A DNA stretch of 64,000 nt from Thermasporomyces composti (GTDB lineage: Bacteria; Actinomycetota; Actinomycetes; Propionibacteriales; Actinopolymorphaceae), in NCBI RefSeq assembly GCF_003386795.1, contig NZ_QTUC01000001.1, forward strand, positions 434,001 through 498,000, read 5' to 3'. This document shows, one piece after another, positions 1-64,000 of this stretch (the first letter of the stretch is position 1; every line of letters starts with the position of its first letter). The notes beneath the pieces are model-generated. The model was given only the letters and a program-made list of their open reading frames with translations, searched no databases and had not been told where the DNA came from. The translations under genes and the position numbers were made by a program.

Positions 1-600
1 CCAGGCGTGGACCTCCACGTGGTCGTCGTGCGGTGAGACCACCCGGAGCCCACGCGCCCGCACCCGGCTGATGCGGCGACCGGTCACGTGGTGGACGAGA
101 TCCACGTCGTGGATGCCGAGGAACCACGCGACCGAGGTCCGGGTCCCGATCCGCCGGGCGGCGAGAAGCGAGTTCGCTCGCCAGGCCCGCACCGTCCACA
201 ACGCACCGAGTCCACGACACGCCGCCACCGCCTGCGCCACCCGCGGGTCGAACCGCAGGAGGTGCCCCACCATGAGGTGCGCCGGCGACGGCCGAGCGGC
301 CAGCAGCCGGGTCGCCTCGGCGACGCTGGTCGCGAGCGGTTTCTCGACCAGGACGTGCCGACCCGCCTGGAGCGCCTCGAGGACCGGGTCCCGAACGTCG
401 TCAGGTGTCGCGACGACCACCGCGTCGACCTCGTCCCACCGAGCCCGGGTCAGGACCGGGACCCCGAATCGCTCAGCCAGCTCCGCGTGCCGCCTGGTGT
501 CGGTCTCCGCGATCCACGCCAGCTCCACGTCAGGCACGGCAGGGAGGAGCCGGGCGTACAGGGTGCCCATGAATCCGGCGCCGACGACCCCGATCCGCAT
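1..600 (-). CDS. Gfo/Idh/MocA-family NAD(P)-dependent oxidoreductase, partial (C-terminus off the left edge)
   Basis: This reading frame starts at ATG 600 and runs off the window, so only about 200 residues are seen. The N-terminus is a Rossmann dinucleotide-binding fold with the glycine motif GVVGAGFMG (residues 4-12). About residue 90 it has the family hallmark VEKPLA, whose Lys is the usual catalytic or cofactor residue, followed by GHLLRFDPR, also typical of the family. Members oxidise or reduce sugars, inositols and sugar acids. It starts 14 bp after the transporter gene that precedes it on the same strand, so the two are probably one operon. The substrate cannot be read from the sequence; the neighbouring amino-sugar genes suggest a sugar or aminosugar derivative. 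Confidence 0.85.
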   Translation of the reverse strand, partial: MRIGVVGAGFMGTLYARLLPAVPDVELAWIAETDTRRHAELAERFGVPVLTRARWDEVDAVVVATPDDVRDPVLEALQAGRHVLVEKPLATSVAEATRLLAARPSPAHLMVGHLLRFDPRVAQAVAACRGLGALWTVRAWRANSLLAARRIGTRTSVAWFLGIHDVDLVHHVTGRRISRVRARGLRVVSPHDDHVEVHAW

Positions 601-614
601 CACGACGAGCCCTT

Positions 615-2012
615 TCACACCGTCGTGCAGATGACGTGGACGGCGAAGGCGCCGTAGAACAGAGCCGTGGCCGTCATCATGACGAGGCGGACGCCACGCA
701 GCCGGATCGCCGCAGGAAGCGTGCGGTTCAGCCGGATGAGGAGTGCCGTCGACGCGAAGAGCACCAGACCGCCGATGACACCGCTGATGCTGATCAGGAT
801 CAGCGGCTGCTCCAGCCCGAGGACGAGGATCGCGATACCGATCAGGACCTGAGCCCAGACGGTGAGCAGGTAGAGCTTGCTCTCCGACCAGAAGACGCTG
901 TCGTGAAGCCGGTCCACCTTCCACACGTCAGCCACGACCCGTCCGGCGATGTCGAGGTTGCCGATCACGGTCGAGAACAGGATGCAGAAGCCGACGAGGA
1001 AGAACGCGGTCCCGAACCAGTCACCGACCCGCTCGGCGAGCACGGCGCCCTCGACCCGTACGAACGCGAGGTCTTTCTCGTCGACGCGCGCGCCGCCAAC
1101 GGTCGAGTGCGCGAGGACCGAGAGGGCGACGATCGTCGCGACGCCGATGCCGACGAACAGCACCAGCTGCTCACGGTTGGCCAACCGCCACCATCGCCGG
1201 AACCGACCGATGTTCTCCGGGTCCTGCGGGAACAAGTGGCCCAACGCGGGCGCCGCGGTCTCGGCGCCGGTGATGGGCGACACGATCCGCGGGACGTACG
1301 CGCCCATCCCCCAGTTCTTGTCCCGGATCCAGTTCGCCACCGCCAGATTGCCGAGCCCACCGGATCCGGCGTAGACGAGCGCGCTGAAGAAGACCGCGGG
1401 TTCGATCGCCTCGGGGAGCGTGCCCACGCTCACCACGCCTCGTGCCGCCTCCGCCCAGTCGCCAAGAGAGGTGCACACGACGGTCGCGACCGCGAGGAAG
1501 GCGAGCACGACCGCGGTCATCACCGTCTGGAACTTCTCCAGCGTCTGGTAGACGACGGGCGACAGGGAGAAGGCGACACCGACCAGCAGCAGGCCGACGA
1601 TGGCGCAGAGGAGGACGTCGACACCGAAGGCGTAGTTCAACGTCGTGGCGGCGCCGACGGCGATGCCGGGAAAGAGGAAACCGACGAGCGGAAGGGTGGC
1701 GAACAGCAGTCCCCAAGGGCGCCACAGCCGTGTGAAACCGGTGATCGCCGTCTCCCCCGTGGCCAAGGTGTAGCGCTGGACCTCGGTGTTGACGAAGAAC
1801 TGCAGACACACGCCGAGGACGGCGGCCCACAGCAACCCAAGTCCTTCGTGGCTCGCCACGTAGGGCCAGACGAGGAACTCGCCGGAGCCGACCGCACCCG
1901 CCACCAGGACGATGCCGGGACCCATCACCTTCCGAAACGACGGCGCCTCTGGCATCGGCCGGTACGTCACGGGCGGTAGGTGCCGACTCGGGATCTCCGG
2001 CGCGGTGGTCAT
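615..2012 (-). CDS. Nramp-family-like membrane transporter lacking canonical metal-binding motifs
   Basis: The protein has 465 residues, about eleven hydrophobic segments and overall similarity to the Nramp (SLC11) fold. The frame extends upstream to 2159, but ATG 2012 gives an N-terminus (MTTAPEIP) of normal length that does not cross the divergent promoter region. In true Mn/Fe transporters TM1 carries DPGN and TM6 carries MPH. Here TM1 reads GPGIVLVAGAVGSGEF and the TM6 region reads YAGSGGLGNLAVANW, so both metal-coordinating motifs are absent. It is likely a member of the Nramp-related groups whose substrate is not Mn or Fe. It is co-directional with the Gfo/Idh gene and divergent from the symporter of the amino-sugar operon, so it may import a substrate or ion for that pathway. 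Fold assignment is fairly secure; substrate is unknown. Confidence 0.75.
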   Translation of the reverse strand: MTTAPEIPSRHLPPVTYRPMPEAPSFRKVMGPGIVLVAGAVGSGEFLVWPYVASHEGLGLLWAAVLGVCLQFFVNTEVQRYTLATGETAITGFTRLWRPWGLLFATLPLVGFLFPGIAVGAATTLNYAFGVDVLLCAIVGLLLVGVAFSLSPVVYQTLEKFQTVMTAVVLAFLAVATVVCTSLGDWAEAARGVVSVGTLPEAIEPAVFFSALVYAGSGGLGNLAVANWIRDKNWGMGAYVPRIVSPITGAETAAPALGHLFPQDPENIGRFRRWWRLANREQLVLFVGIGVATIVALSVLAHSTVGGARVDEKDLAFVRVEGAVLAERVGDWFGTAFFLVGFCILFSTVIGNLDIAGRVVADVWKVDRLHDSVFWSESKLYLLTVWAQVLIGIAILVLGLEQPLILISISGVIGGLVLFASTALLIRLNRTLPAAIRLRGVRLVMMTATALFYGAFAVHVICTTV

Positions 2013-2157
2013 GGACGCAGAAGCTTGCAAGGCATGTCCTCGCCCGTCAAGCATTGTTCGGCATACGTGACATTGCCGAAACTTCTTACGCCGTTGACCT
2101 GCAACCGATTGCACGCCACACTTGCGGCAAGCGGATCGCACCGCCCCGGGAGACCTC
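2013..2157. promoter_or_regulatory. Divergent promoter region with several short inverted repeats
   Basis: This 145-bp gap separates two divergent transcription units. It is less GC-rich than its flanks. It contains CTTGCAAG (2024-2031), TTCGGCA-N10-TGCCGAA (2057-2080), TGCAA-N4-TTGCA (2100-2113) and CTTGC-G-GCAAG (2121-2131). A TTGACC at 2094-2099 lies 17 bp before CACACT (2117-2122), a possible -35/-10 pair for the rightward operon. TTGCAA-type half-sites are common for LacI-family and related regulators, but no regulator gene lies in the visible part of the cluster. The repeats are seen directly; operator function is inferred. Confidence 0.45.
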
Positions 2158-3738
2158 ATGGGCGCACTGGACTGGCTCGTCCTCCTCGGCTACTTCGGCG
2201 TCATGGTCGGCATCGGCCTGTGGGCACGAGCCCGGATCCGCAGTGCGCGGGACTTCTTCGTCGCCGGCGGCCGGATGCCGTGGTGGCTGTCGGGGATCTC
2301 GCACCACATGTCGGGCTACAGCGCGGCCGTGTTCGTCGGGTACGCCGCCGTCGCCTACACCCACGGCTTCACGCTCTACGTGTGGTGGGCGATCCCCATC
2401 ACGATCGCCATGCTGGTCGGCGCGGCCACGTTCGCGCCTCGGTGGCCCCGCCTGCGGCGACGGCTCGGCATCATCTCCCCGCTCGAGTACCTCGCGACCC
2501 GCTACGACGTGCCGACCCAGCAGCTGCTGGCCTGGAGCGGCACCGCGCTCAAGGTCTTCGACGTGGGAGCGAAGTGGGCGGCGACCGCGATTCTCCTCGA
2601 GGTCTTCGCCGGCGTCCCCCTCGCGTGGGGCATCCTCCTCACCGGCGGCGTCACACTCGTCTACTCCACGGTCGGCGGCCTCTGGGCCGACGCCCTGACC
2701 GACTTCGGCCAGTTCGTCATCCAGGCGCTCGCCGGCCTGACGTTGTTCGTCGCGGTCCTCACTCGGCTCGGAGGCATTCCGGCGCTGTGGGAGGTCTGGG
2801 ACCGGCTTCCTCCTGAGCACGCGCGCCCGTTCAACGGGGAGTACACCGTCGTCTTCGTGCTCGCCTACGTCCTCATCTCGACGTTGTCCTACAACGGCGG
2901 CACCTGGAACCTCGCCCAGCGCTTCATCGCGGCGCCGAGTGGAGAGTCTGCGCGCCGCGCCGCGCTCCTGTCGGCCGGTCTCTACCTGCTCTGGCCACTC
3001 GTGCTCTTCTTCCCCATGTGGGCGGCACCGTTGCTGCTGCCTGACCTCGAGGACCCATCGCAGTCCTACGCCCTGCTCACCACCCAGCTGCTACCCGCTG
3101 GGCTCGTCGGCTTGGTGCTCGCCGGCATGTTCGCGCACACCATGGCGATGACGTCCTCCGACGCCAACGCGATCTCCGCCGTCGTGATCCGCGACATCCT
3201 GCCGCGGCTCTGGAAAGGAGCACGGTCGATGTCGGGTCGGGTGGAGCTGGCGGCCGGACGGTTCAGCGTCTTCACGTTCATCGCGCTGTCGATGGTGATC
3301 GCACTCGCGGCCGACTCCTTCGGCGGCGTCCTCGGGCTGATCGTGCTGTGGTTCGGCGCGCTCGTCGGCCCGATCGCGATCCCCATGCTCCTCGGCATGC
3401 TGCCGGCCTTCCGGCGCTGCGGTCCCTCCGCGGCCGTCGTCTCCTGGGCCGGCGGTCTGGTCGTCTTCACCTTGGTCAAGTACGTCTTCGACGACAGCAT
3501 CGCCGCGCTCGGCGGTGACCTCCAGACGACGTTCACCGTCGCCGGCCCCGTCCTGTGCGCGCTCCTGCTGTTCGTCGCGGTCGGCTACCTGCGACCGTCA
3601 CGCGACTCGCGCGCGCTTGCTCTCGTCGCGGCGCTGACACGCGACGAGGACGAGCCGGAGCCGACCGGCCGGGCGAGCTCGAGCGCGGCCGACGTCGGGT
3701 CGTCTCCACCACACGGTAGAGGAGGACTCCGTGCCTGA
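2158..3738 (+). CDS. Sodium:solute symporter (SSS) family transporter
   Basis: The product has 526 residues and about thirteen transmembrane segments, with the SSS pattern in the N-terminal half (RDFFVAGGRMPWWLSG, ISHHMSGYSAAVFVG). SSS proteins use the sodium gradient to import sugars, sialic acids, amino acids or vitamins. ATG 2158 is chosen because GGGAGA lies about 4 bp before it; an ATG 36 bp upstream would add twelve unlikely residues. The hydrophilic tail ends after a final membrane span. The last 8 bp overlap the epimerase gene, so the two are translationally coupled. The downstream amino-sugar enzymes suggest an N-acetylated hexosamine or a related sugar as cargo, which is an inference. 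Confidence 0.88.
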   Translation: MGALDWLVLLGYFGVMVGIGLWARARIRSARDFFVAGGRMPWWLSGISHHMSGYSAAVFVGYAAVAYTHGFTLYVWWAIPITIAMLVGAATFAPRWPRLRRRLGIISPLEYLATRYDVPTQQLLAWSGTALKVFDVGAKWAATAILLEVFAGVPLAWGILLTGGVTLVYSTVGGLWADALTDFGQFVIQALAGLTLFVAVLTRLGGIPALWEVWDRLPPEHARPFNGEYTVVFVLAYVLISTLSYNGGTWNLAQRFIAAPSGESARRAALLSAGLYLLWPLVLFFPMWAAPLLLPDLEDPSQSYALLTTQLLPAGLVGLVLAGMFAHTMAMTSSDANAISAVVIRDILPRLWKGARSMSGRVELAAGRFSVFTFIALSMVIALAADSFGGVLGLIVLWFGALVGPIAIPMLLGMLPAFRRCGPSAAVVSWAGGLVVFTLVKYVFDDSIAALGGDLQTTFTVAGPVLCALLLFVAVGYLRPSRDSRALALVAALTRDEDEPEPTGRASSSAADVGSSPPHGRGGLRA

Positions 3739-5011
3739 CCTCGATCTGCGCACCCATCTCGTCGACGACGTGGTGGGCTGGTGGCTGCGTCACGGGCCGG
3801 ACGACCTCCAGGGCGGTGTCTTCACCTGCTGGGACAACGCTGGTGAGCGTCTACTGTCGACGGACAAGTACACCTGGTCGCAGGGACGTTGGATCTGGCT
3901 GACCGCCCGGCTGGCCGACAGCGTCGCGCGAGGAGCGCTCGCCTCGGCGCAGGATCGCCTTGACAGTGAACGTCTCCTCGCGCTGGCGCGATCCACCGCG
4001 GACTTCGTACGGCGACACGCACTCCTACCGGACGGCACCACGGCCTACGTCACCGATCGCACCGGTCGGCCCAAGGAGCCGGCGCCGGGTGCCGGCCTGC
4101 ACACGAGCGTGTTCGCCGATTGCTTCGTGGCCTTGGGGCTCGCGGCACTCGCTCGTCTGGACGGCGATCGAGCCGCCGCCCGGCTCGCGGAGGACCTGCT
4201 GCACAGCGCGGACGCGCGGGTTCGCGCCGGGCGCGCGCGCACGGACCCATACCCGGTGCATCCGGCCTTCGCGGCGTTCTCCCTGCCGATGATCCTGCTC
4301 GGCACCGCCACCGAGGTTCACCAGGCGACCGGCTCGCCTGGCAGCGCCGAGGTGGCGACCCAGGCGGCCCGCACGATCGTGACCTGGTTCCGCGACGGCG
4401 CCGACGTGCGCGAGCTGCGTCCGAACCCACGCGGGTTCGACGACACCTTGCTCGCGCGCCACCGGACGCCCGGCCACGTCCTGGAGTGCGCGTGGTTCCT
4501 CGTCCACGCCGCCGACACGGTGCCAGGAGTCGCCGGCGTGCTCGGTGACTGGCCGACCTGGCTTCCGACCGTGGCCGCGCACGCGCTCGCCCTGGGCTGG
4601 GACGAGCAAGACGGCGGCCTGTTCCGCTACACCGACGTCGACGGCGGCGAGCCACGGGGACGCCTCCTCGACGACCCCTACGAGCGGCTGGTGCGCGACA
4701 CCTGGGACACCAAGCTGTGGTGGCCCCACGCGGAGGCTCTCTACGCCACCGCCTTGCTCGCTCGCCGGTGTCGCGCGGCCGACCGATCAGCGCCCGCCGC
4801 CGAGCTCACCGCGTGGCACGATCGCCTCCGGGCGTACACGTTCGCCACCTTCCCCGCCGGGCCTGGCCGGGAGTGGATCCAGATCCGCCGGCGCGACGGC
4901 GCGCCCCTCGACCAGACCGTGGCGCTTCCGGTCAAGGATCCGTTCCACGTCGCGCGCGCCCTCCTGCTTATGGTGGAGATCGACGAACCTGGCGAAAGGA
5001 CGAATCCGTGA
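3731..5011 (+). CDS. AGE-family (N-acylglucosamine 2-epimerase) sugar epimerase/isomerase
   Basis: The 426-residue protein has the (alpha/alpha)6-barrel pattern of the AGE superfamily: GGVFTCWD near the start, then KYTWSQGRWIW, later HVLECAWFLVHA and DTKLWWPHAEAL. Family members interconvert GlcNAc and ManNAc, or isomerise mannose, or epimerise disaccharides, without phosphorylated substrates. The start is GTG 3731, preceded by GAGGAGGA. It overlaps the symporter by 8 bp and the NagB-like gene by 4 bp (GTGA). A likely role is to convert an imported N-acyl sugar before phosphorylation and deacetylation by NagA. A plain mannose or cellobiose isomerase activity cannot be excluded. Confidence 0.85.
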   Translation: MPDLDLRTHLVDDVVGWWLRHGPDDLQGGVFTCWDNAGERLLSTDKYTWSQGRWIWLTARLADSVARGALASAQDRLDSERLLALARSTADFVRRHALLPDGTTAYVTDRTGRPKEPAPGAGLHTSVFADCFVALGLAALARLDGDRAAARLAEDLLHSADARVRAGRARTDPYPVHPAFAAFSLPMILLGTATEVHQATGSPGSAEVATQAARTIVTWFRDGADVRELRPNPRGFDDTLLARHRTPGHVLECAWFLVHAADTVPGVAGVLGDWPTWLPTVAAHALALGWDEQDGGLFRYTDVDGGEPRGRLLDDPYERLVRDTWDTKLWWPHAEALYATALLARRCRAADRSAPAAELTAWHDRLRAYTFATFPAGPGREWIQIRRRDGAPLDQTVALPVKDPFHVARALLLMVEIDEPGERTNP

Positions 5012-5751
5012 CCCAACCGACAGTCCGCATCTTTCCCGACCGCGCGAGTCTCGGGCATGCCGCGGCGACCGACATCGCCACCGAGATTCGCGAGCGGCTG
5101 GCCGCCCAGGACACCGTCCGGATGATCTTCGCCGCCGCGCCGAGCCAGCAAGAGACCCTTGACGCTCTCGTCACCGAGGTGGGCATCGCGTGGGAGCGGG
5201 TCATCGCGTTCCACATGGACGACTACATCGGGCTCCCCGACGACCACCCGCAGCGCTTCGGCAACTGGCTGCGCAGAACCCTCTTCGACCGCCTGCCGTT
5301 CAAGGACGTCCACCTCATGCGCACCGACGGTGACGTCCAGCAGCGGGCCGAGGAGTATGCCGCGCTGCTCGACGAGGCGCCCATCGACATCTGCTGCCTC
5401 GGGATCGGGGTCAACGGCCACATCGCGTTCAACGATCCACCGGTCGCGGACTTCGACGACCCGTTGTCGGTGAAGGTGGTGGAGCTCGACGAGGTCTGTC
5501 GCCAGCAGCAGGTCGACGATGGCTGCTTCCCCACGCTGGAGGACGTCCCCCGGACCGCCCTCACCCTGACGGTGCCGCGGCTGCTGCGCGCCGAGCGGCT
5601 GTTCTGCATGGTTCCGGGCGCGGCGAAGGCGACCGCGGTCCGCCGCGCGCTACGTGACCCGATCGGTGAGGAGTGCCCCGCTACCGCCTTGCGCACCCAC
5701 CCGGCCTGCACGATCTACCTCGACCAGGAGTCCGCGCGTGAGCTCAGCTGA
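5008..5751 (+). CDS. Glucosamine-6-phosphate deaminase-like protein (NagB family, variant active-site loops)
   Basis: The 247-residue protein belongs to the NagB/6-phosphogluconolactonase superfamily. It keeps AFHMDDYIGLP, corresponding to the E. coli catalytic Asp72 region, and GIGVNGHIAFNDPP, with the catalytic His. Two features differ from E. coli NagB. The phosphate-binding loop PTGGTP is replaced by AAAPSQQE, and the Glu after the catalytic His (FNEP in E. coli) is Asp (FNDP). This is a recognisable NagB-like subfamily in actinobacteria and firmicutes, usually annotated as a deaminase. The expected reaction is GlcN6P to Fru6P plus ammonia. The GTG start at 5008 forms a 4-bp overlap with the epimerase stop; the next gene overlaps its end by 14 bp. 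Confidence 0.85.
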   Translation: MTQPTVRIFPDRASLGHAAATDIATEIRERLAAQDTVRMIFAAAPSQQETLDALVTEVGIAWERVIAFHMDDYIGLPDDHPQRFGNWLRRTLFDRLPFKDVHLMRTDGDVQQRAEEYAALLDEAPIDICCLGIGVNGHIAFNDPPVADFDDPLSVKVVELDEVCRQQQVDDGCFPTLEDVPRTALTLTVPRLLRAERLFCMVPGAAKATAVRRALRDPIGEECPATALRTHPACTIYLDQESARELS

Positions 5752-6955
5752 GATCAGCGGGCGGGATCCCGCGACGGGTCAGCCGGTGACGGTTCGCGTC
5801 GACTCCGGACGGATCGTCGACGTCCGGCGGGAACCCCATGCCAGCGATGACCTGAACGATCCAGGGCCGTACCTCAGTCCCGGCCTGATCGACCTCCAGG
5901 TCAACGGGTTCGCGGGGTTCGACGTCAACACCACCGACGCCACGACGTTGACGCACCCGGCCGAGGATCGCCAGGGCGGGGAGCCGAGCGTGGGCTCTGC
6001 GGATCCGATCGTGGGACTGGTGCGCGCGCTGTTCGCGGTCGGTGTCACCACGGTCGTGCCGACCATCGTCACAGCGTCGGAGGAGCACATCGTCGCTTGC
6101 CTGCGTCGGGTGGCGAAAGCCCGCGAGGCGGATCCCCTGACCCGTCACGCCATCCCCTTCGTCCACGTGGAGGGACCGCACCTGTCCGATCAGGACGGTC
6201 CGCGAGGCGTCCACCCGCGCGAGCACATCCGGCCGCCAGATCTCGCGGAGTTCCTGCGCTGGCAGGAGGCCTGTGACGGGCTCGTCGGCATGGTCACCGT
6301 CTCTCCGCACTTCGAGGGCAGCACGGGCTACATTCGCGAGCTCGTCGCACGGGGTGTCCGGGTCGCCATCGGCCACACGCATGCGACGCCGGAGCAGGTT
6401 CGTGCCGCCGCGGACGCCGGCGCCACCCTGTCCACCCACTTGGGCAACGGCGCCCACGCGGTGCTGCCGCGGCATCCCAACTACGTGTGGGCACAGCTCG
6501 CCGACGACCGGCTCTGCGCGGGGTTCATCGCCGACGGGCACCACCTGCCCGCCGACACGCTCGTGGCGATGCTTCGCGCGAAAGGGCTGCGGCGATCCCT
6601 CTTGGTCTCCGACGCCACGACGCTCGCCGGTTCGCCCCCTGGCGTCTACCACACCTCGGTGGGCGGCGAGGTGGAACTGTCGCCGGACGGTCGGCTCTCG
6701 TACCGGGGGACGCCGTTCCTGGCGGGTGCCGCTCGACCTGTCACCGACGGTGTCGCGCACGTCGCCAACCTCGGTCCGTTCTCGCTCGCGGAGGCACTCG
6801 AGCTCGCGACGCGCTCACCAGGTCGGTTCGTCGGAGATCGTGGGGTGTTGGAGGTCGGCGCCCCCGCCGACCTCATCACCTTCACCTGGCGTCCGGGTGA
6901 CACGACTCTCACGATCGACCGCGTCTGGGTCGCGGGACAGGAGGTGGTCGGATGA
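5738..6955 (+). CDS. nagA: N-acetylglucosamine-6-phosphate deacetylase
   Basis: The 405-residue amidohydrolase has the NagA signature series: SPGLIDLQVNGFAGFD near residue 50, HVEGPH, AIGHTHA, STHLGNGAHAV and the catalytic Asp in LLVSDATTLAG. These supply the metal ligands (Glu, two His) and the base of the family. It hydrolyses GlcNAc-6-P to GlcN-6-P and acetate in the cytoplasm, feeding the NagB-type deaminase encoded just upstream. The start is taken as GTG 5738, with CAGGAG about 7 bp before it, giving a 14-bp overlap with the deaminase gene. The C-terminal GAPADLITF segment is typical. No sugar kinase is visible in the cluster, so substrate phosphorylation must come from elsewhere. Confidence 0.92.
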   Translation: MSSAEISGRDPATGQPVTVRVDSGRIVDVRREPHASDDLNDPGPYLSPGLIDLQVNGFAGFDVNTTDATTLTHPAEDRQGGEPSVGSADPIVGLVRALFAVGVTTVVPTIVTASEEHIVACLRRVAKAREADPLTRHAIPFVHVEGPHLSDQDGPRGVHPREHIRPPDLAEFLRWQEACDGLVGMVTVSPHFEGSTGYIRELVARGVRVAIGHTHATPEQVRAAADAGATLSTHLGNGAHAVLPRHPNYVWAQLADDRLCAGFIADGHHLPADTLVAMLRAKGLRRSLLVSDATTLAGSPPGVYHTSVGGEVELSPDGRLSYRGTPFLAGAARPVTDGVAHVANLGPFSLAEALELATRSPGRFVGDRGVLEVGAPADLITFTWRPGDTTLTIDRVWVAGQEVVG

Positions 6956-8112
6956 CCGCGGACGCCACGATCGTCCGCGCCGGCGCCGCCGTCGTCGACA
7001 TCACGCCCCCGGCGGGCCTGGCCATGTCGGGCTACTCCGCCCGCACGTCTCCCGCCACCGCCGCGCACGACCCGCTCACCGCACGGGCCCTCGTGGTGAA
7101 CGACACCGCGATCGTGGCGGTCGACGTCTGCGGCCTCCACGAGGACACCTGTGAGCGCGTGCGTCGCAACGTCGTCACGGCGGCCCCCCACCTGACCTCC
7201 GTGGTCGTCACGGCGACGCACACCCACGGCGGTCCGGCCGTCGTGCCCGGTCGGCTCGGCGGACCTGTGGACCCGACGTACCTGGCCCGATTGGAGAGCG
7301 CGTGCGTCGAGGCCGTTCTCGCCGCCGACCGGTCCGCGCGTCGTGTCACGGTCTGGTTCGGCGTCGGAACCGACCCTGGCGTCGCTCGCAATCGGCGCCG
7401 CCCCGATGGCCCCACGGACCCGACGCTGCCCGTCCTCCGGTTCGTCGACGAGGCCGGCCAGGTCGTGGCGGTCGTGACGTCGTACGCCTGTCACCCGGTT
7501 GTCCTCGGTCCACGCACCACGGTCTGGACGGCCGACTATCCCGGGGTCGTGCGGCGGGAGCTGGAGCGGGCCGTCCCTGGCTCGGTCGCGCTCTTTCTCA
7601 CCGGGTGCTGTGGCGACGCGAACACCGGGCACTCGGCTAGCGCCTCGATCGTCGGCACGGGAGGCCCATCCCGGACCTTTCCGACCTGCGAACGGCTGGG
7701 GCGGCGCATCGCGCAAGCCGCCCTTGACGCTGACACACGACCCGTGTCCGGACCGACCGGAGGCCGGCACGCCGGCGTCGAGCTCGCCCTCGGTGACGGC
7801 TCGTGCTGGCGCGGTCGGGTGAGCGTGCTGACCTGGGCCGGAGTCCGCGTCGTCGCGTTCCCCGGCGAGCCGTTCGCGGCGACGTCGCTCGCGGTGCGGG
7901 CCGCCCTTCCTGGTCCTGCGCTGGTCCTCGGCTACGCCGACGGGTGTCCCGGCTACCTGCCGCCACGGGAGGAGTACGCCCATGGCGGATACGAGGTGGA
8001 GGAGGCGCACCTGTACTACGGCATGCCGGCGGCGTTCGCCCCAGGTTGCGCCGAGCAGCTCCTCGACACCGCGCTCCGACTCGCGACGACCGACTCAACG
8101 GTCCTCGCGTAG
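6952..8112 (+). CDS. Neutral/alkaline non-lysosomal ceramidase-like (PF04734-type) protein
   Basis: The product has 386 residues and resembles the N-terminal domain of neutral ceramidases: AAVVDITPPAGLAMSGYSAR at the start, VVVTATHTHGGP (the two His are probable zinc ligands), VTSYACHPVVLG and LFLTGCCGDANT. True ceramidases are secreted and longer, with a C-terminal immunoglobulin-like domain. This version has no signal peptide and no second domain, so it is more likely a cytoplasmic amidase or other hydrolase. It overlaps nagA by 4 bp (ATGA), so it belongs to the amino-sugar operon and may cleave an N-acyl or glycosidic bond of the imported compound. Its end overlaps the convergent nadC by 18 bp. 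Confidence 0.78.
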   Translation: MTADATIVRAGAAVVDITPPAGLAMSGYSARTSPATAAHDPLTARALVVNDTAIVAVDVCGLHEDTCERVRRNVVTAAPHLTSVVVTATHTHGGPAVVPGRLGGPVDPTYLARLESACVEAVLAADRSARRVTVWFGVGTDPGVARNRRRPDGPTDPTLPVLRFVDEAGQVVAVVTSYACHPVVLGPRTTVWTADYPGVVRRELERAVPGSVALFLTGCCGDANTGHSASASIVGTGGPSRTFPTCERLGRRIAQAALDADTRPVSGPTGGRHAGVELALGDGSCWRGRVSVLTWAGVRVVAFPGEPFAATSLAVRAALPGPALVLGYADGCPGYLPPREEYAHGGYEVEEAHLYYGMPAAFAPGCAEQLLDTALRLATTDSTVLA

Positions 8113-9030
8113 GTCGAGGCCCAGATCGAGGGCCGGCGCCGAGTGCGTGAGCGCCCCGACCGCGAGGTAGTCGACGCCGGTCTCGGCGTACTGGCGGGCC
8201 ACCTCCAGCGTCAGCCCACCGGAGGCCTCCAGCTTGGTGCCGGTTCCCGCGGCGCGGACCCGCCGCACGGCCTCCGCGCACTGCGCGGGGGTGAAGTTGT
8301 CGAGGAGGACGAGCTCGGCCCCGGCGTCGAGGACGGCGTCCAACTCCTCCAGCGTCGTGACCTCCACCTCACACGGGAGGTGGGGGGCGTGGGCGCGGAC
8401 GGCCGCCAGCGCCGCCGCCACGGATCCCGCCGCGACGACGTGGTTGTCCTTGATCAGGACCGCGTCGCCCAGCCCCAACCGGTGGTTGACGCCTCCCCCG
8501 CAGCGAACGGCGTACTTCTGCAGCGAGCGCAGCCCGGGCAGGGTCTTCCGGGTGTCGCGGATGGCGCAGCCGGTGCCCTCGACCGCCCGCACCCACGCGG
8601 CGGTGACGGTGGCCACGCCGGAGAGATGACACAGCAGGTTCAGCACGGTCCGTTCGGCGGTGAGCAGGTCACGGACCTCGCCGCGAACCAGCAGCGCGGG
8701 TTGACCGGGTTCCAGCCGACTCCCGTCAGGCTCACGCTCGACGATCTCGATCCTTCCGGGCGCCACGAGGTCGAAGACCACGTCAGCGAGCACGCCACCC
8801 GCCAAGACGCCAGGCTTTCGCGGCGTGATCTCGGCGGTCGCGCTCAGCCCTTCGGGAACGGTCGCCACCGTGGTGGCGTCCGGGCCGTAGCGGAGGTCTT
8901 CTGTGAGCGCGGTCCGCACGACCCGCGCGACGTCCTCGGGGTCGAGTCCAGCCCGCGCCAGAGCGGCACGGGTCGCCGAGGACAGCTCAGCCGCCACCTC
9001 CGGCAGCTGACCGGAGCCCACCTGCGTCAT
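8095..9030 (-). CDS. nadC: Nicotinate-nucleotide pyrophosphorylase (quinolinate phosphoribosyltransferase)
   Basis: The 311-residue protein makes nicotinate mononucleotide, CO2 and PPi from quinolinate and PRPP, the third step of de novo NAD synthesis. Recognisable family segments are NLLCHLSGVAT, the RDTRKTLPGLR phosphate-binding stretch, the GGGVNHRLGL loop, LIKDNH and the C-terminal EASGG(L) barrel motif. It starts at ATG 9030, overlapping the nadB stop by 4 bp, so translation is probably coupled. It is the last gene of the nadA-nadB-nadC operon. The N-terminal extension ([16 protein letters not shown]) before the catalytic domain is somewhat longer than in E. coli. Confidence 0.95.
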   Translation of the reverse strand: MTQVGSGQLPEVAAELSSATRAALARAGLDPEDVARVVRTALTEDLRYGPDATTVATVPEGLSATAEITPRKPGVLAGGVLADVVFDLVAPGRIEIVEREPDGSRLEPGQPALLVRGEVRDLLTAERTVLNLLCHLSGVATVTAAWVRAVEGTGCAIRDTRKTLPGLRSLQKYAVRCGGGVNHRLGLGDAVLIKDNHVVAAGSVAAALAAVRAHAPHLPCEVEVTTLEELDAVLDAGAELVLLDNFTPAQCAEAVRRVRAAGTGTKLEASGGLTLEVARQYAETGVDYLAVGALTHSAPALDLGLDLREDR

Positions 9031-10712
9031 GCCACACCTCCCAAGGCCAGGGTGTGCGCGGGGACGACGCGGCCGTCGTCGTCAAGCTTGAAGACGATGC
9101 TGTGGCGCCAGCGGTCGTCCCGGTCGGGGTAGTCGTGCCGGACGTGGCAGCCACGCGTCTCCTCTCGTTCACGCGCGGCGCGGAGCAGGGCCTGAGCGGT
9201 CAACGCCAAGGCGGCGTTCTCCATGGCGAGCCGCTCGTCCACGGTCGCGACGGTACTCGTCGCGTCGAGCACCTCCGCCGCGGCGGCGAGTCCCTCGGGA
9301 TCCCGACCGATCCCCGCGTACCGGCTCATCGCCCGCTGCAGCGCCGCCCGGTCGGTCACGACCGGCACCGTCGGCAGCGGCTCCACAACCGCCCGAGTCG
9401 GGTCGCCGAGGAGACCGCGCGCCAGGTCGGCGGCGACCGCCCGGGCCGCGCGGATCCCGACGACCAGACCCTCGAGGAGGCTGTTGGACGCCAGCCGGTT
9501 GGCGCCATGCAAGCCGGTGCGGGCGACCTCACCCGCGGCGTAGAGGCCGGGCACGTCGGTCCGCCCGTCGACAGTCGTGACCACGCCGCCACAGGAGAAG
9601 TGCGCCGCCGGCGCGACGGGAATCGGCTGCGTCGCGGGATCGATGCCCGCCTCCACGCACGCGGCGTACACCGTCGGGAACCGCTGGCGGAAGGCCGCCG
9701 CCGACAGGTGCGTGGCGTCGAGGAAGACGTGATCGTCGACGCCACCGGGCGCCTCGACGAGGCGGCGCGAGATCGCCGCCGAGACGACGTCGCGCGGGGC
9801 GAGGTCGCCGAGCGGATGCACCCCGTCCATGACCCGTCTCCCGGTCGCGTCGACGAGCACCGCGCCCTCGCCACGAACCGCCTCCGTCACCAGTGGACGG
9901 CGACCGGAGGCGCCTGGACCGGTGTAGAGGACCGTGGGGTGGAACTGCACGAACTCCAGGTCGGCGACGGTCGCACCGGCCCACAGCGCCAGCGCGATCC
10001 CGTCACCGGTCGCGACGTCAGGGTTGGTGGTCGTGCGGTAGAGCTGGCCCACGCCGCCGGTCGCCAACAGGACCGCGGGGGCGCGGAGCAACCCGGGTAC
10101 CCCGTCCGGACCGAGGACCAGCAGGCCGGCGACCGCGCCCTCGGGCGTTCGCTCGATGCGGACCGCGACGTGGTGCTCGAGCAGCGTCAGCCCATGCCCG
10201 TCGGCGCTCGCGATGAGGGCGCGAGCCACTTCCGCGCCCGTGGCGTCGCCTCCAGCGTGGACGACACGGTACGCCGAGTGCCCTCCCTCTCGGGTGCGGG
10301 AGAGTCGCCCATCCGGACCGGTGTCGAAGGTGGCACCGTGCGCACGCAGAGCGGCGAACGCCGCCGGGCCGTCGGCGATGATCGTGGCGACCGCGTCGGG
10401 GTCGCACAGCCCCGCGCCGGCAACCAGGGTGTCGTCGACGTGGCGCGCCACGGAGTCTTCGTCGTCGTGCTCGTCGGGCAGGACGACCGCCACTCCGCCC
10501 TGCGCCCACCGGGTACTGCCTTCGCCTGCACTCGCCTTGGTGACCACGAGGACCCGAAGTCCAGCGCGGATGGCCTCGAGGGCGGCCGTCAGGCCCGCGA
10601 CCCCCGTCCCCACCACGACCAGATCCGCGTCGGCCTCCCACGCCGCACCGCTCATCTGTCGATTCCGTCCACTCGCCGCTGCCGCGTCACTCGCCGCTGC
10701 GTCATTCACCAC
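9027..10712 (-). CDS. nadB: L-aspartate oxidase
   Basis: The FAD enzyme of 561 residues oxidises L-aspartate to iminoaspartate for NadA. It shows the dinucleotide-binding motif [16 protein letters not shown], the covalent-type active-site segments STRWAQGG and [24 protein letters not shown], and the C-terminal succinate-dehydrogenase-like helical domain. The annotated start is GTG 10712, overlapping nadA by 11 bp. An ATG at 10655 (MSGAAWEAD) is a serious alternative, because the intervening 19 residues are low-complexity ([11 protein letters not shown]) and come from an 18-bp-spaced direct repeat of CACTCGCCGCTGC (10670-10682 and 10688-10700). The function is clear; the start is not. Confidence 0.94.
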
Positions 10713-11715
10713 TGCCGGGCTGGCCGATCTCGATCATCCGCTGGACAGCGCCTCGCGCCCGCTCGGCCACCACGGGATCGACGTGGACCTCGTCGACGCC
10801 CTCCCGCAGACACCGCAGCAAGGCGCCGGGCGTGATCATCTTCATGAACCGGCACGAGGCCCGGTCGTTGACCGGCTGGAAGTCGACGCCGGGCGCGGCC
10901 TTGCGGAGCTGGTGCAGCATCCCCACCTCGGTGGCGACGAGGACCGACCGGGAGCGGGTCGTGCGCGCCGCGTCGAGCATGCCGCCGGTCGAGAGGATCT
11001 TCACGCGCTCACTGGGGACCGCCCCCTCCCCGGCGAGGTAGAGGGCCGACGTCGCGCAGCCGCACTCGGGGTGGATGAACAGCTCGGCGTCGGGGTTGGC
11101 GGCCGCTCGCCGGCTGAGCTCCGCGCCGTCGATGCCGGCGTGCACGTGGCACTCGCCAGCCCAGACGTGGATGTTCTCCCGTCCCGTCTCCCGCCGGACG
11201 TGGGCACCCAGGAACATGTCCGGGCAGAACAGCACCTCTTTGTCGGCGGGGATCGAGTTGATGACGTCCACGGCGTTGGACGAGGTGCAGCAGATGTCGG
11301 TCTCCGCCTTGACCTCCGCGGTGGTGTTGACGTAGGAGACGACGACAGCTCCGGGGTGCTCGGCCTTCCACGCCCGCAGCTGCTCGGCGGTGATGGAGTC
11401 GGCGAGCGAGCAGCCGGCCCGGGCGTCCGGGATGAGCACGGTCTTGTCCGGGCTGAGGATCTTGGCGGTCTCGGCCATGAAGTGCACGCCGCAGAAGACG
11501 ATCGTCGACGCGTCACTGGCCGCAGCGATCCTGCTCAGGGCGAGAGAGTCCCCTGTGTGGTCGGCGATGTCCTGGATCTCGGGAATCTGGTAGTTGTGCG
11601 CCAGCAGAATGGCGTCGCGCTCGCGGACGAGCCGGCGGACCTCCTCCCGCCATGCGCGGTCGGGCACCACGTTGTCGTAGGTGCTGTCCGTGCGGTCCGC
11701 TGTGGCAGCGGTCAT
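10702..11715 (-). CDS. nadA: Quinolinate synthase (iron-sulfur)
   Basis: The product (337 residues) condenses iminoaspartate with dihydroxyacetone phosphate to quinolinate. The three cysteines expected to bind the [4Fe-4S] cluster lie in [25 protein letters not shown] and [29 protein letters not shown] near the N-terminus and the [10 protein letters not shown] end are family-typical. ATG 11715 is preceded by GGGAGGG at about 4 bp. It is the first gene of the nadABC operon and reads away from the NrtR-type regulator gene. The inverted repeat between them probably controls both units. Confidence 0.95.
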
Positions 11716-11728
11716 GGGACCCTCCCTG

Positions 11729-11757
11729 AGGGTTTTCGCCTTAGAATCGAAAACCCT
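11729..11757. promoter_or_regulatory. Inverted-repeat operator, probable NrtR site controlling nadABC and nrtR
   Basis: Ten-base arms AGGGTTTTCG (11729-11738) and CGAAAACCCT (11748-11757) are perfect inverted repeats separated by 9 bp. The site sits in the 58-bp gap between nadA and the Nudix-type regulator gene, overlapping where both promoters must lie. NrtR regulators are known to repress NAD-synthesis genes and release DNA on binding ADP-ribose. The repeat is directly visible; its assignment to NrtR rests on position. Confidence 0.7.
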
Positions 11758-11761
11758 GAGA

Positions 11762-11767
11762 TACTAT
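11762..11767 (+). promoter_or_regulatory. -10 element for a probably leaderless nrtR transcript
   Basis: TACTAT ends 6 bp before the GTG start at 11774, the spacing expected if transcription begins at or next to the first base of the start codon. No Shine-Dalgarno sequence precedes the GTG. Leaderless mRNAs are common in actinobacteria. Confidence 0.5.
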
Positions 11768-11773
11768 CATCGG

Positions 11774-12454
11774 GTGAGCTCGTTGGAACACGAGGTTCTG
11801 GCGGCTGTACTCCAGGTCCGGTCTCGGTCACTTCAGGTTCTGCTGTGGCAACGAGCCCGCGACCCCCATGCCGGGCGATGGTCACTGCCCGGTGGCAAGC
11901 TGCGCCACGACGAGGACGTCGAGACGTCGGTACGCCGCCAGCTCGCCGAGAAGGTGGACGTCCGGCAGCTCTCCCACGTCGAGCAGTTGGCGGTCTTCAG
12001 CGCACCGGACCGAGTACCGGGGCCGCGCGTCATCGCGACCGCCTTCCTCGGTCTGGTGCCCAGCGACAACGACCCCGAGGTGCCGGCCGACACGCGCTGG
12101 TTCTGCGTCGACGCCCTCCCGCCCACCGCGTTCGACCATGGGGCGATCGTGCTCAGGGCGCGGGACCGGCTGCGATCCAAGCTCTCCTACACCAACCTCG
12201 GCTTCGCGCTCGCGCCGCCGACGTTCACCATCTCCGAGCTCCGTGACATCTACTCCGCGGCCTTGGGCTACCGCGTCTCGGCCACGAACCTCCAGCGGGT
12301 CCTGAGCCGGCGCGGACAACTGGAGCCGACCGGCGAGACCGCGGTGTCCGGACCGAGCGGCGGACGGCCCGCGGCGTTGTTCCGCTTCACCTGTCGCGAC
12401 ATGCAGGTCACCGACGCGTTCGCGGTCCTGCGACCGCCGTCCCTCCGCAAGTGA
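11774..12454 (+). CDS. nrtR: NrtR-type Nudix-related transcriptional regulator of NAD synthesis
   Basis: The 226-residue protein has an N-terminal Nudix domain (about residues 5-130) and a C-terminal winged-helix region (FTISELRDIYSAAL, then NLQRVLSRRGQLEPTGE). The Nudix box is degenerate: after GGKL and E, the catalytic RExxEE core reads RRQLAEKV, so hydrolase activity is probably lost. This fits NrtR proteins, where the Nudix domain senses ADP-ribose or related NAD metabolites instead of hydrolysing them. It is divergent from nadABC, the usual target, with a perfect inverted repeat between them. The start is GTG 11774; upstream in-frame codons cross the operator and are unlikely to be translated. 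Confidence 0.88.
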   Translation: MSSLEHEVLAAVLQVRSRSLQVLLWQRARDPHAGRWSLPGGKLRHDEDVETSVRRQLAEKVDVRQLSHVEQLAVFSAPDRVPGPRVIATAFLGLVPSDNDPEVPADTRWFCVDALPPTAFDHGAIVLRARDRLRSKLSYTNLGFALAPPTFTISELRDIYSAALGYRVSATNLQRVLSRRGQLEPTGETAVSGPSGGRPAALFRFTCRDMQVTDAFAVLRPPSLRK

Positions 12455-12636
12455 GAGCCCTACGCGAGCGCCCTACCCACTGGAGGTCCCAAGCGCAGGG
12501 GGCGGCTCGTACGTGAGCTTCAACACACACGCAGACAGACGCCCTGCGCCGCTGCGCTCCTCGTCGACCACGCTCGACGCCGCACGAGTCGGCACCGCCG
12601 CACGATGGCGCGTCGCCCAGGTCAGACTTGGACGCC

Positions 12637-13377
12637 ATGGACCTCTTGTTGCTGTCGAACTCACGCAACCACGGCCAGGAGCTCCTCGCGCATGCGCGCG
12701 ACGAGATCGACGACTTCCTCGGCACCGTCCGACGCATCGTCTTCGTCCCCTACGCGCTGGCCGACCACGACGCGTACACCGCCTCGATCGCCTCCGCACT
12801 GGAGCCGATCGGCGTCCGCGTCGAGGGCGTCCACCGCTTCCCCGATCCCGGTCAGGCGATCAGGGAGGCCGAAGCGGTGTTCGTCGGAGGTGGGAACTCC
12901 TTCCGCCTCCTCAAGACCTTGCAGAGCACTGGCCTGGTGGAAGCGATCGGTCCGCGGGTCCGCGCGGGCGAGCTGCGTTACCTCGGGTCGAGCGCCGGCA
13001 CCAACATGGCGTGCCCGACGCTGCGGACCACCAATGACATGCCGATCGTGCAGCCCACCTCGTTCGCGGCGTTCGGCTTCGTGCCGTTCCAGATCAACCC
13101 GCACTACCTCGATCCCGACCCGACGAGCACGCACATGGGCGAGACGAGGGAGCAACGCCTCATCGAGTTCCTCGAGGAGAACGACGTCCCGGTGCTGGGC
13201 ATTCGCGAGGGCGGATGGCTGCGAGTCCACGACGGCCACGCTCGGCTCGGCGGCGCCAACGGTGCCCGCCTGTTCCTTCGAGGCGAGCGACCCCGCGAAC
13301 TGGCCCCCGACGCCGACGTCTCCTTCCTCCTGCACGCTGAGCCGCGCTACGACGTGGGACCTGAACAGCGTTCGTGA
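12637..13377 (+). CDS. pepE: Alpha-aspartyl dipeptidase PepE
   Basis: The product has 246 residues and begins MDLLLLSNSRNHG, nearly the same as the E. coli PepE N-terminus, which fixes the start at ATG 12637. The serine-peptidase S51 triad is present: Ser119 in LGSSAGTN, Asp134 in RTTNDMP and His156 in QINPHYLD, matching E. coli Ser120, Asp135 and His157. GETREQRL is also conserved. PepE cleaves dipeptides with N-terminal aspartate in the cytoplasm. It stands alone on the plus strand and converges with the DUF1177 gene, whose operon also handles peptides. Confidence 0.93.
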   Translation: MDLLLLSNSRNHGQELLAHARDEIDDFLGTVRRIVFVPYALADHDAYTASIASALEPIGVRVEGVHRFPDPGQAIREAEAVFVGGGNSFRLLKTLQSTGLVEAIGPRVRAGELRYLGSSAGTNMACPTLRTTNDMPIVQPTSFAAFGFVPFQINPHYLDPDPTSTHMGETREQRLIEFLEENDVPVLGIREGGWLRVHDGHARLGGANGARLFLRGERPRELAPDADVSFLLHAEPRYDVGPEQRS

Positions 13378-13402
13378 GGGCGTTGCGACGAGCACCAGAG
13401 CT

Positions 13403-14344
13403 CTAGGGACGGCGAGCGGCCGGCGCCTGAAGGTGGGTCATCGGCCCGTACAGCTCGACCAGCCGGGCGAACTCGTCAGCGTCGTAGAACGAGCAGGCAC
13501 CCCGGCCGAAGTCCTTGGCCACCTCGATGCAGAACCGCACCGCGGCCTCGACACTGCGCAGGTCGGTCGCACCCGTCGCGGAGCCGGCCACCGCGGTCTC
13601 GGTCGTGATCGCCACGCCGACCACCGGTGCCGCCGTCACCGTGGCCGGCTGCAGGATCGAGTTGATGTGGTGGACGCCGTTCCCGTAGGGCGTGATGTCT
13701 TGGGTGGCGAGCGGGAGGACGACGGGAAGGCGCCCGGTCACCCGCTGCTGCACCGCGAGCAGGTCGGGGCTCACCCGCAGGATCCACCCCTCCTTGACGG
13801 TCGGGGAGATCGCGAAGCCGACCTCGTTGCAGACCAGGTTGCCCTTCGTGGTGTCCACGGAGAGCACGGCATCCGCCGTCGCGTCCACCTCGTGGGCGTT
13901 CATGGTGGCGATGTCGACCGGCGAGTCCATGAACGGCACCGGGTCGTGCGGCCTGGTCGGGGCGTTGGGGCAGATGTGCGTCGCCACCAGGACGTCCCCA
14001 GTCAAGACGTCGCCCCGCTCGCGCATCGACGCGAGCTTCGCCGCCGTCGCGACCGCGACCAGGGCGCCGTCCCCGTCGGAGACGAAGCCGATCTGCTCCG
14101 GCCGAGCACCGAGGCCTCCCAACCGGCCGACGACGCAAAGCGTCGGTGCTGTTCCGCCCGACCGTCGACCGGCGGCTCCGGGAACGAGGACACGGACGAA
14201 ATCCGTGCTGCCCTTCGCGCCCGTGACAGTGCGCACCTCCACGTCCGTGGCCCCAACGCCGCGAAGGTACGCGGCGACGGCGTCGCCGTTCACCCGCGGG
14301 TCGTCGAGCAGGTCGTAGACGTCGATGACGTGACGCCAACTCAT
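13403..14344 (-). CDS. DUF1177 family protein
   Basis: The 313-residue protein matches the DUF1177 family, whose function is unknown. Conserved acidic and histidine residues suggest a metal site: Asp90 and Asp92 in FVSDGDGA, His123 in ATHICPNAPT, His133 in RPHDPVPFM, Glu152 in AHEVD and Asp164 in LSVDTTKGN. Later segments ISPTVKEGWILRVS and TQDITPYGNGVHHINSI are also very family-like. ATG 14344 is chosen over an ATG 18 bp upstream because GGGGAG lies 6 bp before it. It is the last gene of an operon with AroM, two peptidase-type genes and an oligopeptide transporter, so a role in hydrolysing or remodelling imported peptides is likely but unproven. Confidence 0.85.
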   Translation of the reverse strand: MSWRHVIDVYDLLDDPRVNGDAVAAYLRGVGATDVEVRTVTGAKGSTDFVRVLVPGAAGRRSGGTAPTLCVVGRLGGLGARPEQIGFVSDGDGALVAVATAAKLASMRERGDVLTGDVLVATHICPNAPTRPHDPVPFMDSPVDIATMNAHEVDATADAVLSVDTTKGNLVCNEVGFAISPTVKEGWILRVSPDLLAVQQRVTGRLPVVLPLATQDITPYGNGVHHINSILQPATVTAAPVVGVAITTETAVAGSATGATDLRSVEAAVRFCIEVAKDFGRGACSFYDADEFARLVELYGPMTHLQAPAARRP

Positions 14345-14425
14345 CTCAAACTCCCCTTCCATTCACAACGGTCGCGTCTCGCAGCACGACCCGACAGTCA
14401 CTCGCGAACCACTCGGCGAACGTCG

Positions 14426-15145
14426 TCAGGCGACCACTTCCCCGGCGAGCCGCCCCACCACGGAGCGCGCGAGCAGGACGGGCACCTCGCACACCTGGCG
14501 CGCCGCGACGCGCATCGCCTCGGTGTAGCCCATGCAGTCGAGGACGATCCATCGGGCCCCTCGAGCGGCGAGGCCGCGGGCGGCGGCCGCCACCGCCTCA
14601 ACCGCGTCGTCCCGGTAGGGCGAGGCGACAGCGACCTCCACGCTCCTGGCGACGCGCGACCACCTCACCGCGGTCATCTCCCTCTGGTCTGGGAGTGGAC
14701 ACACGACACCGAGGACTCCGTCGTGGTCGCACAATCCACGTACGCCGGCGTTGAGCAGACGCTGGGCGAGCAGCAGCGGCCGTGTGTGGTCCAAGGCCGG
14801 GAACTCGCCGGTGCACACCACGAGCGTCGCGTCGACGCCGAGCCCTTCCACCGCCCGCACCGCCTCCTGTAACCGGGTGACCACCTTGTCGTGGTCGAGG
14901 ACGACCGAGGAGCCATCGGCCAACCTGGTGGTCAAGACGGGCCTGTCGGAGGAGCTCGGTGCCAGCTCGGCGATCTGCTCGGCGCCCAACCCGTCCAGTG
15001 CGCCGCGTTCCACCACCTCGACGCCGGGAAGCCAGCGCAGCAGCTCGGGCACGAGGTCGACCCGCGGAGCCTGTCCGATCGTCACCAGGCCAAGTGTCCG
15101 GGATCGTCCGCCGGTCGGCGTGTCGACAGTGGTGTGGTCGGTCAC
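14426..15145 (-). CDS. AroM family protein (Asp/Glu racemase-like)
   Basis: The product has 239 residues and the AroM signature LGLVTIGQAPRVDLVPE at residues 18-34. E. coli aroM lies next to aroL but has no assigned function. The fold is thought to be related to Asp/Glu/hydantoin racemases, which use two cysteines. Here Cys111 (VVCTGEFP) and Cys204 (VLDCMGYT) occupy matching halves of the protein. The GTG start at 15145 forms a 4-bp overlap with the preceding peptidase gene. In this operon a racemase or epimerase for peptide-derived amino acids is a reasonable guess. Family membership is secure; activity is not. Confidence 0.85.
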   Translation of the reverse strand: MTDHTTVDTPTGGRSRTLGLVTIGQAPRVDLVPELLRWLPGVEVVERGALDGLGAEQIAELAPSSSDRPVLTTRLADGSSVVLDHDKVVTRLQEAVRAVEGLGVDATLVVCTGEFPALDHTRPLLLAQRLLNAGVRGLCDHDGVLGVVCPLPDQREMTAVRWSRVARSVEVAVASPYRDDAVEAVAAAARGLAARGARWIVLDCMGYTEAMRVAARQVCEVPVLLARSVVGRLAGEVVA

Positions 15146-16425
15146 GGTGCCTGCCTGGCGAGGGTCAGGAGATGGTCGAGGACGTCAGCCACACGCAGAC
15201 CGTCGTGGTCGTGCTCGTTGGTGATCCATGGGGTGAGCCGACCGACAGCCGCCGCGGTCTGCAGGGAAAGCTCCCGGGGCACGTACATGTCGTCGTAGTA
15301 GATGGCCGCGAAGGTCGGCACCTCGTTGCGAGCCAGCCGGTCCGGGTCGTACAGCCGGGGCCAGTCGTCCTTGGCGGCCAGCAGGTCGGCGGCCTCCCGC
15401 AGCGGTACCAGCGCCGGGTCCTCGGCGAAGAAGAACGGGTAGATCATCTCGCCGGTGAAGAGGAACGGGGTGTCGTCGTCCAACGCGAACTCCGGCCGCT
15501 CGGCGTAGAGCCGTTCCGCCGACCAGGCCGACGCGGTGCCCTGACAGTAGATCGCCTCGTGCAACACGGCGTACAGCGGGTTGGTGGCGAAGCTCACCGC
15601 CGCACCCACTCCGGCCAGGAACGTGTCGGAGAGCTCAGGCCCGTCGACGCCGTCGACGAACGCCTCCTCCAGCAAGTAGTGAAGCGCATCGAAGTCCGCT
15701 CGCATGCCGAGACGCATCCCAAGCGACTGGAAGCGCCGTGGGCTCAGCCGCTCCCCGGTCGGCAGTCGGACGTCCTTCTCCCGGAGGTGCCGCACGATCC
15801 GCGCGCAGAGCTCTCGATCCGCCGGGTGACGGGCGAAGTAGGCGAGGTTGCGCTCGACTGTTCGCTGGTAGGTCAGCCGGTAGACCTCGTCCGCCGTGCT
15901 GGAAAGCCCCGGAAGACCTCCCGTGATGAACGCCTCCCGCAGTCCCTCGGGGGCGAAGGAGAGGTAGGTCAGGGTGCAGAATCCTCCGAAGCTCTGTCCC
16001 AGGACGGACCACGGTTCGTCACCCTGGAGCTCGCGGCGCAGCCGCTCGGCGTCAGCGACGATCGCGTCCGCCCGGAAGTGCGACAGGTACTCCGCCTGCG
16101 CCTCGGGGCCTCCACGCCGAGCCAACGTCTGCCGGTTCGCGGGTGTCGACAGCCCGGTCCCCCGCTGGTCGAGGATCACAACCCGAAAATCCTCGAGCGC
16201 CCGGCCGAGCCAGCTACTCCGGTCCTTGGGTCGGTGGCCCTTGCCGCCCGGGCCGCCCTGAAGAAACAGGAGGCGGGGCAGGTTGGCGTCCGCCTTGGCC
16301 GCGTCGACGACCTCCCGAGCGTAGACCTCGATGTGCTCGCCGTCCGGCCGCCTGTGGTCGAGGGGAACCTCGAGAAAGTACTCCGTACAGACAAGGTCTC
16401 GTTGACGGTATGTCCTCACCTTCAC
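15142..16425 (-). CDS. Prolyl aminopeptidase-like alpha/beta hydrolase (peptidase family S33)
   Basis: The protein has 427 residues. Its N-terminal third carries the S33 landmarks LQGGPGG (56-61, oxyanion region), DQRGTG (86-91) and the nucleophile elbow GQSFGG with Ser145. A long helical cap follows, then a C-terminal part ending with a probable catalytic His in NEHDHDGLR. Proline iminopeptidases of this length release N-terminal proline from small peptides in the cytoplasm. The start is GTG 16425 or the in-frame GTG 6 bp inside; GGAGG lies about 11 bp upstream of the first. It lies between the M29-like and AroM genes in the IclR-headed operon. Confidence 0.87.
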   Translation of the reverse strand: MKVRTYRQRDLVCTEYFLEVPLDHRRPDGEHIEVYAREVVDAAKADANLPRLLFLQGGPGGKGHRPKDRSSWLGRALEDFRVVILDQRGTGLSTPANRQTLARRGGPEAQAEYLSHFRADAIVADAERLRRELQGDEPWSVLGQSFGGFCTLTYLSFAPEGLREAFITGGLPGLSSTADEVYRLTYQRTVERNLAYFARHPADRELCARIVRHLREKDVRLPTGERLSPRRFQSLGMRLGMRADFDALHYLLEEAFVDGVDGPELSDTFLAGVGAAVSFATNPLYAVLHEAIYCQGTASAWSAERLYAERPEFALDDDTPFLFTGEMIYPFFFAEDPALVPLREAADLLAAKDDWPRLYDPDRLARNEVPTFAAIYYDDMYVPRELSLQTAAAVGRLTPWITNEHDHDGLRVADVLDHLLTLARQAP

Positions 16426-16485
16426 CGGGGCTTCCCGCCTCCTCTGTCACCGCTCACGATCCACGACGTACGCCTGCGTGGGCCG

Positions 16486-17538
16486 TCAGTAGCCGCTGAC
16501 ACCGAGTCGTCGGCAGATCTCCACCAGACGTGGATGCACGTAGCGCCCGTCCTGCTCGATCACCTCGCCGTCGAGGTAGATCGTGGGGTTGAGCAGGCTG
16601 CCATCGGTGTGCGCGGCGGCGGTCCAGGGCTCGCCACCGATCCAGGCCCCCTTCGCCCCGAGGCCGAGCTCGACGCAGCCGAAGACGCGCTCGTCCTCCA
16701 CGATCCGGCCCGTCGGCCGGGTCACACCTGGGTTGAAGCCCAACGACCAGTGCGCGATCCGAAGCATGTTGGGATCATCGAGGCTTTCCATCCAGCGGCG
16801 GAACGTCAAGGCGTCCGAGCCACCCTCGATCGAGGTGACGACCCCACCGGACACTTCCATCCGGATCGGCGAGGTGAGCAGCCCCAGCTCGGCGGGTGGC
16901 CACACCGCGCCGTCGAAGACCAGGACGCCTTCTTGAGTCTCCTCCAGCGGGTTCCAGGAGATCTGGCCAGCGAGCATCACCGTCTCACCAGGACGCTCCG
17001 CCGGCTTGCCGCGCAGGTTGACCGGGCGGCCGCCGTTGCGAGCCCGCAGGTCCGTCCCGGCCGGCGTGGTGATGCGAACCTCGTCCGCGCGCTCGATCAG
17101 CTCGACCAGCGCGCGGCCCAGTTCCATGACCCCGTCGAGATCCACCCGCGCGATGGTGTTGACGAGCATCGGGACGTCCATCCCGGTGAAGTTGGCGTAG
17201 CGGGCACCGTTCGCGATCGCGTGCCGGAACGCGTCGGAGTGCATGATGTACGCCACCGCGAACTCGATCCACACGTCGGCTCGGGCGATCGCACCGGCCA
17301 CCGGAGCGGGCGGCTCCATCGCAGAGCTCGGCCGTGTCTCGTACCACACCACGGTGGGGGTCGCGCCGGCCGCCGCCACCGCTTGCGCCGTGAGGTCGAC
17401 GACTCGCGCGTCCGTTGCGGTGTCGGCGGTGAGGACGACGTCCTCGCCCGGCTTGACGAGCATGACCTGCTCGACCAGCTTGCGGGCACCGACCGCGGCC
17501 TCGAGGTGAAGGTACTCCGGGCGAGAGGAGAGATCCAT
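16486..17538 (-). CDS. Peptidase M29 / NicX-like (2,5-dihydroxypyridine dioxygenase superfamily) protein
   Basis: The 350-residue product resembles the family that joins M29 aminopeptidase-like proteins with the 2,5-dihydroxypyridine 5,6-dioxygenase NicX. Shared traits are a two-lobed layout: LVKPGEDVVLTADTATDARVVDL in the first lobe, then EGVLVFDGAVWPP, IRMEVSGGVVTSIEGG and AHWSLGFNPG in the second. Both branches use a divalent metal. An aminopeptidase role fits the peptide-transport operon better, but a ring-cleaving oxygenase is possible. ATG 17538 lies 32 bp after the OPT stop, so the two are cotranscribed. Confidence 0.75.
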   Translation of the reverse strand: MDLSSRPEYLHLEAAVGARKLVEQVMLVKPGEDVVLTADTATDARVVDLTAQAVAAAGATPTVVWYETRPSSAMEPPAPVAGAIARADVWIEFAVAYIMHSDAFRHAIANGARYANFTGMDVPMLVNTIARVDLDGVMELGRALVELIERADEVRITTPAGTDLRARNGGRPVNLRGKPAERPGETVMLAGQISWNPLEETQEGVLVFDGAVWPPAELGLLTSPIRMEVSGGVVTSIEGGSDALTFRRWMESLDDPNMLRIAHWSLGFNPGVTRPTGRIVEDERVFGCVELGLGAKGAWIGGEPWTAAAHTDGSLLNPTIYLDGEVIEQDGRYVHPRLVEICRRLGVSGY

Positions 17539-17570
17539 CCACGACTTCCTTTCCGAGGTCGACCATTCGC

Positions 17571-19205
17571 TCAGCGTTCGAGGACTCGACCCACGTCGGT
17601 CAAGGAGTTGCCGGCGATGATCCCCGCTCCGATGAGGTTGAGGTCACCGGCGGCACGCTCGCCCTTCATTCGCGTCCACGCGATGCGCACGGCGAGCGCC
17701 GCGAAGACCAGCCAGCACGCGTACGGCGTCAGGATGAGGAGGCCGGTCGCGAGGAGAACGCCCATCTGGCGGGAGGGCCCTCCGAGGAGCTGCACGAGGG
17801 CGCCGGGGATGGCCCAGAGCAGGATGTTGACCAGCGTCGACGTCTCAGTCAACCCAGCATTGACAGTATCGGCGTAAACCTTGGAGACCGGCGGGATGAG
17901 CTCGTCGTCGAAGTAGGACTGCCAAGTGAGGGCGACGACGGCGAGCGCGACCGCGAACCCGACCAGCTGCGCGATGTACTGCTGACGGCGGCCGGCGCGC
18001 TCGACGAGGCGATAGGGTGTCGCGCCCTTCCGAATGATCCACCCGGCTTTGAAGTCGTATCCCATGTCGGCGAAGGCCGGCCCGGTGGCCGCGACGTAGG
18101 CGACGAAAAGCCCCAGCGGCACCGTAGGGATGCCGATGACCAGCCCGAGCACCAGGAAGATGAGCGTCACCGCGAACGCCGGAAACCACCCCGAGTGCAT
18201 GGCGGCCAACCCCACGATGAGCTCGTGGACGAGCGCCGCGAACCCGGCGAGCAGACACCAGCCGAGCATCTGCACCGGTGAGAGCTCGCCGAGGATCCCG
18301 CCGAGCAAGGCGACGACGAGCGCGCCGAGGACGAACAGAACGTAGCCCTCGCCGAGGGCGCGCCGAAGCCCCGCCGCGTCGACGTCGAACTCCTCCGCCG
18401 CCTCCGCGGCCCGGGCACGCTCGGCCTCGTGCGCTCGTCCACGACGTTCCCGCCCGACGAGCAAGACCACGGCCTGACCGAGCGCCACGACGCCGGCGCC
18501 CACCATGACACCGTGAGGGATGTAGAGGGCGTTGAGGTCGACGTCGAACCACTCGACCCCGTACTGGCGAAGCGCGAGCCCGAGGCCGAACATCGCCAGC
18601 GCCCACACGTTCCCGATGAGCGCCACACCCGCGGCTGACATGGGCAGCTTGACGATCGCTCCGACGAGCCCGACGAGTCCGCCCACACCGAGCACGATCG
18701 CGCGGCGTCCGCCCTCGTCGCCGGCGATCAACGTCTCGGCCGCCGCCACCCCCGGGGGCCACGTCCCTCGGCCGGGAAAGAGCTTGGAGTTGAAGACGCG
18801 GTACAAGACGTAGGCGTCGACGAAGAGCCCGATGGCCGCTCCAGCGAGCATGGGCCACACCAAGTCAGGACGTCCGAGCGCGAACGGCACGGCGATCGGG
18901 ACGAGCAAGGAGTTCGCCGCGGCGAACGTCGCACCTGAGATGGCGCTCTGCACGAGGTTCTGACGATGGATCGAGCGCATCTCCCCCAACCGCCACGCCG
19001 GGATACGCCCGACGAGCATGGCGATGAGCGCTCCGATGACGGAGGTGTTGGCGGTGATGCCGAGCGACGTCACCAGGTGAAGGCCTACGAAGGCTCCGAG
19101 GATCGACAACACGATCGTGAGGCCGAGGACCACCGGTTCGACCGCCCGCGGATGCGAGTCAGGACCTGTCAGGTCGGCGCCTTTGAGGGGCGTGGTGACG
19201 GACAT
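17571..19205 (-). CDS. OPT family oligopeptide transporter
   Basis: The protein has 544 residues and about fourteen hydrophobic segments, with OPT features such as LYRVFNSKLFPGRGTWPPGVAAAETL and DMGYDFKAGWIIRKGATPYR. OPT transporters are proton-driven importers of small peptides, modified peptides or metal-chelate complexes. The frame is open to 19316, but ATG 19205 is preceded by GGAGGAGGA at 5 bp and gives a normal start. It is the second gene of the IclR-headed operon, 40 bp after the regulator, and supplies the likely substrate for the downstream peptidases. Confidence 0.88.
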   Translation of the reverse strand: MSVTTPLKGADLTGPDSHPRAVEPVVLGLTIVLSILGAFVGLHLVTSLGITANTSVIGALIAMLVGRIPAWRLGEMRSIHRQNLVQSAISGATFAAANSLLVPIAVPFALGRPDLVWPMLAGAAIGLFVDAYVLYRVFNSKLFPGRGTWPPGVAAAETLIAGDEGGRRAIVLGVGGLVGLVGAIVKLPMSAAGVALIGNVWALAMFGLGLALRQYGVEWFDVDLNALYIPHGVMVGAGVVALGQAVVLLVGRERRGRAHEAERARAAEAAEEFDVDAAGLRRALGEGYVLFVLGALVVALLGGILGELSPVQMLGWCLLAGFAALVHELIVGLAAMHSGWFPAFAVTLIFLVLGLVIGIPTVPLGLFVAYVAATGPAFADMGYDFKAGWIIRKGATPYRLVERAGRRQQYIAQLVGFAVALAVVALTWQSYFDDELIPPVSKVYADTVNAGLTETSTLVNILLWAIPGALVQLLGGPSRQMGVLLATGLLILTPYACWLVFAALAVRIAWTRMKGERAAGDLNLIGAGIIAGNSLTDVGRVLER

Positions 19206-19245
19206 CTGTCCTCCTCCGGTGACGTCGCGACGCCACCTGCGTTGA

Positions 19246-20058
19246 TCAACCTGTCCCGCCGAGCAAGGCTTCGAGGCGGGCCGTCCCCTCGCGAACGAGC
19301 TCGACCGCGTCGTCAACCTTCGCGGCCATGCGGTCGTGCGGGCCGATGATGGCGATCGATGCGACGACCTGGCCGAGAACGAAGCACGGCGCGGCCACCG
19401 AGATCACGTTGGCGTCGTATTCGCCGTGCGAGATCGCCACACCGGTCTCGCGTACTCGCGCATAGGTGTCCGTGAGCTCGCCTGGGTCGACGATGGTGTG
19501 CTCGCTGAAGCGAGGCAGCGGGCCGTCGCCGACCAATCGACGGATCTCCTCCTCGGGGTAGAAGGCGAAGATGGCGTGGCCTCCGGCGCCGCCGTGGGCG
19601 GGAATGGTCTGCCCCACGGTGGCGGAGTAGCGCACCGGGCCGTCGGCGTCGACGGCGACAGCACATCGGTACGCACCACCGTGGGGGACGTTGAGGGTCG
19701 CGCTCTCACCAATCCGCCGTGCGAGAGCGGCGAGCACGGGCCGGGCGGTGGACTCGAGGACCCCGCCCTGCTCCGCGGCGCGAGCCAGGACACTGATGGT
19801 GGCGCCGAGGCGGTAGCGGCGGCTCTCAGGATCGGCGAGCACGAAGCCACGGCGGGCGAGCGTGGACAAGAGCCGTTGCGTGACGGACTTGTCGAGCCCG
19901 AGCTCACGGGCGAGCTCGGAGACACCCCACTCCGGTCGGGAGCGGAAGGCAAGGAGAACCTGCAGCGCCCGGTCGGCGGTCTGCAGGACAGCGGAGTCCC
20001 GTCGGGGAGTGATGACGGACGATCCTCCGGTGTCGTTGGTCGTGCCCTCTGCCGCCAT
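19246..20058 (-). CDS. IclR family transcriptional regulator
   Basis: The 270-residue protein has the IclR layout. An N-terminal winged helix-turn-helix lies at about residues 25-85 (ALQVLLAF, GVSELARELGLDKSVTQRLLSTL, GFV), followed by an effector domain with GETIPAHG-like GQTIPAHGGAGGHAIFA and the C-terminal SVAAPCFVLGQVVASIAI. It is the first gene of a six-gene leftward operon and is transcribed with its presumed targets. Three repeats just upstream are the likely binding sites, so autoregulation and control of the peptide genes by a small-molecule ligand is expected. Confidence 0.92.
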   Translation of the reverse strand: MAAEGTTNDTGGSSVITPRRDSAVLQTADRALQVLLAFRSRPEWGVSELARELGLDKSVTQRLLSTLARRGFVLADPESRRYRLGATISVLARAAEQGGVLESTARPVLAALARRIGESATLNVPHGGAYRCAVAVDADGPVRYSATVGQTIPAHGGAGGHAIFAFYPEEEIRRLVGDGPLPRFSEHTIVDPGELTDTYARVRETGVAISHGEYDANVISVAAPCFVLGQVVASIAIIGPHDRMAAKVDDAVELVREGTARLEALLGGTG

Positions 20059-20082
20059 GGTGTCCTGACTCGTTTCGAGGTG

Positions 20083-20140
20083 CTGTTGCGATATTCACAA
20101 CAGTGCGATATTCACAACAGCTTTGCGATATCTGAAACAG
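20083..20140. promoter_or_regulatory. Triple operator-like repeat upstream of the IclR operon
   Basis: TGCGATATTCACAACAG occurs at 20087-20103 and is repeated without a gap at 20104-20120. A diverged copy (TGCGATATCTGAAACAG) lies at 20124-20140. The first copy with its flank also forms CTGTTG-N9-CAACAG (20083-20103). This is the only AT-rich patch in the region and begins 25 bp before the regulator start, matching the multi-site operators typical of IclR proteins. Confidence 0.7.
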
Positions 20141-20248
20141 TAAGCCGATGATGCAAGGCACGGTCGAGCCCGGTCAAGGCGGAATTCGGACGTGCCGGGT
20201 TCCGCGAAACGTGGCGAACTTCCTCAAACGGGCATGATCGGCTTGGAT

Positions 20249-21049
20249 ATGCCCATGACTCTTCGGTGGGAGCCGCCGAACCCTGGTCGCGGGCGGCTCG
20301 TTCTCGTGCATGGCGAGCTCTCCCACGCGGCAACGTGGTGGCGGATCGGCCCCGCGTTGGCCGAGCAGGGCTGGCAGGTCCTCGCCCCCGACATGCCAGG
20401 CCACGGAGCGACGGCGCGCGTCGACCGTCCGCTGCACCTGCCCCGCCTCGTCCAGGGTGTCGCCGAACAGCTCCCGGGACAGGTCGACGTGCTCGTCGGC
20501 CACGGGCTCGGTGCGGTCGTCGCGTTGGCGCTCGCCAACCGCTACCCCGAGCTCACCCGGGCGGTCGTGCTCGAGGAGCCACCGAGCTCACGCGCGGAGG
20601 ACCGGGCCGCGCTCATCAGTCAGATCGCCGCCGACTCGGCGGTGGCCCGCTCCTCTCCCCACCAGTTGGCGGATCGGCTCCGCCACGACCATCCCCGGTG
20701 GGATGCCGCCGACATCGAGCACGCGATCACCGGCGTGACGGCGACCGACGTTCCCGCCCTCCTCGCCGGCCTGCGCGCGCCACACCCGTGGGACCTGCCC
20801 ACCCTGCTGGGAACGCTGCGGGTTCCGGCCCTTCTCCTCGTGGCGCCGGAGACGCCCGACCCGCCCGAGACTGGCGAAGCCAGTGCGCTGCGCGGTCTCG
20901 ATCGCAAGTCCGCGGAGGCGATGCTGCCGCCGGAACGCTTCACCGTGCTGCACGGCGGCCATCACCTCCATCGAGACGTGCCCGACCAGTGGATCAAAGT
21001 GGTCACCGACTTCGCGTACGCGGTGTGCCCAGCTCCGGACGCGCCCTGA
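20249..21049 (+). CDS. Alpha/beta-hydrolase fold protein with Gly in place of the nucleophile
   Basis: About 266 residues show a single-domain alpha/beta hydrolase: LVLVHGELSHAATWW with the oxyanion HG at 21-22, APDMPGHGAT at 46-55, a nucleophile elbow at 83-89 and the terminal His in HGGHHLHRD. The elbow reads VGHGLGA, so the expected Ser of GHSLG is Gly86 (codon GGG, 20504-20506). The protein should therefore lack ordinary serine-hydrolase activity. The start is uncertain; ATG 20249 or 20255 gives a compact N-terminus, and a GTG at 20192 is possible. It is divergent from the IclR operon, across the triple repeat, and converges with dinB. Confidence 0.8.
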   Translation: MPMTLRWEPPNPGRGRLVLVHGELSHAATWWRIGPALAEQGWQVLAPDMPGHGATARVDRPLHLPRLVQGVAEQLPGQVDVLVGHGLGAVVALALANRYPELTRAVVLEEPPSSRAEDRAALISQIAADSAVARSSPHQLADRLRHDHPRWDAADIEHAITGVTATDVPALLAGLRAPHPWDLPTLLGTLRVPALLLVAPETPDPPETGEASALRGLDRKSAEAMLPPERFTVLHGGHHLHRDVPDQWIKVVTDFAYAVCPAPDAP

Positions 21050-21083
21050 GGTCCGCGACACAGAGAGGCGACCTCGCTCAAGG

Positions 21084-22121
21084 TCACGGTCCGGCTCGGT
21101 CAAGCTCGGCTCGCACGCCCACGAGCCGAACCTCACGGCCCGGCTCGAACCCTTCCAGCGCCGTGAGTGCGGCCGCCTCGATGACCGCGGCCTCGCTCGA
21201 CGGTGTCGGCAACCCGACGCTGCGCGTGCGCGTCTCGAACGGCGCCCACCGCACCTTGACACCGACGCGGACCGCAGGACGACCTTCCACCACGACGTCC
21301 TGGGCGACCCGACGGGCCAGCGCCGCGACCTCGGCACGGACGGCGTCCCAGTCGGTCAGGTTCCGTTGAAAGGTCGTCTCCCGGCTGCGTGACTTGGCGA
21401 CGTAGGGGCCAGCCGCGACAGGGGTGCGGTCCTCCCCACGGGCGAGCCGACGTAACCACGGACCCATCGTGGGTCCGAATCGCCGTGCGAGCTCGCCGAC
21501 GTCGCTCGCGGCGAGGTCGGCCACTGTCCGAATGCCGAGCGCCGCGAGCTTACGCGCGGTCTTGTCGCCGACGCCCCACAACGCGTGTGTGGGACGGCGA
21601 CCCATGACCGGCCACCAGGTGGCCTCGGTGAGCCGGAACACCCCTCCCGGCTTGGCGAAACCAGTCGCCAGCTTGGCGCGCAACTTGTTGTCACCGATGC
21701 CGACCGAGCAGGTGAGCGCCGTACGCGCGAGCACCGCGTGCTGGATACGCTGGGCGAGGTCCTCCGGGTCGGCGACCGCCACGTCGAGGAAGGCCTCGTC
21801 CCAGCCCACCACCTCGACGACCGCGGGAAAAGTCCGCAGCGTCTCCATCACCTGAACGGAGACCGCTTCGTACGCGGGCGGATCCGTGGGCAGGAAGACG
21901 GCGTGCGGGCAGCGACGAGCGGCGGTTCGCAACGGCATGCCGGAGCGGACACCGAACGCGCGGGCCTCGTAGGAGGCCGTGGCGACGACACCGCGCTGGG
22001 TCGGATCCCCGGTTCCTCCGACGACGACCGGTTTGCCCACGAGCTCAGGCCGCCGCAGTCTCTCGACGGCGGCGATGAACCCGTCAAGGTCGACGTGCAG
22101 GACCCACCGAGGCGCGCCCAC
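21084..22121 (-). CDS. DNA polymerase IV-type Y-family polymerase (DinB2-like)
   Basis: The 345-residue polymerase has the Y-family catalytic residues Asp11 (LHVDLDGF) and Asp108-Glu109 (GWDEAFLD), plus SYEARAFGV and SVGIGDNKLRAKLATGFAKPGGVF. It is closest in pattern to the mycobacterial DinB2 group. The steric-gate position, Phe13 in E. coli DinB and Leu14 in M. smegmatis DinB2, is Ile16 here. DinB2 with its open gate is known to accept ribonucleotides readily. The protein ends soon after the little-finger domain (VGVRAELDRAGP) with no beta-clamp-binding motif, as in DinB2/DinB3. No SOS box was seen upstream. Confidence 0.88.
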   Translation of the reverse strand: MGAPRWVLHVDLDGFIAAVERLRRPELVGKPVVVGGTGDPTQRGVVATASYEARAFGVRSGMPLRTAARRCPHAVFLPTDPPAYEAVSVQVMETLRTFPAVVEVVGWDEAFLDVAVADPEDLAQRIQHAVLARTALTCSVGIGDNKLRAKLATGFAKPGGVFRLTEATWWPVMGRRPTHALWGVGDKTARKLAALGIRTVADLAASDVGELARRFGPTMGPWLRRLARGEDRTPVAAGPYVAKSRSRETTFQRNLTDWDAVRAEVAALARRVAQDVVVEGRPAVRVGVKVRWAPFETRTRSVGLPTPSSEAAVIEAAALTALEGFEPGREVRLVGVRAELDRAGP

Positions 22122-22234
22122 ACGGCCAGTGTTCCCCTCCGAGGCCCACGCCCGGCCGATCTCGATCGGCCTCGGGCGGAGCTGGGGCGAGCCTCACAAA
22201 CCGCGTGGTCGCGGAGCTCACCAAACGAGGCGCC

Positions 22235-22909
22235 TCACCCGGAACGAGCGTGTGCGGCGACCGCTTCCGCGACGGGTGTCTCGCCCTTGACCAGCTCGAG
22301 AACCACACGCGTCACCGCCGGTGTGTCCAGCAGCGCGAGGAGGACGTCGGCCACGTCGTCCCGACTGATCTCCGAACGGTCGACTCGAGGGGCGAGCCGA
22401 ACCCGGCCCGTACCCGGATCGTTGGTGAGCCGACCCGGTCGCACGATGACCCAGTCGAGGTCGCGACGACGAAGGTCCTCCTCCGCGGCGAGCTTGGCAC
22501 GTAGGTAGGCGACGAACACCTCGTCGACACCCTCGGGCCGGCCGCCGTCACGGACCTGCTCGACACCCATCGAGGACACCTGCAGGAAGCGCCGCACACC
22601 AGCTCGTTCTGCGGCGGCCGCGAACAGGACGGCCGCGGCGCGGTCCACCGTCTCCTTGCGAGCGGCGCCACTGCCGGGCCCGGCGCCGGCCGCGAACACA
22701 GCAGCGTCGGCACCCTCGAGGACGTCCGCGACCTGCTCGACCGTGGCCTTCTCCAGGTCCACGACGACCGGCGTCATCCCCGCCTCGGACAGGTCCGACG
22801 CCTGGTCGGGATTACGGATGATGCCGACGGCCTCGTCTCCCCGCTGGGCGAGGCGACGGCCCAGACGCATCGCCACCTTGCCATGTCCGCCCGCCACGAC
22901 GACGCGCAC
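22235..22909 (-). CDS. NAD(P)H-binding atypical SDR family protein
   Basis: The product has 224 residues and a Rossmann motif, VVVAGGHGKVAMRLGRRL, at its very start. DAAVFAAGAGPGSG, RFLQVSSMGV and VIVRPGRLTNDPGTGRV follow in the order seen in NmrA-like/YwnB-type sugar-epimerase relatives. Such proteins often act as NADPH sensors or flavin reductases; the specific role is unknown. The start is taken as GTG 22909, with AAGGGAG about 8 bp before it; the frame is open further upstream but that part is low-complexity. It stands alone between dinB-like and nrdJ. Confidence 0.82.
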   Translation of the reverse strand: MRVVVAGGHGKVAMRLGRRLAQRGDEAVGIIRNPDQASDLSEAGMTPVVVDLEKATVEQVADVLEGADAAVFAAGAGPGSGAARKETVDRAAAVLFAAAAERAGVRRFLQVSSMGVEQVRDGGRPEGVDEVFVAYLRAKLAAEEDLRRRDLDWVIVRPGRLTNDPGTGRVRLAPRVDRSEISRDDVADVLLALLDTPAVTRVVLELVKGETPVAEAVAAHARSG

Positions 22910-23039
22910 GACGCGACTCCCTTCGCTTCTCGGCGGCCCATGAACACCGCTGGGGTACGCACGCCCGCTGGCGTTCGCGCCAAACGGTGTGCAGGAGCGC
23001 GGGGAGCCGACACCGGGTCGACTCCCCGCGTCCTCGGAC

Positions 23040-25871
23040 TCAGCTACAACCGCTGGTGTTTCCGCATCCCTCGCAGACGAAGCAGCTGCCCGCCGGCCGC
23101 ATCTTCGTGCCGCAGGTGAAGCACAGCGGTGCGTCGGCCACCGTGCCCTGGATCGCCTCGACGAGCTCGGTGGAGGTGTGCGCCTGCGTCGGCGCCGGCC
23201 TCGCCTCGGCCGTGGCCTTCTGCGTGTCAGTGGGAGCCGACGTGAGCGACGCGGCGTCACCGGCGTCGTCCACCGACTCCGGAACCGGCTCGTACGACCC
23301 GGTCTCCAGCTGACGACGGCGCTCCTCGGCGGAGAAGATGCCCAAGGCCGCCCGCTTCTCGAACGGCAGGTAGTCCAGCGCCAGCCGACGGAAGATGTAG
23401 TCCATGATCGACTGCGCCATCCGGATGTCCGGGTCGTCGGTCATGCCGGCCGGCTCGAACCGCAGGTTGGTGAACTTCTCGACGTACTTCTCCAGCGGCA
23501 CGCCGTACTGCAAAGCGATCGAGACCGCGATGGAGAAGGCGTCCATCACGCCTGCGAGCGTGGACCCCTGCTTGCCGAGCTTGAGGAAGACCTCACCAAG
23601 GCCGTCGTCGGGGTACAGGCCCGCGGTCATGTATCCCTCGGCGCCGCCCACCGTGAACGACGTCGTGCGAGACGGCCGCGACTTGGGCAGCCGCCGCCGG
23701 GTCGGCCGGTACTCGACGACGACCTCCTTCTCCTTCGGCTGCTCGGCCTTCTTCGCCTTCGCGTTCGACAAGGGCTGGCCGACCTTGCAGTTGTCGCGGT
23801 AGATGGCCAGCGCCTTCAAGCCGAGCTTCCAACCCTGGAAGTAGATCTCCTCGATGTCCTCGACCGTCGCCGACTCCGGCATGTTGACCGTCTTGGAGAT
23901 CGCGCCGGAGACGAACGGCTGCACCGCCGCCATCATCTTGACGTGACCCATCGGCTTGATGGCCCGGGTCCCCATGGCGCAGTCGAACACCTCGTAGTGC
24001 TCGGGCTTGAGCCCTGGCGCGTCGACGACATGGCCGTGCTCGGCGATGTAGTCGACGATCGCCTCGATCTGCTCGGGCTGGTAGCCGAGGGTCTTCAGCG
24101 CGCGAGGCACGGTGGTGTTGACGATCTGCATCGAGCCGCCACCGACCAGCTTCTTGAACTTCACCAGTGCGAGGTCCGGCTCGATCCCCGTGGTGTCGCA
24201 GTCCATCGCCAAGCCGATCGTGCCGGTCGGGGCGATGACGCTGGCCTGGGAGTTGCGGTAGCCGTGCTTCTCCCCCAGCTTGATCGCGGCATCCCAGGCC
24301 TGCGTCGCGGCCCGCAGGATCTCCCGATCCATCGGGCCGACCGAGCGGACGGCGTCGTTCGCGGCAGCGTGCTTGCGGATGATCCGCTTGTGCGCCTCGG
24401 CGTTGCGCGCGTAGCCGTCGTAGGGACCGACGATGGCGGCGAGCTCCGCTGACCGCTTGTAGGCGGTGCCCGTCATGAGCGAGGTGATCGCCGCAGCAAG
24501 AGCTCGACCTCCGTCGGAGTCGTACCCGTGGCCGGTCGCCATGAGCAGCGCGCCGAGGTTGGCGTAGCCGATGCCGAGCTGCCGGTAGGCGCGGGTCGTC
24601 TCAGCGATCGCCTCCGTCGGGAAGTCGGCGAAGCAGATCGAGATGTCCATTGCCGTGATGATCAGCTCGACGGCCTTGATGAAGGACTCGATGTCGAACC
24701 GACCATCGTCGGTGAGGAACTTGAGCAGGTTGAGGCTGGCGAGGTTGCACGAGGAGTTGTCCAGGTGCATGTACTCGCTGCACGGGTTGGAGGCCGTGAT
24801 CCGGCCAGACTCCGGGCAGGTGTGCCAGTCGTTGATGGTGTCGTCGTACTGCAGGCCCGGGTCGGCGCACGCCCACGCCGCCTCGGCGATCTTGCGGAAC
24901 AGCTTCCGCGCGTCGACCTTCCGGACGACCTCGCCGGTCAGCCGCGCCCGCAGCCCGAACATGCCGCCGTTCTCCACGGCGCGCATGAACTCGTCGGTGA
25001 CGCGAACGGAGTTGTTGGCGTTCTGGTACTGCACCGAGACGATGTCCTTGCCGCCGAGGTCCATGTCGAACCCGGCGTCACGCAGCACGCGGATCTTCTC
25101 CTCCTCGCGCGCCTTCGTCTCGATGAACTCCTCGATGTCGGGGTGGTCGACGTCCAGGATCACCATCTTGGCGGCGCGCCTGGTGGCCCCACCGGACTTG
25201 ATCGTCCCAGCGGAGGCGTCAGCGCCACGCATGAACGACACCGGCCCGGACGCGGTGCCACCGGAGGAGAGCAGCTCGCAGCTCGCCCGAATCCGCGAGA
25301 GGTTGACCCCGGCACCGGAGCCGCCTTTGAAGATCAGCCCTTCTTCCTTGTACCAGTTGAGGATCGACTCCATCGAGTCCTCGACCGACAGGATGAAGCA
25401 GGCGGACACCTGCTGCGGCGCCGAGGTCCCGACGTTGAACCACACCGGGCTGTTGAAGCTGAAGTACTGGTGCAACAGCATCCAGGTCAGCTCGTGCTCG
25501 AAGATCTCGGCGTCCTCCGGCGTGGCGAAGTAGCCGTGCTCCTCCCCCGCCGCTCGGTAGGTCTTCACCACACGGTCGATGAGCTGCTTGAGGCTGTACT
25601 CGCGGTCAGGGCTGCCGACGGCGCCGCGGAAGTACTTGGTGGTGACGATCGTCGAGGCGTTCACCGACCAGAAGTCGGGGAACTCCACGCCCTGCTGGCT
25701 GAAGACGGTCTCCCCGGTCTTCCAGTTCGTCTGGACGACGTCCCGCCGCTCCCACGTGACCTCGTCGTACGGGTGGACGCCGGGAGTCGTGAAGACGCGA
25801 CTGATCTTGAGCCCTTTGCGCGAGCGCCCCTTCGCACCCCCGCGTGCGGGGCCACTCACCGTCTCCGTCAT
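23040..25871 (-). CDS. nrdJ: Adenosylcobalamin-dependent (class II) ribonucleotide reductase
   Basis: The 943-residue enzyme converts ribonucleotides to deoxyribonucleotides with vitamin B12 as radical source, without need of oxygen. Visible landmarks are SPVWFNVGTS, the Cys in QVSACFILSVEDSMESI, GSGAGVNLS, NPCSEYMHLDNSSCNLASLN and PTGTIGLAMDCDTTGIEP. The C-terminus carries a zinc-finger-like cluster (CFTCGTKM, then CFVCEGCG) that ends in the redox cysteines. ATG 25871 has AAGGAGAAG about 6 bp upstream and is preferred over an ATG 18 bp earlier. It follows nrdR by 148 bp on the same strand, the usual actinobacterial arrangement, and NrdR is its expected repressor. Confidence 0.96.
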   Translation of the reverse strand: MTETVSGPARGGAKGRSRKGLKISRVFTTPGVHPYDEVTWERRDVVQTNWKTGETVFSQQGVEFPDFWSVNASTIVTTKYFRGAVGSPDREYSLKQLIDRVVKTYRAAGEEHGYFATPEDAEIFEHELTWMLLHQYFSFNSPVWFNVGTSAPQQVSACFILSVEDSMESILNWYKEEGLIFKGGSGAGVNLSRIRASCELLSSGGTASGPVSFMRGADASAGTIKSGGATRRAAKMVILDVDHPDIEEFIETKAREEEKIRVLRDAGFDMDLGGKDIVSVQYQNANNSVRVTDEFMRAVENGGMFGLRARLTGEVVRKVDARKLFRKIAEAAWACADPGLQYDDTINDWHTCPESGRITASNPCSEYMHLDNSSCNLASLNLLKFLTDDGRFDIESFIKAVELIITAMDISICFADFPTEAIAETTRAYRQLGIGYANLGALLMATGHGYDSDGGRALAAAITSLMTGTAYKRSAELAAIVGPYDGYARNAEAHKRIIRKHAAANDAVRSVGPMDREILRAATQAWDAAIKLGEKHGYRNSQASVIAPTGTIGLAMDCDTTGIEPDLALVKFKKLVGGGSMQIVNTTVPRALKTLGYQPEQIEAIVDYIAEHGHVVDAPGLKPEHYEVFDCAMGTRAIKPMGHVKMMAAVQPFVSGAISKTVNMPESATVEDIEEIYFQGWKLGLKALAIYRDNCKVGQPLSNAKAKKAEQPKEKEVVVEYRPTRRRLPKSRPSRTTSFTVGGAEGYMTAGLYPDDGLGEVFLKLGKQGSTLAGVMDAFSIAVSIALQYGVPLEKYVEKFTNLRFEPAGMTDDPDIRMAQSIMDYIFRRLALDYLPFEKRAALGIFSAEERRRQLETGSYEPVPESVDDAGDAASLTSAPTDTQKATAEARPAPTQAHTSTELVEAIQGTVADAPLCFTCGTKMRPAGSCFVCEGCGNTSGCS

Positions 25872-26019
25872 GGTGTCTTCTCCTTGCACTCTCGCTGGGC
25901 CTTCCCCTCGGACTGCCCGGTGGATGGGAATGACCGCCCCAGCCCGGACGCTTCCCCACGGCGGGCCGGGCGCGGTGTGTGGTGTTGTCGACGAGGGCGC
26001 GGCCTGAGGCGCCCGTCAC

Positions 26020-26517
26020 TCACTCCTGGCGGATCGACTCCCGAGCCTGCTCCGGCTCGGGCACGGTCTCGTCACGCTCCGCGCGCAGCAGAGCGATCTC
26101 GGTCTCGAAGTCGGCCAGGCTGGCGAAACCTCGGTAGACGCTGGCGAACCGCATGTACGCCACTTCGTCGAGCTCGCGGAGCGGGCCGAGGATGGCCAGG
26201 CCCACCTCGTGCGAGGGGACCTCGGCCGACCCGCTCGCCCTGATCTCTTCTTCGACCCGTTGACCGAGCCGGGCGAGGGCGTCCTCGCTGACCGGCCGGC
26301 CCTTGCACGCCTTCCGGACGCCGGCGATCACCTTCTCGCGGCTGAACGGCTCGGTGACGCCCGAGCGCTTCACCACCGCGAGGGTGACCTGCTCGACAGT
26401 CGTGAACCGCCGCTCGCACTCCGGACACTGACGGCGGCGTCGGATGGCTGTGCCGTCGTCGGTCGTACGGCTGTCGACAACCCGACTGTCGGGGAACCGG
26501 CAGAAGGGACAGTGCAT
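26020..26517 (-). CDS. nrdR: Transcriptional repressor NrdR
   Basis: The product has 165 residues. It starts MHCPFC, followed by DSR and [10 protein letters not shown], which together form the four-cysteine zinc ribbon. The ATP-cone domain begins at [24 protein letters not shown] and ends in [11 protein letters not shown]. NrdR binds ATP/dATP and represses ribonucleotide reductase genes. ATG 26517 is fixed by the conserved N-terminus; the open frame to 26658 is non-coding in character. It is probably cotranscribed with nrdJ. Confidence 0.96.
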
Positions 26518-26875
26518 GGAGCGGGCCTTCCCACAAGCTTCGACGTCACGGTGGCAGCGCCGTGCAGCCGCAAGCGCCTCCACCACCGGCCCGCGGCCAG
26601 GTCTCCCGAGCACGCCACGTAGCGACCCCACGGAGATTCCGTGACCGCGAAAGCACAACTTGTGGAGGACTTACAGCTGTGTAACTACCAGATGTTGGGG
26701 TCAACGCTACGTCGGCGACGGGCGGCACGCAAGCGTGGACAGGCGCGTCGACTCGGGCGATTCGGCGTCATGCCTGGTCAGCTCGCACAAGCTCACCGCA
26801 TGACACGAATGCCCTCGGCGTGTCGCGCTGACACCTGCCGTCCGCCACGAGCAGGAGCCGCGTTCGGGGGAGGCG
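26518..26875. promoter_or_regulatory. Upstream region of nrdR-nrdJ; no protein gene seen
   Basis: This stretch holds no convincing coding frame. At 26651-26704 it is markedly less GC-rich and contains the odd palindrome CACAACTTGTG (26654-26664), ACAGCTGT (26673-26680) and, on the minus strand, TTGACC (26699-26704) as a -35 candidate. The palindromes resemble NrdR boxes loosely, but their centres are only about 17 bp apart, not the roughly 31 bp usual for paired boxes. They may mark the promoter rather than proven NrdR sites. Confidence 0.4.
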
Positions 26876-27115
26876 TCAGGTGTCGACACGCTCGCCTGGC
26901 CGGGCGTCAGCGAGCGCGGCCGTACCGCTCGCGAACGCCTTCCCGCTGCCGACCAGCAGCTTTCGGACCAACCGGGCCATGCCCAAGGTCCGGCCCCACA
27001 CCGCGTCACCGAGCAAGGCGACACGGCCTCGCCACGCCGTCGGTACACGGACTCGGCTGATCGAGGCGGAGCACAGCTCCTCGACGTCGCGCAAGCCCTC
27101 GAGCAGCGTGGGCAC
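26876..27115 (-). pseudogene. Possible remnant of an FAD-dependent monooxygenase C-terminus
   Basis: A 79-codon frame starting GTG 27115 contains WRGRVALLGDAVWGRTLGMA, resembling the GRV-LLGDA segment that binds the FAD ribityl chain in aromatic-hydroxylase-type flavoproteins, followed by GTAALADA. The rest of such an enzyme, including the GXGXXG N-terminus, is missing, and a stop lies three codons upstream of the start. It may be a decayed fragment or a small unrelated gene. It lies immediately downstream of the SOS membrane gene on the same strand. Confidence 0.35.
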
Positions 27116-27131
27116 GTGCCGTCACGCCCGC

Positions 27132-27566
27132 CTAGTCGACGACCACGGCGAGGCCGCACAACACCGTCCCGACCAGCACGAGGCTGAGGACCGGACCGCC
27201 GAGCATCGACAACGCGAGGGTGGCCGCCACGGTCACCACAGTGACGGCCAACCGACCCCGGCGGGTCAGCCGGACACCGGCACGATCACGATCACGGCGC
27301 CGACGCACCATGGGGTCACCCGGAGCGAACCCTCGGCAGCTCGGAACCCTGGCGGGTCGAGGTCGCCGGCGCCTCCGCGTCTTGGCGAGCGTGCGCCCTG
27401 GCGGTGAGCGAAACGTGGTGCTCGCTCCGACGAGATGTGTCACCTCTGGCCGGTACGTCCCGGAGTCCGCGGTCCCTGGCGAGCGGTTCGCTGCCGCGCG
27501 TGGCCGCTCGACCCCGACGCGCCGAGCGCGGTAGTCCTCCAGGTAGATGACCGGTGCACTGCTCAT
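27132..27566 (-). CDS. SOS-controlled single-pass membrane protein, LysM domain absent (position of ChiZ/DivS/YneA-type genes)
   Basis: The 144-residue product has a basic N-terminal half with VIYLEDYRARR near the start, then LTRRGRLAVTVVTVAATLAL and a hydrophobic stretch to the end. In many actinobacteria the gene divergent from lexA encodes a membrane protein with this RLTRRGR-plus-TM pattern followed by a LysM domain, and its ChiZ/DivS-like products block division during DNA damage. Here the frame stops (TAG at 27132) right after the membrane segment, so no LysM domain is encoded. A perfect SOS box lies 39 bp upstream. ATG 27566 has GGAGGG at about 6 bp. Function as a division inhibitor is inferred from position only. 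Confidence 0.65.
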   Translation of the reverse strand: MSSAPVIYLEDYRARRVGVERPRAAANRSPGTADSGTYRPEVTHLVGASTTFRSPPGRTLAKTRRRRRPRPARVPSCRGFAPGDPMVRRRRDRDRAGVRLTRRGRLAVTVVTVAATLALSMLGGPVLSLVLVGTVLCGLAVVVD

Positions 27567-27604
27567 TCGACACCCTCCACGGACGAGCGGAGTCGCGAGC
27601 CACG

Positions 27605-27620
27605 TCGAACGGTTGTTCGA
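27605..27620. promoter_or_regulatory. SOS box (LexA site) 1
   Basis: TCGAAC-GGTT-GTTCGA is a perfect match to the actinobacterial LexA consensus. It lies 39 bp upstream of the leftward SOS membrane gene and within the lexA upstream region. Confidence 0.9.
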
Positions 27621-27671
27621 TGGACCGCTCCATGAGTTCTACACCAGACCGCCGACACACGCCACCGGTCG

Positions 27672-27687
27672 TCGAACCTCCGTTCGA
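27672..27687. promoter_or_regulatory. SOS box (LexA site) 2
   Basis: TCGAAC-CTCC-GTTCGA is a second perfect palindrome, 67 bp from box 1 and about 160 bp before the lexA start. It probably mediates lexA autorepression. Confidence 0.9.
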
Positions 27688-27737
27688 TGCCACGCCCAGT
27701 CTGTGGCAAGATCGTCTTCGCTCGCGACGACACGCGG

Positions 27738-27753
27738 TCGAACACGCGTTTGG
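27738..27753. promoter_or_regulatory. Imperfect SOS box 3
   Basis: TCGAAC-ACGC-GTTTGG keeps one perfect half and a degenerate second half. It lies 66 bp after box 2, the same spacing as between boxes 1 and 2, and may be a weak LexA site. Confidence 0.5.
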
Positions 27754-27845
27754 ACGTGGATGACCAAAGGCTTACGCTCGTGTGCGAGGCGCTCCCGGCG
27801 GAGCGTGGACCCACCGGCCCTGCCCACGACAAGGAGATCGCCGTC

Positions 27846-28583
27846 ATGTCGAGGCGGAAGAATGGCGACCGCACCACCTCCACCGCGGGTGCTCGGGAAC
27901 TCTCGGACGGCCCGCCCGACGCAGCGGGTCTCACGCCCCGGCAGCGGCGGATCCTCGAGGTCATCCGCGAGACGGTCCAGCAGCGCGGCTATCCGCCCGC
28001 CATGCGGGAGATCGGCGAGCTCGTGGGCCTGACCTCCTCCTCGTCGGTGGCACACCAGCTGCGGGTCTTGGAGAACAAGGGGTTCATCCGTCGTGACCCC
28101 AACCGGCCGCGAGCACTGGAGGTGTTGGTGTCACCGCCGGAACGGCGGTCGGTCTCGAGCGTCACCGTCACCGCCATCGACGAGACCGGCAGCGGCGACG
28201 CCCATCCCACGCCCGCGCTCGTCCCGGTGGTCGGCCGCATCGCCGCGGGCGGCCCGATCCTCGCCGAGGAGTCCATCGAGGACGTCATGCCCCTGCCCCG
28301 CCAACTCGTCGGCGAGGGCGAGCTGTTCATGCTCAAGGTCAAGGGCGACTCGATGGTGGAGGCCGCGATCTGTGACGGCGACTGGGTCGTCGTCCGCAAG
28401 CAGCCCACGGCCGAGTCCGGGGAGATCGTCTCCGCGATGATCGACGGTGAGGCGACCGTCAAGACCTACCGTTACCGCGACGGCAAAGTGTGGCTCGTCC
28501 CGCACAACCCAGCTTACGAACCCATCCCTGGAGACAACGCGGTCATCCTCGGTAAGGTCGTCGCCGTTCTACGTCGTGTCTGA
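27846..28583 (+). CDS. lexA: LexA repressor
   Basis: The 245-residue repressor has an N-terminal winged helix ([40 protein letters not shown]) and a C-terminal self-cleaving peptidase domain. The Ala134-Gly135 cleavage site lies in GRIAAGGP, the nucleophile Ser169 in GDSM, and the general-base Lys206 in ATVKTY. It represses SOS genes until RecA filaments trigger autocleavage. ATG 27846 has AAGGAGA about 9 bp upstream; the open frame reaches further upstream but would cross the SOS boxes. It is divergent from the SOS membrane gene. Confidence 0.96.
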
Positions 28584-28623
28584 CCCGACGCGAGACCACG
28601 AAGCGACGACGACCAGGAGCGGG

Positions 28624-29493
28624 ATGGTCAACCTCACGGCACATACCTCGTCGACGTCCGGAGACGAGCCCGAGTCGAGCGACGGCGCCCTGGCGCGCGG
28701 CCGTGACGACGTTCCCCCACCGAAGGCCCCATTGGCGCCCAACGAGGGCAAGAGCCTCATGGTGGAGGTGGAAGGAGCCTACTGGGCGCGGGTTCCCATC
28801 CGTACCGACTTGTTCCGCCGGGGCGACGACCTCGTCGACAAGGTGGCCGCCTACGTGACCAAGACGGTCGCGCTCATGGCGTCCGACGCCTCGTTCACGG
28901 GCGCTTTCCTCGAGCCGTGGTACGTCGTGGTGAGCGAGAAGATCGTCGCGATCAGCCAGGGACGGTCCTACTTCACCTGGGAGATCAACCCCGGTCGAGC
29001 CGCCCGGCTGCTTTCCAAGATGGTCCGGCGGACCCCGTACGGCATCGGGCTCGGGAGCCCGTGGACGATGCAGCTCGCCATCAACGAGGCCGGCCTGCCG
29101 CGTATCCTCCTCGCGGCTGCCGCGAGCGTGGTCGGCAAGATGCTGGGTCGGCGCGGCTGGTTCTACGTCGTCGCCGGCCACCGCGTGAACGCGATCGACG
29201 GTCCCACGCCGTACTCGGCGTTCCCGTCCAACGTCTCGGCCAAGCTCCCACCGGCCGAGCCCGACAAGGTGGCGGCTCGCATCACCCAGGCCCTACGGTC
29301 CCAGCTCGACGGCGACGCGGCCCGGACGTTGAGCGGCACGGTGATCATCGACTCCAACGACCTCGGCCGCGAGGTACTCGGCCACGACAGCGACCGGCTC
29401 CCCCGCTTCTTCTGCGAGCTGTTCCGGGACAACCCCTTCGGACAGGGACGTCAGCAGACCCCCATCGCGGTCTGCGTCCGCATGCCGTCGTAG
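28624..29493 (+). CDS. F420-0:gamma-glutamyl ligase (CofE)-like protein
   Basis: The 289-residue product resembles the F420 ligase family (PF01996). A conserved part begins at YWARVPIRTDLFRRGDDL and continues with WYVVVSEKIVAISQGRS, TPYGIGLGSPWTMQLAINEAG and GRRGWFYVVAGHRVNAIDGPT. True CofE adds glutamates to F420-0 using GTP. This homologue is not near other F420 genes and has an acidic, disordered N-terminus of about 40 residues, so its ligase substrate may differ. The start ATG 28624 has AGGAG upstream. It sits 40 bp after lexA on the same strand and may be read from the SOS promoter. Confidence 0.78.
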   Translation: MVNLTAHTSSTSGDEPESSDGALARGRDDVPPPKAPLAPNEGKSLMVEVEGAYWARVPIRTDLFRRGDDLVDKVAAYVTKTVALMASDASFTGAFLEPWYVVVSEKIVAISQGRSYFTWEINPGRAARLLSKMVRRTPYGIGLGSPWTMQLAINEAGLPRILLAAAASVVGKMLGRRGWFYVVAGHRVNAIDGPTPYSAFPSNVSAKLPPAEPDKVAARITQALRSQLDGDAARTLSGTVIIDSNDLGREVLGHDSDRLPRFFCELFRDNPFGQGRQQTPIAVCVRMPS

Positions 29494-29502
29494 GGACCGT
29501 CG

Positions 29503-31692
29503 TCAGGGGACGGACGCCTCGCGCGCCGCGCTCAACCGGCGCAGCGCCGCGACGACGACGTCGTGGTCGAGAGTCGACCACATGGGTGGGAGCGACGCAC
29601 GCAGGTATCCGCCGTAGCGCGCGGTGGCCAGTCGAGGGTCGAGCACCGCGACCACCCCACGGTCGGTGGAGCGCCGGATCAGTCGACCGACGCCCTGCGC
29701 CAACAGCAGGGCGGCGTGGGTGGCGGCCACCGCCATGAACCCGTTCCCGCCCGCCTCGTCGACCGCCTTCTGGCGCGCCGAGAGCAGAGGATCGTCGGGG
29801 CGCGGGAACGGGATCCGGTCGATGACCACGAGCTGGCAGGTGTCGCCGGGCACGTCCAGCCCTTGCCACAGCGACAAGGTGCCGAACAACGAGGTCGCCG
29901 GCTCGGCGGCGAACCGTTGGTGCAGCTCCGCGAGCTGACCGTCTCCCTGGCACAACACCTCGTACCCCAGCCGCTCGCGGACCGCGGCGGCCGCCTCCTC
30001 GGCAGCCCGGCGCGAGGAGAACAAGCCGAGCGTCGCCCCACCAGCCGCTTCCACCAGGCTGGTCAGCTCATCCAGCGCCTGGGGCGAGATGCCCGCACGA
30101 CCGGGTGGCGGCAGGCGGCGTGCGATGTAAAGGATCGCCTGGCGGGCGTAGTCGAACGGCGACCCCACGTCGAGGGCCCGCCACGGCAACGTCTCCACCA
30201 CGTCGGTACCTGCTTGGCCGGCGCCGGCCCGGCCAGGGCTCGCCTGCTCGGCGTCGGACTTCCCCTCGGCGAGGTCGCCTCCAGTCGCCTCGCCCCCGCC
30301 TTGCTCCCGACGGTCCGTCGAGGCGTCGGCGTGAGGTCGCTCGGCCCCGGTCGACGCCCCTTCGGTGCCCTTCGCGTCGTGTTCGGCCTCGCTGACCCGC
30401 TCCACTGAGCGCAGCCCGACCGACCGGGCGACGGCCAGGAAGTCGCCACCGAGCTTCAACGTCGCCGAGGTGAAGATGCAGGTGTGCTGGGCCAGCAGCC
30501 GCTCCCGCAACAGCCCTGCGACCGACAGCGGAGCGACGCGGAGCTCGCGACCACCGCGTTCCCGCTCCTCGACCCACACCACGTCGACCGCCGCCATCTG
30601 GGCGACGCGCTCCGCGACCTCGCGCACCTGCTCGACCCAGGCGCGTGCCTGGCGGCGCGAAGCCTCGACGTCGTCCTCCTGCTTGTCGCTCGGGAACGCC
30701 GACCACGCGGCGCGGGCGGCATCCCGCACCTGCGCGACGGCCGCCGCGAGCTCCCCGGTCAGGGCCTCCAACCGACCCACGGGGGCGTTCGACAGCGCGG
30801 TTCGCAGGGCGTGCCCGGCGTCCTCGAGCGGGTCCGCCTCCCCGCCGACGCAGAAGGCGCGGGCGCGGCGTGCCGCGCGCTCCACCATCCCCGGGGACAG
30901 CTCGGCCGACGCGGCGCCGGTCACCCGCGCCGCCAGCTCGTGCGCCTCGTCGATGACCACGACGTCGTGGTCGGGCAGCACCGGGACGTTCTCCAGCGCG
31001 TTGATCGCCAGCAGCGCGTGGTTAGTGACGATCACGTCGGCGGCCATGGCGCGCTCCCGAGCCCGCTCGGCGAAGCACTCCTCCCCGTACGGGCACCGTT
31101 GAGCGCCGAGACACTCCCGCGACGACACCGAGACCTGCGCCCAGGCGCGGTCCTGGTGGGTGGGTGCGGCGTCCCGGTCACCGTCGCCGTCGGCCTGCGC
31201 CTGCTGCTCCGCCCACGTCCGCAGAGCGAGCACCTGCCTGCCGACCGGGCCCGTCGGCACCGCCTCGAGGAGGGCTCCTTGGTCGTCGGGCACACCATCG
31301 CGAACCCTGTGCAGGCAGGCGTAGTTGTGCCGACCCTTGAGGATGGCGTAGGTCGGTCGATGGCCCAGCCGCTTCTCGACGGCGGCCACCAGCCGAGGAA
31401 GGTCGCGATTGACCAGCTGGGCTTGGAGGGCGAGCGTCGCGGTCGCCACGACGACGGGGCGGCCACTTCCCCGCGACCGCAGCAACGACGGCACCAGGTA
31501 CGCGAGCGACTTGCCGGTTCCCGTGCCGGCTTGCACCAGCAGGTGCTCACCCCGCTCCATCGCGCGGGCGACGGCCTCGGCCATGGCCACCTGACCGGGA
31601 CGCTCCCGCCCGCCCAGGGCGGCCACCGCGTCACCCAGCAGCTCACGGACACGAGGGTCGGGTCGGTACCCGGCGGGCGCTGTCTCGGCCAT
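29503..31692 (-). CDS. DinG/XPD-family ATP-dependent DNA helicase
   Basis: The 729-residue superfamily-2 helicase has Walker A QAGTGTGKS (54-62), the DEAH box (VVIDEAH, 248-251) and C-terminal motifs SLWQGLDVPG and AQGVGRLIRR. Four cysteines (126, 194, 200, 206) match the E. coli DinG [4Fe-4S] ligands 120, 194, 199 and 205, so an iron-sulfur cluster is expected. Between the helicase lobes is a roughly 60-residue Gly/Glu/Ala-rich insert (around residues 425-485) that is probably disordered. DinG unwinds 5'-tailed duplexes and R-loops. It lies convergent with the CofE-like gene; no SOS box was seen upstream. ATG 31692 is the start. Confidence 0.92.
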   Translation of the reverse strand: MAETAPAGYRPDPRVRELLGDAVAALGGRERPGQVAMAEAVARAMERGEHLLVQAGTGTGKSLAYLVPSLLRSRGSGRPVVVATATLALQAQLVNRDLPRLVAAVEKRLGHRPTYAILKGRHNYACLHRVRDGVPDDQGALLEAVPTGPVGRQVLALRTWAEQQAQADGDGDRDAAPTHQDRAWAQVSVSSRECLGAQRCPYGEECFAERARERAMAADVIVTNHALLAINALENVPVLPDHDVVVIDEAHELAARVTGAASAELSPGMVERAARRARAFCVGGEADPLEDAGHALRTALSNAPVGRLEALTGELAAAVAQVRDAARAAWSAFPSDKQEDDVEASRRQARAWVEQVREVAERVAQMAAVDVVWVEERERGGRELRVAPLSVAGLLRERLLAQHTCIFTSATLKLGGDFLAVARSVGLRSVERVSEAEHDAKGTEGASTGAERPHADASTDRREQGGGEATGGDLAEGKSDAEQASPGRAGAGQAGTDVVETLPWRALDVGSPFDYARQAILYIARRLPPPGRAGISPQALDELTSLVEAAGGATLGLFSSRRAAEEAAAAVRERLGYEVLCQGDGQLAELHQRFAAEPATSLFGTLSLWQGLDVPGDTCQLVVIDRIPFPRPDDPLLSARQKAVDEAGGNGFMAVAATHAALLLAQGVGRLIRRSTDRGVVAVLDPRLATARYGGYLRASLPPMWSTLDHDVVVAALRRLSAAREASVP

Positions 31693-31805
31693 TCCGGGAG
31701 GCTATCCGGTGCCCGCCAACGCCGGCGCCGCGCCACCACGACATCGCGCATTCCTCTCGTCCAGGCGGACCCTCGGAAGCAGGGACGGCCCGGCGAGACA
31801 GACCG

Positions 31806-31907
31806 CCCCGGAGATGCCACTGCCCCGGAGATGCCACTGCCCCGGAGATACCCCCGCCCCAGGAATGCCACCGCCCTGGGGATGCCACCGGCCTGGGAAT
31901 GTGGTGG
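31806..31907. repeat. Six tandem copies of a 17-bp unit upstream of the S9 peptidase gene
   Basis: Units of exactly 17 bp begin at 31806, 31823, 31840, 31857, 31874 and 31891. The first two are identical (CCCCGGAGATGCCACTG); later copies drift (for example CCCCAGGAATGCCACCG and CCCTGGGGATGCCACCG), and the sixth is the most diverged. The array fills the gap between the dinG-like start (31692) and the peptidase ATG (31918), ending 10 bp before that ATG. It therefore occupies the peptidase promoter or leader. No spacers exist, so this is a minisatellite, not a CRISPR array. Confidence 0.9.
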
Positions 31908-31917
31908 GATCCTCCTC

Positions 31918-33762
31918 ATGACCTACGACGCTGTCCCGCTCATTCCGCGCGAGGTCTTGTTCGGAAACCCCACGTACGCCAACCCGACCGTCTCACCGGA
32001 CGGTCGTTGGCTGGGCTTCCTCGCGCCCGACGAGGGTGTCCTCAACGTCTGGGTCGGACCGGCCGACAACCACGCGCAGGCGGTCCCGGTAACCCACGAC
32101 CGTGGTCGCGGCATCCGCGCGTACGGGTTCTGCCACGACGACCGCACCCTGTTCTACTTGCAGGACCGGGACGGCGACGAGAACTGGCGGCTGCACCTGC
32201 TGGACCTGCAGACCGGCGAGGAGCGGTGCGTCACCCCCTTCGAGGACGTCCAGGTGCGGATCCTCGGGCACAACCGGTGGAACCCCACCACGATGCTCCT
32301 CGCGATCAACAAGGATCAGCCGGAGCTCCACGACGTCTACAGCCTCGACCTCACGACCGGGGCCTTGGAGAAGGTGCTCGACAACCCCGGGTACGTCGGC
32401 TGGATGGTCGACACCGACTTGACCGTCCAAGGCGCGGTGTCGGTGACCGAGGAAGGCGGCGCGGTCTTCTTCCTCGTCGACGAGGACGGGGAGTTCCGTC
32501 CCTGGCTCAACGTGCCGCCGGAGGACGCCAACACGACGAGCCCGGTGGGGTTCTCCCGGGACGGCACGACGGCCTACCTCGTGTCGTCCTTGGGGGCGAA
32601 CGCCGCGCGTCTCGTCGCAGTCGACCTCGCGACCGGCGAGGAGACCGTGCTCGCCGAGGACCCGGCCTACGACGTCGGCGGAGTCGAGTTCCACCCGGAG
32701 ACCCGGCGGCCGCAGGCCGTCATCTTCGACAAGGACCGTGAGGTCTGGTCCTATCTGGACGAGGACTACGGCCGAGCGGTCGAGGAGCTGCGGGACGCGT
32801 TGGGCATCGACGGCGAGCTCAGCATCAACCGGGCGGAGCGTACCGACCGGGTCTGGCTGGTGTCCGTCACCCCCTCCGACGGGCCAGTCCGCTACTACCT
32901 CTACGACCGGTCGACGAAGGCGCTCCGGTTCCTCTTCTCCCACAAGCCGGACCTCGCCGGCTACGTGCTCGCCCCCATGGAGCCGTTCACCTTCACCGCG
33001 CGGGACGGGTTGGAGATCCACGGCTACATCACCGTCCCACCGGAGGTGGAACGCCGGAACCTGCCCGCCGTCCTCAACGTGCACGGCGGACCGTGGGCAC
33101 GCGACACGTGGGGCTACCACCCCGAGGCCCAGTGGCTGGCCAACCGAGGGTACGTCTGCGTCCAGGTCAACTACCGTGGCTCCACCGGCTACGGCAAGGC
33201 CTTCGGCAACGCCGGGGACAAGCAGTGGGGCCGGGCCATGCACACCGACCTGCTGGACGCCGTCGACCACCTGGCGCGCCAGGGTCTCATCGACCGGACG
33301 CGGGTGGGGATCATGGGCGGCTCCTACGGCGGCTACGCGGCCCTGGCCGGCGCCGCCTTCACGCCGGAGGTGTTCCGGTGCGCCGTCGACCTGTGCGGGC
33401 CCTCCAACCTCCTCACCCTGATCGAGTCCATCCCGCCGTACTGGAAGCCGGTGGTCTCGATGATGTACGCCAAGGTGGGCAACCCGGCGACCGAGAAGGA
33501 CATGCTCTGGGAGCGATCACCGCTCTCGAAGATCGACAACATCCGCATCCCGGTCCTGGTCGCGCAGGGCGCCAACGACCCCAGGGTCAAGCAGGCCGAG
33601 GCCGAGCAGATCGTGACCGCGTTGAAGGAGAAGGGCCTGCCGCACCAGTACCTCCTCTTTCCCGACGAGGGACACGGCCTGGCCAAACCGGAGAACCGCG
33701 AGACCTACTACGCCGCCGCCGAGCGGTTCCTCGCCGAGCACCTCGGCGGGCGCTCGGAGTAG
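31918..33762 (+). CDS. S9-family serine peptidase (prolyl oligopeptidase/acylaminoacyl-peptidase type)
   Basis: The 614-residue protein has an N-terminal beta-propeller with WD40-like repeats (TVSPDGRWLGFL, HDDRTLFYLQD, SRDGTTAYLVSS). A C-terminal alpha/beta hydrolase domain begins near residue 350 (GLEIHGYITVP). The latter shows NVHGGPWARDTWGYHPEAQWLANRGY in parts, QVNYRGSTGYG, the nucleophile motif GGSYGGYAAL and the final DEGHGLAKPEN with the catalytic His. It should cleave short peptides in the cytoplasm, since no signal peptide is present. ATG 31918 follows the tandem repeat array by 10 bp; the open frame upstream runs through the repeats and is not thought to be translated. Confidence 0.93.
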   Translation: MTYDAVPLIPREVLFGNPTYANPTVSPDGRWLGFLAPDEGVLNVWVGPADNHAQAVPVTHDRGRGIRAYGFCHDDRTLFYLQDRDGDENWRLHLLDLQTGEERCVTPFEDVQVRILGHNRWNPTTMLLAINKDQPELHDVYSLDLTTGALEKVLDNPGYVGWMVDTDLTVQGAVSVTEEGGAVFFLVDEDGEFRPWLNVPPEDANTTSPVGFSRDGTTAYLVSSLGANAARLVAVDLATGEETVLAEDPAYDVGGVEFHPETRRPQAVIFDKDREVWSYLDEDYGRAVEELRDALGIDGELSINRAERTDRVWLVSVTPSDGPVRYYLYDRSTKALRFLFSHKPDLAGYVLAPMEPFTFTARDGLEIHGYITVPPEVERRNLPAVLNVHGGPWARDTWGYHPEAQWLANRGYVCVQVNYRGSTGYGKAFGNAGDKQWGRAMHTDLLDAVDHLARQGLIDRTRVGIMGGSYGGYAALAGAAFTPEVFRCAVDLCGPSNLLTLIESIPPYWKPVVSMMYAKVGNPATEKDMLWERSPLSKIDNIRIPVLVAQGANDPRVKQAEAEQIVTALKEKGLPHQYLLFPDEGHGLAKPENRETYYAAAERFLAEHLGGRSE

Positions 33763-33853
33763 GCCGGCCGCCCGACTCGGCTGGTCGTGGGGCCACCGGC
33801 AGATCTCGCCTGTCGGGCTGGTCGGCCTTGCCCGCATCGGGCATGGTGGACTC

Positions 33854-34477
33854 ATGGCCTCTGCGTACTATCGCCCGCCCCAGCGCGCCGTTCGCGCTGC
33901 CGATTCCGGTACGTCGGGTCTGAAAGTCCTCGGGTACCTCGTCGGTCTCATGTGGGTCAGCGAGGTCGTCGACACCCTCCTGGGGAACCGACTTGACCTG
34001 TATGGCATCCAGGCCCGCGACTCCGACGGTCTGCTCGGGATCGTCACCGCGCCGTTCCTGCACGCCGGCTTCGGACACCTGATGTCCAACACCGTGCCGC
34101 TGCTCATGCTGGGCGCGATCATCGCGGCCGCCGGCGCCGCGCGGTTGCTCGCGGTCACGGCGATCGTCGCGGTGGTGAGCGGGCTGGGCACGTGGCTCCT
34201 GTCGCCGCCGGCGACGATCACCGTCGGCGCGAGCGGATTGGTGTTCGGCTACGCCACGTACCTGATGGTGCGCGGGGTCTTCAACCGCAGCCTGGGTCAG
34301 CTGCTCATCGGTGTGCTCGTGACGCTCGTCTGGGGCGGTGCCCTCCTGGGTGGGCTGCTGCCTCAGCCGGGCATCTCCTGGCAGGGGCACCTCTTCGGCG
34401 CGGTTGGCGGCATCGTCGCCGCCTGGCTGCTGGGCGGCACCCAACGCCGGACGACACGCACGGACATCGCCGTCTGA
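33854..34477 (+). CDS. Rhomboid family intramembrane serine protease
   Basis: The 207-residue membrane protein has about six hydrophobic segments. The rhomboid motifs are HAGFGHLMSNT (oxyanion His and Asn), VGASGLVFG (catalytic Ser in GxSG) and the last-helix GHLFGAVGG with the catalytic His. Rhomboids cut transmembrane proteins within the membrane. ATG 33854 is used, although no strong Shine-Dalgarno is visible. It is monocistronic and converges with hflX. Confidence 0.92.
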   Translation: MASAYYRPPQRAVRAADSGTSGLKVLGYLVGLMWVSEVVDTLLGNRLDLYGIQARDSDGLLGIVTAPFLHAGFGHLMSNTVPLLMLGAIIAAAGAARLLAVTAIVAVVSGLGTWLLSPPATITVGASGLVFGYATYLMVRGVFNRSLGQLLIGVLVTLVWGGALLGGLLPQPGISWQGHLFGAVGGIVAAWLLGGTQRRTTRTDIAV

Positions 34478-34572
34478 GGTACGACAGCCAGCAGAGACGT
34501 CAGGCGGTCTCGCGACCGGTGGGTGTCCGTGCGCCGCACACCCGGTGAGGCGCTCACGGCCAGCGCCCTCGC

Positions 34573-36036
34573 TCAGGCCAACGCGTAGCCGTCCAGCATC
34601 GCCGCGAGCCCGGGGTCGACGCGTGCCCGCAAGCGGGTGCCGGTGTCCGTGTGCTCGATCTCCAAGACCTCACCGTGTTCGTGGACCCGGGAGACGAGGT
34701 CGCCGCGTGTGTAGGGCACCAGCGCGCTGACCTCCACCGCGGGCCGCGGGAGCTCGGCCGCGATCATCTCGAGCAGCTCCGGGAGGCCTTGGCCGGTTCG
34801 CGCCGAGACGACGACGGAGCGTGGTTCGAGCGTCCGTAGCCGGGCGAGCTCCACCGGATCGGCGATGTCCGCCTTGTTGATCGCGACGATCTCGGGAAGG
34901 TCACCCGCACCGGTCTCGGCGAGCACCTCGCGCACGGCGCGAATCTGACCCTCGGGATCCGGGTGGGACCCGTCGACCACGTGCAGCACGAGGTCGGCCT
35001 CGGAGACCTCCTCCAACGTCGACCGGAACGCCTCGACCAACTGGTGCGGGAGGTGGCGGACGAATCCGACCGTGTCCGTGAGGGTGAATGTACGACCGTC
35101 CGGCGTCGTCGCGCGACGAGTGGTCGGATCCAAGGTCGCGAACAACGCGTCCTCGACCAACACGCCGGCACCGGTGAGCCGGTTGAGCAACGACGACTTG
35201 CCGGCGTTGGTGTAGCCCGCGATCGCCACCGACGGTACGGCGTTGCGACGCCGCTGAAGGCGCTTGGTCTCTCGATTGGCGCGGAGCTCGGCGATCTCGC
35301 GACGCAACTTCGCCATGCGAGCGCGGATGCGACGACGGTCGATCTCGAGCTTGGTCTCACCTGGGCCACGCAGACCGACGCCACCCGTGGCACCGCCGGC
35401 ACGTCCACCCGTCTGGCGGGACAGGGACCCACCCCATCCACGCAGCCTGGGCAGGAAGTAGGTCAGCTGAGCCAGCTCGACCTGCGCCTTGCCTTCCTTG
35501 CTCTTGGCGTGCTGAGCGAAGATGTCGAGGATGAGGGCGGTCCGGTCGATGACCTTGACCTTGATCCGCTCCTCGAGGTTGCGCAACTGCGCGGGACTGA
35601 GCTCGCCGTCGCAGATCACGGTGTCGGCACCGGTCGCGACGACGGTCTCACGCAGCTCCTCGACCTTGCCTCGACCGATGTAGGTCGCCTGGTCGGGCCG
35701 GGCGCGCCGCTGGATGAGCCCTTCCAGCACCTGCGCACCCGCCGTCTCGGCGAGCAGCTTCAGTTCACGCAGGGAGTTCTCGGCGTCCTCCGCGCTCCCG
35801 CTGGTCCAGACACCGACGAGGACGACCCGCTCGAGCCGGAGCTGTCGGTACTCGACCTCGCTGATATCGGTGAGGTCGGTGGAGAATCCCGGCACCCGGC
35901 GCAGCGCCTGACGGTCCTCCAGATCGAGCTCCCCCGTCGCGGGCTCGTCCTCAGGGGGGACGAAGGTCAGCCGGATGTCGACGTCTCGCGTGTCGGTCGC
36001 CAACGACTCAGCCTGGTTCTCGTGTCGACGTGTCAT
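34573..36036 (-). CDS. hflX: Ribosome-associated GTPase HflX
   Basis: The 487-residue GTPase has an N-terminal HflX domain (YIGRGKVEELRETV, CDGELSPAQLRNLEER, VIDRTALILDIFAQHAKS), a Gly-rich linker (GGRAGGATGGVGLRGPGETKLE) and a G domain with G1 GYTNAGKSS, G3 DTVGF and G4 NKAD. HflX splits stalled or hibernating ribosomes. The frame is open to 36153; ATG 36036 has TGGAG at about 5 bp and gives the normal N-terminus. In related actinobacteria hflX follows dapF closely, whereas here a ManD-like gene and an efflux pair separate them. Confidence 0.95.
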   Translation of the reverse strand: MTRRHENQAESLATDTRDVDIRLTFVPPEDEPATGELDLEDRQALRRVPGFSTDLTDISEVEYRQLRLERVVLVGVWTSGSAEDAENSLRELKLLAETAGAQVLEGLIQRRARPDQATYIGRGKVEELRETVVATGADTVICDGELSPAQLRNLEERIKVKVIDRTALILDIFAQHAKSKEGKAQVELAQLTYFLPRLRGWGGSLSRQTGGRAGGATGGVGLRGPGETKLEIDRRRIRARMAKLRREIAELRANRETKRLQRRRNAVPSVAIAGYTNAGKSSLLNRLTGAGVLVEDALFATLDPTTRRATTPDGRTFTLTDTVGFVRHLPHQLVEAFRSTLEEVSEADLVLHVVDGSHPDPEGQIRAVREVLAETGAGDLPEIVAINKADIADPVELARLRTLEPRSVVVSARTGQGLPELLEMIAAELPRPAVEVSALVPYTRGDLVSRVHEHGEVLEIEHTDTGTRLRARVDPGLAAMLDGYALA

Positions 36037-36338
36037 ACAACTCCAGTCAACACCACGGCGCGTCCGTGGCTTCCCCATCGTGGCATGCCTCCGACGCCTT
36101 CCGCACCCGGAAATCGCCCTGCCATGCCCGGGAAGAGCGTCGCGATCCGGCACTGGCCACGCGCCGCAGAGGTCCGCACTCGTCTGTCCGATACCTGCCG
36201 TTCGAGTGGGATGGAGGGAAACCTCGCCGGTGCCTTCGTACAGTCAACCGCGGGACGGCCGCCGCTCGCGCGACGCGGCGGCCCGCGACCGGCCGCCGGC
36301 CGAACAAGGTGAACAGGACCCGAGCGAGTAGAGGAGCC
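36037..36338. other. 302-bp gap between divergent hflX and the ManD-like gene
   Basis: The gap should hold both promoters. TACAGT (near 36240) and GATACC are weak -10 candidates; no clear -35 or operator palindrome was found. A GC-rich stretch near 36260-36300 can fold (CGGCGGCC facing GGCCGCCGG) and may shape the leader of the rightward gene. Nothing coding was identified. Confidence 0.3.
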
Positions 36339-37646
36339 ATGTCCGCGACCCCCTCACCCGAGAACCCGCTGCCCGCCACGACCCCGCCGTGGGCGGATTC
36401 TGACGGCCTGCGCATCACGCGCGTCCGGAGCATCCTGACCGCCCCGGAGAACATCACCCTCGTCGTGGTACGGATCGACACGTCCGAGCCGGGCCTGTAC
36501 GGGCTGGGCTGCGCGACGTTCACCCAGCGGGCTCGCGCGGTGGCCGAGGCGATCGACTCCTACCTCGCCCCCCAGCTGGTCGGGCGCGACCCCGCGGACA
36601 TCACCGACATCACGTCCTCGCTCCTGGTGAGCTCGTACTGGCGGTTCGGCCCTGTCCTCAACAACGCGTTGTCCGGCGTCGACATGGCGCTGTGGGACAT
36701 CAAGGGGAAGCAGGCCGGCCTCCCGGTGTGGCAGCTCCTGGGCGGAAGGTGTCGCACCGCCGTACCGGTGTACGCACACGCGTCCGGTCGGGACGCCGTC
36801 GAGGTGGAGGACAACGTCCGGCGGTTCCTGGAGGCCGGCTATCGCTACGTCCGCTGCCAGGTCGCGGTGCCGGGAGCCACGACCTATGGCGCGCTATCGA
36901 CGCCGAACGAGCGACGGGCGACCCCGGGGAGCCTCTCGGGTCGCAACGTGCGAGGCCTCGCGCCGTGGGACCCCGACGCGTATCTCAGGGTGGTACCTGC
37001 GCTCTTCGCCCACTTGCGTGAGCGGTTAGGACCGGACGTGCACCTCCTCCACGACGTGCACGAGCGTCTCCATCCCACGCAAGCCGTCCGGCTGGCGAAG
37101 GAGCTGGAGCCGTTCCACCTGTTCTTCCTCGAGGACCTTCTCGCGCCCGAGGACCTGGGGTGGCTTCCGACGATCCGTGCCCAGACCGCGACGCCGCTGG
37201 CCATCGGAGAGCTGTTCACCAATCCCGCTGAGTACGTCCCGCTCGTCAAGGATCGGTTGATCGACTTCATCCGCTGCCACATCTCGGCGATCGGAGGGCT
37301 GACGCCGGCGTGGCGGTTGGCGTCGGCGGCCGAGCTGTTCGGCGTTCGGACCGCCTGGCATGGTCCCGGCGACGTGTCACCGGTGGGCCACGCGGCGAAC
37401 CTCGCCCTCGACATCGCCGCGCCGAACTTCGGCATTCAAGAGCAGCACGTCTTCAACGACGCGGCGATGGAGGTCTTCCCTGGCTGCCCGCAGGTGCGAG
37501 ACGGTCACCTGTGGCCCAGCGACGCACCAGGGTTGGGCGTGGACATCGACGAGAAGCTGGCCGCGAAGTTCCCGCCCGTCGATCCACTCGTCAACGACAC
37601 CTGGACGCGTACCCGGCTCCCGGACGGCACCGTGCAACGTCCCTGA
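36339..37646 (+). CDS. Enolase-superfamily sugar-acid dehydratase (D-mannonate dehydratase ManD/RspA-like)
   Basis: The 435-residue protein has the enolase capping domain with SGVDMALWDIKGKQAGLPVW, followed by the barrel. The barrel carries LLHDVHERLHPTQAV, FFLEDLLAPED, AIGELFTNPAEYVPLV, FIRCHISAIGG and TAWHGPGDVSPVGHAANLAL, matching the ManD subgroup. The Asp/Glu/Glu metal ligands are in these strands. ManD enzymes dehydrate D-mannonate or D-gluconate to 2-keto-3-deoxy acids, though many homologues are nearly inactive. ATG 36339 follows GAGGAG by only 2 bp, which is tight. The mannose-related genes downstream make a mannonate or related substrate plausible. Confidence 0.87.
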   Translation: MSATPSPENPLPATTPPWADSDGLRITRVRSILTAPENITLVVVRIDTSEPGLYGLGCATFTQRARAVAEAIDSYLAPQLVGRDPADITDITSSLLVSSYWRFGPVLNNALSGVDMALWDIKGKQAGLPVWQLLGGRCRTAVPVYAHASGRDAVEVEDNVRRFLEAGYRYVRCQVAVPGATTYGALSTPNERRATPGSLSGRNVRGLAPWDPDAYLRVVPALFAHLRERLGPDVHLLHDVHERLHPTQAVRLAKELEPFHLFFLEDLLAPEDLGWLPTIRAQTATPLAIGELFTNPAEYVPLVKDRLIDFIRCHISAIGGLTPAWRLASAAELFGVRTAWHGPGDVSPVGHAANLALDIAAPNFGIQEQHVFNDAAMEVFPGCPQVRDGHLWPSDAPGLGVDIDEKLAAKFPPVDPLVNDTWTRTRLPDGTVQRP

Positions 37647-37665
37647 GTCGCAGGCCTTCGTCCGG

Positions 37666-37896
37666 TCAGCGGCGCTGGTCGGGATAGCTGATCGACCGCA
37701 GCAGCACCGCGGTGCGGGCCACGGCCGACCGCCGGGCGAGCGACATGGCCCGGCGGGCTCGGAGCTGGCGCAGGAGCACGCGGCGCCGCTCGTGCCACTC
37801 CGGGTCGGTCGCTGCCTGTCGCGGAAGGGGAAGCTCGACCGCCGTCTGCGGCGCGTCGGCGCTCCGACGGGGTGGGGGGACTGGCGGCACCGACAT
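37666..37896 (-). CDS. Small basic protein of unknown function
   Basis: A 76-residue frame starting ATG 37896 encodes a proline-rich N-terminus (MSVPPVPPPRR) and an arginine-rich helical segment (EWHERRRVLLRQLRARRAM). No family is recognised. TAGAGT ends 7 bp before the ATG and could be the -10 box of a leaderless transcript; there is no Shine-Dalgarno. It faces the ManD-like gene end. It may be real but is short. Confidence 0.45.
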   Translation of the reverse strand: MSVPPVPPPRRSADAPQTAVELPLPRQAATDPEWHERRRVLLRQLRARRAMSLARRSAVARTAVLLRSISYPDQRR

Positions 37897-37945
37897 GCTC
37901 TCGACTCTAGCCTGACGCTCCGTCATAGCACCTCGGTCTGACGTC

Positions 37946-37978
37946 GCGAGCCTCCTCCGCCGAACGGAGGAGGCTCGC
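37946..37978 (-). terminator. Strong hairpin downstream of the TetR gene
   Basis: A perfect 14-bp stem, GCGAGCCTCCTCCG paired with CGGAGGAGGCTCGC, encloses a 5-base loop. It lies about 190 bp after the leftward TetR gene and before the small basic gene. No U-tract follows, which is common for GC-rich actinobacterial terminators. Confidence 0.7.
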
Positions 37979-38165
37979 CTCAGGGAACCCTGACGCTGGT
38001 CGACACCTCTTGATCGGGGATTCGGCCCGCAGGCGGACACCGCGACGGCATCCTGCCCACTCCGCGGCCTGCCGATCGCATGATCCGCGTCACGTCGCGG
38101 AGGCAGGTGCACACCGCCGAGCGCGTGAGCCACGTGGCCGGGCCGCGGCGTCGACGGCTGGCGAC

Positions 38166-38786
38166 TCACTCGTGGTTCACGCAGACCGCGTCGCGCAAGC
38201 GGCTCGCGTCACCCGGTGCCAGCACGTCGAGATCGAGGGCCGACGTGAGGATGCACAACATGCCGCGCCCCAGGAAGGTCCGCGCGGCCTCGTCGTCCAC
38301 GCCAGCGACCCGACGAACCAGATCGAACAGGCGCCGCATTCGGTCCCGGACGACCGCGCGAACCTCCTCGTCTCCGGACGCGGCGAAGCACTGCAAGTGG
38401 AACCGCAGCAGGTAGGGGTTGGTGGCGAGCAAGTCGTCGTAAGCCTGCCCGATCGCGCACAGCCGGTCCTCCCGCGGCACCTCGCGCGCTCGCTCCTGGA
38501 AGAGCTCCTCCAGCTGGTCGAAGCTGCGGTGCACGGCGGCAAGGAACAGTCCCTTCTTGGAGCCGAAGAGGGAGAACGCGTACGGCTGGGTGATCCCGAC
38601 GGTGTTCGTGATGCTGCTCACCGCCGTTCCATGCAACCCAAACGCCGCGAATGCCTCGATCGCCGCGGTGATGAGGGCCTCCCGGCGCTCGTCGGAGGTC
38701 GATCTCTGCGGCGTCCTCGTCGATCGGGTCGGCGCTGATGAGACCTGTGCCGGCGTCGATGGGGTGGGTGTCGCTCGGGTCGTCAT
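38166..38786 (-). CDS. TetR/AcrR family transcriptional regulator
   Basis: The 206-residue regulator has a helix-turn-helix around residues 35-80 (REALITAAIEAFAAFGLHGTAV, ITQPYAFSLFGSKKGLFLAAV) and a helical ligand-binding domain. ATG 38786 is chosen; its first 30 residues are Thr/Pro-rich and disordered. It is divergent from an MFS drug-efflux gene, with operator-like repeats covering the shared promoter. The standard arrangement is repression of the pump until its substrate binds the regulator. Confidence 0.9.
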   Translation of the reverse strand: MTTRATPTPSTPAQVSSAPTRSTRTPQRSTSDERREALITAAIEAFAAFGLHGTAVSSITNTVGITQPYAFSLFGSKKGLFLAAVHRSFDQLEELFQERAREVPREDRLCAIGQAYDDLLATNPYLLRFHLQCFAASGDEEVRAVVRDRMRRLFDLVRRVAGVDDEAARTFLGRGMLCILTSALDLDVLAPGDASRLRDAVCVNHE

Positions 38787-38816
38787 GGGCCTCGCTCGCG
38801 GGTCTCTGTCGGTCGG

Positions 38817-38845
38817 TTGACATCTTAGTGAGTGGACGCTAACTT
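38817..38845 (+). promoter_or_regulatory. Sigma-70-type promoter of the MFS efflux gene
   Basis: TTGACA (38817-38822, perfect -35) and TAACTT (38840-38845, -10) are separated by 17 bp, and the -10 lies about 50 bp before the GTG start. Operator-like sequence covers the spacer and -10, so a bound TetR protein would block polymerase. Confidence 0.7.
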
Positions 38846-38876
38846 CCCCAGCCGCAATGTAGTTAGCAGTCACTAA
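38825..38876. promoter_or_regulatory. Two TetR operator-like sites
   Basis: TTAGTGAGTGGACGCTAAC (38825-38843) and, in reverse orientation, GTTAGCAGTCACTAA (38862-38876) share the half-sites TTAGTGA and GCTAAC. The first overlaps the -10 of the efflux promoter. The second lies just behind TACATT (38855-38860, minus strand), a -10 candidate for the tetR-type gene. Confidence 0.6.
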
Positions 38877-38893
38877 TAACTTCGGAGGACTCC

Positions 38894-40312
38894 GTGCACG
38901 ACGTTCGTCGCGGCTGGTGGACCGTGGCGGTGGTGTCCGTGACGACGTTCATGGCGGCGCTGGACAACTTGATCGTCACGGTCGCGCTCCCGGTCATCCG
39001 GACCGAGCTCGACGCGTCCCTCGAGTCACTGGAATGGACGGTCAACGCCTACACCCTGGCGTTCGGCGTCTCGCTGATCCCGGCCGCGGCCCTGGCCGAA
39101 CGCTTCGGTCGCCGACGCTTCTTCCTCGCCGGGCTCGCGCTCTTCACTCTCGCGTCCGCCTGGGCCGGCCTCGCCTCGTCCCCCGCCACCCTCGTCGCGG
39201 CGCGACTGGTCCAAGGCGTCGGCGGAGCGGTGGTAACACCGCTGTCGCTGACGCTCATCGCCCACCAGGTCCCGCGTGAACGACGAGGCCCGGCGTTGGG
39301 CACCTGGTCAGCCGCCACCGCCCTCGGTATCGCGCTCGGACCGCTGGTCGGCGGCGCCGTCGCCGACACCGCTGGATGGCACTGGATCTTCTGGATCAAC
39401 GTCCCCGTCGGCCTGGCGCTGCTGCCCATCGCAGCCGTCGTCCTGCTGCCCAGCAGAGGCGCCCGCGAGCCGGTCGACCTCGTTGGGTTCGCCCTGGTGA
39501 CCAGCGGGTTGTTCGGGGTGGTGTTCGGCCTCGTCCGATCCAACGCCTCGGGGTGGGGCAGCCCGCTGATCGTCGGCTCACTGTCGGTCGGTGTGGTCCT
39601 GCTGACAGCGTTCGTGCTCTGGGAGTCGCGCGCGGCCACGCCCATGGTGCCCCTACGGTTCTTCACGCGGCGTCGGTTCGTCGTCACGAACGTCGTCGGG
39701 TTCCTCATGAGCTTCGGCGTCTTCGGCTCGGTGTTCCTACTCACCCAGCTGCTCCAGTCGCTGTTCGACTTCGGCCCCTTCGACGCCGGGCTACGGATGC
39801 TGTTCTGGTCCGGAGCGACGACGCTCGTCTCGCCCGTCGCGGCCTCCCTCGCCGAGCGGTTCGGACCACGCCCGTTCATGGCCGCGGGCCTTGGCTTGCT
39901 CGCCGTCGCGTTCGTCTGGATCGCGGTGACCGCGTCGGTCGGAATGTCGTGGGTCGGACTCATCCCGCCCTTCGTCCTGGGCGGCATCGGGAACTCGCTG
40001 GCCTTCGCGCCGGCCGCCAGCGCGGTGCTGGCCGCGGTCGCCACCGAGGACGCCGGTCGGGCCTCGGGGGTCAACAACGCGATCCGCGAGGTGGGCGGGG
40101 CGTTCGGCGTCGCCGTGCTGGCGACCGTCTTCGCGCACCACGGTGGGTTCGCCTCCGTCCAGGACATCCTCGACGGGACCAGACCCGCCGTCCTGGTCGG
40201 CGCGGCGTTCGTCGCCGTCGGGGCCGTGGCCGCCCTGTTCTACGGGAGCGTCCGACCCGCCGTCCGACGGCCGGAAGCCGAGCAGGTGACGCGGGAGCCC
40301 AGCCTGGTCTGA
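38894..40312 (+). CDS. MFS transporter, DHA2 (EmrB/QacA) family drug efflux pump
   Basis: The 472-residue protein has about fourteen membrane segments. It carries the DHA2 motifs ALDNLIVTVALPVI in TM1, AERFGRRRFFLAGL (motif A), RLVQGVGGAVVTPLSL (motif B) and ALGPLVGGAVADTAGWHWIFWINVPVG (motif C region). Such pumps expel drugs or lipophilic cations with the proton gradient. GTG 38894 has GGAGGA at about 4 bp. It is controlled by the divergent TetR-type regulator. Confidence 0.92.
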   Translation: MHDVRRGWWTVAVVSVTTFMAALDNLIVTVALPVIRTELDASLESLEWTVNAYTLAFGVSLIPAAALAERFGRRRFFLAGLALFTLASAWAGLASSPATLVAARLVQGVGGAVVTPLSLTLIAHQVPRERRGPALGTWSAATALGIALGPLVGGAVADTAGWHWIFWINVPVGLALLPIAAVVLLPSRGAREPVDLVGFALVTSGLFGVVFGLVRSNASGWGSPLIVGSLSVGVVLLTAFVLWESRAATPMVPLRFFTRRRFVVTNVVGFLMSFGVFGSVFLLTQLLQSLFDFGPFDAGLRMLFWSGATTLVSPVAASLAERFGPRPFMAAGLGLLAVAFVWIAVTASVGMSWVGLIPPFVLGGIGNSLAFAPAASAVLAAVATEDAGRASGVNNAIREVGGAFGVAVLATVFAHHGGFASVQDILDGTRPAVLVGAAFVAVGAVAALFYGSVRPAVRRPEAEQVTREPSLV

Positions 40313-40340
40313 GCGACCGGCTCAGGTGATCGTGGGAGGC

Positions 40341-41195
40341 TCAGAGGTCGATCTCACCCCGGGCCGTGAGGACCGCCGGACCGGTGAGCACGACGTGCTG
40401 GTCAGCGCGGAACGACACGGTGAGACTGCCGCCGGGGACGTCGATCCGGTACGCCTCGCCGGCCGGCAGGTTGACCTGCTGGTCGGCGAGGTGGTCGACC
40501 GCGGCCGCCACCACCGCGACCGAGCAGGCGCCGGTCCCGCAGGAGCGGGTCTCGCCCACGCCACGCTCGTGGACCCGCATCGCCAGGTGTCGTGATCCAC
40601 GCCAGACGGCGAACTCGATGTTCACACCCTTGGGGAACGCCTCGCTCGGGGACCACGTCGGCTGCTCCACCAAAGGCCCAGGGTCGGCGAGGTCGTCGAC
40701 GAACGCGACCGCGTGCGGGTTCCCCATGTCAACTGGCACGGCCGGCCAGGAGCGACCGGCGGCGCTCACCATGACCGCGCTCGGCCCAGGAAGGCGAGGG
40801 CGACCCATGTCAACGCTGAGTTGACTATCGTCCTCGAACCGCACGCGCTTCACGCCAGCCCGCGTCCCCACCGGCAGCTCGACGCTCGGGTCGACGAGAC
40901 CGTGGACCCGGAGGTAGTGGGCGAAGACTCGCACGCCGTTGCCGCACATCTCCCCAGTGGAACCGTCGGCGTTGCGGAAGTCCATGAACCACTCGGCCTC
41001 GTCGGCGTACGGGCGACCGTCGTCGAGCGCCGCCGAGCGGACCACCCGCAGCACACCGTCGGCCCCCACACCTCGACGGCGGTGGCACAGCTCGCGCACC
41101 AGACCTTCGTCGAGGCGCATCGTGCCGTCCGGGTCATGCAGCAGCACGAAGTCGTTCTCCGTGCCGTGGCCCTTCACCCACGAGATCGTGCCCAT
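40341..41195 (-). CDS. dapF: Diaminopimelate epimerase
   Basis: The 284-residue enzyme interconverts LL- and meso-diaminopimelate for lysine and peptidoglycan synthesis. Its two catalytic cysteines are in EMCGNGVR and SCGTGACS, and NDFVLL plus GNPHAVAFV are typical. GAAGGTGAG about 4 bp upstream supports ATG 41195 rather than the GTG 6 bp earlier. It lies between the efflux gene and the broken gamma-glutamyltransferase; in other actinobacteria it directly follows miaA. Confidence 0.95.
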   Translation of the reverse strand: MGTISWVKGHGTENDFVLLHDPDGTMRLDEGLVRELCHRRRGVGADGVLRVVRSAALDDGRPYADEAEWFMDFRNADGSTGEMCGNGVRVFAHYLRVHGLVDPSVELPVGTRAGVKRVRFEDDSQLSVDMGRPRLPGPSAVMVSAAGRSWPAVPVDMGNPHAVAFVDDLADPGPLVEQPTWSPSEAFPKGVNIEFAVWRGSRHLAMRVHERGVGETRSCGTGACSVAVVAAAVDHLADQQVNLPAGEAYRIDVPGGSLTVSFRADQHVVLTGPAVLTARGEIDL

Positions 41196-41443
41196 GCTCA
41201 CCTTCGTCGTGATCTCGCCCGCGCGCCGAGGAGCGTCGCCTTCGCCCGGATTCCGCCCCGTTCACCTGTCGCTTCGGATGTCGGGATCGGGCTGCCGGCG
41301 GACTGGTGGCTCGCTCCCGCGCCGTCCGGGCTCCAGCCTAGAGTCCGATCGGCGCTTGGGTCTGATCGACCCTGGAGTCCGACGAGCCGTCCGGCCGGGC
41401 CTGCTCGGACCCCCGCGCGGACTACTCGGCGTGGCCACCTGTC

Positions 41444-43330
41444 TCAGCGACCGACGGGGTGGACGACCATGGCGGAGCCACCGCCACGCCGAGTGGGTTC
41501 GGCGACCGCGACGACGTAGCCGCGACGTCCGAACTCCAACGCCGTGGCGGCCCCGATCTCCTCGATCTCGGAGAACTGGTGCCCCATCGCGGCGAGGGCT
41601 CGCCCCTGCGCCGAGGCGATGAACGCGGGCTCGGCCTGCGTGACGGCGTTCCGAGGCGACACCCTGGGCGCGGCGACCGCCTCGGGGAGTCCCATCCCGA
41701 GCTCCAGCCGGTTGAGCAGCGTCTAGAGCACCGTCGTGATGATCGTCGCTCCGCCCGGACTGCCCAGGGCGAGGAAGGGCCGACCATCGGCGAGCACGAT
41801 CGTCGGCGCCATCGACGAGCGTGGGCGCTTGCGAGGGCCGGGCAGGTTCGGGTCGGGCGCGTCACCCTGTGTCGGCGCGAAGCTGAAGTCGGTCAGCTCG
41901 TTGTTGAGGAGGAAGCCACGGTCGGGCACGACCATCCCGTTGCCACCGGTCGCCTCGATGGTGAGGGTGTAGGACACCACGTTGCCCCACCGGTCGGAGA
42001 CGGTCAGATGGGTGGTCGAGGGACCCTCGTGCTGGCCGCCACGCGCCGGCGGCGCCTGGGCGCCGCAGGGGTTGTACTCACCGTCGGGGACGCCGGGCGG
42101 CACCGGCTTGGGCAGCACCTCGTCGAGCCGAATGTGGCAGGCGCGTTCTTCCGCGAAGCCCTGCGACAGCAGCTCGTCCAGCGGGACGTCCACCTGGTCG
42201 GGGTCGCCGACGTATCGGTCACGATCGGCGAACGCCAACGCGCTCGCCTCCAGGTAAGCGTGCAGCGCGAGGCGCTCCCGGCTGGCACGGGAACCGGTCG
42301 TCCGCGGCAAGACGGTCTCGAGGATGTTGAGCGCCTCGCCGACCGTCGAGCCACCCGACGACGGCGGTCCCATGCTGTAGACGTCGAGTCCCTCGTAACG
42401 CACGTGAGTAGGGCGACGGAACGGCGCGTCGTAGCCCGCCAAGTCCTCGACCGTCATCGCGCCCGGCCGCACCGCCCGGTTGGCGTCCGGTGCCACCGGC
42501 GGCTTGCGTACCGTGTTGACGATCGCGGCGGCCAACGTCCCGTGGTAGAACTCCTCGACGCCCTCCCGAGCGAGGAGTCGGTAGGTGGCGGCGAGGTCGC
42601 GATTGCGGAAGACCGAGCCCACCGCTGGCGGGCGACCGTGTGGGAGGTAGAGCTCGCGCGTCGAGGTGAAGTCGTCGAAGATGTCGGCGTTCTGGGCGAT
42701 CTGCGACCGGAACGTCTCGTCCACCACGAACCCCCGCCGCGCGACGCGGATCGCCGGGCCCAGTGCGCGCCGCAGCGACCAGGTGCCCCACGTGTCGAGG
42801 GCCCGTTGCCACGTCGCCGGTGTCCCCGGGACGCCAACCGAGAGCCCGCTGACCCGGGCCTCCTCGAACGGCAGCGGCTCCCCTGTGGCGGGATCGAGGA
42901 ACAGCCGTTCCGTGGCCGCGGCCGGCGCGGTCTCGCGGCCGTCGATGGTGTGGACCCTGCGAGTGCGCGCGTCGTAGTAGACGAAGAAGCCTCCACCACC
43001 GATGCCTGCGGAGAAGGGCTCGGTGACGCCGAGCGTCGCGGCGGCCGCGACCGCCGCGTCGACCGCGTTGCCTCCGCGGCGGAGGACCTCGATCCCCGCC
43101 CTCGTCGCGTGCGGGTCCACGGTCGAGACCGCACCACCGTACCCGCGCGCGACCGCCTGCTTCGGTACGTCCCGGCGTCCGGCGAGCTTCGCCGACCGCG
43201 ACGTCTCGTCAGCCCCCGCGGCGGAGGCGGGAGCCGCGCGAGCGTGCTCGGGCGCCGGTGCCGCGAGGACGGCGGAGCCGCCTGCTACCGACGTCGCCAG
43301 GGCCACGGCCGCCGCGATGGTCCGTCGCAT
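41444..43330 (-). pseudogene. Gamma-glutamyltransferase interrupted by an in-frame TAG
   Basis: The gene starts ATG 43330 with a signal peptide (MRRTIAAAVALATSVAGG, then AAPA) and has GGT features: GGNAVDAAVAA, GGGGFFVYYD, the autoprocessing Thr in STTHLTVSD, and ALGSPGGATIITTVL. Translation stops at TAG 41723-41725 after 535 residues. The same frame continues for 92 codons to TGA 41444, encoding TLLNRLELGMGLPEAVAAPR and a normal GGT C-terminus. In intact homologues the motif is VLQTLLN, so a CAG-to-TAG change explains the break. The truncated protein would lack part of the small-subunit core. No frameshift is visible. It may be a recent pseudogene, a read-through gene or a sequencing error. 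Confidence 0.88.
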
Positions 43331-43470
43331 CACAGTGCTCCCCTCCCCGCTGTGGGCTCCCCTCGAGTCGGGTCCCCTCGGCCTGCTCCCGGTCGGCTCT
43401 CTTCCGCGCATGCCCACCGCGGTCGCACCGGGAACCTCGCCCAGTGCTTCGAGGTTAGGCGCGAGTCGGG

Positions 43471-44496
43471 CTAGCCGGAAGCATCCGTGACGATTCGGAC
43501 CGCTCGGTCGACCAGGTCCGGCGCGTCGTAGGGCAGCCAGTGGATCCGGGGGTCGCGGCGGAACCACGAGTCCTGGCGGCGCACGAACCTGCGCGTGATC
43601 CGCACCGTCTCCTCCTTGGCCTCCTCTTCCGTGAGGCGACCGTCGAGGTAGGCCAGCACCTGTGCGTAGCCGTGGGCGCGGCTGGCCGTCGGGCTCTCGC
43701 GCAAGCCGGCCTCCGCCAGGCGCCGGACCTCCTCGACCCATCCGGCGGCCCACATGCGGTCGACGCGGGCTCGGATCCGCTCGTCCAAGACGTCCCGAGG
43801 CACGTCAAGGCCGACTTGACGCACGTCCGGAAACGCGTACGTGTGATCGGGCAGGCTCGCGGTGAACGGACGGCCGGTGATCTCGACGACCTCGAGCGCG
43901 CGCACGATACGTCGGCCGTTGGAGGGCAGGATTCGCGCTGCCGCCTCCGGATCCACCGCCGCCAGCCGGCGGTGCATCGCCTGCGGTCCCACCCGCTGAA
44001 GCTCCACCTCCAGGCTGCGCCGCACCGCCGGGTCCGTGCCTGGGAACTCGAAACGGTCCAAGACCGCTCGGATGTACAAGGCCGACCCGCCGACCACGAT
44101 GGGCAGGACACCGCGGGCGTGGCAGTCGTGGATCGCGGCGCGCGCCCAGCCCTGGAACTCCGCCACCGTGGCGGTGTCGCGGATGTCGAGGACGTCCATG
44201 ACGTGGTGTGGAACGCCGCGACGTTGCTCGAGCGTGAGCTTGGCCGTGCCGATGTCCATGCCGCGGTACAGCTGCATCGAGTCCGCGTTGATCACCTCGC
44301 CGCCCAGTCGAAGCGCCAGCTCGACCGCGAGGTCCGATTTGCCCGCGGCCGTCGGCCCGACCACCGCCACCACGCGCCCCGTCGCCGCGTGCTCCGCGCT
44401 GGCGTCCCCAGCGATCAGGTGTCCAGCAGTCGCGTGCCCACCGTGCACTGCCTCGGCCTCCCCAGCCACGCGCGCCCTGTCAACGCCAAGCTCCAT
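43471..44496 (-). CDS. miaA: tRNA dimethylallyltransferase
   Basis: The 341-residue protein transfers a dimethylallyl group to A37 of tRNAs reading UNN codons; MiaB, also in this window, then methylthiolates it. It has the P-loop GPTAAGKS (47-54), INADSMQLYRGMDIGTAK, PHHVMDVLD and VVGGSALYIRAVL. About 40 residues precede the P-loop, more than usual, so the true start could be an internal GTG near 44373. The annotated ATG overlaps the extradiol-like gene by 17 bp. Confidence 0.95.
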   Translation of the reverse strand: MELGVDRARVAGEAEAVHGGHATAGHLIAGDASAEHAATGRVVAVVGPTAAGKSDLAVELALRLGGEVINADSMQLYRGMDIGTAKLTLEQRRGVPHHVMDVLDIRDTATVAEFQGWARAAIHDCHARGVLPIVVGGSALYIRAVLDRFEFPGTDPAVRRSLEVELQRVGPQAMHRRLAAVDPEAAARILPSNGRRIVRALEVVEITGRPFTASLPDHTYAFPDVRQVGLDVPRDVLDERIRARVDRMWAAGWVEEVRRLAEAGLRESPTASRAHGYAQVLAYLDGRLTEEEAKEETVRITRRFVRRQDSWFRRDPRIHWLPYDAPDLVDRAVRIVTDASG

Positions 44497-45271
44497 CAGC
44501 CGGGACGCTACTGCGACGCCGACGAGCGCGCGTGGTCAGGCTCCGCGCCCGTGGCGGCGGGAGCGAGCTGTCGCGACTGACCCAGGACGCCACGAAGTAG
44601 CCCACCCCGTATGGGGCGGTGTGCGTGAGGAGCGTCGGCTCCAGGTCGCTGCCCTCCGCCGCACCCGCGAGCACCTGCCAGGCCGGACGCCCCGCGACCA
44701 GAAGCGCATCGGCGTCGTCGGCCCGCAACGCGCCCAGACCAGCGAGATCGCCCGTCGCGAGGAGGGCCGCCACCTGGGTGTCCCACTCCTCTGCAGACGG
44801 GTCGTACGCGCCGGGCGACGCCGTGGTCCGTCGGGCCGAGCCGTCCCCCATGGCGAGGACGCCCACCCGGTTGGCGACGCGAGCGAGCCGCGCGCCGTGG
44901 CTCCGGCATCGCGCGGGATCCCACGACTGGGACACGCCCTCGTAGCACCGCTCGCCGGCGTATCCCGCCCGGTCGAGCAGCCAGGCGGCGACCGCGAGCG
45001 CCAGGGGCAGTGGCGGCTCCATGGCAGCTCCCTCGCCTCCGACCCGGACATCCACGCCGAACGGAGCAAAGGAGCCCCGCGCCGAGCTCCCCCACCGTCG
45101 GGCGGTCGGCGAGGCGCCCACGCACACGACGACGTCGGGTCGGCTGGCGAGCAGCCGGCGCACGGCCTCGTCGCAGTGGGCGCGTAGATCGTCCAGCTCT
45201 GGCGCCGCCCCAGCCGCGAGCTCGGGGATCAACAGGGGCGGATGCGGACAGACCGCGGCGGCGACCAGCAT
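44480..45271 (-). CDS. Class III extradiol dioxygenase subunit B-like protein
   Basis: The 263-residue product begins MLVAAAVCPHPPLLIPELA, the N-terminal signature of LigB-like proteins with a metal-binding His pair. MGDGSARRT in the middle and HTAPYGVGYFVASW near the end are also typical. A homologue just upstream of miaA is widespread in actinobacteria and its reaction is not known. ATG 45271 is chosen by the conserved start. The basic tail (TTRARRRRSS) overlaps miaA. Confidence 0.85.
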   Translation of the reverse strand: MLVAAAVCPHPPLLIPELAAGAAPELDDLRAHCDEAVRRLLASRPDVVVCVGASPTARRWGSSARGSFAPFGVDVRVGGEGAAMEPPLPLALAVAAWLLDRAGYAGERCYEGVSQSWDPARCRSHGARLARVANRVGVLAMGDGSARRTTASPGAYDPSAEEWDTQVAALLATGDLAGLGALRADDADALLVAGRPAWQVLAGAAEGSDLEPTLLTHTAPYGVGYFVASWVSRDSSLPPPRARSLTTRARRRRSSVPADGAWR

Positions 45272-45377
45272 GGCTTCGTTCCTAGCACGGTTCCTCGACG
45301 TCCTAGAAGCAGGAACAGCCCGACATGACGGCGAGGACAGCTCGCTCAAGCGGAGTTCGATGAACCGGTCGGCCGGG

Positions 45378-45857
45378 TCAGGTGATCCCCCGGCGTCGGA
45401 GGATGTCCTCGATCTCCTCCATGCCCTCCAGGGGGTCCGTCTCCTTCGAGCCCTTGCCAACCGCCTTCGGCGGGCGCTTGCCCTCGGCGTCGCGACCGCC
45501 TGCCCGCGCCCTGCCGGCGGTCTCACCGCCACCGGCCGCGCCCGCCTGGCGAGCCTCACGGCGGCGCATCGCGGCGGCCACCGGGAACGCGATCGCGGCC
45601 ACCCCGAACAGCGCGAGACCAATCCAGACGGTGGGACTGAACGCGAAGCGGCTGATCCACCGGACGACCTCAGCCCCGACCGTCCACAGCAGGCGAACCA
45701 TGCCGGTCAAGTAGACGGCCATCGGCAGGACGGCCCATCCGATCAAGCGCAGGCCGGAGGCCGCGCCACGCCGGCGAAAGGCCAGGAACGCCGCGACCAA
45801 GCCCACGAGCGTCAGACCAGCGCAGATCGGGAACCAGACCACGGCGTCGAATCCCAC
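45378..45857 (-). CDS. Conserved actinobacterial membrane protein of unknown function
   Basis: The 159-residue product has three or four hydrophobic segments in the first 105 residues. A charged tail follows, ending DPLEGMEEIEDILRRRGIT. The tail pattern recurs in actinobacterial membrane proteins found near miaA, but no function is assigned. The start is GTG 45857 with AGGAG about 7 bp before it. It is upstream of the extradiol-like gene on the same strand, separated by 106 bp. Confidence 0.7.
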   Translation of the reverse strand: MGFDAVVWFPICAGLTLVGLVAAFLAFRRRGAASGLRLIGWAVLPMAVYLTGMVRLLWTVGAEVVRWISRFAFSPTVWIGLALFGVAAIAFPVAAAMRRREARQAGAAGGGETAGRARAGGRDAEGKRPPKAVGKGSKETDPLEGMEEIEDILRRRGIT

Positions 45858-46020
45858 CGGCGTCTCCTCGCGTCCTCTCCACGGCCGACGCGGTCCATCC
45901 TGCCCCCTTCACCGCGGGAACGCACGGGGGTGATCCCGGGCTCTTCCCTGACTTTGCGCGCAGGGTGCCCGTCCCGCGCCCTCAGCACGAGCCTCAGGAC
46001 GAGAGGTCCAGGGCACCCAC

Positions 46021-47244
46021 CTAGAAGGGCACTGCCGGCAAGGTCACGTGCGAGCGGTTGAGCTCCTCGACCTTGGACACGCCGAGCAGCTGCATGGTCC
46101 GGGTGATCTCGCTCGCGAGGATCTCCACGGCCCGCTGGACGCCTCGTTCTCCACCGGCCATCAGCCCGTACAAGTACGCCCGACCCACGAGCACGGCCTT
46201 CGCCCCCAGCGCGACGCCCGCGACGATGTCGGCACCGCTCATGACACCGGTGTCGACGAACACCTCGGCCCGGTCACCCACCGCGTCGACCACCTTGGGC
46301 AGCAGCTCCAACGGCACCGGTGCGCGGTCGAGCTGACGACCACCGTGGTTCGAGACCACGACCGCGTCCGCGCCCAGGTCGACCACGCGACGGGCGTCCT
46401 CGACGTTCTGGATGCCCTTGACCACCAACGACCCCGACCAGGTCTCGCGCAGCCACGCCACGTCGTCGAAGGTCACCGTGGGGTCGAACATGTGGTTGAT
46501 CAGCTCGGCCACCGTGCCCGGCCACTCCGACAGCGAGGCGAACGACAGTGGCTTGGTGGTCAGGAGGTTGAACCACCACGAGGGGTGCATCGCCATGTCG
46601 ATGAGCGTCCGCGGCGTCAGCGAGGGCGGGATCGTCATGCCGTTGCGGACGTCCCGCAGCCGCGCACCAGCGACCGGGACGTCGACGGTGAGGACCAGCG
46701 TGGTGTAGCCGGCGTCCTTCGCCCGCTGCACGAGGTCCTTTCCGGCGTCGCGATCCGTCCAGATGTAGAGCTGGAACCACTTGTCGGCGGAGGGGGCAGC
46801 CGCGGCGACGTCCTCGATCGAGGTGGTCCCCAGCGTGGACAGGGCATAGGGGATGCCGGTCCGTTCGGCGACCCGCACGACCGCGGTCTCCCCCTCGTGC
46901 TGCATCATCCGCGTGAAACCGGTGGGCGCGAACGCGAACGGGTACGCCGACGGGCGCCCCAGGATCGTGGTGCTCGGGTCCACCTTCGACACGTCACGCA
47001 GGACGCCGGGGTTGAACTGCACGCGGCGGAACAGCGCGCGGGCGCGGCGAAGACTGATCTCCTCCTCCGCCGCCCCATCGGTGTAGTCGAACGGCCCCTT
47101 AGGGGTCCGGCGCTTCGCGATCGCCCGGAGGTCGGCGATGGTGAGCGCTCGGTCGAGCCGCCGCTTGGTGAGGTCCAGTTCAGGACGCCGGGTGCGGATC
47201 AGGGGTCGCAGCTCCGACCAGCGAGGCAGTCGGCGTTCGGTCAT
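46021..47244 (-). CDS. FMN-dependent alpha-hydroxy-acid oxidizing protein (lactate oxidase/LldD type)
   Basis: The 407-residue protein has the family order: [94 protein letters not shown] and [25 protein letters not shown]. The His and Arg of SNHGGRQLD are the catalytic base and substrate-binding residues. It oxidises L-lactate or another 2-hydroxy acid. ATG 47244 is preceded by GGGAGAG. It lies downstream of the alpha-mannosidase but behind a strong terminator, so it is probably separate. Confidence 0.9.
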
Positions 47245-47362
47245 GAGGAACTCTCCCTTGGTCGGACGGGTGCTCAAGCGCGCGTAGGAGTTCCAGTCGG
47301 CCGGCGGCCACCTGGGCCACCACCGCCTCCGCCATGCATGCGCGGATTGTGTCACAGCAAGA

Positions 47363-47399
47363 GACTGGCCGGGGCGCTCGACAAGCGCCCCGGCCAGTC
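47363..47399 (-). terminator. Strong terminator after the alpha-mannosidase gene
   Basis: A 16-bp perfect stem (GACTGGCCGGGGCGCT paired with AGCGCCCCGGCCAGTC) with a 5-base loop lies 36 bp after the mannosidase stop and before the 2-hydroxy-acid oxidase start at 47244. Confidence 0.85.
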
Positions 47400-47434
47400 G
47401 TGGCCGCGATGGCGTACGCGGGCCCGGTCGTGCG

Positions 47435-50400
47435 TTACGCCGCCCGACGCAGCCGCAGCGTGACGATCTGGAACGGCCGCAACGCCAGCTCGACACCACC
47501 GTCGACGACCTCACGGTCGGCGGTCGGACGCTCCAGCAGGTCCGTCTCCTGCGCGGACGCCAGCTCGAACGAGGTGGTGAGCCGCGCGGTGGCTCGGCCG
47601 CCGTGCGCCTCGTAGAGCCGGACAACCACGTCACCGGAGCGGTCGTCGGCCAGCTTCACCGCCTCGACCACCACCGCCGGGTTGTCGACCTGCACCAGCG
47701 GCGCGACGCCGTGCGCGCCGATCACCGTCCGCTCCGGGAGGTTGATCCGGTACCCCTCCTCGATCGCCTCGGGGATGCCGGCGCCGGGCACCAGGGCGTA
47801 GGAGAGCCGGTGCACGCCCTGGTCGGTCACCGGATCGGGGACCCGTGGCGCCCGCAGCAGCGAGAGCCGGACCGTCGTGGTCGTGCCGCCGTCGGGACGC
47901 ACGTCCCGAGTGACGTCGTGGCCGTACGTCGAGTCGTTGACGAGCGCGTGGCCGTAGCCGGGCTCGCCCACGTGGATCCAGCGGTGCGCGCAGATCTCGA
48001 ACTTCGCCGCCTCCCACGAGGTGTTCGTGTGGGTCGGCCGGAACACGTGCCCGAACTGGGTCTCCGACGCCGAGTGGTCGGCACGGATGTCGAGCGGGAA
48101 CGCGGCTTTGAGGAACTTCTCCTTCTCGTGCCAGTCGATCTCGTTGTCGACGTTCACCTGGCACTCGCCGGCGCGGACCCGCACGGTCTGCGTGATCCGC
48201 GACGACCCGAAAGACCGGGTGACGGCGACCGCGACCTCCTCGGGGGTCTCGCGTACCACCTCGATCGAGTCGACGTCGACCAGGTCGGTCACCTTGTTGC
48301 GGTAGAAGGCGTCCACGTCCCAGGCGTCCCACATGTTCGGCGTGTCGACGTGGAGCTGCAGCAGGTTCCCGGCCGCGCCCGGCGCGATCGCCTCCCGACC
48401 CGACTCGATCTCGTACACCGACGTGAGCAGGCCACGCTCGTCGATGGTGACCCGGACCAGCCCGTTGTCGAGCACGAGCGAACCGCCGTCCCGGGTGAGG
48501 GTGACGGCCGGGGCGTGCGAGCCGCCCTGGACCGCGGCGCCCATCGCGGGCACTCCGGCACGCGCGTGCGGCGCGGCGTTGAAGACGATCGGCTGCGTGC
48601 CCTCGCCGGCCAACGCCCGCTGCGCCCGCTCGATGATCGCCTCCAGCTCCTTCGCCAGCCGGGCGTAGGTCTCCTCCGCCTCGCGGTGCACCCAGCGGAT
48701 GGAGCTGCCCGGCAGGATGTCGTGGAACTGGTTGAGCAGGACCGCCTTCCAGATGCGGTCGAGGTCGTCGTACGGGTAGTCCAGCAGCCCGGCGACCGCG
48801 GCCGTCGCCGACCACAGCTCCGCCTCGCGCAGCAGGTGCTCGCTGCGCCGGTTGCCCTGCTTGGTCTTGGCCTGCGAGGTGTACGTGCCCCGGTGCAGCT
48901 CCAGGTACAGCTCGCCCACCCAGACCGGCGCGTTGGGGTACTCCTCGTGCGCCTGCTCGAAGAAGCGCTCCGGGTGGTCGATCGTCACCGTCGGCGAGGA
49001 CTCGAGGTCGCGCAGGCGCTTGGCCCGGGCGAGCATCTCCCGGGTGGGCCCGCCACCGCCGTCGCCGTGCCCGAACGGCAGCAAGGAGCGGGTGCCGCCG
49101 CCCTTGTCCTGGTAGTTGCGCTGGGCGTAGGCGAGCTCCTTACCGGTGAGCTGGCCGTTGTAGGTGTCGGCGGGCGGGAAGTGGGTGAAGATCCGGGTCC
49201 CGTCGATGCCCTCCCACCAGAACGTGTGGTGGGGGAACTTGTTCACCTGGTTCCAGGAGATCTTCTGGGTGAGGAACCACCGGTGTCCCGACAGCTTCAC
49301 CAGCTGCGGGAGCGCCGCCGAGTAACCGAAGGAGTCCGGCAGCCACACCACGGTCGTCTCGACGCCGTACTCGTCGAGGAAGAACCGCTTGCCGTACACG
49401 AACTGGCGGGCCATCGCCTCCCCACCCGGCATGTTCGTGTCGGACTCGACCCACATGCCGCCGATGGGGATGATCTGACCGCGCGCGACCGCCTCCTTCA
49501 GCCGCGCCCACACCTTCGGGTGGTGTTCCTTCATCCAGGCGTGCTGCTGGGCCTGGGAGAACGCGAACTTGAACTCCGGGTGGTCCGCCGCGAGCGTCGT
49601 CACGTTGCAGACGGTGCGAGCGACCTTGCGGACCGTCTCCCGGAGTGGCCACAGCCACGCCGAGTCGATGTGGGCGTGGCCGACCGCGGTGATCCGGTGG
49701 GCGGAGGCGTACGCCGGCTTGGCGAGCACGCCGGCGAGCTGCTCGCGGGCGGCCGCCGCTGTGCCCGGGATGTCGTCGTAGTCCAGGGCGTCGAGGGCGC
49801 GCTCGAGAGCACGCAGGATCTCCGCCCGACGCGGCAGGTCAGCGGGAAGCTCTCGGCGCAGCTCGTCGAGCACCTGGATGTCGAGCAGGAGGTTCCAGAC
49901 GTCGACGTTGAGGACCGCGAGCTCGGCGCGCCGGATGTGGTAGAGCGGGTCGGTCCCGGCGGTCTCCTTGTCACCGAGGTGTGTGGGCGCGAAGTCCGGC
50001 CAGCTGATCACGGTCGGGTTCGCCGCGGCCTCGACGTAGACCTGGAACTCCGCGCCGCCCTTCGCGGTCGCCGTCTCGGCGTCGGAGGCGGCGCCCGAGC
50101 ACAGGCCGGCGATCGGGATGTAGGTGTTGTCGGGGTTGAGGCCCTTGATCGGCTCGCCGCTCGGGGTGTAGACGAGGCCCTCGGCGGAGAAGCCCGGGCC
50201 GCCACCGAAGCCCAGGTCGACGACCGCCTCCACCCGCTTGCCGTCCCACTCCTGCGGGACGCGTCCGGTGAGGCGGAACCAGCTCGTCCCCCACGGCGGG
50301 CCCCACGGGTCCCCCACCGCGGCCGGCTTGTAGTCGGCGGCCAGTGCCTCGCTGACCGGGACGGGCTCTCCCGGGGCGTGCCACACCTCGATGTCCAGGG

Positions 50401-50488
50401 GAACGGTCTCGCCGTAGAGGGCAGGCCGCAGGCGCTGGCGTACCGCGCGCTCGAGCCGCGCCTCGACGAGGCGTTGGTCGTCGTGCAT
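47435..50488 (-). CDS. Alpha-mannosidase, glycoside hydrolase family 38
   Basis: The 1017-residue protein has the GH38 layout. A beta-rich N-terminal domain precedes the catalytic barrel with [21 protein letters not shown] (zinc ligands) and the nucleophile Asp385 in [14 protein letters not shown]; then come [10 protein letters not shown] and C-terminal beta-sandwich domains. No signal peptide is present, so it works on imported mannosides or N-glycan fragments in the cytoplasm. ATG 50488 has GGAGGATTC just upstream. A LacI regulator lies immediately upstream on the same strand; a GAAC-N4-GTTC palindrome sits next to the ribosome-binding site. It hydrolyses terminal alpha-linked mannose. Confidence 0.94.
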
Positions 50489-50497
50489 GAATCCTCC

Positions 50498-50509
50498 GAA
50501 CGACGGTTC
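50498..50509. promoter_or_regulatory. Candidate operator before the alpha-mannosidase gene
   Basis: GAAC-GACG-GTTC, with partly symmetric flanks (TCC and GGA), lies 10-21 bp upstream of the mannosidase ATG, next to its ribosome-binding site. It may be a site for the adjacent LacI-type regulator. It also resembles a half-consensus SOS core but lacks the outer TC and GA bases. Confidence 0.35.
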
Positions 50510-50619
50510 AGGAGCGGGTTGGCGCAGACGCTAGTCGAGGACCCCGTGTCCGGAATCGGCCAGACCGGAGTTTCGGCTCTCGCCGCCGACGCTTCCGACC
50601 GTCGTGGGCGACGCCCGCG

Positions 50620-50683
50620 GCGCTCGTCGACGAGAACTCAGCGCTCGTCGACGAGAACTCAGCGCTCGCCGACCGAGGGCTCA
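50620..50683. repeat. Two identical 21-bp direct repeats plus a diverged copy at the end of the lacI-type gene
   Basis: Copies start at 50620 and 50641 and are identical; each contains the perfect palindrome CTCGTCGACGAG followed by AACTCA. A third, diverged copy (50662-50683) overlaps the regulator stop codon at 50681-50683. The array lies between the regulator and the alpha-mannosidase. Confidence 0.8.
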
Positions 50684-51712
50684 GCGTTCGCGTCCCAGGG
50701 TGCTCTCCCGGGCGACCAGCTCGAACGTCGCGAAGACCTCCTGCGGGCCACGGCCGTCGGCCTGCCCCGCCGCCCCACTGACGAGCTGCTGGTTGAGCAG
50801 GTCGACGGCAAGGCGCGCGATCTGGCGCTTGTCGGGCGACACGGTGGACAGCGTGGGCACGGAGTACTGGCCGTCCTCGATGTCGTCGAACCCGATGACG
50901 GCGATGTCGTCGGGCACCCGCACGCCGTGGTCGGCGAGGGTGCGCAGGGCGCCCAGCGCCAGCAGGTCGTTGAAGCAGAACACCGCGTCCGGTCGCGGGG
51001 TGCGGTCGAGCAGACGAGCCATCGCGGCCGCGCCGTCCGCGCGGTGGAAGTACGTGGTCGAGGCGACGAGGTTCTCGTCATAGGGCAGACCGGCCGCCTC
51101 GAGCGCCTCGCGGTAGCCGCGCAGCCGCAGTCTGGCAGTGACGCCGGCCGGAGCCAACTGCGCGCCGATGGCGGCGATCCGTCGACGACCGAGACCGATC
51201 AGGTGCTCGGTCGCGGCCCGACTCGCCGCGACGTTGTCGATCACCACGTGATCCGCCGGGCCCTGGTGGATCCGCTCCCCCAGCAGGACGAGCGGGGTCG
51301 CGTCGGTGCGTTTGGCCAGGTCGGCCGCGGTCAGCGCTAACGGGCTGAAAATGAGGCCGTCGATGAGCTGTCCACGCAGCCCGTCGAGGATCTGCCGTTC
51401 GCGGTCGGGCTCTCCCTCGGTCTGGTCGACCAGGACGGTCCAGCCGTACCGCTCGGCCTCGGCCACGAGGTGCCGGGCCAACTCGGCGAAGTACGGCACG
51501 TCCAGCTCTGGCACCGCCAGCGCGATGACGCCGGTGCGTCCGCGGCGCAGGCTCCGCGCGGAGAGGTTCGGGCGGTAGTTGAGCCGGGCGATCGCGTGCT
51601 GGACCCGACGACGCGTCTCCGGCCGGACATGGATGTAGCCGTTGACCACGTTGGAGACGGTCTTCGGAGACACCCCGGCGAGCCGAGCGACATCACGTAA
51701 CGTCGTCCGCAT
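50681..51712 (-). CDS. LacI family transcriptional regulator
   Basis: The 343-residue repressor has the N-terminal LacI helix-turn-helix (TLRDVARLAGVSPKTVSNVVNG, then LNYRPNLSARSLRRGRTG) and a periplasmic-binding-like effector domain (VIALAVPELDVPYFAELA, DAVFCFNDLLALGALRTL, IAVIGFDDIEDGQYSVPTLSTV). It is upstream of the alpha-mannosidase on the same strand and divergent from the six-hairpin glycosidase gene, so it is the likely local regulator of mannoside use. ATG 51712 has GAGGAGAG about 10 bp upstream. Confidence 0.92.
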   Translation of the reverse strand: MRTTLRDVARLAGVSPKTVSNVVNGYIHVRPETRRRVQHAIARLNYRPNLSARSLRRGRTGVIALAVPELDVPYFAELARHLVAEAERYGWTVLVDQTEGEPDRERQILDGLRGQLIDGLIFSPLALTAADLAKRTDATPLVLLGERIHQGPADHVVIDNVAASRAATEHLIGLGRRRIAAIGAQLAPAGVTARLRLRGYREALEAAGLPYDENLVASTTYFHRADGAAAMARLLDRTPRPDAVFCFNDLLALGALRTLADHGVRVPDDIAVIGFDDIEDGQYSVPTLSTVSPDKRQIARLAVDLLNQQLVSGAAGQADGRGPQEVFATFELVARESTLGRER

Positions 51713-52085
51713 CGCGGCTACTCTCCTCGCCGGCGTTGTCTGGGTCCAGGCCCTATTGTGCGCGAGCGGCCGCGAACACGCCGCCGCCGGCCCCGTGCAC
51801 GCGCCCCGATCGGCGACCGCCGGTCGCCGTGTCCGCCCGCCTCCTCCGCGCGTCGTCCGCGCGTGTCACTGTCCGCGTTCGCCGGCGACGAGATCACCGC
51901 CTCAGGACGTGGTGCCAGGACGCGGGCGGCCTCGCCGCCTAGACTCGAACCGCGGATTCGTCTCGCCCTCACCAGGGACGCCACGAGTCCACGGCGGACC
52001 CGGACCCGTCTCGCCGCATTCCATCGCCCGCAGGCCTTCGACCCTCGTCTCGAGCGAAGACCACGGCCCCGTTCACGACTCTCCC
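51713..52085. promoter_or_regulatory. 373-bp divergent intergenic region between the LacI and glycosidase genes
   Basis: No gene was found here. It holds a strong palindrome, CGGCGACC-GCC-GGTCGCCG (51811-51829), and TAGACT near 51940 as a -10 candidate for the rightward gene. The glycosidase start has no Shine-Dalgarno. Specific LacI operators are not obvious. Confidence 0.4.
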
Positions 52086-54143
52086 ATGGTGATGGACCGT
52101 TACGACATCGTCGCCCGGCACTCCGTGCACCGCACCCGTCCCGACCCGCACGAGCCCCTGTCGGTGGGGAATGGCGAGTTCGCCTTCACCTTCGACGTCA
52201 CCGGCCTGCAAACCATCCCCGACTTCCATGCCGACGGCATCCGGCTGGGCACGCAGGCCCAGTGGGCGTGGCACTCCGCGCCCAACCCGGAGGAGTTCCG
52301 GCTCGAGGACGTCTACACCGCCTACCGAACCCTGGACGGCCGGATCGTTCCCTACGCCACCACGCCGCCGGACAGCGACCAGCTCACCCAGCGCCGCGGA
52401 CGCGCCTGGCGCTGGTTGCGCGAGAACCCGCACCGCATTGACCTCGGCCGCATCGGCTTCGTCCGCGCCGACGGGTCGCCGATCCGCGTGGAGGAACTGC
52501 GCGAGACGAGCCAACGCCTGGACCTCTGGCGAGGCCGGGTCGAGAGCCGGTTCCAGCTGGACGGCACCCCCGTGCACGTCACCACCGCGTGTGATCCCGA
52601 GCTGGATCTTTTGGCGGTGCGGGTGGAGTCACCCCTTCTCGCCCGCGGCGATCTCGCAGTCGGCATCCGCTTCCCCTACGCCGTGGGCGACTGGCGCGAC
52701 CCGCGTGACTGGGATGCGGTCGACCGGCATGCCAGCGAGGTCACCGTGCGCGGCTCGCGCGCCGACGTTCGGCGAGTGCTCGACGACGACGTCCACTACG
52801 TCGCGTTGACCTGGTCGCCGGGCGCACGGCTGAAGCAGGTGGACCGGCACGAGTTCCTCCTCCACGCCGAGGTGAGCCTGCTCGAGTTCACCGTCGGCTT
52901 CTCTCCCACCCCCATCGTCGGGACCGGGCCGAGCGTCGCCGACGTGCTGGCCGCGGCCGAGACCAGCTGGGCGGAGTTCTGGGCGGCCGGCGGTCAGATC
53001 GACTTCTCCGAGTGCACCGACCCTCGCGCGGCCGAGCTCGAGCGGCGGGTGATCCTCTCGCAGTACCTCACCGCCGTCCACTGCGCGGGGTCGCTGCCGC
53101 CCCAGGAGACCGGGCTGGTTCCCAACAGCTGGCGGGGCAAGTTCCACCTCGAGATGCACTGGTGGCACAGCGCCCACTTCGCCTTGTGGAACCGCGTCCA
53201 CCTGCTCGAGCGCAGCCTCGGGTGGTACGAGTCGCATCTACCCAAGGCTCGGGAGTGGGCACGTCGCCACGGCTACGCGGGCGCCCGCTGGCCCAAGCAA
53301 GTCGGTCCGGACGGACGCGAGACGCCGAGCGACATCGGTGCGGTCCTGATCTGGCAGCAACCGCACCCCATCTACCTGGCCGAGCTGGTGTGGAGGTGCC
53401 GACCCGGTCGACGGACGCTCGCGCGCTTTGCCGACGTGGTCTTCGCGACTGCCACCTTCATGGCTTCCTACGCCACGTTCAACCCTGACCGAGGATGCTT
53501 CGTCCTCGGCCCGCCGTTGGCCTCCGCGCAGGAGAAGGCCACCCCGAAGCGACAGGTCACGCGCAATCCAGCCTTCGAGCTGGCCTACTGGCAGTGGGGT
53601 CTGCGGACCGCACAAGCCTGGCGAGAACGGCTCGGCCTGCCGCGTGTGGACGCGTGGGACGCGGTGGCGAACAACCTGGCCCCGCTACCGGTGCGAGACG
53701 GGCGCTACGTCGAACTCGAGTACCCGCCCACCGGGGACGAGGGGCACCCAACCATGGTCGCCGCGCTGGGCTTCGTCCCGGACACGGGCGTCGTCGACTC
53801 GGAGCTGATGCGCGCCACACTCCGCCACGTGCTCGACCACTGGGACTTCCAGGACACCTGGGGGTGGGACTATCCGCTCCTCGCGATGACCGCCTGCCGC
53901 CTCGGCGAGCCTCACCTCGCCGTCGAGGCGTTGCTGCTCGACACTCCGAAGAATCGCTACCTCGGCAACGGTCACAACCCGCAGCGTCCGGACCTGCCTC
54001 TCTACCTTCCCGGCAACGGAGGGCTGCTCTACGCGACCGCGATGATGGCCGCGGGCTGGGACGGCGCGCCCGACCGGCCGGCGCCGGGATTCCCTGAGAC
54101 CGGCTGGCGCGTCCGCGCCGAAGGATTGTCCCGAGCTCCCTGA
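52086..54143 (+). CDS. Six-hairpin ((alpha/alpha)6-barrel) glycoside hydrolase, family not assigned
   Basis: The 685-residue protein starts with a beta-sandwich region (DPHEPLSVGNGEFAFTFDVTGLQTIP, then LGTQAQWAWHSAPNPEEF). An alpha-helical barrel follows with SWRGKFHLEMHWWHSAHFALW, GARWPKQVGPDGRETPSDIGAVLIWQQPHPIYLAEL in parts, DTWGWDYPLLAMTACRLGEP and DTPKNRYLGNGHNPQ. This layout is like clan GH-L (GH15/GH65) and GH95-type enzymes, but no standard family is certain. Candidate acid and base residues are Glu in FHLEMHWW and Asp in TWGWDYP. There is no signal peptide. Neighbouring LacI and alpha-mannosidase genes suggest an intracellular role on mannose-containing glycans. Confidence 0.75.
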   Translation: MVMDRYDIVARHSVHRTRPDPHEPLSVGNGEFAFTFDVTGLQTIPDFHADGIRLGTQAQWAWHSAPNPEEFRLEDVYTAYRTLDGRIVPYATTPPDSDQLTQRRGRAWRWLRENPHRIDLGRIGFVRADGSPIRVEELRETSQRLDLWRGRVESRFQLDGTPVHVTTACDPELDLLAVRVESPLLARGDLAVGIRFPYAVGDWRDPRDWDAVDRHASEVTVRGSRADVRRVLDDDVHYVALTWSPGARLKQVDRHEFLLHAEVSLLEFTVGFSPTPIVGTGPSVADVLAAAETSWAEFWAAGGQIDFSECTDPRAAELERRVILSQYLTAVHCAGSLPPQETGLVPNSWRGKFHLEMHWWHSAHFALWNRVHLLERSLGWYESHLPKAREWARRHGYAGARWPKQVGPDGRETPSDIGAVLIWQQPHPIYLAELVWRCRPGRRTLARFADVVFATATFMASYATFNPDRGCFVLGPPLASAQEKATPKRQVTRNPAFELAYWQWGLRTAQAWRERLGLPRVDAWDAVANNLAPLPVRDGRYVELEYPPTGDEGHPTMVAALGFVPDTGVVDSELMRATLRHVLDHWDFQDTWGWDYPLLAMTACRLGEPHLAVEALLLDTPKNRYLGNGHNPQRPDLPLYLPGNGGLLYATAMMAAGWDGAPDRPAPGFPETGWRVRAEGLSRAP

Positions 54144-54146
54144 GGC

Positions 54147-54836
54147 TTACCCGCGCGGCCCGGACGCCTCCGCCGTCTCCTCCGTCGGCCGTCGCCACCG
54201 GGCGAGTCGTACGGCGACGAACCCGACGGCCGCGGCCACGACGAGCGCGAGGACTCCCTTGGAGTACATGCCGACGTACTCCTCGACCACTCGCCAGTTC
54301 TGCCCGAGCGCGTAGCCGGCGAGGATGAACGTGGTGTTCCAGATCAGGCTGCCAACGGTGGTGAAGAGCACGAAGACGCCGAGGGACATCCGCTCGAGAC
54401 CGGCCGGCACCGAGATCAGGCTGCGGAAGATCGGCACCATCCGACCGAGCAGGACCGCCTTGCGCCCGTGCTTGACGAACCAGGCTTCGCTCCGGTCGAG
54501 GTCGTGCAGCGTCAGCAGCGGCATGCGCGCGACGATGGCGCGCAGCCGCTCACGGCCCACCAGCGCGCCGATCGCGTAGAGGACCAGGGCGCCGACCAGC
54601 GACCCCATCGTCGTCCACACGACGGCGGCGAGCAGGCTCATCTCGCCGCGGCTGGCGGTGAACCCGGCGAGCGGGAGGACGACCTCGCTCGGCAGCGGAG
54701 GAAAGAGGTTCTCCAGCGCGATGAGGATGCCGGCGCCCGGGGCACCCAGCCGCTCCATCACGTCAGTGGCCCACGTGGCGATGGTGTCCGCCAGCCCGGG
54801 GGACGCTGCTTCCGTCGTGTCGATCACGCCCACCAC
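54147..54836 (-). CDS. DedA family membrane protein
   Basis: The 229-residue protein has about five hydrophobic segments and DedA features: ENLFPPLPSEVVLPLAGF, GSLVGALVLYAIGALVGRERL, FGRMVPIFRSLISVPAG-like LLGRMVPIFRSLISVPAGLERM, and TTVGSLIWNTTFILAGYALG. The Glu of PPLPSE and the Arg of GR..P..R are conserved. DedA proteins are linked to undecaprenyl phosphate or phospholipid flipping and to proton-dependent envelope homeostasis. It ends 3 bp from the convergent glycosidase gene. The start is GTG 54836, with an alternative GTG directly after it. Confidence 0.9.
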   Translation of the reverse strand: MVGVIDTTEAASPGLADTIATWATDVMERLGAPGAGILIALENLFPPLPSEVVLPLAGFTASRGEMSLLAAVVWTTMGSLVGALVLYAIGALVGRERLRAIVARMPLLTLHDLDRSEAWFVKHGRKAVLLGRMVPIFRSLISVPAGLERMSLGVFVLFTTVGSLIWNTTFILAGYALGQNWRVVEEYVGMYSKGVLALVVAAAVGFVAVRLARWRRPTEETAEASGPRG

Positions 54837-54920
54837 GCTAAGGGTCGTCCTCCCACGGTGACGACCCGCCCCACCATGGTCGGCGCCTCGGCCGTCCCTG
54901 GCTCGACCAGCGCCCCGGCG

Positions 54921-56402
54921 CTAACGGCGGACAGTGGGCATGCCGAGCAAGACGCCGCCGCCCCGCGAGTCCGCGGCGTCGGTGTGGCGGGCCTCCCAGA
55001 TGTCGCCGGCGCGCGTGCGGCGGACCGCCAACGGTCGCTCGTCAGCGATGAGGTGGTGGGGAGCGGCGCGGGTGATCCTCACCCGGACGAAGTCCCCTGG
55101 CCGGATCGCGCCGCTCCCGGCGTCCTCGCCGGGGTTGAAGTGCACGAGCCGGTTGTCGGGAGCGCGCCCGCTCAGCCGTCGCGTCGCGGCGTCCTTACGT
55201 CCCTCGCCCTCGGCGACGAGCACCTCGACCTCGCGACCGACCAGGGCGCGGTTCTCCGCCCAGGCGATCTCCTCGACCAGCGCCACCAGACGGTCGTAGC
55301 GGTCTTGGACGACCTCCTTGGGCACCTGGTCGGGCATCTCCGCGGCGGGCGTTCCAGGACGCTTGGAGTACTGGAACGTGAACGCGCCCGCGAACCGCGC
55401 CTCCCGGACGACGTGGAGCGTCTCCTGGAAGTCCTCCTCGGTCTCGCCCGGGAAGCCCACGATGATGTCGGTGGTGATGGCGGCCTCGGGCATCGCCTCA
55501 CGAACCTTGCGCACGATGTCGAGGTAGCGCGCCTGCCGGTAGGAGCGTCGCATCGCCCGCAGCACACGGTCGGAGCCCGACTGCAGGGGCATGTGCAGCT
55601 GGGGCATGACGTTGGGCGTCTCCGCCATCGCGGCGATGACGTCGTCGGTGAAGTCCCGCGGGTGGGGCGAGGTGAAGCGGACGCGCTCGAGTCCCTCGAT
55701 CTCGCCGCACGCGCGCAGCAGCTTGCCGAACGCGAACCGGTCGCCGAACTCCACGCCGTAGGCGTTGACGTTCTGTCCCAGCAGGGTCACCTCGAGGACG
55801 CCTTCCGCCACGAGCGCTTTGATCTCAGCGAGCACCTCGCCCGGTCGGCGGTCCTTCTCCTTGCCGCGCAGGGACGGGACGATGCAGAAGGTGCAGGTGT
55901 TGTTGCACCCGACGCTGATCGCCACCCACGCGGCGTAGGGGGACTCCCGCCGGGATGGCAGCGTGGAGGGGAACGTCTCGAGGTAGTCCTTGATCTCGAC
56001 CTGCGCCTCTCCCAGGACGCGCGCGCGTTCGAGGAGGACCGGCAGCGAGCTGATGTTGTGGGTGCCGAAGACGACGTCCACCCACGGTGCTCGGCGGACG
56101 ATCTCGCCCTTGTCCTTCTGCGCAAGGCAGCCACCCACCGCGATCTGCATGCCCGGCCGCCGTGCCTTGGTGGGCGCGAGGTGCCCGAGGTTGCCGTAGA
56201 GCCGGTTGTCGGCGTTCTCGCGCACCGCGCAGGTGTTGAAGACCACGACGTCGGCGATCTCGCCCTCCGGCGCACGCACGTAGCCGGCCTCCTCGAGCAG
56301 CCCGGCCAGGCGCTCGGAGTCGTGGACGTTCATCTGGCAGCCGAAGGTCCGCACCTCGTAGGTGCGGGCGCTCGCGGCAGTGGACTGAGGATGGTCAGAC
56401 AT
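54921..56402 (-). CDS. miaB: tRNA-2-methylthio-N6-dimethylallyladenosine synthase
   Basis: The 493-residue protein has the three MiaB domains. The N-terminal UPF0004 domain carries [21 protein letters not shown] and GGCLAQ, giving the cluster cysteines. The radical-SAM core has [14 protein letters not shown], and a C-terminal TRAM domain completes it. It adds the methylthio group to i6A37, after MiaA. Ends with the tail [16 protein letters not shown] 56402 is the start. It is divergent from gluABCD, across a 259-bp gap that is AT-richer near 56530-56600. Confidence 0.96.
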
Positions 56403-56661
56403 GGCCGTTCCAGCGTACGGTCGCGCCGTGGTCTGACGGCAGCCAGGCCACGTGTGACGCGTTGACGCCCGGACCCGATCGCCTGGCCGCGACCAGATCC
56501 CCAGCCGACGCGTCTCGCCACCTTCTGATCACTTTACGTAGTCGGGCGCTCGGCCATCTCTTGTGTTTCGGGCAAACGCGACATGATCATTCGTTTCAGT
56601 CCGGCTACGGTGCGCCCTCGCGTCTCGCGCACGTCATAGAAGGCCTGTACCTTCGCCTGTC

Positions 56662-57444
56662 ATGACAGACACGAGCGCGCGTAGCCACGCTCCCGCTCCT
56701 CGGTCCGGACGCCCGGTGGTCCAGCTGACCAAGGTCAACAAGTACTTCGGCGACCTCCACGTCCTCCGCGACATCGACCTGTCGGTCGGATCCGGCGAGG
56801 TCGTCGTCGTGATCGGGCCGTCCGGCTCGGGCAAGTCCACCCTGTGCCGGACGATCAACCGGCTGGAGCCGATCGACTCTGGCGAGATCCGCATCGACGG
56901 TCAGCCGCTGCCGGCCGAGGGACGGGCCCTCGCTCAGCTCCGCGCCGACGTCGGCATGGTCTTCCAGTCGTTCAACCTCTTCGCGCACAAGACCGTCCTC
57001 GAGAACGTCACCCTCGGCCCGATCAAGGTCCGCAAGAAGCCGAAGGGCGACGCCGAGGAGAAGGCGATGCAGCTGCTTCGCCGCGTTGGCGTCGCCAACC
57101 AGGCGACCAAGTACCCTGCCCAGCTCTCGGGCGGTCAGCAGCAGCGCGTCGCCATCGCCCGCGCCCTGGCCATGGAGCCGAAGGTCATCTTGTTCGACGA
57201 GCCCACGTCGGCGCTGGATCCAGAGATGATCAAGGAGGTGCTCGACGTCATGGTCGACCTCGCCCGGGGCGGCATGACCATGGTCGTCGTCACCCACGAG
57301 ATGGGCTTCGCGCGCAACGCCGCCGACCGGGTGGTGTTCATGTCCGACGGCCAGATCCTCGAGGACCGGACACCGGAGGAGTTCTTCGATGCCCCCCGCA
57401 CCGACCGGGCGAAGGACTTCCTCTCCAAGATCCTGCAGCACTGA
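56662..57444 (+). CDS. gluA: Amino-acid (glutamate-type) ABC transporter ATP-binding protein
   Basis: The 260-residue ATPase has Walker A GPSGSGKS, the Q-loop region [11 protein letters not shown], the signature LSGGQQQR, Walker [14 protein letters not shown] and the H-loop VTHEMGFA. It begins with a variable 15-residue tail and then [17 protein letters not shown], as in polar amino-acid transporters. It energises uptake through the two permeases encoded downstream. TACCTT lies 8 bp before the ATG, so the transcript may be leaderless. The four-gene order ATPase, binding protein, permease, permease matches GluABCD of corynebacteria. Confidence 0.92.
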
Positions 57445-57476
57445 ACCCTGATGCGACACGCCAGGAAAGGGGCGTC

Positions 57477-58352
57477 ATGCGAAACATGAAGCTACGGCTG
57501 CTGGGAGTGGGCGCCGTCGCCGCGCTGCTGCTCAGCGCCTGCGGTGGCGGTGGCAACGGTGTCGACGTCGAGGTCGCCGAGAACCCCAACTTCCCTGAGG
57601 GGTCGACCATGGCGAAGCTCGCCGACGCCGGCAAGATCACGATCGGCGTCAAGTACGACCAGCCAGGGATCGGCTACCTCGAGCCCGGGGCGGACGCTCC
57701 CACCGGCTTCGACATCGAGATCGGCAAGATCATCGCCGCGAAGCTCGGTATCCCGCCGGAGAACATCACCTGGAAGGAGACGGTCTCGGACAACCGTGAG
57801 CCGTTCCTCCAGAACGGCACCGTCGACCTCGTGATCGCCTCGTACTCGATCACCGACGAACGCCGCAAGGTCGTCGGCCAGGCCGGCCCGTACTACGTCA
57901 CCGGCCAGCAGCTGCTGGTCCGTGAGGAGGACAAGGAGAGGATCACCGGCCCCGAGCAGCTCGCCGACGTCAAGACCTGCTCGGTGAAGGGCTCCACCTC
58001 GCTGAAGAACGTCGTGGAGGACTACAACGCCGAGCCTGTCCCCTTCGACACATACTCCGACTGCGTGACCCAGCTGCTCAACGGGTCGGTGGACGCGGTG
58101 ACCACGGACGGAGCCATCCTCCTCGGCTACGCGGCGCAGAACCCCGACAAGCTCGAGGTCGTGGGCGAGCCGTTCAGCGAGGAGCGCTACGGCGTCGGCT
58201 TCAAGCACGGCGACACCCAGATGTGCGAGTTCATCACGGACACGTTGAAGGAAGCGATGGAGGACGGGACCTGGGCCGAGGCGTTCGAGGCGACGCTCGG
58301 CCAGTCGGGTGTGGAGACGCCCGAGCCGCCGGCCCTCGACCCCTGTTCGTGA
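57477..58352 (+). CDS. gluB: Glutamate-type ABC transporter substrate-binding lipoprotein
   Basis: The 291-residue protein starts with a lipoprotein signal (MRNMKLRLLGVGAVAALL) and the lipobox LLSAC with the lipidated Cys at residue 22. The mature part is a type-II periplasmic-binding fold: GKITIGVKYDQPGIGYLEPG, PTGFDIEIGKIIAAKLG, NGTVDLVIASYSITDERR and DAVTTDGAILLGY. AGGAAAGG lies about 6 bp before ATG 57477. It captures the amino acid outside the membrane. Confidence 0.93.
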   Translation: MRNMKLRLLGVGAVAALLLSACGGGGNGVDVEVAENPNFPEGSTMAKLADAGKITIGVKYDQPGIGYLEPGADAPTGFDIEIGKIIAAKLGIPPENITWKETVSDNREPFLQNGTVDLVIASYSITDERRKVVGQAGPYYVTGQQLLVREEDKERITGPEQLADVKTCSVKGSTSLKNVVEDYNAEPVPFDTYSDCVTQLLNGSVDAVTTDGAILLGYAAQNPDKLEVVGEPFSEERYGVGFKHGDTQMCEFITDTLKEAMEDGTWAEAFEATLGQSGVETPEPPALDPCS

Positions 58353-58362
58353 GCTGGCCTGT

Positions 58363-58394
58363 CCGATGCCCGGCGTTTGCGCGCCGGGCATCGG
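58363..58394 (+). terminator. Hairpin between gluB and gluC
   Basis: A 13-bp stem (CCGATGCCCGGCG with CGCCGGGCATCGG) and 6-base loop lies 10 bp after the gluB stop and 40 bp before gluC. In ABC operons such hairpins stabilise the upstream mRNA or partly terminate, so the binding protein is made in excess of the permeases. Confidence 0.75.
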
Positions 58395-58433
58395 CATGGC
58401 CGGATGACACCTGCCTTGGAGGGATGACCTGAC

Positions 58434-59081
58434 GTGTACTGGACCGAGCTGGGGTCCCGCCTCGTCGAGGGGTTCACCGTCACCCTGCAGCTTCTGGTGG
58501 TGTCGGCCCTCATCGCGACAGCGCTCGGCACCGTCCTCGCCGCGATGCGGGTCTCGCCGATCCCGCCGTTGCGGGCCTTCGCGACCGCCTACGTGACCGT
58601 CTTCCGCAACACTCCTCTCGTCGTCCTCTTCCTCATCGCCGTGGTCGCGCTTCCGGAGCTTGGCCTGCTGCGCGGCAGCTTCTTCTGGCGAGCGGTCGTC
58701 GCCTTGTCCGTCTACACGGCCGCCTTCGTGTGCGAGGTGCTGCGCTCGGGCATCAACACCGTGCATACCGGCCAAGCGGAGGCCGCCCGGTCCCTCGGCA
58801 TGACGTTCACCCAGTCGCTGCGCCTGGTCGTCCTGCCGCAGGCCTTCCGCGCGGTGATTCCTCCCCTGGCGAGCGTCTACATCGCCTTGACCAAGAACAC
58901 CTCCGTCGCGTCCGCGTTCGGTATCACCGAGGCCACCTACCAGCTCAGCGACCTGATCGAAGACTTCCCCGGGTCGCTCTACTACTCCTTCCTCGGGATC
59001 GCGGTCGGGTACGTCGCGATCGTGCTCGTGATCTCCGGGGTCGCGGCCTTCCTCGAGCGTCAGGTGGCGGTGACGCGATGA
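58434..59081 (+). CDS. gluC: Glutamate-type ABC transporter permease 1
   Basis: The 215-residue permease has about five membrane segments and the polar amino-acid permease (HisMQ) pattern: LVEGFTVTLQLLVVSALIATALG, VTVFRNTPLVVLFLIAV, and the ATPase-contact EAA loop GQAEAARSLGMTFTQSLRLVVLPQAFR in parts. GTG 58434 is used, with GGAGGG upstream. It ends with a 4-bp ATGA overlap with the second permease. Confidence 0.92.
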   Translation: MYWTELGSRLVEGFTVTLQLLVVSALIATALGTVLAAMRVSPIPPLRAFATAYVTVFRNTPLVVLFLIAVVALPELGLLRGSFFWRAVVALSVYTAAFVCEVLRSGINTVHTGQAEAARSLGMTFTQSLRLVVLPQAFRAVIPPLASVYIALTKNTSVASAFGITEATYQLSDLIEDFPGSLYYSFLGIAVGYVAIVLVISGVAAFLERQVAVTR

Positions 59082-59929
59082 GCGCGGTGCTGTTCGACGT
59101 CCCAGGTCCCAGAGCACGCTTCCGTCACCGCGTCTACACCGTGCTCGGCACCCTCGGTTTGCTCGCGCTGCTGGCGTGGGTGCTGTGGACGCTGTGGGAG
59201 CGGGAGCAGATCACCCCGGACAAGTGGGAAGCCTTCACGCGAGTCCCCATCCTGCGCGCCTTGGCCGAGGGCTTGGCCACCACGTTGGGCGCGGCAGCGA
59301 TGGCGATCGCCCTCGCCATCGTGTTCGGAGCGGTCTTCGCCGCCGGTCGCCTCTCCGACCACGGCTGGCTGCGCCTGCCCAGTGTCGTGGTGGTGGAGTT
59401 CTTCCGGGCCGTCCCGCTCCTGCTCCTCATCCTCGCCATCTACCTCGGGTTCGGCTCGGTCCTGGGCACCTTCTGGTCCCTCGTGCTCGGGCTGACGTTG
59501 TACAACGGCTCGGTGCTCGCGGAGATCTTCCGCGCCGGGATCCTCGCCGTGCCCAAGGGCCAGAGCGAGGCGGGCTACGCGCTCGGCCTGCGCAAGTCGC
59601 AGGTCATGTCGCTGGTCCTGGCGCCACAGGCGGTCCGGTCCATGCTGCCCGCGGTCATCAGCCAGTGCGTGGTCGCGTTGAAGGACACCGCGCTGGGCTA
59701 CGTCATCGGAGCGCCGGGCATCGTCAACGTCGGCGAGCGGATCTACATCCAGCCGATGTACCAGAACCCGCTCGCCGTGGGTCTGGTGCTCGCGGCGGTG
59801 TTCATCGTCATCAACTACACGCTGTCCAGACTCGCCCAGTGGTTGGAGGCGCGTCTGCGGCGCGAGGGGCGTCGCGTCGTCGACGTCACCGCCATACCGG
59901 GCGCGGGCGACGCCGGCCAGGGCGCCTGA
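59078..59929 (+). CDS. gluD: Glutamate-type ABC transporter permease 2
   Basis: The 283-residue permease pairs with the preceding one. It has an extra N-terminal cytoplasmic and membrane segment, then VEFFRAVPLLLLILAIY, the EAA loop GQSEAGYALGLRKSQVMSLVLAPQAVR in parts, and IYIQPMYQNPLAVGL. ATG 59078 overlaps gluC by 4 bp. A hairpin at 59961-59984 follows. Confidence 0.92.
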   Translation: MSAVLFDVPGPRARFRHRVYTVLGTLGLLALLAWVLWTLWEREQITPDKWEAFTRVPILRALAEGLATTLGAAAMAIALAIVFGAVFAAGRLSDHGWLRLPSVVVVEFFRAVPLLLLILAIYLGFGSVLGTFWSLVLGLTLYNGSVLAEIFRAGILAVPKGQSEAGYALGLRKSQVMSLVLAPQAVRSMLPAVISQCVVALKDTALGYVIGAPGIVNVGERIYIQPMYQNPLAVGLVLAAVFIVINYTLSRLAQWLEARLRREGRRVVDVTAIPGAGDAGQGA

Positions 59930-59960
59930 GCCCCGGGTCAGTCAGGGATCGCGTCGTGCG

Positions 59961-59984
59961 GGCTGGCTCGACGCGAGCCCAGCC
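59961..59984. terminator. Bidirectional hairpin between convergent gluD and eis-like genes
   Basis: GGCTGGCTCG and CGAGCCCAGCC pair with a 3-base loop and one bulged base. It fills most of the 60-bp gap between two converging genes and can serve both strands. Confidence 0.6.
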
Positions 59985-59989
59985 GGCGG

Positions 59990-61186
59990 TCAGAAGAACT
60001 CCTGGAGCCACGGGGTACGACCGCCGAACGCGCCCTCCAAGGCGGCGAGCTCGGCCTCGTCCGCACCGTCGAGCAGGCCGAGGCGGCGCAGCCGACGCGG
60101 GTTCGCCCAACCGGTGTACAGGGCGGCGAGCGGGCCGATCCCCACTCGCACCTGGCCTCGCCCGCCGGGCTCGAGACTGCCGTGGCCGTCCTTGACCCGC
60201 AGGACGTATGCGCCGGCGTTCCACGGGGCTGAGTCGTCGTGGACGTCGAGGTGCACCTCGACGTCGACGTCCTCGCGATATCCCCGCGCGGCGACCGCGC
60301 CGCGCGCGTCGACGAGGCGGGTCATCCAGCACCAGCCGAGGCCGGTGGGTCGAAGCATCCGTTCACCGAGGTACAGCGGGGTCGCGGCGGACTGGTGGAG
60401 GACGACCGTCGCCACCTCCGCGACGGGGTGGTACGACGAGAGCAGGCGGAAGAGCTCCAACTCGGCGTCGAGGTCGATGGCCGCGTAGGTCCGCACGGTC
60501 AAGGTGTAGAAGCCGCGGTCGTCCGGCGCGTCGCCGCGCGCAACGGTGACGAACCCGACGACGCGACCCTCCCGCTCGGCGACGTAGACGTCCTGGTGCC
60601 CCTCGTACGGCAGCATGCGCCTACGCGCGAACTCCGGGCCGTGCCAGAGGCTTCCCGGCTCGTCCCGCCAGACTTCCTCGTGGAGGCGCCGCAGCGCGGG
60701 CAGGTCGGCGGGCTCCGCGGGACGGATCGTCGCGCGCCGTCTGGGCGCGGGCAGCGCCTGAAGCGCCCCGAGGTCGAGTCGGCTCTCTGGGTGGGCGCCC
60801 GCGACCTCCCAGCCATGTCGACGGTAGAGCCTGTGGTTCATCGGGAACAGCGTCGAGATGGTCTCGCCACGCTCCCGCATGGCCTGAAGCGCCTCGCGCA
60901 GGAGCGCGCTCGCCACCCCTCGGCCACGCGCGAACGGCTCGACGGCGACCCCGGCCACCCCGCCCATGGGCACCCGACGGCCGCCGAACCACTGGCCCAT
61001 CTCCCAGACCGCGAGCTTTCCGACGATCCGGCCGTCCTCGCAGGCGACGAGGCGTCGATCGAGCGGGGTCGTCGAACGGTCGTCCGCCTCCTCGTAGGGC
61101 GCGGGCCGAGCCGCGAACGCCTGCTGGCTCAGCCTGTGGAGGGCCTGACGCTCGTCGTCACGTGCGGTTCTCACCTCGATCGCCAT
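59990..61186 (-). CDS. Eis-like GNAT-family N-acetyltransferase
   Basis: The 398-residue protein has the Eis layout. An N-terminal GNAT domain carries MGGVAGVAVEPFARGRGVASALL, the acetyl-CoA-binding loop; a second GNAT-like domain follows, then a C-terminal SCP2-like domain. It ends in a free carboxylate after LQEFF, which acts as base in Eis. M. tuberculosis Eis acetylates aminoglycosides and proteins. ATG 61186 is used; TAGCGT ends 8 bp before it, which suggests a leaderless transcript. Its acceptor here is not known. Confidence 0.88.
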   Translation of the reverse strand: MAIEVRTARDDERQALHRLSQQAFAARPAPYEEADDRSTTPLDRRLVACEDGRIVGKLAVWEMGQWFGGRRVPMGGVAGVAVEPFARGRGVASALLREALQAMRERGETISTLFPMNHRLYRRHGWEVAGAHPESRLDLGALQALPAPRRRATIRPAEPADLPALRRLHEEVWRDEPGSLWHGPEFARRRMLPYEGHQDVYVAEREGRVVGFVTVARGDAPDDRGFYTLTVRTYAAIDLDAELELFRLLSSYHPVAEVATVVLHQSAATPLYLGERMLRPTGLGWCWMTRLVDARGAVAARGYREDVDVEVHLDVHDDSAPWNAGAYVLRVKDGHGSLEPGGRGQVRVGIGPLAALYTGWANPRRLRRLGLLDGADEAELAALEGAFGGRTPWLQEFF

Positions 61187-61201
61187 GAGCCCACACGCTA
61201 G

Positions 61202-61292
61202 CGACTGACACATCGGGCTCAGACGCCCGCGCGTCGCGGCCGCTTCCGCTGGGGGCGGCTCCCATCACGTGGAGCCGCCCATGTGTCAGTCG
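61202..61292. repeat. Long inverted repeat around the recX stop, enclosing a terminator
   Basis: CGACTGACACAT (61202-61213) and ATGTGTCAGTCG (61281-61292) are perfect 12-bp inverted repeats 67 bp apart. Inside is the hairpin at 61253-61280. The right arm covers the recX stop codon (61286-61288). Together they can form a two-stage stem. Confidence 0.75.
61253..61280 (-). terminator. recA-recX terminator hairpin
   Basis: GGGCGGCTCC and GGAGCCGCCC form a perfect 10-bp stem with an 8-base loop, directly after the recX stop in the direction of transcription. Confidence 0.75.
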
Positions 61293-61954
61293 TCGGCGGG
61301 GCTCTCCACCGCGTCCTCCAAGGCGTCGACGGCATCGCCCAGCGCCTCGACCGCCGACCGCTCGTCGTCGGTGAGGTTGCCGTCCCTGTCGTCGAGAACG
61401 TCGCGAATCGCGCGGAAAGCCATGGCCGGCGAGTAGCCCTTGCGCACGAGCATGGCCATGAGCCTGCGAGTTCGCGTCCGTCCGTCGAGGTGGCTGACGG
61501 CGCGCAAGCGGCGCGTCACGAGGGCACGCGCGGTGGCCAGCTCCGTCTCCGGAGAGAGTCGCCCCACGGCTGCGTCGACATGCTCCTCGTCGACACCTCG
61601 CCGCCGCAGCTCGTGGGCGAGCGCACGGCGAGCCAGCCCGCGACCCGCGTGCCGGGACTCCACCCAGGCGCGGGCGAACGCGGCGTCGTCGATCAGCCCC
61701 ACGTCGGTGAAGCGGTCCATGACGCTCTCGATCACCGGGTCGGGAATGCCGCGCCTCCGCAGGACGCGTTCCAGCTCCGCGCGGGTCCTCGGCTGGTGAG
61801 CCAGCAGCCGCATCACGATGGCTCGCGCCCGCTGCTCGGGATCGGCCTGGATGTCGCGACCGTCGTCGGAGAGCGCGCCGTCGGCACCTCGCGTTCGCTC
61901 GGCGGACAGGTCACCGCGGACGGAGCGGCGCCGCCGGGCTCGATGATTCACCAC
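61286..61954 (-). CDS. recX: Regulatory protein RecX
   Basis: The 222-residue protein has the RecX three-helix repeats: RAIVMRLLAHQPRTRAELERVLRRRG, VIESVMDRFTDVGLIDDAAFARAWVES and GLARRALAHELRRRGVDEEHV. It restrains RecA filaments. An Arg-rich disordered N-terminus of about 40 residues precedes the conserved part. It follows recA by 43 bp on the same strand and is cotranscribed with it. Confidence 0.93.
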   Translation of the reverse strand: MVNHRARRRRSVRGDLSAERTRGADGALSDDGRDIQADPEQRARAIVMRLLAHQPRTRAELERVLRRRGIPDPVIESVMDRFTDVGLIDDAAFARAWVESRHAGRGLARRALAHELRRRGVDEEHVDAAVGRLSPETELATARALVTRRLRAVSHLDGRTRTRRLMAMLVRKGYSPAMAFRAIRDVLDDRDGNLTDDERSAVEALGDAVDALEDAVESPADD

Positions 61955-61997
61955 AGCTCCTCATGCTGCTCGTCGAGCGCCGCTCCGCGGAATCCCC

Positions 61998-63029
61998 TCA
62001 GAAGTCCTCCGGCTCCTCAGCGGGAGTGTCGACCCGCGGACCGATGCCGAGCTTCTCCTTGATCTTCTTCTCCAGCTCGTCGGCCAGCTCAGGGTTGTCC
62101 TTGAGGAACTTCCGAGCGTTCTCCTTGCCCTGACCGAGCTGGTCACCTTCATAGGTGTACCAGGCACCAGCCTTGCGCACGATGCCGTGCTCGACACCGA
62201 GGTCGACGAGGTTCCCCTCGCGGCTGATCCCCTCACCGAACAAGATGTCGAACTCCGCCTGCCGGAACGGTGGCGCCAGCTTGTTCTTCACCACCTTGAC
62301 CCGGACCCGGTTGCCCACCGCGTCCTGGCCATCCTTCAACGTCTCGATGCGCCGGACGTCCAGCCGGATCGACGCGTAGAACTTCAACGCCTTGCCGCCC
62401 GTCGTGGTCTCGGGCGACCCGAACATGACGCCGACCTTCTCTCGGAGCTGGTTGATGAAGATCGCCGTGGTCTTGGAGGCGCTGATCGCACCGGTGAGCT
62501 TACGGAGCGCCTGGCTCATCAAGCGCGCCTGGAGACCGACGTGGCTGTCCCCCATCTCACCGTCGATCTCCGCCCGCGGGACGAGAGCGGCCACGGAGTC
62601 GACGACCACGACGTCGAGCGCCCCGGAACGGATGAGCATGTCGGCGATCTCGAGGGCCTGCTCGCCGCTGTCGGGCTGCGAGACGAGGAGGTTGTCGGTG
62701 TCGACGCCGAGCTTGCGCGCGTACTCGGGGTCGAGGGCGTGCTCAGCGTCGATGAAGCCCGCGACACCGCCGGCTCGCTGAGCGTTGGCCACCGCGTGCA
62801 GCGCGATCGTGGTCTTGCCCGAGCTCTCCGGACCATAGATCTCGACCACACGTCCGCGCGGCAGGCCGCCGATGCCGAGGGCCACATCGAGCGCGATGGA
62901 GCCCGAAGGGATCACCTCGATGGGGGCGCGCCCCTCCTGGCCGAGACGCATGACCGCGCCTTTGCCGAACTGCCGCTCGATCTGCGCGATCGCCGCGTCG
63001 AGCGCCTTCTCTCGATCATGAGCCGCCAT
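61998..63029 (-). CDS. recA: Recombinase RecA
   Basis: The 343-residue recombinase has [20 protein letters not shown] at the N-terminus, Walker [10 protein letters not shown], the L1/L2 DNA-binding loops ([36 protein letters not shown] in order) and KIKEKLGIG near the end. No intein is present. It drives strand exchange and LexA autocleavage. ATG 63029 is chosen by family comparison; ATG 63038 (MASMAAHD) is an alternative. The frame is open to 63212, which is not thought to be coding. An SOS box lies 221 bp upstream. Confidence 0.97.
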
Positions 63030-63453
63030 GCTCGCCATCCCGGATGAGTCGAAAGGTCGTCGAGAACCCCGCGTCTTCTTCTGGGCCGTCTTCTCCGTCA
63101 CACCGCCGACGGTAGAGGTAGCTACCGACAGCCGCCCATCCCCCTCGGACGGCTGTGGACGGCGCCGCCATCCCGTGGCCTTGTGGACCAAGTCCGGCGG
63201 AGCCGACGGCAACTCGCCGTCGACGTCGAAGCCACTCTACGACGCCTGAGCGAACAGACGTTCGAAGGGTCGCGGTACGCCGGCCCGTGTCGCGGCGAAG
63301 GCACGCGTAGCGTGCGCCGGCCGATGCGTGCCAGCCGGTGCGTGCCGGGTGGAGCAGGCGACGCGAACCCGGGAACATCGTCGCCCGCGGCCACCGTTGC
63401 GAGAAGGCGGGAGCGGACGGGGCCGGCGGCCCAGCGGACGACGCCGGGCGGGC
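63030..63453. other. 424-bp region upstream of recA
   Basis: No protein gene is evident. It contains the SOS box at 63250-63265, so the regulated promoter lies near it and recA would have a leader of roughly 200 bases. Apart from that the sequence is uniformly GC-rich with no clear -10. Confidence 0.4.
63250..63265. promoter_or_regulatory. SOS box upstream of recA
   Basis: The sequence gCGAAC-AGAC-GTTCGA matches the LexA consensus at all but the first base. It sits between the DUF3046 gene and recA and should make recA-recX DNA-damage inducible. Confidence 0.8.
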
Positions 63454-63648
63454 TCAGCGCTCGGACGGCGGAAGCTCCAACGCCCGCCACACCGCCCGCC
63501 AGACGTCCTTGGTGTCCCAGCCGGCTTCGAGGGCCTGCAGGACGGTACGCTCACCCAGGTCGGCGAGGACCTGCTCGCGTGCCCACGTGCGGGCGTAGCC
63601 CGCGCCGAGGTGCTGGTCCATTCGCTCCCAGAACTCCGTCAGCCGCAC
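63454..63648 (-). CDS. DUF3046 family small protein
   Basis: The 64-residue protein reads LTEFWERMDQHLGAGYARTW near its start and ends WRAVWRALELPPSER. It matches DUF3046, a small actinobacterial family typically found next to recA, of unknown function. The start is GTG 63648; GATACT ends 6 bp before it, so the mRNA is probably leaderless. A longer open frame upstream lacks conservation. Confidence 0.85.
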   Translation of the reverse strand: MRLTEFWERMDQHLGAGYARTWAREQVLADLGERTVLQALEAGWDTKDVWRAVWRALELPPSER

Positions 63649-63839
63649 CCGTCCAGTATCCGACACGGAACGAAGAGGTTCATTCGGGCGATGCCGTCGA
63701 CGTGGCACGACGTGCGCCGGCACCCGGGACCCCCCTCGCGGACACCTGGGCGGACGGCGGACGATGGACATCGACTGATCCGAGCCCGGTGCACGTCCAC
63801 CGTCGCGACGTGCCGACCTGTGACGACCTGGAGGGCGTC

Positions 63840-64000
63840 ATGCAGTGGTGTGTCCTGCTCAAGTACGGCGAGCTGGCACTGAAGGGACGCAACCGCTGGA
63901 GGTTCGAAGAGACCCTTCTGCGCAACCTCACCAACACGCTCGCCGACCTCGACGGCGTGCGGATCCGCCGTCGCCACGGCGTCCTCCTCGTCCAGGGCGC
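63840..64000 (+). CDS. thiI: ThiI-like tRNA 4-thiouridine synthase, N-terminal part (runs off the right edge)
   Basis: The visible 53 residues start MQWCVLLKYGELALKGRNRW, the N-terminal ferredoxin-like segment of ThiI. The rest (THUMP, PP-loop and possible rhodanese domains) lies outside the window. ThiI transfers sulfur to U8 of tRNA and, in some bacteria, to ThiS for thiamine. GAGGG lies close before ATG 63840; an in-frame GTG at 63789 is an alternative start. Confidence 0.85.
   Translation, partial: MQWCVLLKYGELALKGRNRWRFEETLLRNLTNTLADLDGVRIRRRHGVLLVQG

Follow-up and report, generated by a model that had tools for sequence, protein, structure and literature searches.

A gamma-glutamyltransferase gene of Thermasporomyces composti interrupted by a single in-frame TAG: a probable young nonsense pseudogene

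The resident gamma-glutamyltransferase (GGT) gene of Thermasporomyces composti, ggt, was probably inactivated recently by one nonsense mutation, which would make it a young pseudogene; we put the probability of this reading at about 0.73. The gene lies in a 64,000-nucleotide stretch of the genome, referred to here as the window. A TAG stands within its frame, the frame beyond this stop is intact, the orthologues at the same place in related genomes are intact, and the genome carries the signs of TAG as a normal stop. We infer that the TAG is genuine and that the protein, cut short in this way, has no activity.

The ggt frame and the predicted protein

The features of the ggt region are as follows.

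41444..43330, minus strand: ggt frame, interrupted once, of 628 codons plus stop from ATG to natural TGA; above the PF01019 and TIGR00066 cut-offs when read through
41723..41725, minus strand: in-frame TAG, codon 536, as read from the bases; the aligned codon in relatives is CAG, GCC or GGC
41726..43330, minus strand: upstream part of 535 codons, with the N-terminus, the large subunit, Thr439 and residues 1-97 of the small subunit; PF01019 positions 2-428 of 512
41447..41722, minus strand: undamaged downstream part of 92 codons, covering the small subunit's C-terminal half; PF01019 positions 430-512
42014..42016, minus strand: codon ACC of the predicted self-processing and catalytic Thr439, where most small chains in the PDB start
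41444..41695, minus strand: ORF of 83 amino acids, a possible restart, with its ATG 27 bases past the TAG and GGAG 6 bases before the ATG
40341..41201, minus strand: putative dapF (diaminopimelate epimerase), downstream neighbour; same gene order in all seven other genomes of the family
43471..44496, minus strand: putative miaA (tRNA dimethylallyltransferase), upstream neighbour; same gene order in all seven other genomes of the family

Translation of 43330-41447 on the minus strand contains a single TAG, at codon 536, and the natural end of ggt is the TGA at 41446-41444. The read-through product matched PF01019 over profile positions 2-512 of 512 (E = 9e-148, 493.7 bits, curated cut-off 27) and the equivalog TIGR00066 over positions 3-517 of 518 (406.1 bits, cut-off 357.85). 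The truncated reading, which ends at residue 535, was also above both cut-offs, with 369.0 bits for TIGR00066 and a PF01019 match ending at position 428 of 512. The 92-codon tail alone matched PF01019 at positions 430-512 (E = 3.6e-05) with 23.2 bits, slightly below the 27-bit curated cut-off, and had no NCBIfam match. Since the upstream piece covers PF01019 positions 2-428 and the tail 430-512, the two pieces are the halves of one gene broken between adjacent positions. The in-frame TAG is evidently not a chance arrangement.

These coordinates and the profile match of the tail agree with a preliminary description of the sequence, in which the frame was said to stop at 41723 and to resume in the same frame for 92 codons of GGT C-terminus. 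The bases around the break, gtg ctc TAG acg ctg ctc aac (TAG at 41725-41723), bear out its reading of the junction as VL-stop-TLLN. Its view that the usual motif is VLQTLLN held for the glutamine, which is found in 85 of 87 orthologues, but not for the whole motif, as the five family sequences read at this place continue QTLV.

The small chains of most solved GGTs among the PDB matches start at query residue 439, the threonine in STTHLTV. With the stop at codon 536, the predicted small subunit of 190 residues loses 93 of them, approximately the last 15% of the protein. As written, the gene does not encode a complete small subunit with its C-terminal arginines: R556 and R614/615, all invariant in the 87 orthologues, lie behind the stop. 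By count, R556 aligns in chain 2e0w with the residue that we take to be R513 of E. coli GGT, and R614/R615 presumably lie near E. coli R571, with both the organism and the numbering offset being our assumption. A review of GGTs (PMC8062742) reports that self-processing of the E. coli enzyme was blocked by R513A and by R571G, that C-terminal deletion of B. licheniformis GGT beyond V576, the ninth residue from the end, was detrimental to processing and activity, and that H. pylori GGT was impaired when its C-terminal salt bridges were broken. The same review describes full processing of R571A in another GGT, so this arginine does not appear equally critical across studies. The loss of 93 residues, far more than the detrimental C-terminal deletions took away, should nevertheless be inactivating.

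We hypothesize that the family's resident ggt orthologue was hit by one nonsense mutation, for which an ancestral CAG changed to TAG fits best. Translation would then end after residue 535, giving a precursor without its last 93 residues. With half of the small subunit missing, including the conserved arginines 556 and 614/615, the product would fail to fold and self-process, and would be inactive.

The genome contains two further PF01019 genes without internal stops, which are ~34-36% identical to ggt. The one of these two paralogues that was scored (L003) fell under the TIGR00066 cut-off and, given this score and the low identity, the two are at most candidate replacements for ggt. A TAG listed for the same paralogue was considered as a sign of a second interrupted GGT and rejected, since it precedes that gene's own ATG.

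Orthologues and the state of the gene

The set of 87 orthologues comprised the best 80 of 175 named loci and those of seven other genomes of the family. The codon aligned to 536 was a sense codon in all 87 (CAG in 85, GCC in 1 and GGC in 1), and no stop stood at this column in any of them. With CAG in 85 of 87 orthologues, a CAG to TAG transition is the simplest history of the break, as the preliminary description had proposed. Each of the seven other family genomes has a ggt orthologue of near full length, 71-74% identical and without a flagged stop. The gene order miaA-ggt-dapF, found in the window, is kept in all seven, which identifies ggt as the resident gene; the names miaA and dapF are those that we take its neighbours to bear. 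The genus was compared through one genome, the window's own, and segregation or fixation of the mutation is therefore not visible.

A search across 196 genomes of the order gave 107 GGT matches in all, in 106 genomes, of which three were flagged for stops: the window's own ggt and those in genomes G030 and G185. The stop in G185 was rejected as a mid-gene break, being at the extreme C-terminal end, and no stop was found in G030 within query residues 57-625. A TGA flagged in a distant homologue (L091, genome G001) falls outside the stretch aligned to query residues 66-621. Three of the best 80 of 175 named loci (L014, L037 and L054) contained stops. Those in L014 and L037 were rejected as interruptions, as they stand at query position 626, the end of the gene.

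The third locus, L054, comes from the metagenome-assembled genome Actinomycetes bacterium RYN_229 (match 3001-4701). Its one TGA stands in the middle of the gene, at aligned position 470, and homology continues to 625; one of the 80 named ggt orthologues is apparently also broken, at a different place.

Both parts of the window's ggt are well preserved. At columns conserved in at least 97% of relatives, none of 145 in the body and none of 19 in the tail (out of 86 tail columns) deviated, compared with 0-4 deviations in the body and 0-1 in the tail among the seven family members. The GC content at third codon positions was 0.884 before the stop and 0.891 after it. The earlier statement that the downstream codons look undamaged is consistent with both measures. 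If the gene had evolved neutrally since the stop arose, at most ~1.8% of residues would have changed at conserved sites, as a rough estimate by the rule of three from 0 of 164 columns. A lesion that is young, an error, or a gene still used would each leave all 164 conserved columns without deviation, and sequence alone does not separate these three.

The identity of the tail was 4-9 points lower than that of the body in comparison with six of the seven family members and 2 points higher with the seventh (L090), with a mean ~5 points lower. When intact relatives were paired with one another, the close cluster L085-L088 set aside, tail identity was again the lower in 14 of 15 pairs, by ~3 points on average over all 15. 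This may lean slightly towards a relaxed tail, but the difference amounts to about 2 residues in 87 and gives no basis for inference.

TAG usage and gene decay in the genome

Several features of the genome indicate that TAG looks like an ordinary stop in this organism. Release factor RF1 is present (497 bits, cut-off 423) with its PVT and GGQ motifs, of well-known meaning, kept. Of the 270 coding-like frames in a 464-kb sample of the genome, 60 terminate in TAG, and the TAG of ggt is very likely one of those counted. None of the 45 tRNA genes (all Rfam tRNA matches, read with ARAGORN) has the anticodon CUA; tRNA-Gln(CUG) is present. Reassignment or wide suppression of TAG in this genome is so improbable as to be negligible: codon 536 itself is all that speaks in favour, RF1 is intact, the tRNAs and stop usage are as described, and the scan of the 464-kb sample found no other TAG inside a gene. 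Recoding of TAG was rejected on RF1, tRNAs and stop usage.

ARAGORN also reported a tRNA-Ala (cgc) in L153 (G000:C1:414001-434000, 7987-8074, minus strand) that is absent from the 45 Rfam matches and is perhaps false or degenerate.

The genome is a single contig of 4.37 Mb and is 97.6% complete. The sample, which amounts to 10.6% of the genome, consisted of the 64-kb window and 20 further stretches, each of 20 kb; these stretches were non-random, with 13 around tRNA genes, 2 flanking the window, 2 around release-factor hits and 3 arbitrary. The stop scan of this sample, which sought in-frame stops bordered on each side by 60 coding-like codons, returned ten candidates, and by eye only the ggt stop of the window was inside a gene. 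The nine others, among them a non-gene frame at 17992 of L150, were rejected by eye as places where one frame ends and another follows.

A frameshift hidden Markov model (HMM) run on the same 464 kb gave 38 events, one of which was an in-frame stop (in L149, at a junction also found by the stop scan). In most of them the stop of the old frame and the start of the new one lie within tens of bases of each other, as in gene overlaps. Events at 17374 of L149, 4047 of L151 and 7722 of L157 were unlike simple overlaps. Five of the 38 were inspected by eye. Two of these look like real, frameshift-like breaks, and one of the two is in a gene that has a second lesion as well. The remaining 33 were assessed by the distances between stop and start alone, so the indel error rate is not firmly bounded. 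The model did not call the ggt stop, as it permits a cheap gene end followed by a restart at a nearby start codon.

The gene with two lesions encodes a HAD-like hydrolase in L144 (G000:C1:1258000-1277999, 9001 to about 9650, plus strand), with a TGA 25 codons from its start, missed by the stop scan owing to the 60-codon requirement, and a frameshift. Its last piece is above the HAD_2 cut-off and the two earlier pieces have no Pfam match alone; it looks like a second, more decayed pseudogene. An MFS transporter gene in L150 (G000:C1:4308000-4327999, within about 4017-2379, minus strand) changes frame before its C-terminal part, and perhaps some sequence has been lost or deleted there besides the frameshift. 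Its first piece is above the MFS_1 cut-off, the second has no Pfam match alone, and the gene looks like a third broken one. Gene decay thus seems to be a real process in this genome, which gives a real mutation in ggt a higher prior over an error.

The other seven family genomes compared, at 6.4-10.6 Mb, are all larger than this one, at 4.37 Mb, and gene loss across the lineage may be general.

Competing explanations and known systems

The preliminary description left three options for the stop: a recent change, a sequencing error, or read-through. A recent change is the best supported of these. An error still has a share of the probability, and read-through has no conserved signal in the relatives (0 of 87). 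One lesion and no decay can be held against a young pseudogene, since an error or residual function would explain them equally well; the absence of deviation at all 164 conserved columns is expected for a very young lesion and for a gene in use alike. It is unlikely that the TAG is a sequencing or assembly error and that the true base is as in the relatives, with ggt intact; in consensus assemblies, substitution errors are less usual than indels. The single substitution, the lack of other damage and the unchanged conserved columns would all suit such an error. Against it also stand the contiguity and completeness of the assembly, and the fact that one of the two frameshift-like breaks among the five inspected events lies in a two-lesion gene resembling true decay.

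Leaky or functional read-through, by which the near-cognate tRNA-Gln(CUG) or another tRNA would yield a little full-length GGT and selection would keep the tail, is improbable. It would agree with the presence of that tRNA and with the retention of every conserved column in body and tail, but a young pseudogene predicts the same absence of damage. RF1 is intact, the CUA tRNA is missing from the genes found, and a stop at this column in 0 of 87 relatives means that no conserved programme is seen. Belinky et al. 2021 (PMC7918605) argue that bacterial genes widely carry in-frame stops on which purifying selection acts, with a TAG/CAG example; they also describe most such stops as brief and assume that the vast majority are without functional recoding. 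Even more doubtful is a leaky-nonsense expression valve restricted to one lineage, in which the TAG would lower GGT without abolishing it, near-cognate decoding, for instance by tRNA-Gln(CUG), would give full-length enzyme at a low level, and selection would keep it. It is very improbable that ggt has become a split gene, in which the 83-residue ORF starting at ATG 41695 would be translated by reinitiation and the pieces would assemble into an enzyme. A restart is conceivable on paper, given the ATG 27 bases past the stop and the GGAG 6 bases before it, and GGT is described as naturally two-chain in PMC8062742; the break, however, falls within the small subunit, whereas natural cleavage takes place before Thr439, and the two pieces would lack the ten residues 536-545. 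Both the ATG and the GGAG code for residues of the ordinary protein as well, and Gly-Met is likewise found here in the solved chain 4y23 and in locus L160. The most likely account of the ggt stop is an ordinary nonsense pseudogene of recent origin; the next most likely is an error.

The stop matters mainly for annotation: unless the site is resequenced, a working copy of the GGT usual in the family should not be attributed to this genome. Should read-through be demonstrated, ggt would offer a clean example, confined to one codon, of a conserved enzyme that tolerates a nonsense codon. In the literature searched, no paper was found joining gamma-glutamyltransferase, pseudogene, premature stop codon and actinomycetes.

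Read through, the window's ggt is like the known gamma-glutamyltransferases/transpeptidases (PF01019, TIGR00066, MEROPS T03), with Thr439 starting the small chain; as written it differs from them in stopping at residue 535, without the C-terminal half of the small subunit. The in-frame stops under purifying selection described in PMC7918605 resemble this one in having TAG where relatives have CAG and a preserved downstream frame, but that study's filter against artefacts retains stops shared by at least two species, whereas the window's TAG occurs in none of the 87 relatives. The likeness to bacterial nonsense (unitary) pseudogenes lies in the single in-frame stop where all 87 aligned relatives have a sense codon; compared with the usual members of that class, the window's ggt has as yet no further decay, and would hence be a young one.
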